32,649 nucleotides of DNA from the NCBI GenBank assembly GCA_021324655.1, contig JAJPIP010000030.1:1-32649 (forward strand). The letters run 5' to 3'. Every line of letters begins with the position of its first letter. The stretch's first letter is position 1. The DNA comes from Pseudomonadota bacterium. GTDB taxonomy: Bacteria; Chloroflexota; UBA5177. The notes under the pieces were generated by a model. The model saw only the letters and a program-made list of their open reading frames with translations. It was not told the origin of the DNA and did no database searches. This document shows, piece by piece, positions 1 to 32,649 of the stretch. The position numbers and the translations under genes were made by a program.

Positions 1-1
1 C

Positions 2-76
2 CACAACTTCTCCATGTGGCTCAACGCTCAGCTCGGCCGCCCTCTGCTCGCCTTCGCCGACCTCATCGCCTGGTAG
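2..76 (+). pseudogene. 3' end of an ORF, possible transposase C-terminus
   Basis: The first 75 bases read as an open frame that ends at TAG (74-76) and gives 24 residues, including WLNAQLGRPLLAFADLIAW. A short aromatic/aliphatic C-terminus with LGRP and ADLIAW resembles the ends of some DDE transposases, such as IS982-like enzymes, as I remember them. The gene starts outside the window, so neither its length nor its intactness can be judged. The neighbourhood (an orphan antitoxin and palindromic repeats further on) fits a mobile-element remnant, but the call is tentative. Confidence 0.3.
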
Positions 77-148
77 CCCAATTCACACCAAGCGTTTTAG
101 CCCGCCGGCCTAAAGGCCTCGTCTACACGAGGGGTCACGGGTAGAGGA

Positions 149-361
149 TCACCCCACGGTGCGGCATAGCGAGTCAGGCGCAATCTCACCGATGGCATGC
201 GCCCCATGCATGGCCGGCGCCTCCTCGCGCGTCATCGGCTCGCCGGCCAGGCGGCCCAGCACCAGGTCAATCGTCTCCGTCTTCGCCCACAAGGGATAGC
301 GCCGCATGATCTCCTGGACGTGGCTATCCTCGATGACGATGTTGGTGCGCACCCAGGCCAT
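149..361 (-). CDS. VapB-type antitoxin, apparently orphan
   Basis: A 70-residue protein beginning MAWVRTNIVIEDSHVQEIMRR, the N-terminal strand-helix pattern of VapB antitoxins of the DUF2191 kind (RTNIVID...A.R..G..TK...V). The strand would enter the ribbon-helix-helix dimer that binds operator DNA. The C-terminal part (MTREEAPAMHGAHAIGEI) resembles the toxin-wrapping tail of such antitoxins. A PIN toxin would be expected immediately downstream, at coordinates below 149, but those 148 bases contain only a stop-rich stretch and the end of another ORF, so no partner is visible. The start codon lies only 29 bases from the divergent cyclase -10 box. Family assignment is from sequence pattern; function is inferred. 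Confidence 0.6.
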   Translation of the reverse strand: MAWVRTNIVIEDSHVQEIMRRYPLWAKTETIDLVLGRLAGEPMTREEAPAMHGAHAIGEIAPDSLCRTVG

Positions 362-389
362 ACACCAGTCGTACGCGTGCCGTGCGTGC

Positions 390-395
390 TACGAT
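390..395 (+). promoter_or_regulatory. Candidate -10 box of cyclase gene 1
   Basis: TACGAT (TAnnnT) ends 9 bases before the ATG at 405, and there is no Shine-Dalgarno sequence in between. The second cyclase copy has the same hexamer at the same 9-base distance, although the surrounding bases differ. The spacing implies a leaderless or nearly leaderless mRNA. No convincing -35 hexamer is visible. Confidence 0.45.
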
Positions 396-404
396 GACGC
401 CACA

Positions 405-3400
405 ATGGACGCCGCAACCGTCATGTGCCCGTCCTGCGGGACGGCCAGCCTCTTCGGCAAGAGATTCTGTGCCGAGTGCGGCTCGGCCCTGCCTTTGCTG
501 TGTCCTGGCTGCGGTAGTGCGATCACGGCCACCCAGAAGTTCTGCGCCGAGTGCGGGACAGCGCTGCGTGGCGAGCCTATCGCCGGAGCGGCTGCTGGGG
601 CGCCGGCCGCCTCTCCCGCCGTGATTCCCTCACCGGCCCCGCCGACGCCGCCGTCCCCTCCTCCGTCGGAAGAGCGCCGCTTAGTCACTGCCCTCTTCTG
701 TGATCTGGTCGGCTTCACCCCCCCCTCCGAGGCGCTCGACCCCGAAGAGGTCCGTGACCTCCAGGCGCAGTACTTCCAGGCCATGGCCGACCAGATCTCG
801 AGATATGGCGGCACCGTCGAGAAGTATGCCGGAGATGCGGTGTTAGCCCTCTTTGGGGCACCGATGGCCCATGAAGATGACGCCGAGCGAGCCGTGCTCT
901 GTGCCCTGGGGATGCAAGGAGCCATCGAACCGGTGGCGGTCACAGCACGAGAGCGTTGGCAGGCGAACCCGCAGATTCGGGTCGGAGTCAATACCGGCGA
1001 GGTGGTGAGCGGGACCTGGGACGCGAGTGGGAGGCAGGACGTCGCGGTCACCGGCGATGCCCTCAATACAGCAGCACGCATTCAATCCGTCGCCGAGCCA
1101 GGAGAGATCCTGGTAGGAGCCGAGACCATGCGTCTCACGCGGCGACGGATCGTCTATGGCGAACGCCGTGATGTGACCCTGAAGGGGAAAGTGGCCTTGG
1201 TGCCGGTCTGGCCGGCGGAAGGCATCCGGGAGGAGTTTGGGGAGCGCTGGGAAGGGTATGAGACGCCGCTGATTGGCCGGGACCGGGAGATGAGCTTGCT
1301 GCTGGAAGCCTGGGTCCGGGCCCAGGGCGGTGAGGGACAGCTGGTCGCCGTGGTGGGGGATGCGGGAGTCGGCAAGAGCCGGCTCATCGCGGAGGCCCTG
1401 GGCCGGATCGCCGCTGCCTCCGCCGTGCGCGTCGTCCGGGCTCGCTCCCTCTCCTACGGTCAGGAGATCTCCCTGTGGCTCATTGCCGATCTCCTCCGCT
1501 CTCTCTTTGGCATCAAAGAGCAGGATGCCCTGCCGGATGTGGCTGCGACGCTACAGATCGCCATTCCGATGCTGCTCGGTGACGCCGAGATACGGGCCGA
1601 AGCTCGCGATGTGCTGGGAGAGGTGCTGGGCCTGCCCATTGGGGAGAGTGCCGTCGCCAAAGCGGGACCGGAAGCCAGGAGGCAGACCTTGATCCGGGTC
1701 CTGCGGGCGCTGCTGGGAGCGACAAGCGACCGAGCGCCGGCCGTCATCGTGCTCGAGGATCTGCACTGGATCGACAATGCGAGCCAGGCGGTCCTGGCCG
1801 AGGTGCTGGCGGATGTGCTGGGGATGCGTGTCCTGGTGCTGGCGGCACAAAGGCCCGGCTGGACAGCGCCGTGGAGCGAGTGGGGCTGGCCGGAGCGAAT
1901 GACCTTGCGGCCTCTCGGCGACAGAGACACGGCGGCCCTGGCGGAAGCGGTGGTCGGGGGAACACGCCTCGCGTCCGACCTGGAACGGCACGTGGCGGAG
2001 CGGGCAGGCGGCAATCCCTTCTTTGTGGAGGAGATGCTGCGCGCTCTCCAGGAAACAGGAGGACTGGAGCGACGCGACGGGCAGATGTCTCTGGTGGCAG
2101 ATGCCGCCAACCGTTTACCGAGTACGTTGACTGAGGTGCTCTTGGCACGTCTGGACCGGCTGGGAGGCGAGACCAAACAGGTGGCCCAGGTGGCGAGTGT
2201 CATTGGCCGTAGCTTCAGCGTGCCGCTCCTGGCCGAGGTGGTGGGACAGGCAGCCTCTCACCTCGACACGCCCCTCACTCAGTTGCAACGTGCCGAGATC
2301 GCCTTTCCGCGGCGGAATCCCGACCTCGAGTACGTCTTCAAGCACGTCAGCATGCGCGATGTGGCCTACAACACCCTCGTGCAGAGACGCCGCCAGGAGT
2401 TGCACCTCCGGACGGCGCGTGCCATCGCTGCCCTGTACCCCTCCGACGAGTACGCCGAGATGATCGCCTACCACTACGCCAGAACCGAGGCGCCGGAAGC
2501 AGCGGAATGGCTGGAGCGAGCGGGCGACCGCGCCGCGGCCGTCTATGCCAACGGGGAGGCTCGGGACCATTACGGGGAGGCGATGCGGCGATTGGAGCAG
2601 CAGGGAGCGGAGCAGGCGGTCGTGGCACGACTCAACGAGAAGATCGGGAGCGTCCTGTTGAACGCCGGCCGCTATGACGAGGGGTTGGAGCCTTTGAGGC
2701 GGGCCGCCGAGACGGCTCGATCCCTGCGGGATCTGGATATGGCAGGACGGGTGACGGCCCGCATCGGCATGGCGCACCGCTACCGCGGCACACCGGACGA
2801 GGGCATTGCCCTGGTCTCCCCGATGATCGATCTCCTCGCGTGGTCCGGCCCATCGGAGGCACTGGCCGCTCTCTATGTGTCGCTCGCGTCACTCTATATC
2901 TTGCTTGGACGCTATTCGGAGCAAATCACCGCCGCCGATCGCAGAGCAGAGGTCGCGCGTGCCATCGGCAATGACCGTTTGTTGGGGGAGGCGCTGGAAC
3001 GCAGGGCGGCGGCGATGTCATCACTCGGACATCCGGAGGAGGCGCTGCAGACGTTCAACCAGGCGATTCCTCTGATCGAGACAGGAGGCGATCTCGCCGT
3101 GCTCTGGCGTGTCTTCAACAACGCGGCGGTCGCGTCGGGAAATCTAGGCAAACTGCGCCAGTCCATGGACTATCTCCACCAGGCGCTCGGTGTCGCCGAG
3201 CGCGTCGGCAACCCCGACCAGACCGCCTTCATTCTCGGCAACATTGGAAGCATACGCATCGAACTCGGCGAGTGGCAGGGCGCGAGAGAGGCATTGGAAA
3301 AGGGTGCCGTCATGCTGGGCGACCAGCAAACCGCGAACGCGGCGACACCGCCGGGGTACCTGGGGCAGCTGGCCCTGTACCAGGGAGACTGGGACGAGGC

Positions 3401-3920
3401 CGGGAGATTGCTGCGCGACGCGCTCGCCATCGGCCTGCGCACCGGAGAGCGTGTCGTCCAGGAGGAAGTCCAGGCCTTCCTCGCGGAGCTCGATGTCCTG
3501 ACCGGCCGTCCGGACGCGGCGATCCGCCGAGTCGAGGGGCTCATCACGGCCGAGGCACCGGATTACCACGTACCGGTCGTCCTGGCATGGGCACTTCTTG
3601 AGGCAGGACGGGTGGACGAGGCGGCGGATCTGGCGAGTCGTAGCGTCCAGCGGGCGCGCGAGGAGATGCAACGCAACTTCCTGATGGACGCACTTCGCGT
3701 GCAGGGGATGGTGCTGCGGAGGCAAGGACGTCATGACGAGGCGGATACGAGCCTCGCCGAAGGCCTCGATCTGGCCCGTGCCCTACCGACCCCCTACGCG
3801 GAGGCTCGCATCCTGGAGCAGTTGGGACAGAGGGAGGAGGCTCTCGCCATCTTCCGGCGCCTGGGCGCTCTGAAGGACGTCGAGCGGCTGGAGCAGGGAG
3901 TGGCCGAGGGCACGGGGTAG
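405..3920 (+). CDS. Zinc-ribbon / class III nucleotidyl cyclase / AAA ATPase / TPR regulator, copy 1
   Basis: A 1171-residue multidomain signalling protein. Two zinc ribbons occupy the N-terminus (C8-C11-C22-C25 and C33-C36-C47-C50), followed by a Pro/Ala-rich linker. The class III cyclase domain (about 88-245) has metal aspartates D100 (FCDLVGFT) and D144 (YAGDAV), purine-recognising K140 and D212, and transition-state residues N221 and R225 (NTAAR). The STAND-like ATPase has Walker A GDAGVGKS (318-325) and Walker B ending LEDLHWID (about 446-457). TPR-like helical repeats fill roughly 650-1150. The protein probably makes cAMP (or cGMP) in response to a ligand sensed by the ATPase/TPR part; that is inference from the architecture. 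ATG 405 is preferred over the upstream in-frame ATG 306 because it precedes the first zinc ribbon, matches the start of copy 2, and follows a -10 box by 9 bases. Confidence 0.88.
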   Translation: MDAATVMCPSCGTASLFGKRFCAECGSALPLLCPGCGSAITATQKFCAECGTALRGEPIAGAAAGAPAASPAVIPSPAPPTPPSPPPSEERRLVTALFCDLVGFTPPSEALDPEEVRDLQAQYFQAMADQISRYGGTVEKYAGDAVLALFGAPMAHEDDAERAVLCALGMQGAIEPVAVTARERWQANPQIRVGVNTGEVVSGTWDASGRQDVAVTGDALNTAARIQSVAEPGEILVGAETMRLTRRRIVYGERRDVTLKGKVALVPVWPAEGIREEFGERWEGYETPLIGRDREMSLLLEAWVRAQGGEGQLVAVVGDAGVGKSRLIAEALGRIAAASAVRVVRARSLSYGQEISLWLIADLLRSLFGIKEQDALPDVAATLQIAIPMLLGDAEIRAEARDVLGEVLGLPIGESAVAKAGPEARRQTLIRVLRALLGATSDRAPAVIVLEDLHWIDNASQAVLAEVLADVLGMRVLVLAAQRPGWTAPWSEWGWPERMTLRPLGDRDTAALAEAVVGGTRLASDLERHVAERAGGNPFFVEEMLRALQETGGLERRDGQMSLVADAANRLPSTLTEVLLARLDRLGGETKQVAQVASVIGRSFSVPLLAEVVGQAASHLDTPLTQLQRAEIAFPRRNPDLEYVFKHVSMRDVAYNTLVQRRRQELHLRTARAIAALYPSDEYAEMIAYHYARTEAPEAAEWLERAGDRAAAVYANGEARDHYGEAMRRLEQQGAEQAVVARLNEKIGSVLLNAGRYDEGLEPLRRAAETARSLRDLDMAGRVTARIGMAHRYRGTPDEGIALVSPMIDLLAWSGPSEALAALYVSLASLYILLGRYSEQITAADRRAEVARAIGNDRLLGEALERRAAAMSSLGHPEEALQTFNQAIPLIETGGDLAVLWRVFNNAAVASGNLGKLRQSMDYLHQALGVAERVGNPDQTAFILGNIGSIRIELGEWQGAREALEKGAVMLGDQQTANAATPPGYLGQLALYQGDWDEAGRLLRDALAIGLRTGERVVQEEVQAFLAELDVLTGRPDAAIRRVEGLITAEAPDYHVPVVLAWALLEAGRVDEAADLASRSVQRAREEMQRNFLMDALRVQGMVLRRQGRHDEADTSLAEGLDLARALPTPYAEARILEQLGQREEALAIFRRLGALKDVERLEQGVAEGTG

Positions 3921-3980
3921 CGTCTGGTCTGGGTGGACGTCGAGCGGACGGGCAGCGAATGCCGGGCGGTGCGATAGATC
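3921..3980 (+). repeat. Conserved 3' flank of cyclase copy 1 (duplicate of 10587-10646)
   Basis: The 38 bases directly after the cyclase stop codon are identical to those after copy 2. Similarity then decays up to the shared GCGATAGAT. The adjoining last codons of the two genes differ at several positions, so this noncoding piece is better conserved than the coding sequence beside it. It also carries GGACGTCGAGCGG (3935-3947), which repeats a stretch exactly 60 bases upstream inside the coding end (3875-3887). The start codon of the following MNT gene lies inside this duplicated flank. Confidence 0.8.
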
Positions 3981-4246
3981 TGAACCGAGACGATATCGTG
4001 CGCGTGGCACGTGGATACGGTGCCCGGCGCGTTCGCCTCTTCGGGTCGGTGGCGCGGGGCGACGATGGACAGGGGAGTGACGTCGATCTCGTGCTGACCG
4101 TCAAGCCGGGAACCTCTCTGCTCAATCTCGTCGCCATCAAGCAGGACCTCGAGGACCTTCTGGGCCGGCCCGTCGACGTGGTGACCGAAGCGTCGCTGAG
4201 CCCCGACATCAGGGACGCCGTCCTGCGTGATGCGGTTGACCTGTGA
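3959..4246 (+). CDS. MntA-like minimal nucleotidyltransferase (antitoxin of MNT/HEPN module)
   Basis: A 95-residue protein with the polymerase-beta-fold nucleotidyltransferase signature: RLFGSVARGDDGQGSDVDLVL, i.e. a GS motif followed by two metal-binding aspartates (DVD) at about residues 44-46. In MNT/HEPN systems such proteins inactivate the partner HEPN RNase by adding nucleotides to it. The next reading frame is indeed a HepT/DUF86 sequence, overlapping by 4 bases (GTGA at 4243-4246), but that partner is broken by two stop codons. The ATG falls within the segment duplicated behind the cyclase genes, so the first few residues may derive from that duplication. The catalytic motif is intact. 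Confidence 0.75.
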   Translation: MPGGAIDLNRDDIVRVARGYGARRVRLFGSVARGDDGQGSDVDLVLTVKPGTSLLNLVAIKQDLEDLLGRPVDVVTEASLSPDIRDAVLRDAVDL

Positions 4247-4593
4247 CCCGTGACGCCGTCTACCTGCGCCACATCCTCGATTCCGCCGGGATGATCGAGC
4301 ACTATACGGACGTGTCGCGTGAGCAGCTCATGCGTGAACCGATGCGGCACGACGCGGTCATCCGGCGACTGGAGATCATCGGCGAAGCGGCCAAGAATCT
4401 GTGAGTGGGACTACATGAAGATCATCCCGGCGTTCCCTGGCGCCGCCTGGCGGGGATGAGGGACGTACTGATCCACCGCTACGCCGCCGTCGACCTGGAC
4501 GCAGTGTAGGAGATCGTGAAGCGTGACGTTCCCCAACTCAGGCGGAGCGTGCAAACGCTGCTTGCCACAGACGGCGGAGAACTGCCGAACTGA
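4243..4593 (+). pseudogene. HepT/DUF86 HEPN toxin with two in-frame stop codons
   Basis: One continuous frame from GTG 4243 to TGA 4591-4593 reads as a DUF86 HEPN protein: helices with HDAVIRRLEIIGEAAKNL, then HPGVPWRRLAGMRDVLIHRY and EIVKRDVPQLRR. The RNase motif RxxxxH is present as RDVLIH. The frame is interrupted by TGA at 4402-4404, where families usually have a polar residue after NL, and by TAG at 4507-4509, where the family normally has Trp (DAVWEIV). Both are explained by single base changes. No shift of frame is needed, so the decay is recent. Length without the stops would be about 116 residues, normal for the family. A working toxin is unlikely unless both codons are read through. 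Confidence 0.78.
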
Positions 4594-4951
4594 GCGCCAC
4601 GCTGCGTCGCGTCGCCGCGCGTCCAGGGCAACGAATCCCTCCGTGGACCTCCCTTCGCTCCACAGGAGCACAGCCGCAAGCCTAACCGCGTCAGCAGCGT
4701 ATAACGGCGCGCGATGACCTTGGCTCTGTTGGGTAGGGGCCGACTCCTGCCTCGCCCGTCCCGACAATCGTCTCACCGCGCACACGGTCCCTTGACATCC
4801 CAGCCATCTGGCATGCCCGTCCCGACGATCGTCTCACGGCGCACACGGGTTCTTGACATCCCGACCATGTGCCGTCGGGGTCGGATCCGGCGTCGCCCGT
4901 CCCAACGATCGTCTCACAGCGCCACAACCATTGACATCACGACAACACGCC
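4594..4951. other. Gene-free stretch with degenerate repeat units
   Basis: I see no credible gene here. From about 4733 the stretch contains half-copies of the palindromic element found intact downstream (GTAGGGGCCGACTCCTGCC at 4733, and a more diverged relative near 4874). The first 140 bases hold nothing I recognise. Confidence 0.5.
4755..4921. repeat. Three degenerate tandem units
   Basis: The core CCCGTCCCGACGATCGTCTC occurs at about 4755, 4816 and 4896 with one or two changes per copy. Each core is followed by AC-rich sequence and then TTGACATC about 38 bases after the start (fewer in the third unit). The spacing between starts is 61 and 80 bases. The units contain CGATCG palindromes. 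The function is unknown; they may be decayed ends of the neighbouring palindromic elements. Confidence 0.65.
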
Positions 4952-5094
4952 GTAGGGGCCGGCTCCTGCCGTGCCCGCCCTGGCCCCTCGTACCACAACG
5001 TTGGCATTGCCAAACACGCGGACCACCGACGGCATGAATCAGCCGAACGCTCTGGCACGAGGGAGAAGGCGGGCACGGCAGAGCCGGCCCCTAC
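4952..5094. repeat. 143-bp palindromic (MITE-like) element, copy A
   Basis: The left arm starts GTAGGGGCCGGCTCCTGCCG and runs to about 4991. The right arm (about 5056-5094) is its near-perfect reverse complement, ending in CCGGCCCCTAC. The arms are about 27 bp of strong match plus a weaker extension. The interior has no coding potential. A second element of exactly the same length lies 19 bases downstream. No clear target-site duplication is visible. Confidence 0.8.
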
Positions 5095-5386
5095 CACACG
5101 ATCGAGCAAGCTGGTAGGGGCCGGCTCCTGCCGTGCCCGCCCTGGCCCCTCGTTCCGTCATGTCGGGATTGGCAGACAGGCGGAAGACAGACGGCGGGAA
5201 TCCTCGAGAGGGATGGGCACGACGGACCAAGCGGGCACGGCAGAGCCGGCCCCTACCAGGCATGCGGGGAACGAGAGGCGCAACGGGACGGCCACGATCC
5301 GCCACGATGACCTCTTCCCCCTCCTGAACCCGCGCCGGGTATTCACTCAGGGAAGCTTTCAGTTCCGCGATACCGGCGTGGATCAT
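5039..5386 (-). CDS. Phd/YefM-type antitoxin whose tail is encoded by repeat elements
   Basis: The first 43 residues (MIHAGIAELKASLSEYPARV, then EEVIVADRGRPVAPLVP) are a typical Phd/YefM N-terminal DNA-binding domain. ATG 5386 is chosen because GGAGG lies 6 bases upstream. From about 5256 the frame enters element B and then element A, so the remaining 70 or so residues (GRGRLCRARL...) are translations of palindromic repeats rather than the usual toxin-binding tail. No PIN toxin follows. The DNA-binding half may still be made; toxin neutralisation is doubtful. The gene is divergent from the vapB gene at 5467 and shares its upstream region. Confidence 0.6.
   Translation of the reverse strand: MIHAGIAELKASLSEYPARVQEGEEVIVADRGRPVAPLVPRMPGRGRLCRARLVRRAHPSRGFPPSVFRLSANPDMTERGARAGTAGAGPYQLARSCGRGRLCRARLLPRARAFG
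5114..5256. repeat. 143-bp palindromic (MITE-like) element, copy B
   Basis: The terminal arms match copy A at nearly every base (GTAGGGGCCGGCTCCTGCCG on the left, its complement on the right) and the element is the same length. The interior is clearly related but diverged, for example GATTGGCAGACAGGCGG against CATTGCCAAACACGCGG. Conserved arms with a drifting interior suggest selection or recombination acting on the ends. The right end lies inside the C-terminal region of a Phd-type antitoxin frame on the minus strand. Confidence 0.8.
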
Positions 5387-5437
5387 GGCCGCCTCCGATT
5401 TCGCGAGCATTGGAGTCACTGGAGGGATTGGGAAGGC

Positions 5438-5466
5438 GTGTACAGTAAGTGCTTTAGTCTGTACAC
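5438..5466 (+). promoter_or_regulatory. Operator/promoter of the vapBC locus
   Basis: A perfect inverted repeat, GTGTACAG - 13 bases - CTGTACAC, ends exactly at the vapB start codon. Inside it, TTTAGT (5453-5458) ends 8 bases before the ATG and can serve as a -10 box, giving a leaderless or near-leaderless message. Ribbon-helix-helix antitoxins commonly repress their own operon through such palindromes, so this is the likely autoregulatory site. Confidence 0.65.
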
Positions 5467-5694
5467 ATGAAGGTACGCACCACCATCGAGATTGATGATG
5501 AGTTGCTGGCCCGCGCGAGACGCGCCCTCGGCAATCCCACGACGCGCGCCACCGTGGAGGAGGCGTTGCGGCGCCTCGCCGACGCCTCCGACCGCGAGGA
5601 GGCAGCGCGTGCTGCCCGCCAAATTGACTACTTCCAGCGACTCCGCACGCACGGTGACCTGGAGGTTCTGTCGGCGGAGGAGATGTGGAGCTAG
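5467..5694 (+). CDS. VapB-type ribbon-helix-helix antitoxin
   Basis: A 75-residue protein starting MKVRTTIEIDDELLARARRA, the classic VapB strand (RTTIEID) and helix of the ribbon-helix-helix fold. The C-terminal half (DYFQRLRTHGDLEVLSAEEM) is the usual toxin-binding tail. It overlaps the downstream PIN gene by 10 bases, and a perfect palindrome abuts its start codon. Expected role: neutralise the PIN RNase and repress the operon. It looks intact, in contrast to its toxin partner. Confidence 0.8.
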   Translation: MKVRTTIEIDDELLARARRALGNPTTRATVEEALRRLADASDREEAARAARQIDYFQRLRTHGDLEVLSAEEMWS

Positions 5695-6131
5695 CGGGAT
5701 GGATACTCGACAAAAGCGCGACGGCGCGGGCGAGTGATCCGGCAATCGGCCGGATGCTGGCTGAGCTGGCCGGCTCCCTCTTCGTCTGCCCGATCGGTGA
5801 GCTCGAACAGCTCTACTCGGCCCGCTCGGCCACCGACTACGACGAGCTTCGGGTGGCTTTGCACGCGGCCTTCAGGGTCGTAGCCGCTCCCCCTGATCTG
5901 TTCGATCGCGCCCTCCGCTTGCAACGGGACCTGGCACACCATCACGGCATGTGGCACCGCACGCCCATCCCTGACCTGCTCATCGCCGAGGTGCGCCCTC
6001 TTCTGCTAGCGCCGATCAGCGTGCCGGCGGCGGGATGGACGGTGACGGCGCGTGCAGCCCTTGGCCGCTGCCGGGATGAGTATTCTTTGGAGAGGTGTAG
6101 GGTATTCCAGGGGGAACGACATGGACCGTGA
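5685..6131 (+). CDS. VapC-like PIN toxin with aberrant C-terminus
   Basis: GTG 5685 opens a 148-residue frame. Residues 1-107 match VapC PIN RNases: WILDKSATAR with the first acidic residue, GELEQLYSARS with a conserved Glu and the typical SAR motif, and HHHGMWHRTPIPDLLIAEV with the third acidic residue. After that the family should continue with a strand and YDxDFD (fourth acidic site). Instead the frame reads VRPLLLAPISVPAAGWTVTARAALG and on to an unrelated tail, and neither other frame restores the motif. The toxin therefore probably lacks part of its active site. The tail overlaps the next gene by 11 bases. Confidence 0.65.
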   Translation: MELAGWILDKSATARASDPAIGRMLAELAGSLFVCPIGELEQLYSARSATDYDELRVALHAAFRVVAAPPDLFDRALRLQRDLAHHHGMWHRTPIPDLLIAEVRPLLLAPISVPAAGWTVTARAALGRCRDEYSLERCRVFQGERHGP

Positions 6132-6501
6132 ACCGCCACCGGCCGTCGAAGACCGGATCCGCCGGGCGCTTCCCACATGGACGGAGGAGAGCGCCGGCGA
6201 GCTGGTGCAGATCATAGAGTGTCTCGTTGCGACCTTCCATCCGGCTCGCATCTATGCATATGGATCCCAGGTGCGCGATGAGGCGGGACCGGACAGCGAT
6301 CTCGACCTGCTGATCGTCGTTCCCAGAGCTACCGAGCCGGCCCATCGCCTGGCCCAGGCAGCCTACCACGCCCTGCCGGTGCACTCGTTGCCGATCGACA
6401 TTCTCGTCATGTCGGCCGACGAGTTCGAGAGCAGGAGCCGAGCCGCCGCGTCACTCCCCGCGACTGTACGGCGCGAGGGCCGGACGCTCTATGCAGCCTG
6501 A
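6121..6501 (+). CDS. MNT-type minimal nucleotidyltransferase
   Basis: A 126-residue protein with the nucleotidyltransferase core RIYAYGSQVRDEAGPDSDLD: a GS motif and two metal-binding aspartates (DLD). ATG 6121 is chosen because AGGGGG lies 6 bases upstream; an in-frame ATG at 6052 has no such signal and would lie inside the PIN gene. It overlaps the following HEPN gene by 11 bases, the standard arrangement of MNT/HEPN modules, in which this subunit modifies or controls the HEPN protein. Both genes appear intact. Confidence 0.8.
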   Translation: MDREPPPAVEDRIRRALPTWTEESAGELVQIIECLVATFHPARIYAYGSQVRDEAGPDSDLDLLIVVPRATEPAHRLAQAAYHALPVHSLPIDILVMSADEFESRSRAAASLPATVRREGRTLYAA

Positions 6502-6898
6502 GGCCCGCCGCGAGGCGGACGAATGGCTGCAGAGGGCGGACCGAGACCTGATTATCGCGGCCCGAGCCATCGACGGGGTGCCGGCCCTTGCCGATCAAGC
6601 GGCCTACCACGCCCAACAGGCAACCGAGAAGGCCCTCAAGTCGTTCCTCGCGGCGCACAACCGTCCCTTGCAGAAGACCCATAACCTCGAGCGGCTCGTC
6701 GCCCAGTGCCGGGGCGTCGATCCGACATTCGGCGACTTCCTCGCGTCGGCCCGAACGCTGAACCCGTACGCCACGGTGTTTCGCTACCCTGGTGGCCCGC
6801 TAGAGCCGTCCCGCGATGAGGCCCAACGCGCAATCCAGCTGGCACGCGAGATTGTTGATCGTGTTCGGGAGCAACTGCGCAACCCGGAAGACGGGTAG
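6491..6898 (+). CDS. HEPN-domain protein (partner of MNT)
   Basis: A 135-residue all-helical HEPN protein of the pfam05168 type, with ADQAAYHAQQATEKALKSFL near residues 34-53, THNLERLV near 72, and NPYATVFRYPG near 98-108. An obvious RxxxxH catalytic motif is missing, so it may be a substrate-binding HEPN rather than an RNase. It is translationally coupled to the MNT gene. This is the only complete MNT/HEPN pair in the window; the other one (3959-4593) belongs to a different HEPN subfamily (DUF86). Confidence 0.78.
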   Translation: MQPEARREADEWLQRADRDLIIAARAIDGVPALADQAAYHAQQATEKALKSFLAAHNRPLQKTHNLERLVAQCRGVDPTFGDFLASARTLNPYATVFRYPGGPLEPSRDEAQRAIQLAREIVDRVREQLRNPEDG

Positions 6899-7042
6899 TG
6901 CCGGCCCGCCGATCTCTCGAAGCTACCCTCGCCCGATCGTGGCCTAACCCCTGAACTCGGCGGCCGTGGCGCTCCCTCCTCCCCTTGGCGCGTAGACGAA
7001 CAGGCCCCCCACGCGGCCGCAAGGGGCGTCTCGGGACCGTGG

Positions 7043-7048
7043 TACGAT
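7043..7048 (+). promoter_or_regulatory. Candidate -10 box of cyclase gene 2
   Basis: TACGAT, with 9 bases to the ATG at 7058, exactly as in copy 1. The sequence between box and ATG differs in the two genes, which argues that the box and its distance are what is kept. No Shine-Dalgarno sequence is present. Confidence 0.45.
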
Positions 7049-7057
7049 AGCGGCACG

Positions 7058-10000
7058 ATGGAGATGACGAGCTGTCCGCAGTGCGGGAGCCAGACGCCGG
7101 CCGTGGCCCCGTTTTGCGGCTTCTGCGCCTCTCCCCTTCCCCGACGCTGCCCTGCCTGCCGGCAGGAGAGTCCCCAGGGAATGCGCTTCTGCGTCTACTG
7201 CGCCACGCCGCTGGAGCCGTCGGCCATCCCAGCGTCCGTCGTCCCACCGGCACACGCACCCTCCAGCAGCACTCCCGCCGCGATCCCACCGTCTCCAGCC
7301 GCCTCACCCACCACTGCCCCTTCCCGCCCCGCCGAGGAGCGCCGCTTAGTCACCGCCCTCTTCTGTGATCTCGTCGGCTTCACCCCCCTCTCCGAGTCCC
7401 TCGACCCCGAAGAGGTCCGTGATCTCCAGGCGCAGTACTTCCAGGCCATGGCCGACCAGATCGCGCGCTACGGCGGCACCGTCGAGAAGTATGCCGGGGA
7501 TGCGGTGCTCGCCCTCTTTGGAGCACCAATCGCGCATGAAGACGATGCCGAACGGGCGGTGCTCTGTGCGTTAGGCATGCAGGGTGCCATCGAACCGGTC
7601 GCCGAGCATGCCCGGCACCGCTGGCAGGCGAACCCACAGATTCGGGTCGGAGTGAATACTGGCGAGGTGGTCAGTGGAACCTGGGACGCCTCAGGACGAC
7701 AAGATGTGGCGGTCACCGGAGATGCTCTGAACACGGCGGCACGCATCCAATCCGTGGCCGAGCCAGGAGAGATCCTGGTAGGAGCCGAGACCATGCGTCT
7801 CACGCGGCGCCGGATCGTCTATGGCGAACGCCGTGATGTGACCCTGAAAGGGAAAGTGGCCCTGGTCCCGGTCTGGCCGGCGGAGGGGATTCGGGAAGAG
7901 TTTGGAGAGCGCTGGGAAGGGTATGAGACCCCGCTGATTGGCCGGGACCGGGAGATGAGCTTGCTGCTGGAAGCCTGGGTCCGGGCCCAGGGCGGTGAGG
8001 GACAGCTGGTCACCGTGATCGGGGATGCCGGGGTCGGCAAGAGCCGGCTTATCGCGGAGGCCCTGGGCCGGATCGCCGCTGCCTCCGCCGTGCGGGTCGT
8101 TCGCGCCCGCTCCCTCTCCTACGGTCAGGAGATCTCCCTGTGGCTCATTGCCGATCTCCTCCGCTCTCTCTTTGGCATCAAGGAGCAGGACTCCCTGGAT
8201 GAGGTCGCCGGCAAGCTTCGTGTCGCCATCCCCTCCCTGATTCCGGACCCTGAGCAACGGGCCGAAGCGCTCGATGTGTTGGGGGAGGTGCTGGGCTTGC
8301 CGATTGGGGAGAGTGGGGTGGCGCGCGCGGGTGCCGAGATTCGGCGAACGGCGCTCATCCGGAGCATACGGATGGTGCTGGCAGCCGTGAGTGAACGCGC
8401 ACCGACCGTTATCGTCCTCGAAGATCTGCATTGGATGGATACGCCAAGTCAGGAGGTGCTGACGGCAGTGCTGGGCGATGTGCTGGGACTGCGGATGCTC
8501 ATCCTGGCGGCCAGCCGTCCCGGGTGGAACGCGCCGTGGAGCGAGTGGGGCTGGCCGGAGCGGATGACCTTGCGGCCCTTAGGGGAGAAGGACGCGGCAA
8601 CCCTGGCCGGTGCCGTCTTAGGGGGAGTGCGCGTCGCCCCCGACCTGGAGCGGTATGTGGCAGAGCGCGCCGGAGGCAATCCCTTCTTTGTGGAGGAGAT
8701 GCTGCGAGCACTGCAGGAAACGGGCGGACTGGAGGAGCGAAACGGGCAGATGGTGCTGGTGCCGGGAGCGGCGGAAAAGCTGCCGAGCACACTCACCGAG
8801 GTGCTCCTGGCCCGTCTGGACCGCTTGGATGGGGAGACCAAAGGGGTGGCGCAGGTGGCAAGTGTCATCGGGCGCAGCTTTGGGGTCCGGTTGCTGGCCG
8901 AGGTGATGGGCCAGGCCACCGAGCAACTCGAAGAGCCTCTGGCCCATCTGCAGCGTGCCGAAATCGCCTTTCCCCGGAGAAACCCTGATCTCGAGTACGT
9001 CTTCAAGCATGTGAGCCTGCGCGATGTCGCCTACAACACCCTCGTCCAGAGACGGCGGCAGGAACTCCACCTCAAGACGGCCCGAGCGCTTGCCTCCCTC
9101 TATCCCTCGGATGAATACGTCGAGATCATTGCCTATCACTACGCCAGAACCCAGGTGCCGGAGGCGGCGGAGTGGTTGGAACGCGCGGGGGATCGGGCGG
9201 TCGGGATCTATGCGATGGAGACGGCGATCGGGAACTATCAGGAGGCGCGCACCCGGCAGGACCATATCGGCGGCGAGGTGACCATTCTGGCCCGACTGGA
9301 CGAGAAGCTGGGTGGGGCCCTCCGGACGGTGGGGCGAGCCGACGAGGCGATCCCGGTGCTGGAGCGGGCGGTCGAGACCTACCGCGAGGGACGGGATCTG
9401 GAGGGAGCCGGGAGGGCAGCAGCGGAGTTGGGCCGAGCGTTCAACTACGCCGGCCGGCCGCAAGAGCCGGATCGAGCCCATGATCGAGCTTCTCACCTGG
9501 TCCGGGCCCTCCCCGGCTCTTGCGGCCCTCCACCTCGCCCGCAATCAGAACTTCCAGTTCCTCGGCCGCTACGAGGAGATGCTGGCGCCGGCCGAGCGGG
9601 CAGAGGAGATCGCGGGGGCTATCGGAGACGAGCGTCTGCGGGCGTCGGCGATGGAGCGCCGAGCGAGCGGTCTTAACTTCTTGGGACGGAATGACGAGGC
9701 TATCGCGCTGCTGGAGGAGGCGATCCCGCTGCTGGAGCGGGTGGGGGATCTCGATCGGCTGGGCATCGCGCTGGCCAACCAGGGGGAAGCCCACCGGGTG
9801 CGGGGGGACCTGTCTGCAGCGAGAGACTTCAATGAGCGCGGGCTGGAGGTCTCGACACGCGGCGGCAACCCCTCCCAGGTCGCCTTCACCCTGGTGAACC
9901 TGGCCGAGATCGAGTTGAGTCTGGGGCAGTGGGAGCAGTCCCGAGGGCACCTGGAGCGAGCGGACGAGGTCCTGGCCACCCTCCCCTCGGAGAACTCTGC

Positions 10001-10586
10001 CGCCCCGTACATCCCGCTGCAGCACGGTCATGTCCTCATGGCTCAGGGCAAGTGGGACGAGGCGGACATAGTCCTGCACCAGGGGCTGGCGGCCGCGGCC
10101 CAATCAGGGGACCGGCAAGCTCTGGAGTTTGGCCAGATAGCCCTGGCGGAACTTGAGGTGCTGCGGGGGGAGCCCGCAGGCGCGATCGCGCGGCTCGCGC
10201 CACTGGCGGGACGGGAGGGCAGTTACCGGGTGCAGATCGAGACGATCCTTGCCCGGGCGCTGCTGGATGCGGGCCAGGTGGTCCGCGCTGAGGCGGTGAT
10301 TCGCGAGCCGGTGGATCGAGCACGGACGCAGGGAGACCGCCTGGGCCTGGCGGACGCGTTGCGGGTGCAGGGGATGGTGCTGCGGCGCCAGGGACGGGAG
10401 GAGGAGGCAGCGCCGATCCTGGCCGAGGGGTTAGGGCTGGCGCGAGAGCTTCCCTACCCGTACGCCGAGGCCCGCATCCTGGAACAGATGGGGCAGGTCG
10501 AGGAGGCGCTGGCCATCTTCCGCCGGCTGGGCGCTCAGAAAGATGTCGAGCGGCTGGAGCGGGGAGTGGCCGCGAGCACAGGGTAG
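7058..10586 (+). pseudogene. Zinc-ribbon / class III cyclase / AAA ATPase / TPR regulator, copy 2, frameshifted
   Basis: Close paralogue of the gene at 405-3920. Zinc ribbons: C6-C9-C20-C23 and C31-C34-C45-C48. The cyclase motifs (FCDLVGFT, YAGDAV, NTAAR), Walker A (GDAGVGKS) and Walker B (LEDLHWMD) are all intact. The frame that starts at 7058 leaves the TPR homology near 9465 and stops at 9676. The homology resumes one base further on (PMIELLTWSGPS...) and continues to 10586. A net +1 shift lies at about 9448-9475, next to GCCGGCCGGCCG (9449-9460), where gain of one 4-base unit, or loss of bases mod 3 equal to 2, would explain it. Joined, the protein would be about 1175 residues, like copy 1. 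It may be a decaying gene, a sequencing error, or two functional pieces (cyclase-ATPase and separate TPR). Confidence 0.8.
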
Positions 10587-10646
10587 CGTCTGGTCTGGGT
10601 GGACGTCGAGCGGACGGGCAGCGAACGCCGAACAGTGCGATAGATT
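10587..10646 (+). repeat. Conserved 3' flank of cyclase copy 2
   Basis: Matches 3921-3980: 38 identical bases, then diverging sequence to the shared GCGATAGAT. In copy 1 the ATG of an MNT gene falls in this flank; here the same position is ACG, and the flank runs into the leader of an XdhC-like gene instead. Confidence 0.8.
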
Positions 10647-10690
10647 GAGGTGCTGCGGCGCCGGCGACCCCAGAAGCGGTAAAACGTGGT

Positions 10691-11446
10691 ATGACTCTCT
10701 TTGATACGTTTCGCCGCTACCTCGACGAGGAGATTCCGGTGGCACTGGCAACACGCCTCACCGGCGAGCACGTCGGCGCCAAGCTTCTCGTTCGGCTGGA
10801 CGGCAGCGCCGAGGGTGATCTGGGCGACGCGGGATTGACGGAACGCGTGCGGATCGAGGCCCGGGATCTCCTGCGTGCCGGGACGACGGAGACCAGGGCG
10901 TACGATATGCCGGGCGGCCTGACCGAGGTCTTCATCGAGAGCTTTCCCGTCCCACCGCGGCTGCTCATCGTCGGCGCCACGGGGGCAGCCGGTCCCCTGG
11001 CGACCTTCGGTCAGGCGCTCGGCTACCGCGTGATCATCGTCGACGCCCGCGCTGCCTTTGCCGATCCGGCACGGTATCCCGATGCCGACCGTGTGCTCAA
11101 GGGCTGGCCGCAGGACGTCTTGCCGGGTCTCCGGCTCGACGAGAGCACGTATGTCGTGCTCCTCAGCCACGACCCCAAGTTCGACGAGCCCACACTGGAT
11201 GAAGTCCTCCCCAGTCCTGTTCCCTATATCGGGGCCATTGGAAGCCGCAAGACACAGCGCGAACGCTTCGAGCGGTTGCGCGCCAAGGGGTACAGCGAGG
11301 AGCAGCTGAGCCGGATCTACGGTCCGGTCGGCCTCGATCTCGGCGGACGATCCGCCGAGGAAACGGCCCTGGCCATTCTGGCGGAAATCACGGCAGTGCG
11401 GTACGGCGCCGAGGGCGGCTTCATGCGGCGTCGGCTGGCCGGCTGA
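10691..11446 (+). CDS. XdhC/CoxI-family molybdenum-hydroxylase accessory protein
   Basis: A 251-residue protein. The C-terminal Rossmann domain starts at about 89 (PPRLLIVGATGAAGPLATFG) and ends with the family hallmarks YIGAIGSRKTQRERFERL and IYGPVGLDLGGRSAEETALA. XdhC proteins bind the molybdenum cofactor, help sulfurate it and insert it into xanthine dehydrogenase/CO dehydrogenase-type enzymes. The N-terminal XdhC domain is short, and the usual CGG before the linker is PGG here, so this is a diverged member. It overlaps the next gene by one base (TGATG), and no molybdenum enzyme is encoded in the window. No strong Shine-Dalgarno sequence precedes the ATG. Confidence 0.8.
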   Translation: MTLFDTFRRYLDEEIPVALATRLTGEHVGAKLLVRLDGSAEGDLGDAGLTERVRIEARDLLRAGTTETRAYDMPGGLTEVFIESFPVPPRLLIVGATGAAGPLATFGQALGYRVIIVDARAAFADPARYPDADRVLKGWPQDVLPGLRLDESTYVVLLSHDPKFDEPTLDEVLPSPVPYIGAIGSRKTQRERFERLRAKGYSEEQLSRIYGPVGLDLGGRSAEETALAILAEITAVRYGAEGGFMRRRLAG

Positions 11447-12471
11447 TGCGTGCCTTCGCTCTCGAACCGGAGGCCATTACCGAGGAGCGTGTCGTCGGAA
11501 CGGTTCTCTGTCAGAACGTGGTCGCGGCTGATGCCGAGGGGCGACACCGGATCGACAAGGGGCAAATTCTCACGGCGGACGACATCCCTGCCCTGCGAGC
11601 GGCTGGTGAAGAACTGCACCTGATTGCCATGGAACCCGGCGATCTCCATGAGAACGCGGCTTCGACGCGACTGGCTCGGGCGGTGGCGGGCGACGGGCTG
11701 GACATCGGTCCGCCGGTGGAGAGTCAGACGCACCTCCGCGCCGCCCGACGGGGAATCGTCGAGGTCGACACCGATGCTCTGCGCCGCATCAACCTGCTGC
11801 CGGATATGTCGGTCTTTACGGTGTACGACGGCCAACCCGTGCTGGAAAGCAAGCCGGTGGCAGCGACGAAAGTGACGCCGCTGGTGGTACCGGAGGAGGT
11901 CGTCGCTCGGGCGGAGGAGATCGCGCGGGACGCGGCTCCGGTGGTGCGGGTGCGCCCTTTTACCGGTGGTGCTGTCGGCGTCGTGGTTCGCGAGCGAATT
12001 GGCGGCCGGGCGCGCGAGCGCTTTGAGTCGGCCATTCAGATGAAGGTCGGATGGTTCGGCTCGCCGGTGGCCGGCATCCGGTACCTCTCGGACGATGTCG
12101 AGGAGATCGCGTCCGCCCTCGATTGCTTCACCGCGGAGGGTGTCTCCCTGATCCTGGCCGCCGGCGTGAATTCGACTGATCCGCTCGATCTCACCATCCA
12201 GGCCCTGGATCGTCTCGGGGCTGAGACCGAGCGCCGCGGTGTGCCGGCGCACCCCGGGAGCACCTGCTGGCTCTCCTACCTGGGGGACGTGCCGGTCTTC
12301 GGCCTCGCGATGTGCGGGATGTTCTCACGGACGACCGTTCTCGACCTGCTCCTCCCACGCTTCCTCTCCGGCCAGCGCGTGCGGGCGGAAGAGATCGCGG
12401 AATTCGGTCACGGCGGCGTGCTCAATAAGGACATGGCCTTCCGCTTCCCGCCGTATACCGACGCATCGTGA
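11446..12471 (+). CDS. Molybdopterin-binding (MoeA/MogA-fold-like) protein
   Basis: A 341-residue protein that fits molybdopterin-binding proteins of the MoCF/MoeA type. The N-terminal part has VVGTVLCQNVVAADAEGRHRI and KGQILTADDIPALRAAG, like the N-terminal molybdopterin-related domain of this family. The C-terminal half contains ALDCFTAEGVSLILAAGVNSTDP and HPGSTCWLSYLGDVPVFGLA, comparable to the GGxS...D and PG..P strands of the MPT-binding fold. Coupling to the XdhC-like gene (one-base overlap) supports a role in cofactor handling. The exact step (insertion, sulfuration or modification) cannot be read from the sequence. Confidence 0.7.
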   Translation: MRAFALEPEAITEERVVGTVLCQNVVAADAEGRHRIDKGQILTADDIPALRAAGEELHLIAMEPGDLHENAASTRLARAVAGDGLDIGPPVESQTHLRAARRGIVEVDTDALRRINLLPDMSVFTVYDGQPVLESKPVAATKVTPLVVPEEVVARAEEIARDAAPVVRVRPFTGGAVGVVVRERIGGRARERFESAIQMKVGWFGSPVAGIRYLSDDVEEIASALDCFTAEGVSLILAAGVNSTDPLDLTIQALDRLGAETERRGVPAHPGSTCWLSYLGDVPVFGLAMCGMFSRTTVLDLLLPRFLSGQRVRAEEIAEFGHGGVLNKDMAFRFPPYTDAS

Positions 12472-13382
12472 GTCCCCACGGGTTCGACCTCCCAGCCGAC
12501 GAGCATGATCTGCTGCGTGGCGCTCCGCCGGCGTCCGCGCTTCACTGGGTCGAGCGCTCGGTCGGCCCCGGCGCGCGCCTCGCCGATGTCCGGGCCATGG
12601 AGGGCGGAACGTCCTCGGCCATCCATGCCGTCACCGTCGAGTACCGCGACCGCACGATCTCACTTGTGCTGCGCCGCTTCGTGCGTCAGGACTGGCTGGC
12701 CGAGGAACCCGACCTCGCTGCCCACGAGGCCGAAGCGCTACGTCTGGCTGCCGCGGCGCGGATTCCGACACCGCGTCTGGTCGCTGTGGACGAGACGGGT
12801 GATCAGACAGACGTGCCGGCGATCCTGATGGAACGCCTGCCCGGCGCCATCGAATGGAATCCGGCCGATCTCGAGGGGTACCTGCGGCGGCTGGCGGAGC
12901 CGCTGCCGGTCCTGCATGCCGTCCCCGTCCCGGCGCAGACGATCATTCCTCCCTATGCCATCTACGAGCCGATCCCGCGCCGTCCGCCACCCGACGTGCC
13001 CCATCCCGCCGTCTGGGAACGCGCCATCGAGATCGCTCATGGTCCGCCCCCCGGCAATGAAGGGACCTTCATCCACCGCGACTACCATCCGGGGAATGTC
13101 CTCTGGATGGACGGTGCCGTCACCGGCATCGTCGACTGGGCGAGCGCCGCCATCGGCACTCCGGAGGCAGACGTCGGTCACTGCCGCCTGAACCTCCACG
13201 GCGCCTTCGGTCCCGCGGCCGCCGATCGTTTCCTCGAGATCTATCAGGAGATCACTGGCCGCCGCGAGTATCACCCCTACTGGGACATCGCCTCGGCGCT
13301 GGGCGGGCGCGAGGAGAGCGATTCCATCATGGAACTGCGCGACACCGATGACTTCCTGACGCGCGCCGTCGCTCGTCTCTAG
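12468..13382 (+). CDS. APH-family small-molecule kinase
   Basis: A 304-residue aminoglycoside-phosphotransferase-fold protein starting at GTG 12468, with a 4-base overlap with the upstream gene. Catalytic loop HRDYHPGN (H203, D205, N210) and metal-binding D223 in IVDWASA are intact. The nucleotide-loop region is GGTSSAIHAV near 46-54. These kinases phosphorylate sugars, amino alcohols or antibiotics; the substrate is unknown. As the third gene of the XdhC/molybdopterin operon it may act on a metabolite processed by the molybdoenzyme. Antibiotic resistance is not implied. Confidence 0.8.
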   Translation: MSPHGFDLPADEHDLLRGAPPASALHWVERSVGPGARLADVRAMEGGTSSAIHAVTVEYRDRTISLVLRRFVRQDWLAEEPDLAAHEAEALRLAAAARIPTPRLVAVDETGDQTDVPAILMERLPGAIEWNPADLEGYLRRLAEPLPVLHAVPVPAQTIIPPYAIYEPIPRRPPPDVPHPAVWERAIEIAHGPPPGNEGTFIHRDYHPGNVLWMDGAVTGIVDWASAAIGTPEADVGHCRLNLHGAFGPAAADRFLEIYQEITGRREYHPYWDIASALGGREESDSIMELRDTDDFLTRAVARL

Positions 13383-13499
13383 AGCGAGATCTCGAGCCGT
13401 CACACCCTATGGAGTCTGGAGAGATTGTCGGCACGCTGCCGGCCCCTGCCATGGCCGCTCTCCCGTGGGAGTCACCGACCGGACCACCGCCCGATACTG

Positions 13500-13529
13500 T
13501 TGACATATTCGGAAACTTCTCCCTATACT
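13500..13529 (+). promoter_or_regulatory. Promoter of the initiator tRNA gene
   Basis: TTGACA (13500-13505), an 18-base spacer, and TATACT (13524-13529) ending 9 bases before the mature tRNA. It is the best sigma-70-type promoter in the window. Confidence 0.85.
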
Positions 13530-13538
13530 TTGGTGCGT

Positions 13539-13613
13539 CGCGGGGTAGAGCAGTGGCAGCTCGTCGGGCTCATAACCCGGAGGTCGCAGGTTCGAGTCCT
13601 GCCCCCGCTACCA
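13539..13613 (+). tRNA. Initiator tRNA-fMet (CAT)
   Basis: A 75-base cloverleaf with encoded CCA. Acceptor arms are CGCGGGG and CCCCGCT, D stem GAGC/GCTC, and the T arm is GCAGG-TTCGAGT-CCTGC. The anticodon stem has the three G:C pairs typical of initiators (GGG-CTCATAA-CCC). The first pair is unpaired, as required for formylation, but as C1.U72 instead of the usual C1.A72. A strong promoter precedes the gene and a hairpin-T-run terminator follows it directly. Confidence 0.95.
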
Positions 13614-13617
13614 GCTA

Positions 13618-13642
13618 AGACCTGCTACGGCAGGTCTTTTTT
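13618..13642 (+). terminator. Rho-independent terminator of tRNA-fMet
   Basis: A perfect 8-bp stem, AGACCTGC / GCAGGTCT, with a TACG loop, followed by a run of Ts (13637-13642). It starts 5 bases after the CCA end. Confidence 0.9.
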
Positions 13643-13697
13643 CTTTGCGGCACGATCTCTGCTCAAGAAGGAGACAGGTTCTCGCAAAGGAGTGAGG

Positions 13698-13982
13698 ATG
13701 GCGCTGCTGAGAGTGCTGGCCGAGGAAGAGATCGCGGAGGAAGGCGCCGAGGGCTACCTCGACAACCTGTACCGCATCGTCTGCGTCGGCGAGCGGCCGG
13801 CCACCCGCGACCAGCCGGGCGGCCTGGTACGCACCACGTATGTCGTCGATTGGGAGCAGCTCGTCTGCCTCCTCGAAGAGTACGATCTCTTCGCCGAGGA
13901 CATCGTCGAACTGTCCGTCATCAGCGGCGACGCGGCGACCCTGCTCCGCAGCCTACTGGATCGTCCCATCGCCCGCGCCTGA
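13698..13982 (+). CDS. Small acidic protein of unknown function
   Basis: A 94-residue protein. ATG 13698 has AAGGAG 5 bases upstream. The sequence is acidic and probably mixed alpha/beta (DWEQLVCLLEEYDLFAEDIVELSVISGDAATLLRSLLDRP). It has no signal peptide, membrane segment or motif I recognise. It lies between the tRNA-fMet terminator and a convergent PRC-barrel gene, so it is probably monocistronic. Confidence 0.65.
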   Translation: MALLRVLAEEEIAEEGAEGYLDNLYRIVCVGERPATRDQPGGLVRTTYVVDWEQLVCLLEEYDLFAEDIVELSVISGDAATLLRSLLDRPIARA

Positions 13983-13988
13983 CCCGGG

Positions 13989-14615
13989 TCAATCATCCGG
14001 TGACGTCAGGTGCTCCTTGGGGACGTTCAGGACGACGTGGTCGGGTTCAATGGCCTGCACCGCCGTCATCGGGGCCGCCACCGTCCGAGGAAAGAGGAGC
14101 CCCTCCGAGATGAGAAGTGACGTGGGGCGCATCGTCTGATCGTCGACGAGGATGCTCGAGACGTGACCGATCTCGCCGTCCGTCGCGTACACGGCGGTAC
14201 GGCGACCCAGAACATCGTCTCCCTCCGGGACGTGTGTCACCTCGCGAATGATGGGAATGAAGGCAATGGAGGACACGCCGGTCGCCGCGCCAACCGGCGG
14301 GACATCCGGGACATTATCGGGCGCGATCTCCTCTCGCCCCTCCAGGTTGTCGGCGGTCGGGGGCGGCGCGATGTTGACGTCGTCGGCGTAATCCGGCATC
14401 GCCGCCAATTGCTCCTGATCGAGCTCCGTTTCCACCCCGTTGCCGTCGGCCGAGGCGACCGACCCGATGGGGAGGACGGCGGTCCGACCCTCGAAGCCGT
14501 GACGGACCACGAGAGAGACGATCTGGCCGGTGCCGGGATCATACACGACACCTTGCAAGGAGCCGAGCGTGGTACCGTCGCGGCCCCGCACGTCGCTACC
14601 GAGTGAGAACTCCAT
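13989..14615 (-). CDS. Protein with two PRC-barrel domains
   Basis: A 208-residue protein. ATG 14615 is preceded at 5 bases by GGAGG. The N-terminal PRC barrel is about 1-75 (SLGSDVRGRDGTTLGSLQGV, VVYDPGTGQIVSLVV); an Ala/Pro/Asp-rich linker of about 75-130 follows; the second PRC barrel is about 135-205 (TAVYATDGEIGHVSSILVDD, PTSLLISEGLLFPRTVAAP). PRC barrels occur in RNA-processing (RimM) and photosystem assembly proteins and in many soluble stress proteins. The role here is unknown. It is convergent with the small unknown gene, 6 bases between the ends. Confidence 0.8.
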   Translation of the reverse strand: MEFSLGSDVRGRDGTTLGSLQGVVYDPGTGQIVSLVVRHGFEGRTAVLPIGSVASADGNGVETELDQEQLAAMPDYADDVNIAPPPTADNLEGREEIAPDNVPDVPPVGAATGVSSIAFIPIIREVTHVPEGDDVLGRRTAVYATDGEIGHVSSILVDDQTMRPTSLLISEGLLFPRTVAAPMTAVQAIEPDHVVLNVPKEHLTSPDD

Positions 14616-14693
14616 GAAAACCTCCGATGTGACGCAGGATGGGTGGCCGGAACCGCCCTCCCCATCATCCACAAAATGGGCTGCGGTACCGCA

Positions 14694-14723
14694 TTGACGG
14701 TCCACGCCGGGCGTTGTTAGACT
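14694..14723 (+). promoter_or_regulatory. Promoter of tRNA-Ser
   Basis: TTGACG (14694-14699), an 18-base spacer and TAGACT (14718-14723). It has the same layout as the tRNA-fMet promoter (18-base spacer), which supports the assignment although the -10 is weaker. Confidence 0.6.
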
Positions 14724-14728
14724 TTTTC

Positions 14729-14748
14729 GAGCCGGCACGCGCCGGCTC
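14729..14748 (+). other. Perfect hairpin in the tRNA-Ser leader
   Basis: GAGCCGGC and GCCGGCTC form an uninterrupted 8-bp stem with loop ACGC, at the expected transcription start and 10 bases before the mature tRNA. No T-run follows it, so it is not an ordinary terminator. Confidence 0.6.
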
Positions 14749-14758
14749 TTCCTATCGT

Positions 14759-14850
<92 letters not shown>

Positions 14851-14876
14851 CCTTCCTTGACGGTGCCGTCGTGCCG

Positions 14877-15068
14877 TCAGGACTCTTCTGGGTCCGTCTC
14901 CAGATCGGCCCGAATCGCATGCAGGGCCGGAGCAGCGTCCAGTATCGGGATGCACTGGTCCGAGCCAAGCGTGAGCAGGTCAACGTCACGCGAGACGATG
15001 TAGTCTGCGATGCCGATGAGCGCCGTGGCCGGCAGGCGGTCGTCATCTGTCTTCGGCCCGACACAGAC
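14877..15068 (-). pseudogene. C-terminal remnant of a PIN-domain toxin
   Basis: The minus strand encodes VGPKTDDDRLPATALIGIADYI, then VSRDVDLLTLGSDQCIPILDAAPALHAI. This is the C-terminal third of PIN toxins of the COG1569 kind (DDDRLLATAL..GADYIVSRDRDLL.L...IPIL). The N-terminal half, with the first catalytic acid, is absent; upstream codons in this frame are unrelated, and the GNAT gene begins there on the other strand. It sits 28 bases after tRNA-Ser, a common place for insertions and deletions. Confidence 0.65.
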
Positions 15069-15085
15069 ATTCCGGGGGGTGATAC

Positions 15086-16090
15086 ATGGCACATCGCGGG
15101 GCTGACATGCGAAGAGGGGACAGCACCACGGCAGTAGAGCCGTACTTTCTCCGCCCCTTCCGTCCAGACGACCTGGCGGCAATCGTTGCCCTGTGGAACC
15201 GTTGCCTGACCAAAGATCCGATTTCGGAAGACCGGTTCTGGCACCACATCGTGCTCGACGCGAACTTCGATCCGGAAGGCGCCCTGGTCGCCGAGGCGGA
15301 CGGCGAGATCGCCGGCTTCCTGCAGGCGATCGTCCGGCGGGTGCCGATGCCGGGCGTGGGAACCGAGCCGGAGACAGGGTTCATCACCGTCTTCTTCGTG
15401 GCGCCACACCTGCGACGGCAGGGGCTCGGAACCGCCCTTCTGAAGAAGGGGCTGGACTACCTCCGGCAGCAGGGACGGAGCACGGTCTCGTGCAACGGCT
15501 ATTCGCCCATTTACTTCTTCCCGGGCGTGGATGAGGACTACACGGCGGCGCAGGCGTTCCTGCGCGCCGGCGGCTTTGCGGCGCACCCCGGGGCGGTCGC
15601 CATGGGCATGCGGCTGGAGGGGGTGCGCATGCCGGAGGCGGTGCGTGCCAGAGCGGAGGAACTGCGGGCCAAGGGGTACGAGGTGCGCATGTTCGAGCGG
15701 GCGGACACCCTTCCCCTGATCGCTTTCTCCCTGGAACACTTCCCCGAGTACGGTGACACCATCCGTGACGGCCTGCAGCGTGGCGACGAGGAGATCGTGG
15801 TGGCGACCAAGGACGGGGAGATCGTGGGATACACGCAGTGGGAGAACACGTACACCGATCCACCATCGGGAGCGGAGGGGCGCTTCGGCCCCTTCGGCGT
15901 GCGGGCCGATCTCCGCAGCAAGGGGATCGGGAGCGTCATCTTCTACACGCTGATCGAGCGCGTGGTCTCCCGCGGCAGCCGCTACCTCTGGTTTGGTTGG
16001 GCGGGTGGACGGAATCTGAGTTTCTACGAACGAGCCAGCTGCCGGGTGACGCGGCGCTTCACCCTGTACACCCGCTCTCTGGAGGGATAA
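15086..16090 (+). CDS. Tandem-GNAT N-acetyltransferase
   Basis: A 334-residue protein with two GNAT domains. The first has the acetyl-CoA loop RRQGLGTA (about 110-117) after VFFVAPHL; the second has RSKGIGSV (about 277-284) after PFGVRADL. ATG 15086 has GGGGGGTG 8 bases upstream; ATG 15107 is an alternative start. Two-domain GNAT proteins of this length include mycothiol synthase MshD. The next gene, a LmbE-fold protein, overlaps by one base (TAATG); that family includes the mycothiol deacetylase MshB. A thiol-conjugate pathway is therefore possible but unproven, because other members act on amino sugars or antibiotics. Confidence 0.8.
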   Translation: MAHRGADMRRGDSTTAVEPYFLRPFRPDDLAAIVALWNRCLTKDPISEDRFWHHIVLDANFDPEGALVAEADGEIAGFLQAIVRRVPMPGVGTEPETGFITVFFVAPHLRRQGLGTALLKKGLDYLRQQGRSTVSCNGYSPIYFFPGVDEDYTAAQAFLRAGGFAAHPGAVAMGMRLEGVRMPEAVRARAEELRAKGYEVRMFERADTLPLIAFSLEHFPEYGDTIRDGLQRGDEEIVVATKDGEIVGYTQWENTYTDPPSGAEGRFGPFGVRADLRSKGIGSVIFYTLIERVVSRGSRYLWFGWAGGRNLSFYERASCRVTRRFTLYTRSLEG

Positions 16091-16794
16091 TGGCCACGGG
16101 ACGAGTGCTCACCATCGGCGCTCACGCCGCCGACCAGGAGCTGGCGGCGGGCATGCAGATCGCGAAGTACGCGCGCGCCGGCTACGACGTGACCGTTCTC
16201 AGTCTGACACCGGGCGAGAAGGGGCACCCGACGCTGAGCGCCGAGGACTACGCCAGGCAGAAGATCGAGGAGGCGCGGGGCTGCACCCGGATCCTGGGTG
16301 CCGAGACGATCATCTTGGGGTACGGCGACGCCCTGCTGGCGGCCACGCAGGCCATCGCGCTCGAGGTGGCGGATATCATCCGCGAGCTGCGGCCCGATGT
16401 CGTCATCACGCACTGGAAGAACTCGATCCACACCGATCACCGCAACGCGCACATCATCGCGCAGGACGCACTGTTCTACGCCGCGCTCCCCCGCATCGAG
16501 CGGTCGCGGCCGGCCCACTGGGTACCGAAGGTCTTCTACTCCGAGAACTGGGAGGACATGGAAGGATTCGAGCCGGACGTCTACGTTGAGACCACCGAGG
16601 TGTTCGACCAGTACTGCGAGGCGCTCTCCTCCTTCGCCCTCTGGGAGGGCGGCACGGGCTGGCCCTACAGCCGCTACTACCAGGCGCTGGCGACTACCCG
16701 GGCCTGCCTCGGTGGCGGTCTCAGGTGGGAAAAGGCGGCGGCGATGATGCGCCCCCGCGAGGAGTTGGTGGAGCGCACGCGGGAACTGCCCTAA
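16090..16794 (+). CDS. LmbE/PIG-L-fold protein with altered active-site motif
   Basis: A 234-residue LmbE-like protein: GAHAADQELAAGMQIAKYA at the N-terminus and HWKNSIHTDHRNAH at about 108-121. The family's zinc motif HPDD reads HAAD here: H12 and D15 (zinc ligands) and the C-terminal HxDH (H114, H117) are kept, but the aspartate that acts as base in deacetylases is replaced by Ala14. Either the protein is not a classical deacetylase or it belongs to a subfamily with other chemistry; hydratases such as GalB share this fold and, as I recall, a HxAD variant. It is coupled to the tandem-GNAT gene. Confidence 0.8.
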   Translation: MATGRVLTIGAHAADQELAAGMQIAKYARAGYDVTVLSLTPGEKGHPTLSAEDYARQKIEEARGCTRILGAETIILGYGDALLAATQAIALEVADIIRELRPDVVITHWKNSIHTDHRNAHIIAQDALFYAALPRIERSRPAHWVPKVFYSENWEDMEGFEPDVYVETTEVFDQYCEALSSFALWEGGTGWPYSRYYQALATTRACLGGGLRWEKAAAMMRPREELVERTRELP

Positions 16795-16834
16795 TGCGGA
16801 GGGGTGATTTCTCGATGATGCGGCTCGGGGCTCC

Positions 16835-17168
16835 TCAAAGAAACTCCACGTGATCGATCATCTCTTCGCGCGACAGGACATCACAGACCAGCATCAATCC
16901 TCGGATAGTCGCGCCCGGCGGCGTCTGTTGCGGCGCGTACACGACGCCGCGGTGTGGAAGTCCGCGAGCGTGGAGACGTAAGAAGTCGGCCCTGGGTCAC
17001 GATGGTTCGTTCTTCGCGCGCGGCGAGTGCCAGATGGTCTTCATCCTGGGCCCCGCGCAGTCCGGCCTCCTGAGCCGTCAGGACGTCGATCCCACGGCGG
17101 CGCAACCCCTCTGACACCGTCGATGGCACATGCTCGTCCATGTAGAACGCGATGCGATCGTCAGCCAC
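16835..17168 (-). pseudogene. DUF5615 PIN-like toxin with a 2-nt deletion
   Basis: Reading from ATG 17168, the first 60 residues (MADDRIAFYMDEHVPSTVSE, GIDVLTAQEAGLRGAQDEDH, TIVTQ) match DUF5615 PIN-like proteins. The homology then moves to another frame at about 16987-16994 and continues DFLRLHARGLPHRGVVYAPQ and on to DHVEFL with TGA at 16835-16837. Restoring two bases (CAGG.GCCGAC to CAG GAC GCC GAC) rebuilds the family motif TQDADF and a 111-residue protein. The unrepaired frame stops at 16881. The gene overlaps its antitoxin by 8 bases. Confidence 0.8.
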
Positions 17169-17457
17169 CGAGCTTGGTGCGCAGCTTTGACGGTGTGGTG
17201 CGTCTCAACTCCTCGATAAGTGACTCGTCGGATCGAATCGTCTGGTCGATCTCTACACGATGGTCGTAGTAGAACGCTAAAGCGGCGTACACGTCAGCGA
17301 GAGATAAGCCGTGCTCATTCGCAATTTCGTCGGCGGTCATGCCGATTCGCTCATGCCAAAAAACAACATTCTGCACCGTGATTCGGTGCCCGGCGATCCG
17401 TGGTTTCCCTCCGGCGACGCCCCGCGTGATTTCGATATGAGATGAAACGGTATCCAT
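17161..17457 (-). CDS. DUF433 antitoxin
   Basis: A 98-residue protein with ITRGVAGGKPRIAGHRITVQ, the hallmark of DUF433 proteins, and HGLSLADVYAALAFYYDHR, a helix-turn-helix-like segment. DUF433 genes usually stand directly before DUF5615 toxins, as here, and serve as their antitoxins. ATG 17457 is chosen because the conserved region starts just after it; a longer frame upstream to 17550 has no family similarity and overlaps a DUF3224 remnant. The gene is intact while its toxin is frameshifted. Confidence 0.8.
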   Translation of the reverse strand: MDTVSSHIEITRGVAGGKPRIAGHRITVQNVVFWHERIGMTADEIANEHGLSLADVYAALAFYYDHRVEIDQTIRSDESLIEELRRTTPSKLRTKLGG

Positions 17458-17479
17458 ACTGACCTCGATGCCACGGTCA

Positions 17480-17653
17480 TCAGGTTGTAACACGTTCCCG
17501 ATCAGGATTCCAGCGCCTGGAAAGCGTCCAGCTCGTCGCGTCCACCTCACCGTGGAACTGCTTGTCCAGCGTCACCCGTCCCACAATCTGTCCCTCGTCT
17601 GTCGCCGGTGTCATCGTTACTTCAAAGGGTCCGCGTGCGCGTCTCGCCATCAT
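17480..17653 (-). pseudogene. N-terminal fragment of a DUF3224 protein
   Basis: A 57-codon frame whose first 41 residues (RARGPFEVTMTPATDEGQIV, GRVTLDKQFHGEVDATS) match the start of DUF3224 proteins, which are normally about 130-150 residues. After DATS the frame turns into unrelated sequence and stops, so about two thirds of the protein is missing. The frame starts in a 4-base overlap (ATGA) with the end of the CoA-transferase gene, so the fragment is still in a translationally coupled position. Confidence 0.6.
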
Positions 17654-18939
17654 CCCTCCGATCGTGCGTGCCGGTCGGCCTCTCCCGCTCGGTTTCCCAC
17701 AGCCCCACTATCGCGTAGGGTCCCGATCCGCTCGTCGCTGTAGCCCAGCACCTCCCGCACGATGTGCTCCGTGTCCTGACCAATATCCGGCGGCGGTATC
17801 CGGACCGAGGGCGGCGTCTCGCTCATCTTGGCGGCTGGGCCAACCAGAGGGATCTCCTCGCCGCCGACCCCGGGGACCCTTCGCACCATATGTCTCGCCC
17901 GTGCTTGAGGATCGTTCAGCGCCTCCGGGATGCTGCTAACCGGACCGGCCGGGACGCCTACTGCCAGCAGGTCGGCGATCCATTCCGCTGTCGTCCGGGT
18001 GCGAAAGATTGCCTCCAGTTCCGGGATGAGCGTGGTGCGGTACATGACACGGGCCGGATTGGTGGCGTAGCGCTCATCCTCCGCGAGATCGGGACGGCCC
18101 ACCACCCGTGCCATCGCCGCGAACTGCCCATCATTCCCCACCGCGAGCATCAACCAGCCGTCTGCGGTGGGAACCGTGCCATAGGGCACGATCGTCGGGT
18201 GGGCGTTGCCGTAGCGGCGCGGGGGCTGCCCGGACACCAGATAGGCACTGGCGACGTTGACGAGCCAGCTCAACTGCACGTCGAAGAGCGCAATGTCAAT
18301 GGACTGTCCATGGCCGGTCCGGTCACGGTGATGGAGCGCGGCCAGGATCGAGGTCGCCGCGTAGAGCCCGGCGGTGACGTCGGCCACGGCGACGCCGACT
18401 TTGGACGGCTCACCCTCCACCGGTCCCGTGATACTCATGAGACCGCCCTGCGCCTGAATGACGGTGTCGTAGCCGGGCCGTTCCCGATACGGGCCGGTCT
18501 GTCCATAGCCGGTGATCGCGCAGTAGATCAACCGGGGATTCACGGAACGAAGCGTCTCATACCCGAGTCCCAGCGCGTCCATCGTGCCGACCTTGAAGTT
18601 TTCGATCAAGATATCGGCCCGCTGGGCGAGGTCACGGACCACCTCGCGTCCCGCGTCGGTCTTCAGATCGATCGCGACGCTCTCCTTGTTGCGATTCACG
18701 CTCAGGTAGTAGGCGCTCTGCCCGGCCGGCGTGAAGGGAGGTCCCCACTCACGTGTCTCGTCTCCCCGGTCCGGGCGCTCGATCTTGATAATGCGTGCCC
18801 CCATATCGCCCAGCAGCATCGTCGCATAGGGACCGGCCAGAACCCGCGATAGATCCAGCACCAGGAGGTCAGAGAGCGCGCCGTCACGCTCCTCGCTCCT
18901 CACGCCGGCCGCAATGTCAACGTCACCCCGTTCCGTCAT
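17650..18939 (-). CDS. CaiB/BaiF-family (type III) CoA-transferase
   Basis: A 429-residue protein. It has N-terminal LDLSRVLAGPYATMLLGDMG and IKIERPDRGDETR (CoA-binding), catalytic D158 in RPGYDTVIQAQGG, and the usual C-terminal domain. Family III transferases move CoA between carboxylic acids, for example succinyl- or formyl-CoA to an acceptor; the substrate is not evident. ATG 18939 is preferred over 18969 because a purine-rich GGGAG precedes it; the extra N-terminal residues are not conserved. A DUF3224 fragment is coupled to its 3' end. Confidence 0.88.
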   Translation of the reverse strand: MTERGDVDIAAGVRSEERDGALSDLLVLDLSRVLAGPYATMLLGDMGARIIKIERPDRGDETREWGPPFTPAGQSAYYLSVNRNKESVAIDLKTDAGREVVRDLAQRADILIENFKVGTMDALGLGYETLRSVNPRLIYCAITGYGQTGPYRERPGYDTVIQAQGGLMSITGPVEGEPSKVGVAVADVTAGLYAATSILAALHHRDRTGHGQSIDIALFDVQLSWLVNVASAYLVSGQPPRRYGNAHPTIVPYGTVPTADGWLMLAVGNDGQFAAMARVVGRPDLAEDERYATNPARVMYRTTLIPELEAIFRTRTTAEWIADLLAVGVPAGPVSSIPEALNDPQARARHMVRRVPGVGGEEIPLVGPAAKMSETPPSVRIPPPDIGQDTEHIVREVLGYSDERIGTLRDSGAVGNRAGEADRHARSEG

Positions 18940-19028
18940 GACTCCCTTTCCCCACGATCCACCCGACACGCACCGGTCGAGACACCGTACACTGTCGGGA
19001 AGTCCGCCACAGCACGACCCCCCTATTC

Positions 19029-19889
19029 ATGATTCCGCCAGCACTCTCGATCGGCTACCAGGGCGTCCCCGGCGCGTACAGCGAAGAGGCGTTGCAGGCC
19101 TTTGCGCCGCACGCGCGGCGGCTCCCGCACCGCACCTTACCCGACCTGTTCGCCGCTCTCCAGGATAGAGCGATCGATCGCGCCTTTGTGCCCATCGAGA
19201 ACTCGCACGCCGGCAGCGTCGTCGACGCCTACGATCTCCTGCTGGATCATGCGGTCACCATCGAGGCTGAGTGGATTCATCCCGTTCACCATTGTCTGCT
19301 GGGACTACCCGGCGCCGCGCTGGATGACGTCGAGCGCGTCTTCTCTCACCCTCAAGCCCTGGCCCAGACACAGACCTATGTCCGCAGCGCCGGGTTCCGG
19401 TCGGAAGCGTACTACGACACGGCGGGCGCCGCGCAGATGGTCGCCGAGGAGCAGGATCGGCGATACGCGGCGGTGGCGGGCCGGCTGGCGGCGGAGAAGT
19501 ACGGACTTGCCGTCCTCGCCGACGGTATCCAGACTTCGGCCGACAACGCGACGCGCTTCTTTCTGCTCGCCCCAGAAGATGGGCAGCCGGCTGAGATGCC
19601 GGGCGAGGGAGAGGGACGCACCACACTCGTCTTCAGCGTGGCGCACCGGCCGGGGGCACTGGTTCGCGCCCTCACCTGTTTCGCCCGGCGCGGCGTTAAT
19701 CTCAACCGCCTGGAGTCGCGCCCCTCGCGCCGCTCCCCCTGGGAATACATGTTCTTTACCGACATCGAAGGGTATGCGTCTCAGCCGCAGGTGGCCGCCG
19801 CGCTGCGCGAACTGGATCGTCTCTACCCTCCGGTGCGCATTCTGGGCAGTTATCCCGCCGCCCATCTACCGGAAGGAGTGACCACTTGA
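19029..19889 (+). CDS. pheA: Prephenate dehydratase
   Basis: A 286-residue monofunctional enzyme converting prephenate to phenylpyruvate (or arogenate to phenylalanine). The catalytic domain is about 5-183: YQGVPGAYSEEA, FVPIENSHAGSV and the TRF motif at 175-177 (NATRFFLL). The ACT domain is about 198-280 with RPGALVRAL and ESRP (229-232), which binds phenylalanine for feedback inhibition. Length and order are normal. The aminotransferase gene overlaps its end (TTGA). A possible -10 (TACACT, 18988-18993) lies upstream but is weak. Confidence 0.93.
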   Translation: MIPPALSIGYQGVPGAYSEEALQAFAPHARRLPHRTLPDLFAALQDRAIDRAFVPIENSHAGSVVDAYDLLLDHAVTIEAEWIHPVHHCLLGLPGAALDDVERVFSHPQALAQTQTYVRSAGFRSEAYYDTAGAAQMVAEEQDRRYAAVAGRLAAEKYGLAVLADGIQTSADNATRFFLLAPEDGQPAEMPGEGEGRTTLVFSVAHRPGALVRALTCFARRGVNLNRLESRPSRRSPWEYMFFTDIEGYASQPQVAAALRELDRLYPPVRILGSYPAAHLPEGVTT

Positions 19890-21091
19890 CCGTACCCCGT
19901 ATCTCGGACCGGGCGCGCCGGGTTCCCGCCTCACCCATCCGCGCGCTCACTCCCCTGGCCGCCGCCACAGCCGCCCGCGGTGTGCGCGTCCTGCACGTCA
20001 ACATCGGCCAGCCGGATCTGCCGGCGCCTCCCGAGATTCTGGCTGAGATCCGTCCTCCGGAGGACGGCATCATTCCCTACGCCCCCTCTCCCGGCCTGCC
20101 CGCCACAATCGCCGCCTGGTGTCGGTACTATGCCGAGGTCGGTATCTCTTTCCGGCCGCAAGACATCGTCATCACGACGGGCGGTGGTGAGGCGATCGGC
20201 TTTGCCATGACGGTGGTCGCCGATCCGGGCGACGAGATACTCCTTTTCGACCCCACCTACGCCAGCTATCTGGGCTTCGCCGCCGCCGGCTCGATTACCC
20301 TCGTGCCCATCCCACTGGCGCCTCCCACGTATCACCTCCCGCCCGCGGCGATCATCGCCTCTCACATCACGGCGCGTACCCGCGCCATCGTGCTCATCAA
20401 TCCGGGCAATCCGACCGGAGCCGTCTGCACACGCGCCGAAGTGCAGACCGTGGTGGAACTGGCGCGCGAGCATGGCCTCTTCGTCATCGCCGATGAGACG
20501 TACCGTGAGTTGGTTTTCGACGGACGCGAGCATGTCAGCGCTATGGACATTCCGGGGGCGGACGATGTCGTGATCCTGGTGGATAGCGTCTCCAAGCGCT
20601 ACTCGGCGACCGGACTGCGGGTCGGGTGCGTCGCCAGCAAGAATCCCGATGTCATGGCGGCCGTGACGCGGTTGGCCATGGCGCGTCTCTCCAGCCCGAC
20701 TATCGCCCAGCAGGCGGTCATCCCGCTGCTCGATGCCGGCACCACCTATACGGCGGAGATCCGCGCCGTCTACGAGTCGCGTCGCGATGCGACCTACGAG
20801 GCGCTCCGCCGGTTGCCCGGCGTGACCGTGGCGCGGCCGGAGGGCGCCTTCTATGTCATGGTTGGCCTGCCGATCGACGACGCCAACCACTTCGCTCGGT
20901 GGCTCCTGACCGACTTTGAGAGCGGCGGAGAGACGGTGATGGTGGCTCCCGGCCCCGGCTTTTACGTCACCCCGGGATTCGGGGCCCGGGAAGTGCGGCT
21001 GGCGTACGTGCTGGCGGAGGACGATCTGCGGCGGGCTGTCTCCCTCCTCGAGGAAGCCCTCGCCGCGTACCCGCAGCGTGACGTGGCCTGA
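19886..21091 (+). CDS. Class I aminotransferase (aspartate/prephenate type)
   Basis: A 401-residue fold-type I PLP enzyme. Substrate loop VNIGQPDLPAP, N175 in NPGNPTG, D203 in IADETY, PLP-binding K237 in SVSKRYSATGLRVG. The start is TTG 19886, supported by GGAAGGAG 7 bases upstream; no in-frame ATG fits. Overlap with pheA suggests it supplies the transamination step of phenylalanine synthesis, either on phenylpyruvate or on prephenate (giving arogenate). Which of the two cannot be decided here. Confidence 0.9.
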   Translation: MTVPRISDRARRVPASPIRALTPLAAATAARGVRVLHVNIGQPDLPAPPEILAEIRPPEDGIIPYAPSPGLPATIAAWCRYYAEVGISFRPQDIVITTGGGEAIGFAMTVVADPGDEILLFDPTYASYLGFAAAGSITLVPIPLAPPTYHLPPAAIIASHITARTRAIVLINPGNPTGAVCTRAEVQTVVELAREHGLFVIADETYRELVFDGREHVSAMDIPGADDVVILVDSVSKRYSATGLRVGCVASKNPDVMAAVTRLAMARLSSPTIAQQAVIPLLDAGTTYTAEIRAVYESRRDATYEALRRLPGVTVARPEGAFYVMVGLPIDDANHFARWLLTDFESGGETVMVAPGPGFYVTPGFGAREVRLAYVLAEDDLRRAVSLLEEALAAYPQRDVA

Positions 21092-21182
21092 TCGCTCTGC
21101 CGGCTCATCATCCTCCAATCTGGGCATGAGATAGTACAGAGCGGGGTAGAGCCCCACTCCAATTTCTCGCCCAGGATGGTTA

Positions 21183-22289
21183 ATGAAGTTTCTGTTTGGT
21201 CTTCTTGTCGTTCTTCTCTCGGCCGCGGCCGGCGGTGTCGCCGGCTACGAGGCTGCGACCCACTCGCGAACGGCCGCTCCGGCTACCTCCTCGAGCGGCA
21301 CATCCGCCACCACAGTGAGCGTGAGCCAGGGACAACCCATGTCCTGGGCCGAAGTGGCGCGCGTGGACGGTCCCGCTGTCGTGACGATCATCAATCAGCA
21401 GGCGCCCCAGGCCGGCGTCTTTGGCACGGTCCCGGGCGCGACGGAAGAGGGTAGCGGTTTCGTCATCGACCAGCGTGGCGACATTCTGACCAACGATCAC
21501 GTCGTGGACGGCGCGCAGACTCTCACCGTCGTCTTCTCTAACGGCCATCAGACGCCCGCCACCCTGGTGCGGGCCGACAAGTTCAACGATCTCGCCGTGA
21601 TCCGCGTTCATGCCGCCGTGCCGGCGGTCTTGCATTTCGCCGACAGCGCGGCCGTGCAGCCGGGTGACCCGGTCCTCGCCATCGGCAGCGCGCTCGGCCA
21701 ATTCCGCAACACCGTCACCAGCGGCGTCATCAGCGCGTTGGGCCGCTCCATCACCGAGTCGGACGGCGTGACGATTCACGACATGGTGCAGACCGATGCT
21801 GCCATCAATCAGGGCAATAGCGGCGGTCCGCTCCTGAATGACCGCGGCCAGGTGATCGGCGTCAATACCGCCGTGAATCGCGGCTCCTCGCAGACCTCCA
21901 TCTTCGGCACCAGCGATTCCGTGGTGGCGGAAGGCCTGGGCTTCGCCATCGCCGGCAACACCGCCCGCAACATTGCCGCCCGCCTCATCCAGAACAAGCC
22001 CACCGCATCCCTTGGGGTCGTGTACGCGCCGGTCACGTCGTCCGTCGCCGAGTTTTACCATCTGCCGGTCGGCGCCTACCTGGAGCAGATTCAAGCCGGG
22101 TCGGCGGCAGCATCGGCCGGCTTGCGGCCGCATGACATCATTACCAAGATCGACGGTCAGCCGCTCAACGACACGTACAGCCTCGACGAGATCATCACCG
22201 CCGACACCCCCGGCCAGATCGTCACTCTCACCGTGTGGCGTGCCGGGCACACCTTCACGACGCACGTCAAGCTGTCAGCGAAATCCTGA
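21183..22289 (+). CDS. HtrA/DegP-like membrane-anchored serine protease
   Basis: A 368-residue protein. An N-terminal hydrophobic segment (about 2-22) and a Ser/Thr/Ala-rich linker put the protease outside the membrane. The trypsin-fold domain has the triad H106 (TNDHVV), D136 (FNDLAVI) and S213 (GNSGGPL). One C-terminal PDZ domain covers about 275-365 (GAYLEQIQAGSAAASAGLRP). Role: removal of misfolded extracytoplasmic proteins. AGGA lies 6 bases before ATG 21183. Confidence 0.92.
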   Translation: MKFLFGLLVVLLSAAAGGVAGYEAATHSRTAAPATSSSGTSATTVSVSQGQPMSWAEVARVDGPAVVTIINQQAPQAGVFGTVPGATEEGSGFVIDQRGDILTNDHVVDGAQTLTVVFSNGHQTPATLVRADKFNDLAVIRVHAAVPAVLHFADSAAVQPGDPVLAIGSALGQFRNTVTSGVISALGRSITESDGVTIHDMVQTDAAINQGNSGGPLLNDRGQVIGVNTAVNRGSSQTSIFGTSDSVVAEGLGFAIAGNTARNIAARLIQNKPTASLGVVYAPVTSSVAEFYHLPVGAYLEQIQAGSAAASAGLRPHDIITKIDGQPLNDTYSLDEIITADTPGQIVTLTVWRAGHTFTTHVKLSAKS

Positions 22290-22324
22290 GCCTCCCTCAG
22301 CGCGGCTCAGAGGGTAAGGAGAGG

Positions 22325-22672
22325 ATGGCAAGCTGTTCAATCGCCACCACTGTCCATCGGGTGATCGAGCTCCTCGTCGCCGGTGACTACCTGAGCCTCG
22401 AGCGGATCAGCACCGGCCAGAGCCTCACCCCGGGGCAGCTGGCAGAGGCCGTGCGGGAGTACGGCCGGACGCTCCGCATGCCTCCGGGGGAGGTTCTCCC
22501 GTCCCTTATCGCCATCTTTCCCATCCAGGACGCGGATCCCGCCGCGTGGAGCATCGACGTCGACCTGTGGACCGAGGAGGAAGGGCACTCCGACCTCACC
22601 TTGCAGCTTGAACTGACCGAGTCCGGACGAGAGTTGTGTGAGGTGCAGATCGTCGACCTCCACGTGCTGTAG
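22325..22672 (+). CDS. Conserved-looking protein of unknown function
   Basis: A 115-residue soluble protein. ATG 22325 directly follows AAGGAGAGG. A helical N-terminus (TTVHRVIELLVAGDYLSLER) is followed by LTPGQLAEAVREYGRTLRMP and a beta-rich C-terminus (SDLTLQLELTESGRELCEVQ). The pattern of a short helical part plus an immunity-like beta half resembles small DUF7668-like proteins, a weak resemblance from memory. It lies 35 bases after the HtrA gene, possibly in the same transcript. Confidence 0.6.
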   Translation: MASCSIATTVHRVIELLVAGDYLSLERISTGQSLTPGQLAEAVREYGRTLRMPPGEVLPSLIAIFPIQDADPAAWSIDVDLWTEEEGHSDLTLQLELTESGRELCEVQIVDLHVL

Positions 22673-22748
22673 CCATTCCCCAGCGAGATCGAGGGATACA
22701 TGCTCCGGCGACGGCGTGCTATCCCGGCGCATAGTACCGCGCAGTGAC

Positions 22749-23216
22749 TTATTCCGCCGCGTCGGTCAGCTCCGCGCCCGTGAGCGTATGGAGCTGATGG
22801 GGGGTGATGGCGAAGACGGCATGCGGGGAGCCCGCCGCGGCATAGACCACCGGAAAATCGAGAAGCCTCCGGTCCAGCAGGGCCCGTAATACCTCCCGGT
22901 GCCCCACCGGCGGCACCCCGCCCGGCGCGTACCCGGCATGGGCGATACACTCGTCACGGGTCGCCATCCGGACCTTGCGCGCGCCGATCTCTCGCGCCAG
23001 TGCTCGCGTGTTCACCCGCCGGTCACCCGATGCCAGGACGAGAAGGGGGACGCCGTCCGCCATGAAGAGGAGAGACTTGACGATCGTCGGGACACTCGTC
23101 CCGAGGGCTGCCGCCGCCGATATCGCGGTGCTGGTATCCGCCGGGAGCTCCTGGACCGTGATGTCGTGCCCGGCGAGCCAGGCACGGATCGCCTCGACGC
23201 CCAACTCTGTGGTCAC
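22749..23216 (-). CDS. ybaK: YbaK/EbsC-type aminoacyl-tRNA deacylase
   Basis: A 155-residue YbaK-domain protein that would hydrolyse mischarged aminoacyl-tRNA such as Cys-tRNA(Pro). K47 in TIVKSLLF is the conserved lysine of the active site, and GGVPPVGH (99-106) is the substrate loop. The start is GTG 23216, overlapping the end of the CMD gene by 4 bases (GTGA), so it is coupled to that gene. Confidence 0.88.
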   Translation of the reverse strand: MTTELGVEAIRAWLAGHDITVQELPADTSTAISAAAALGTSVPTIVKSLLFMADGVPLLVLASGDRRVNTRALAREIGARKVRMATRDECIAHAGYAPGGVPPVGHREVLRALLDRRLLDFPVVYAAAGSPHAVFAITPHQLHTLTGAELTDAAE

Positions 23217-23728
23217 TGGTGGGGCGCCTCGATGGCAAAGGTGCGGTTGAATCGCGACCGGAAGTTCTCGAAGGCAATTTCCGCCGTCAGCTCGACCAGC
23301 TCCGGCACCGAGAATTGCGCGCTCAGATCCTCAAACAACCGATCCGGGACGTTGGGAGGGGTCGCCGTCATTCCCTCGACGAGCTGCAAAGTCAGCCGCT
23401 CTCTGGCGTCGAACAGGCCACTCTCCCACCAGGTACCGACCGCCTCGATCTTCTGCTCGCTCAGCCCTGCTCGCCTGCCACCGGCAGTGTGCGCCGCCAC
23501 TCAGAAAGGGCAGCCGACGATCTGGGCGGTGTGGAGCAGGGCCACACGAATGAGCGCCTCGGGTAAGAGACGATCGGTCGTCAGCGCCCGCGCCATAGCC
23601 TGCGCCCCCTGCAGTGCCGGAGGCCAGTAGGCCTGAACGCGCGCCGGAAGAGATACGCCGATCCCTTCCAGAGCAGAGCGGGCCGCGGGCGGCGCGGAAT
23701 GCGCATCGAGCGGTGGAACGCGCGGCAT
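23213..23728 (-). CDS. CMD/AhpD-like protein with in-frame TGA: candidate selenoprotein
   Basis: One frame from ATG 23728 to TGA 23213-23215 encodes 171 residues with a single internal TGA at 23501-23503 (codon 76). The reading around it is QIVGCPF-TGA-VAAHTAGGR, followed by GLSEQKIEAVGTW. Carboxymuconolactone-decarboxylase/AhpD-like proteins have the redox motif CxxC followed by a His at this place (C..C...H); here the second Cys (TGC/TGT) is TGA, giving CxxU if read as selenocysteine. Both sides are free of other defects and keep the family pattern through the last residues. A small hairpin with a GGU loop begins 13 bases after the TGA. No selenocysteine machinery is in the window, so a nonsense mutation remains the alternative. 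Confidence 0.7.
23475..23487 (-). promoter_or_regulatory. Possible bacterial SECIS hairpin
   Basis: On the coding (minus) strand CTGCC-GGT-GGCAG forms a perfect 5-bp stem with loop GGU. The stem begins 13 bases and the loop 18 bases after the internal TGA. Bacterial SECIS elements lie within the coding region just after UGA and have a G, often GU, in the apical loop. The stem is short, so this is only suggestive. Confidence 0.4.
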
Positions 23729-23733
23729 GCCGC

Positions 23734-23739
23734 ATTGTA
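23734..23739 (-). promoter_or_regulatory. Candidate -10 box of the CMD-ybaK operon
   Basis: TACAAT on the minus strand ends 5 bases before ATG 23728, with no Shine-Dalgarno in between. It fits the leaderless arrangement seen at other genes here. Confidence 0.4.
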
Positions 23740-23827
23740 CCCGGAACCAAACCCACCTCGTTCACCGGCATGGAACTTGCTCTACTGCGAGAACACGTGA
23801 CGGCAATCGACCGGGTGGGAGAGAACC

Positions 23828-24127
23828 ATGGCCACCGCTCACAAGTCCACAACCACGAAACGTCAGCAGATGCGCCGCGAGCTTCTTCGCCAATATATGC
23901 GCTTGCAGCGCGACCTACTCGAGGCCGATCCGGCCTCTTCGTCCTATCAAGCCCGCATGCACGCTTTCCGCCAGATGGGGTATGTCATGATCACCTCCGG
24001 GTTCGAGGATGATCTCGATCGTCTCTTGCGCATTCGCGTGCTGGACGGCGGCAACGCAACACGGCACCCCAGGGAAGACGGCCCTGTGCCGGAGCTGCAT
24101 GTCATTGAGAGCGTGCCGGCGCGCTGA
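23828..24127 (+). CDS. Small basic-helical protein of unknown function
   Basis: A 99-residue protein. ATG 23828 is preceded by GGGAGAG. The N-terminal 50 residues are lysine/arginine-rich and helical (KRQQMRRELLRQYMRLQRDL). Then comes MGYVMITSGFEDDLDRLLRI and a loose tail. No known domain is recognised. Its stop codon abuts the stop codon of the convergent gene with no gap. Confidence 0.55.
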   Translation: MATAHKSTTTKRQQMRRELLRQYMRLQRDLLEADPASSSYQARMHAFRQMGYVMITSGFEDDLDRLLRIRVLDGGNATRHPREDGPVPELHVIESVPAR

Positions 24128-25138
24128 TTAGCGACAGCGGCGTTGGTGCTTGCGGCGCGCCGGCTTGCCGTGATGCTTCTTGCCGCAGGTTGTCCGTACC
24201 GGACGCGGAGTCGGCGTGACGGTGGCAGTCGGTGTCGCCGTGGGCGTCGGGGGGATGACGGTGAATGTCGTCTCGCCCAGATCGTACGGCGTGGCGATGT
24301 AGTACGTGCCGTTACCCAGGTAGGGAAAGCTCAGCGCGGCCTTGACGCGCCCTCCCTCGTCGGTCGGCCCGACCAAGAACTCACCGACCGGCTGTCCATT
24401 CGGGCCGGCATAGACTCCCCAGACATACCGCCCCGGGGCGTACTGGCTGAAGGCGACAGGGACGCTCGCGCCCGCCGGCACGGCCGCCGGAACGGTGATC
24501 GCGGCACTCCCCGGATGCTCGCGAGCCACCAGGGTCGTGCTGACACCGTACGCGGGAATCGAGAGCGTGTAGGCGCCCGCTTCAAAGAATGACATGCCAA
24601 GTTGCTGCGGCCAGACATACAGCTCAAAGATGCCGGCCGCATCGGTCGTGACCGGAAAATCACGCGGCGCAAGGATACCGCCGGTCGGAACAAGATGGAC
24701 GGTGGTCGCCGTGTTGGGCGGGAGGCCTGTCCCGACCAGGGCAAAGGTCGACCAGGAGCCTGGGGAGGCGGGCCCGGTGTACAGGTGCGGCAGTCCATCG
24801 TCAGCCACGAACACGGCACTGAGGCCGGCTCCCAGCGGCAGGGAAGCGGCGATCCGGTAGACACCGTCTTCCCAGGTTGGGACGGGCGTGAGAGTCAGAG
24901 ACGCGTCCCCGTTCCCGTCCGCCGCCGTCCCGTAGACGGTCTGCTGGCCATCCGGCGCAAAAAGCACGAAGATGACGACCTGTCCGGCCGCCACATGCGA
25001 CACAACCACCTGATGAGTGGAAGCAGGGCCACCGACCTCCGGGGTGACGGTGATGGTGGGCGTCGCCGGAGCCGTGCCGGCACGCACGGCAGCCAGGGGA
25101 AACGACAGCGCAAGAAGCAAGAGAGCAAGGACGCGCAT
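24128..25138 (-). CDS. Secreted Ig-like protein with Pro/Thr linker and basic tail
   Basis: A 336-residue protein. ATG 25138 starts a signal peptide (MRVLALLLLALSFPLAAVRA, cleavage near 20-23); the longer frame upstream lacks such a start. The body is beta-rich, with two or three domain-like units (ITVTPEVGGPASTHQVVVSH; SAAITVPAAVPAGASVPVAF) typical of extracellular Ig-like folds. The C-terminus has a Pro/Thr linker (PPTPTATPTATVTPTPRPV) and ends in a Lys/Arg/His-rich tail (KKHHGKPARRKHQRRCR), possibly for binding cell-wall polymer or DNA. There is no LPXTG or transmembrane anchor. Confidence 0.7.
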   Translation of the reverse strand: MRVLALLLLALSFPLAAVRAGTAPATPTITVTPEVGGPASTHQVVVSHVAAGQVVIFVLFAPDGQQTVYGTAADGNGDASLTLTPVPTWEDGVYRIAASLPLGAGLSAVFVADDGLPHLYTGPASPGSWSTFALVGTGLPPNTATTVHLVPTGGILAPRDFPVTTDAAGIFELYVWPQQLGMSFFEAGAYTLSIPAYGVSTTLVAREHPGSAAITVPAAVPAGASVPVAFSQYAPGRYVWGVYAGPNGQPVGEFLVGPTDEGGRVKAALSFPYLGNGTYYIATPYDLGETTFTVIPPTPTATPTATVTPTPRPVRTTCGKKHHGKPARRKHQRRCR

Positions 25139-25258
25139 GAGAACCTCAGAGAGCCGGATATGCAGTTTCAAGCGTAGCGGACATGTCACGACACGACAAG
25201 GCTTCGTGCGCCAGGCAGGACTATCGTCCCGGCACGCGGGGACGCCATCAGCGCCATC

Positions 25259-25264
25259 TATAGT
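25259..25264 (+). promoter_or_regulatory. Candidate -10 box of the M32 peptidase gene
   Basis: TATAGT lies 23 bases before ATG 25288, with GGAGGG (25275-25280) between as ribosome site. A matching -35 is not evident. Confidence 0.4.
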
Positions 25265-25287
25265 GTCAGAGAACGGAGGGCACAGGG

Positions 25288-26793
25288 ATGGCAAATGATG
25301 TACAGCGGCTGCGCGAGAGGCTGGCTACGGTCGTGAATCTGGATCACGCAGCCGCGGTCCTGGGGTGGGACCAGCAAACGTACATGCCGCCGGGCGGCGC
25401 CAGGGCACGAGGGGAACAACTGGCCACCCTTACTCGTCTGTCGCACGAAATCTTCACGGACCAGGAGACGGCCCACCTCATCGACCTTGCCGAGCAGGAA
25501 GTCCGCTCCCTGCCGCCGGAGTCGGTCGACGCTGCTCTGACCCGTGTTGCACGGCGCGACTATGACAAGGCGACCCGTGTCCCTGCATCCCTGGTTGCCG
25601 AGCTCAGCCGGCATGCCGTGGAGGCGCACGCTGTGTGGGTGCAGGCGCGAGAGACCGCCGACTTTCCGATGTTCGTCCCCTCCCTGCAACGCTCCGTGGA
25701 GCTCTCACGCGAGCTGGCCGAGGCGCTCGGGTACGAGGATCAACCCTACGACGCGCTCCTCGATCAGTTCGAGCCCGGCATGAAGACGGCCCAGGTGCGG
25801 GACATCTTTACCACCCTCCGTCCGCACCTGATCGAGCTGGTCCAGGCCGTCGCAAGCAGCCCAGTGAAGATGGATGCCGGCATACTGCACCAGGAGTTCG
25901 ACGAGGGCAAGCAGGAGCACGTCGGGCGTCTCATCGCGACCCGGTACGGGTACGACTTCACGCGCGGGCGCCAGGATCGCACGGTCCACCCCTTCGAGAC
26001 GTCGTTCTCGCGCGACGACGTCCGGATCACCACGCGCTTCGACAAGGATTTCCTGGGCAGCTCTCTGTTCAGCACGCTGCACGAGTCGGGACACGCGATG
26101 TACGAACAGGGCGTCGGCGAGGATCTGGAAGGCACTCCACTGGCACAGGGCGCCTCGCTAGGTGTCCACGAAAGCCAATCCCGTCTCTGGGAGAATATCG
26201 TCGGCCGTAGCCGGCCCTTCTGGGAGTACTTCTATCCCACGTTGCAGGAAACCTTCCCTGAGCGACTGGGGCAGGTACCGATGGAGACCTTCTACCGTGC
26301 CGTCAATATCGTGCAGCCCTCCTTCATTCGCACCGAGGCCGACGAAGTCACCTATAACCTCCACATCATGCTGCGCTTCGAAATGGAATTGGGCATGCTG
26401 GACGGCAGCATCCCGGCCGTAGACGCCAACCGGGTGTGGGATGACCTGATGGACCAGTACCTCGGCATCCGTCCCCCCAATGACCGCCTCGGCATCCTGC
26501 AGGACGTCCACTGGTCCGGCGGCATGCTCGGCTACTTCTCCACCTACGCCCTGGGGAATATTCTCTCGGCTCAGTTCTATGCGGGTGCGCTGCGCGCCCA
26601 CCCGTCCATCCCGGACGAGATCCGCCAGGGTGAGTTCGCGACACTCCGCCATTGGCTCTCCGAGCACGTCTACCGCTACGGACGCATGGATGAGCCGAAC
26701 ACCCTGATCGAGCGCGCCACCGGATCCCCGCTCACCATCGAGCCGTACCTGCAGTACCTGCGAACGAAATTCGGGGAGTTGTACCGGCTGTAG
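25288..26793 (+). CDS. M32-family (Taq-type) metallocarboxypeptidase
   Basis: A 501-residue protein, the usual length of thermostable carboxypeptidase Taq. Zinc motif HESGH (H265, E266, H269) in STLHESGHAMYEQG, and third-ligand region GVHESQSRLWEN (E295). The N-terminus has AAVLGWDQQTYMPPGGARAR, another hallmark of the family. It removes C-terminal amino acids from peptides in the cytoplasm. It is divergent from the secreted-protein gene. Confidence 0.93.
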   Translation: MANDVQRLRERLATVVNLDHAAAVLGWDQQTYMPPGGARARGEQLATLTRLSHEIFTDQETAHLIDLAEQEVRSLPPESVDAALTRVARRDYDKATRVPASLVAELSRHAVEAHAVWVQARETADFPMFVPSLQRSVELSRELAEALGYEDQPYDALLDQFEPGMKTAQVRDIFTTLRPHLIELVQAVASSPVKMDAGILHQEFDEGKQEHVGRLIATRYGYDFTRGRQDRTVHPFETSFSRDDVRITTRFDKDFLGSSLFSTLHESGHAMYEQGVGEDLEGTPLAQGASLGVHESQSRLWENIVGRSRPFWEYFYPTLQETFPERLGQVPMETFYRAVNIVQPSFIRTEADEVTYNLHIMLRFEMELGMLDGSIPAVDANRVWDDLMDQYLGIRPPNDRLGILQDVHWSGGMLGYFSTYALGNILSAQFYAGALRAHPSIPDEIRQGEFATLRHWLSEHVYRYGRMDEPNTLIERATGSPLTIEPYLQYLRTKFGELYRL

Positions 26794-26839
26794 CCGATAC
26801 CAATAGCGCGATCTTGTCGTCAGGGACCGGGCGGCAGCT

Positions 26840-27751
26840 CTACAATCTCACTTGCTGGAAAGCATCCGGCGGCAGTAGCGCATGCACGCCGACCGTCCCA
26901 TTCACGATCTGGGTCACCCGCAGATCCACCACCAGCGACGCCAACGCCAGCATCACGTGGCGATCCAGTCCGGTGCTCTGCTGCAGATGGTCCAGCATGC
27001 CGCCCAGCGCCTGCTGCATCGCCTCGTCGAGGGTGGCGCCCAGCCCGATGGTGATGTAGCCGGCCGGCGTGATGGCCTCCGGCATGGTAAAGCGCAGATC
27101 CTTTCGCACGGTGAGGCGGAGCTCAACGCGCTCCATCGCGCACTCGACGGCCGTCCCCGAGACCTCACCGTCCGCCTGCGCGGCGTGCCCATCGCCCACC
27201 GAGAACAGCGCTCCCTCCACGGCAACCGGCAGGAAGAGGCAGCTACCCGGCACCAGCTCGCGGCAATCCAGATTGCCTCCGACCGAACGCGGCGGCCCCG
27301 TGTCGTGCGGCCCTGGCTCGGCGGGGGCATTGCCCATGACTCCCATGAACGGACGGATGGGCACCAGCAGCCCATACTTCTCCGCCCGCGCGATCCGTCC
27401 GTCGGGATCGATCTCCCAGTCGATGCGCACTTCGTCGTGCACGTCGAGACCGGGCACGCGCCAGGGCCCGGCCCAGGTCCAGCCATGATCGGCCGGGTGG
27501 AGAGCGACGATGTCGACCTGAAGCACATCACCCGGTTCGGCGCCCGCCACGGCAACCGGCCCGCTGAGGGCATGGCCCTGGTCGCCCTCATCTCGCTCGA
27601 AGCCGCGCGTGCCCCTGCCCCGCTCCCATCCGGCGCTGAGTGTCTCGTAGATCACCGTATCGCCCGAGGCAACAGTCAGCACCGGCGCCCGGTGACGGTC
27701 GAACGGTCCGTGCACCGTGTCCCGCGAGAGGTCGATCTGATGTGTAGCCAT
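26840..27751 (-). CDS. Acetamidase/formamidase-family protein
   Basis: A 303-residue protein of the FmdA/AmdA family. It has TVHGPFDRHRAPVLTVASGD near the start, GPVAVAGAEPGDVLQVDIV, MGVMGNAPAEPG and SVGDGHAAQADGEVSGTAVE, all typical of the metal-dependent beta-rich hydrolase fold. Expected reaction: hydrolysis of short amides to acid plus ammonia. ATG 27751 is chosen because the family N-terminus (MATHQIDLSR) starts there; the longer frame to 28114 only overlaps the ATP-grasp gene on the other strand. It converges with the M32 gene (46-base gap) and is divergent from the amidoligase operon. Confidence 0.88.
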   Translation of the reverse strand: MATHQIDLSRDTVHGPFDRHRAPVLTVASGDTVIYETLSAGWERGRGTRGFERDEGDQGHALSGPVAVAGAEPGDVLQVDIVALHPADHGWTWAGPWRVPGLDVHDEVRIDWEIDPDGRIARAEKYGLLVPIRPFMGVMGNAPAEPGPHDTGPPRSVGGNLDCRELVPGSCLFLPVAVEGALFSVGDGHAAQADGEVSGTAVECAMERVELRLTVRKDLRFTMPEAITPAGYITIGLGATLDEAMQQALGGMLDHLQQSTGLDRHVMLALASLVVDLRVTQIVNGTVGVHALLPPDAFQQVRL

Positions 27752-27802
27752 CCCTGTAGGGTAGCGCGGACCGGTTCGGGACGCCGAAATCGGCGGGGCC
27801 GA

Positions 27803-27808
27803 TAGAAT
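27803..27808 (+). promoter_or_regulatory. Candidate -10 box of the amidoligase operon
   Basis: TAGAAT ends 18 bases before ATG 27827. It is the only plausible hexamer in the 75-base divergent gap. No good -35 is seen. Confidence 0.35.
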
Positions 27809-27826
27809 GGGGCGGGACGGACAACG

Positions 27827-29212
27827 ATGGCGCGGGTACGGAAGCGGGAACCGGCGATCGTGGCGCAGCGGGAAGTACCCTGGGTCACCACCTACCATGC
27901 CATGCTCCGCGACCCGGTCACGGCAGCCACGACCCACAAGAACCTCACCATGGTGCAGCGCGACCTCGATATCCAGGTCGCCGGCCGGTTGCTCTGCAAT
28001 GTGCTGCGACCGCGCGTTTTGACGGACGCGGAGTTTCGCACCCTGCAGGAGTGCAGCGAGACGCTCGCCTCCCTTCTGGAACGGATCGGCTCTGTCATCC
28101 TGGGCTCGGATCACTTGCTCGATCTCATCGGCACCTCGGAGACGGAGCGCCGGATCTGGGAGATCGACCCCGGCTATCCCGGCATCACGCTCACCTCCCG
28201 CCTCGATTCATTCATGGTGGACGGGCATCCCCGGTTCATCGAATACAACGCGGAGAGCCCGGCCTCCATCGGTTTCTGCGATGTGCTCGCCGCCGCCTTC
28301 CGGCGCCTCCCCGCCACGGGCGCCGCCGGCGATCCCTCCTCGCTGCGCGATTTCTCCGCCCGCGAGGCCATGCTCGCCACGCTGCTCTGGGCGTACCGTG
28401 CCTCGGGTCGAGAGGGAACCCCGTCACTGGCAATCGTGGACTGGGCACACGTCGTGACCCGGCGCGACTTTGAGCTCTGCGCTGATTACTTCCGCACCGC
28501 CGGCATCCCCGCCGTCATCGTCGATCCGCGCGATCTGGACTACCGGGGCGGAGCGCTCTACGCCGGTGACCGGCGCATCACCCTGGTCTATCGCCGCGTC
28601 CTCCTCCACGAGCTGCTCGCCAAAGCAGACGAGGCGCAGGGGTTGCTCGACGCCTACCGGGACGGGGCGGTCTGTATGGTGAACTCGCCGCGCTCCAAGC
28701 TGCTGCACAAGAAGTCCGTTTTCGCGCTGCTCAGCGACGGCACCCTTGATGCGCATCTGGATGCCGCCGAACGAGATCTCGTCGAACGGCACATTCCCTG
28801 GACACGCCTCTGGCGGCGCGGCGAGACGACCTATGACGGCGCGCCGGCACGCCTGGAGGAGGTCGTGCGCGAGGAGCAGCCGCGGCTGGTGCTGAAGCCG
28901 GTGGACGACTACGGCGGAAAGGGCGTGATCCTGGGATGGGAAGTGACCCCCGAAGAGTGGGACACGGCTCTGCTGAGGGCGGAGGGGCAGGGATATGTGC
29001 TGCAGGAGCGCGTGTCCGTGCCGGAAGAGTCGTTCCCGGTCTGGCGAGACGGGGCGGTGACGATGGAGCCCTTGATCGTCGACACCGACCCACTCCTCTT
29101 CCGCTGCCGCGTCGGCGGCGTCCTGACCCGTGTCTCGGCCGGTGCGCTCCTCAACGTCAGTGCGGGGACCGGTGGATCAACGGCAACGTTCGTGACGGAG
29201 GGCAGCCGATGA
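27827..29212 (+). CDS. Circularly permuted ATP-grasp ligase
   Basis: A 461-residue protein resembling the circularly permuted ATP-grasp (type 2) / glutathionylspermidine-synthase-like ligases. Motifs: RFIEYNAESPASIGF (136-150), NSPRSKLLHKKSVFALLSD (286-304), VLKPVDDYGGKGVILGW (355-371). Such enzymes join a carboxylate to an amine through an acyl-phosphate. It is the first gene of a coupled set and overlaps the next by 4 bases (ATGA). The substrate is unknown. Confidence 0.82.
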   Translation: MARVRKREPAIVAQREVPWVTTYHAMLRDPVTAATTHKNLTMVQRDLDIQVAGRLLCNVLRPRVLTDAEFRTLQECSETLASLLERIGSVILGSDHLLDLIGTSETERRIWEIDPGYPGITLTSRLDSFMVDGHPRFIEYNAESPASIGFCDVLAAAFRRLPATGAAGDPSSLRDFSAREAMLATLLWAYRASGREGTPSLAIVDWAHVVTRRDFELCADYFRTAGIPAVIVDPRDLDYRGGALYAGDRRITLVYRRVLLHELLAKADEAQGLLDAYRDGAVCMVNSPRSKLLHKKSVFALLSDGTLDAHLDAAERDLVERHIPWTRLWRRGETTYDGAPARLEEVVREEQPRLVLKPVDDYGGKGVILGWEVTPEEWDTALLRAEGQGYVLQERVSVPEESFPVWRDGAVTMEPLIVDTDPLLFRCRVGGVLTRVSAGALLNVSAGTGGSTATFVTEGSR

Positions 29213-30327
29213 AAGAGTTCACGATCGGGATTGAGGAAGAGTTTCAAATCATCGACCCGGAGACGGGAAATCTGCGCTCTTCCGTGTCGGAGATCCTCGA
29301 GAGTGGGCGTCCTGTGCTGGGCGATCAGCTCAAGCAGGAGATGTTTCAGGCCATGGTCGAGGTCGGCACGTCAATCTGCGAGGACATTCAGGAAGCGCGT
29401 CAGGAGGTTTCCTGCCTCCGCCGGACCATCGCCGATCTGGCGGCAGAGCAGGGCCTGAAGATCGCCGCCTCCGGTACTCATCCCTTCGCGCACTGGATGG
29501 ATCTCGACATCACCGAGCACGACCGCTACATCGACCTGGAGCAAAACCTCCAGGAGATCGCGCGCTCTATCGCCGTGTACGGCCTGCACGTCCACGTCGG
29601 CATCTCGGATCGGGATAACGCCATCGAGATCATGAACGAGGCGCGTTACTTCCTGCCGCACATGCTGGCCCTCTCCGCCAACTCCCCCTTCTGGGAAGGG
29701 CGGGACACCGGCCTGAAGTCGTACCGTACCGTGATCTGGGGACGCATGCCACGCTCCGGCATCCCCGATACCTTCACCTCCTGGGACGAGTACCAGCGCT
29801 TCGTCAACATCCTCATCAAAACCAACTCCATGGACGAGCCCAAGAAGATCTGGTGGGATATCCGTCCCCATCCGCACTTCCACACCCTCGAGTTCCGGGT
29901 GTGCGATATGCCGACGCTGGCCGGTCACACCGTTGCCCTGGCCGCCCTCTTCCAGGCCATCGTGGCCAAGCTGGCCCGCCTGCGCTCCCAGAATCTCGGC
30001 TTCCGGCTCTACTCGCGCGCCCTCATCAACGAGAATCGCTGGCGGGCCATGCGCTACGGCATGGACGGCTCGCTTGTGGACTTCGGCACGGTCGAGGAAG
30101 TCCCGATGCGGGCGCTGGCCGGAGAACTACTGGCCTTCGTGGACGACGTCGTCGACGACCTGGGTAGCCGGGAGGCACTGCAGCCGATCCTCGACATCGT
30201 CGAGAACGGCACCGGGGCCGATCATCAACTGCGCGTCTTCGAGCGGACAGGAAATCTCAAAGCGGTCACGGACTACCTGACCGAGGCGACCCTCAACGGG
30301 GTCGTGGAAGGAGCATCGCAAGTATGA
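29209..30327 (+). CDS. GCS2-family carboxylate-amine ligase (YbdK-like)
   Basis: A 372-residue protein with the glutamate-cysteine-ligase type 2 signature: TIGIEEEFQIID (5-16, metal-binding glutamates), YGLHVHVG (124-131), and WWDIRPHPHFHTLEFRVCD (215-233). The family forms gamma-glutamyl or similar amide bonds (EgtA, YbdK). It is coupled by 4-base overlaps to ATP-grasp genes on both sides, so it probably acts in the same pathway. The longer frame that opens at 28936 lies inside the preceding gene and is ignored. Confidence 0.87.
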   Translation: MKEFTIGIEEEFQIIDPETGNLRSSVSEILESGRPVLGDQLKQEMFQAMVEVGTSICEDIQEARQEVSCLRRTIADLAAEQGLKIAASGTHPFAHWMDLDITEHDRYIDLEQNLQEIARSIAVYGLHVHVGISDRDNAIEIMNEARYFLPHMLALSANSPFWEGRDTGLKSYRTVIWGRMPRSGIPDTFTSWDEYQRFVNILIKTNSMDEPKKIWWDIRPHPHFHTLEFRVCDMPTLAGHTVALAALFQAIVAKLARLRSQNLGFRLYSRALINENRWRAMRYGMDGSLVDFGTVEEVPMRALAGELLAFVDDVVDDLGSREALQPILDIVENGTGADHQLRVFERTGNLKAVTDYLTEATLNGVVEGASQV

Positions 30328-31340
30328 GCGGGGAGCGGACCGTCGGGCTGTTGGTCGGGCGCGAGAACACTTTTCCGCAGGCCTTTATCGACCGAGTGAA
30401 CGACGCCGGGAAGGGTGTGCGCGCCGAAATGGTGCGCATCGGCGGCACGACGCTGGACGACGTTATCCCCTATGCCGTCATCGTCGACCGCATGTCGCAC
30501 GAGGTACCATACCTCCGCGCCTACGTGAAGAAGGCAGTCGCCGACGGTGTCATCGTCATCAACAACCCCTTTTGGTGGAGCGCCGACGACAAGTTCTTCG
30601 AGAACGTCCTCGCTCAGAAACTCGGTATTGCCGTGCCGAAGACCGTCGTCCTCCCCAACCGCACCTACGAAGCGGATATCATCGACGAATCGTTGCGCAA
30701 CCTGGCTCCCATTGATTGGGAGACCGCGGTCGAGCACGTCGGCGGCTTTCCCGCCGTCCTTAAGCCGGCGATCGGTGGCGGCTGGAAGAACGTCACGATC
30801 GCACGCGATATGCAGGCGCTGCAGGACGCCTACGAGGCCAGTGGCCATCTCCTCATGATCCTGGAAGAGTTCATCAAGTACGAGAATTACGCCCGCTGCT
30901 TTGTCCTGGGACGGCAGGATGTCCTCGTGTCGAAATACGAGCCGTCGCTCGGACACTTTGACCGCTACGTGCAGGGCGACACCGGCCTCTCGGCCAATCT
31001 GCACGAGCGCATCGTGCGCGACTGCCTCACCCTGAACCACGCGCTCGGTTACGACATGAACACCGTCGAGTGGGCGATTCGTGACGGCATCCCCTACGCC
31101 ATCGACTTCCTCAATCCCGCGCCCGACTTTGACGTCTCCTCTCTCCGCGAGACCTACTTCAACTGGGTGGTGGATCACATGGCGGAGATGGTGATTGGCT
31201 ACGCGACAGGCGCCCAGGAAGCGATTGCCCAGACGGACCAGATCGGCAACATGCGATGGCAGCAGATGATCGCGGCGCCGCACGCACCCGGCACGGCACG
31301 TGCACCCGTGACGGCAGGAGGAACGACTCATGGCGGATGA
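30324..31340 (+). CDS. ATP-grasp ligase (RimK-like)
   Basis: A 338-residue protein with a classical, non-permuted ATP-grasp arrangement: FPAVLKPAIGGGWKNVTIA (142-160), LEEFIKYENYARCFVLG (180-196), and metal ligands E249, D261 and N264 in VEWAI...YAIDFLNPAPD. It lies in the same coupled operon as the permuted ATP-grasp and the GCS2 ligase. The last 30 residues are a low-complexity Ala/Pro/Thr tail that overlaps the CBS gene by 11 bases. Confidence 0.83.
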   Translation: MSGERTVGLLVGRENTFPQAFIDRVNDAGKGVRAEMVRIGGTTLDDVIPYAVIVDRMSHEVPYLRAYVKKAVADGVIVINNPFWWSADDKFFENVLAQKLGIAVPKTVVLPNRTYEADIIDESLRNLAPIDWETAVEHVGGFPAVLKPAIGGGWKNVTIARDMQALQDAYEASGHLLMILEEFIKYENYARCFVLGRQDVLVSKYEPSLGHFDRYVQGDTGLSANLHERIVRDCLTLNHALGYDMNTVEWAIRDGIPYAIDFLNPAPDFDVSSLRETYFNWVVDHMAEMVIGYATGAQEAIAQTDQIGNMRWQQMIAAPHAPGTARAPVTAGGTTHGG

Positions 31341-31884
31341 GACGTCCGGCGTCACGATACGAGAGGTGATGACACCGCTCCCCGTTGGGCTGCATCCGGA
31401 CGACCCGTTGCGTGATGCCTCCGTGCGCTCGGCTGCCCTGGGCGTGGATCCGATCCCCGTCACCGAGGACGGGCGTTTGGTGGGTCAGATCAGCGCCGCC
31501 GCCATGCAAGCACAGGCAGCCAGATCCGGTCTGGCAACCGGCGACGTGCCCGTCAAGCAGGTCATGGAGCAGCCACAGACCGTCCTGCGCGCCGACGAGC
31601 CCCTGCACGATGCCGCGGAAAAGTTGCCCGACTTTGGGACGCACGCCTTTGTCGTGGACGCACAGGGAAACTTCGTTGGAACCGTCCCGCTGGCGGTGCT
31701 CCGCAAACACCTCGATGAGCATGCCGACGATGCCGGCGTGTCGGCCGTCCTCGCCGTCGAGTCCATCCCGTCCCTCGTCGAGTTTGAGAGCGACCGGCTT
31801 GACTTCATGAGCGACGAGTCTTTTCCCGCCAGCGATCCGATCCCGCCGCCCGGCTCCCTCGGTCCGGACGACCCCGGCTCCTAG
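31330..31884 (+). CDS. CBS-domain pair protein
   Basis: A 184-residue protein with two CBS motifs (IREVMTPLPVGLHPDDPLRD and VKQVMEQPQTVLRADEPLHD), which usually bind adenine nucleotides, so it could report energy charge to the ligases. The C-terminus carries SFPASDPIPPPG, a short motif found at the ends of many unrelated bacterial proteins. There is no membrane segment. Confidence 0.82.
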   Translation: MADETSGVTIREVMTPLPVGLHPDDPLRDASVRSAALGVDPIPVTEDGRLVGQISAAAMQAQAARSGLATGDVPVKQVMEQPQTVLRADEPLHDAAEKLPDFGTHAFVVDAQGNFVGTVPLAVLRKHLDEHADDAGVSAVLAVESIPSLVEFESDRLDFMSDESFPASDPIPPPGSLGPDDPGS

Positions 31885-32628
31885 GTGGCGCAGCACCTCA
31901 TCGCGACCTACGGCTACGCTGCCGTCTTCCTGCTGATCGCGGGCGAGTCGCTGGGTCTGCCATTGCCGGGCGAGCTGACTCTCCTGCTCGCCGCCTCCTA
32001 CGCTGCCTCCGGCCGGCTCCAGATTGGCTGGGTCATCGGCGCGGCGATCATCGGCACGCTGGCCGGCAGCATTGCCGCGTACGTCATCGGGCGGAGCGCC
32101 GGACGCCGGATTCTGCAGCGTTGGGGCCGCTACATCTTCCTCGACGAGGCCAAGCTGGCGCGGGCCGAAGCCTTCGTCGCCCGCTACGGCGACAAAGCCA
32201 TCTTCCTGGCTCGCTTCATCACCTTTCTGCGCGAGATCGCCGGCCTGCTGGCCGGCATCAACCGCATGCCGCTCGGCCGCTTCCTGCTCTTCAACTCGCT
32301 GGGCGGCATCGTCTGGGCTGTGTTGTACGGCCTGCTGGCCTACAAACTGGGCGCCGCCGTCCTCTCCGGCGCCAGCCGCGACATCGGGATCGGCGCGGTG
32401 ATCGTCATTGTGGTGGTCGCCCTGCTCCTCATCATCTTCCGCCGCCGCGCCCGGTTGCTCCTCCACCGGATGCAAGGTCGCAACGACGCGACAGAGTCAA
32501 CCGGCTCGTCCTCTGCTGCCATGGCGGGCATACCAGAGGCGGACCCGCATTCAGGCATGGAGGCAGGCTGGCATTCCGGTGTGGAGACAGACCTGCCGTC
32601 AGATGGAGGGCGGGACCCCGGAGCGTAG
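31885..32628 (+). CDS. DedA-family membrane protein
   Basis: A 247-residue integral membrane protein of the DedA/VTT family: GESLGLPLPGELTLLLAASY, AYVIGRSAGRR, FLARFITFLREIAGLLAGIN and a C-terminal hydrophobic helix (IGAVIVIVVVALLLIIF). It is probably involved in lipid flipping or membrane homeostasis. The start is GTG 31885, immediately after the preceding stop codon. A disordered, acidic tail of about 50 residues follows the last helix. It is last in the amidoligase operon. Confidence 0.87.
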   Translation: MAQHLIATYGYAAVFLLIAGESLGLPLPGELTLLLAASYAASGRLQIGWVIGAAIIGTLAGSIAAYVIGRSAGRRILQRWGRYIFLDEAKLARAEAFVARYGDKAIFLARFITFLREIAGLLAGINRMPLGRFLLFNSLGGIVWAVLYGLLAYKLGAAVLSGASRDIGIGAVIVIVVVALLLIIFRRRARLLLHRMQGRNDATESTGSSSAAMAGIPEADPHSGMEAGWHSGVETDLPSDGGRDPGA

Positions 32629-32649
32629 CGGAGCAGTGTCCCTCCCTGC

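Follow-up and report, generated by a model that had tools for sequence, protein, structure and literature searches.

AhpD-like (COG2128) and CMD-domain selenoproteins carrying a CxxU motif were reported in 2005 from the Sargasso Sea (PMC1088965). AhpD-like CxxU selenoproteins also appear in the GOS survey (PMC2398784) and are covered by reviews (PMC9312934; PMC13188914). The claim of the original prediction that the AhpD/CMD family has selenocysteine (Sec) variants thus agrees with the record (PMC1088965; PMC2398784; PMC13188914).

We analysed a 32,649-nt stretch of DNA (the window), which forms contig 67 of a genome of 3.8 Mb assembled in 114 contigs, and compared a CMD-domain protein encoded on its minus strand with these families. 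The COG2128 (YciW) proteins share with it the CMD/AhpD fold, the CxxU motif, a bacterial SECIS right after the UGA and widespread Cys homologues. However, against TIGR01926, the model given for this family in a 2026 review, the window protein scored 26.8 bits, below the cut-off of 81.8 bits, indicating that it belongs to a different branch. Its best NCBIfam match was NF053654, 'YciW-related (seleno)protein' (GroundWater_YciW). All eight aligned members of its clade matched this model (best E 1e-71), but the window protein scored 82.9 bits, short of its cut-off of 310, as expected of a divergent relative and not of an equivalog. The CMD-like CxxU selenoproteins (PF02627), as outlined in PMC1088965 and PMC13188914, have the Pfam domain and the motif in common with it; this label is broad and heterogeneous, and the likeness was drawn from domain and motif. 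Mycobacterium tuberculosis AhpD and Pseudomonas aeruginosa PA0269 (2O4D, 7XW1) have the same fold, with the redox pair at a helix start. They differ in having Cys where the window protein has the predicted Sec, whereas the window protein has Arg for the relay Glu and Phe for the Tyr/His before the second Cys. Since CxxU selenoproteins have long been on record and the NF053654 match lies under its cut-off, the window protein is, as judged by sequence comparison, an undescribed, divergent member of the AhpD-like CxxU type known since 2005.

A single in-frame TGA at the redox site

The following features are referred to below.

23213 to 23728, minus strand: CDS of the predicted AhpD-like/CMD selenoprotein, 171 aa, with Sec as residue 76; stop codon TGA at 23213-23215
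23501 to 23503, minus strand: in-frame UGA predicted to be read as Sec, second residue of the CxxU motif, whose first Cys is residue 73
23474 to 23488, minus strand: SECIS-like hairpin with a 5-bp stem (CUGCC/GGCAG) and a GGU loop
22749 to 23216, minus strand: YbaK/EbsC-type aminoacyl-tRNA deacylase-like gene, whose GTG start overlaps the TGA stop of the selenoprotein gene

The original prediction gave no strand; the gene lies on the minus strand, where its letters run ATG...TGC CCT TTC TGA GTG GCG GCG CAC...CAG TGA. The translation, MPRVPPLD...IVGCPF-TGA-VAAHTAGG...EAPHQ-stop, reproduced the predicted clean frame of 75 codons before and 95 codons after a single internal TGA. The TGA falls on the second redox position of a C-x-x-[C/U] motif (C73-P-F-U76-V-A-A-H80), and the Pfam CMD domain PF02627 spans it (residues 37-117, E 6e-11, 42.6 bits against a curated cut-off of 23), so the placement on the second residue of a CxxC-type motif was borne out. 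The AAH said to follow the TGA is present; it does not follow directly, because a Val sits between (CPFU-VAAH). The in-frame TGA at 23213-23728 was thus confirmed.

The overlap with the ybaK-like gene was also as predicted: the bases GTGA are common to the TGA stop of the selenoprotein gene and the GTG start of its neighbour. The two genes are probably co-transcribed. The neighbourhoods of the relatives' genes yielded no ybaK homologue; the neighbour is not conserved, and we rejected ybaK as a conserved partner.

Elsewhere in the window, 306-3920 and 7058-10586 hold large regulator-like genes of the adenylate-cyclase/ATPase/TPR type that closely resemble each other. The latter is seemingly frameshifted: its ORF at 7058-9676 is followed by an overlapping one at 9312-10586, similar to the C-terminal portion of the gene at 306-3920.

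Relatives carry TGA at the same codon

We collected homologues from 101 related genomes and, separately, from a 400-genome sample of the phylum. In the 101 genomes, the TGA of the TGA-bearing homologues (L013-L018, L020, L029, L031, L037-L039) stood at the column of the second CxxC Cys of the others. The 28 top-scoring genes of the phylum survey all carried TGA, one of them twice. Mapping of all TGA-bearing loci examined, which comprise 34 distinct sequences of this phylum, put the TGA at column 76 each time; the other homologues had Cys there. The phylum is most probably Chloroflexota, as the closest carboxypeptidase relatives were for the most part Chloroflexi/Anaerolineae records. Alignment with CMD homologues and inspection of relatives, both suggested at the outset, therefore returned Cys or Sec at this column in CxxC/CxxU homologues and TGA at the same codon in related genomes, a UGA where homologues have Cys/Sec being the pattern of a bacterial selenoprotein. 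These alignments show that the predicted Sec form predominates in one Chloroflexota branch of the AhpD-like family. The plasmid-borne Azospirillum and Nitratireductor homologues were considered as Sec carriers and rejected, both having Cys.

Two loci were unusual. L078 (G369:C1:529533-530036) carries, besides the TGA at the Sec column, another in-frame TGA 26 codons further on. In L040 (G038:C138), near locus 1717, the match begins just past the redox site; the sequence on its reverse strand is GGCTGCCCCCTGTCGGGAGCAGC, which looks like a deletion of the bases between the Cys-Pro codons and the hairpin, UGA included.

A conserved SECIS-like hairpin follows the UGA

The letters CUGCC-GGU-GGCAG occupy 23475-23487 (minus strand), and the loop starts 18 nt downstream of the UGA. 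One position further out, the window sequence has an A-G mismatch where 26 of 28 relatives form a pair. A published SECIS model calls for a stem of 4-16 bp, a loop of 3-9 nt with G in the first two loop positions, and a loop 16-37 nt from the UGA (PMC13188914). The window hairpin (5 bp, GGU, 18 nt) has this geometry; the bacterial SECIS check proposed earlier was thus positive, and the predicted GGU-loop hairpin at SECIS-like distance was recovered and found to be kept in relatives. The computed free energy was -9.7 kcal/mol for a 34-nt stretch and about -7.1 kcal/mol for the hairpin with short flanks, near the published limit (at or below -7.5 kcal/mol). Relative to shuffled sequences the stability was unexceptional for a GC-rich stretch (z = +0.75). 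A single sequence would therefore not prove the hairpin, and we set aside thermodynamic stability as proof, it being not significant for one sequence, in favour of comparative evidence.

Downstream of the UGA, the 28 main-clade sequences could all be aligned gap-free. The hairpin, in which columns 16-21 of the alignment pair with columns 25-30, was formed in 92.3% of cells, compared with at most 76% in slid controls, and six cells had changed on both sides. All 500 shuffles gave lower values for the percentage of pairing, the variety of pair types and the covariation score, and RNAalifold recovered the same stem unprompted. The third base of codon +5, in the 5' arm, was T in 33 of 34 sequences, whereas T ended just 80 of the 1022 comparable NCN codons in the remainder of these genes (8%). 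A formal probability product would overstate this case because the sequences are related; the codon-versus-codon contrast is nonetheless internal. Judged from these alignments, the putative hairpin is kept at the RNA level in relatives. No Rfam match was found at the selenoprotein gene.

The genome encodes the selenocysteine machinery

A search of the genome for selA, selB, selC and selD, named in the original prediction as a check, found all four. The tRNA-Sec (selC) scored 75.4 bits against a cut-off of 47, and ARAGORN called it SeC with anticodon TCA. SelA scored 488 bits. selB lies on two contigs, with its GTPase/N-terminal half at the end of C44 (283 bits) and its winged-helix C-terminal half at the start of C28; the middle is unseen because the contig boundary breaks the gene. 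SelD scored 378 bits and has one TGA of its own, within RCAGUASK, with a GGUCGG/CCGACC hairpin after it (L042, G000:C36:8188-9108, plus strand). From this sequence, SelD is a predicted Sec-containing selenophosphate synthetase. Another gene, of the same orientation, reaches as far as selD.

A formate dehydrogenase alpha-like gene has TGA in ARIUHSS (L169, G000:C52:198196-198948, plus strand), the usual Sec site of FdhA. Just upstream of it is a putative FdhD-like frame, so named on its sequence. A second CMD/AhpD-domain gene has one TGA, in NGCQYUMTSH (L168, G000:C54:5405-5542, minus strand), making its product another candidate selenoprotein. Since SelD, FdhA and the second CMD gene also carry TGA, UGA recoding is not special to the gene at 23213-23728, and the genome holds at least four candidate selenoproteins.

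Across genomes, 33 of 36 TGA carriers had selA, as did 31 of the other 36. As most of the sampled phylum has selA, finding it does not tell TGA carriers from Cys carriers, and we dropped selA co-occurrence as an uninformative test.

Alternative explanations for the internal TGA

A sequencing error or recent nonsense mutation in a gene for a Cys protein or in a pseudogene would require one change (TGC or TGT to TGA), and the genome is a 114-contig assembly. However, 34 distinct homologues from many genera carry the same TGA at the same codon, 33 of them without further stops; in addition, the third base in the hairpin is conserved and the Sec machinery is complete. We consider this explanation very improbable, in line with the earlier judgement that a random nonsense mutation was unlikely.

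The same comparison bears on a two-protein arrangement, in which the UGA would end a 75-residue product and the adjoining GTG would restart a 95-residue product, as the mechanical ORF beginning at GTG (23500) allows. Such a split would fall within the redox pair and the CMD domain, the Cys homologues are one chain, and relatives carry ATG, CAG, GCG and others in place of a conserved start codon; we give this arrangement almost no weight. Genome-wide use of UGA as a sense codon (Trp or Cys) would also leave the frame open through the UGA. It is extremely unlikely, as TGA terminates 8 of 16 ordinary window genes checked and the selenoprotein gene itself, the internal TGAs encountered fall on redox positions or established Sec sites, and the UGA-reading tRNA is the tRNA-Sec. 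Recoding of this UGA as Sec is the reading that we retain.

Predicted fold and loss of the relay Glu

AlphaFold2, run with an 8-row alignment, gave an all-helical model with a mean pLDDT of 79 and values of at least 90 for most of residues 61-150. A helix starts at residue 74, with Cys73 just before it and Sec76 inside it. The best PDB matches were the AhpD-like PA0269 structures 7XW1, 2O4D and 2IJC (E 2e-7) and Atu0492 (2GMY). Foldseek ranked 7XW1 first (TMt 0.87), with 2O4D at TMt 0.83; PA0269 and Atu0492 were also the best profile matches (PA0269, E 3e-24). Profile and fold (7XW1, 2O4D, 2GMY) thus both place the protein in the CMD/AhpD superfamily (PF02627).

The AhpD proton relay, as given in PMC3141380, comprises Glu, Cys, His/Tyr, Cys and His. 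In the window protein the Glu position, 12 residues before the first Cys, is Arg, and the His/Tyr position is Phe. The final His is kept as His80, four residues after Sec76, and is mostly Asn in the rest of the clade. The relay Glu was absent from all 28 main-clade Sec sequences and present in 8 of 14 Cys homologues, a contrast that is a correlation along a tree and not a test. Among the 34 Sec sequences, only five of a second clade had Glu (L029, L037-L039, L082). AhpD activity cannot be assumed, because the closest clade is uniformly without the relay Glu and mostly without the His. No mention of this Glu absence was found in the accessible parts of the literature on these selenoproteins. 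A tentative explanation, which we regard as rather doubtful, is that the clade is a near-obligate Sec AhpD-like branch in Chloroflexota that discarded the relay Glu and mostly the His, perhaps because a selenol has already lost its proton at neutral pH; its members may catalyse a reaction different from the AhpC-reducing adaptor function of AhpD.

Proposed mechanism

We infer Sec insertion, the redox cycle and its substrate; computation shows the open frame, the column shared by Sec and Cys, the genes of the machinery, the conservation of the hairpin and the fold. The ribosome would arrive at the UGA at codon 76, and SelB with Sec-tRNA(Sec) would bind the hairpin that lies a short way further on, within the coding region. 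Selenocysteine would then be inserted in place of termination, as in established bacterial selenoprotein biology. The product would be an all-helical AhpD-like protein with Cys73 and Sec76 at a helix start; the pair most likely alternates between a reduced thiol/selenol state and a selenenyl-sulfide, and its substrate may be a peroxide or an oxidised partner. With the Sec/Cys column, the machinery, the SECIS geometry and the TGA of relatives all favourable to the candidate selenoprotein originally predicted, we put the probability at about 0.96 that 23213-23728 encodes a selenoprotein, UGA76 being read as Sec via SelB and the SECIS, with a probable Cys73/Sec76 redox cycle.

Ordinary annotation would cut this gene at codon 75 or label it a pseudogene. 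The loss of the relay Glu offers a testable case of what selenium gives an enzyme.
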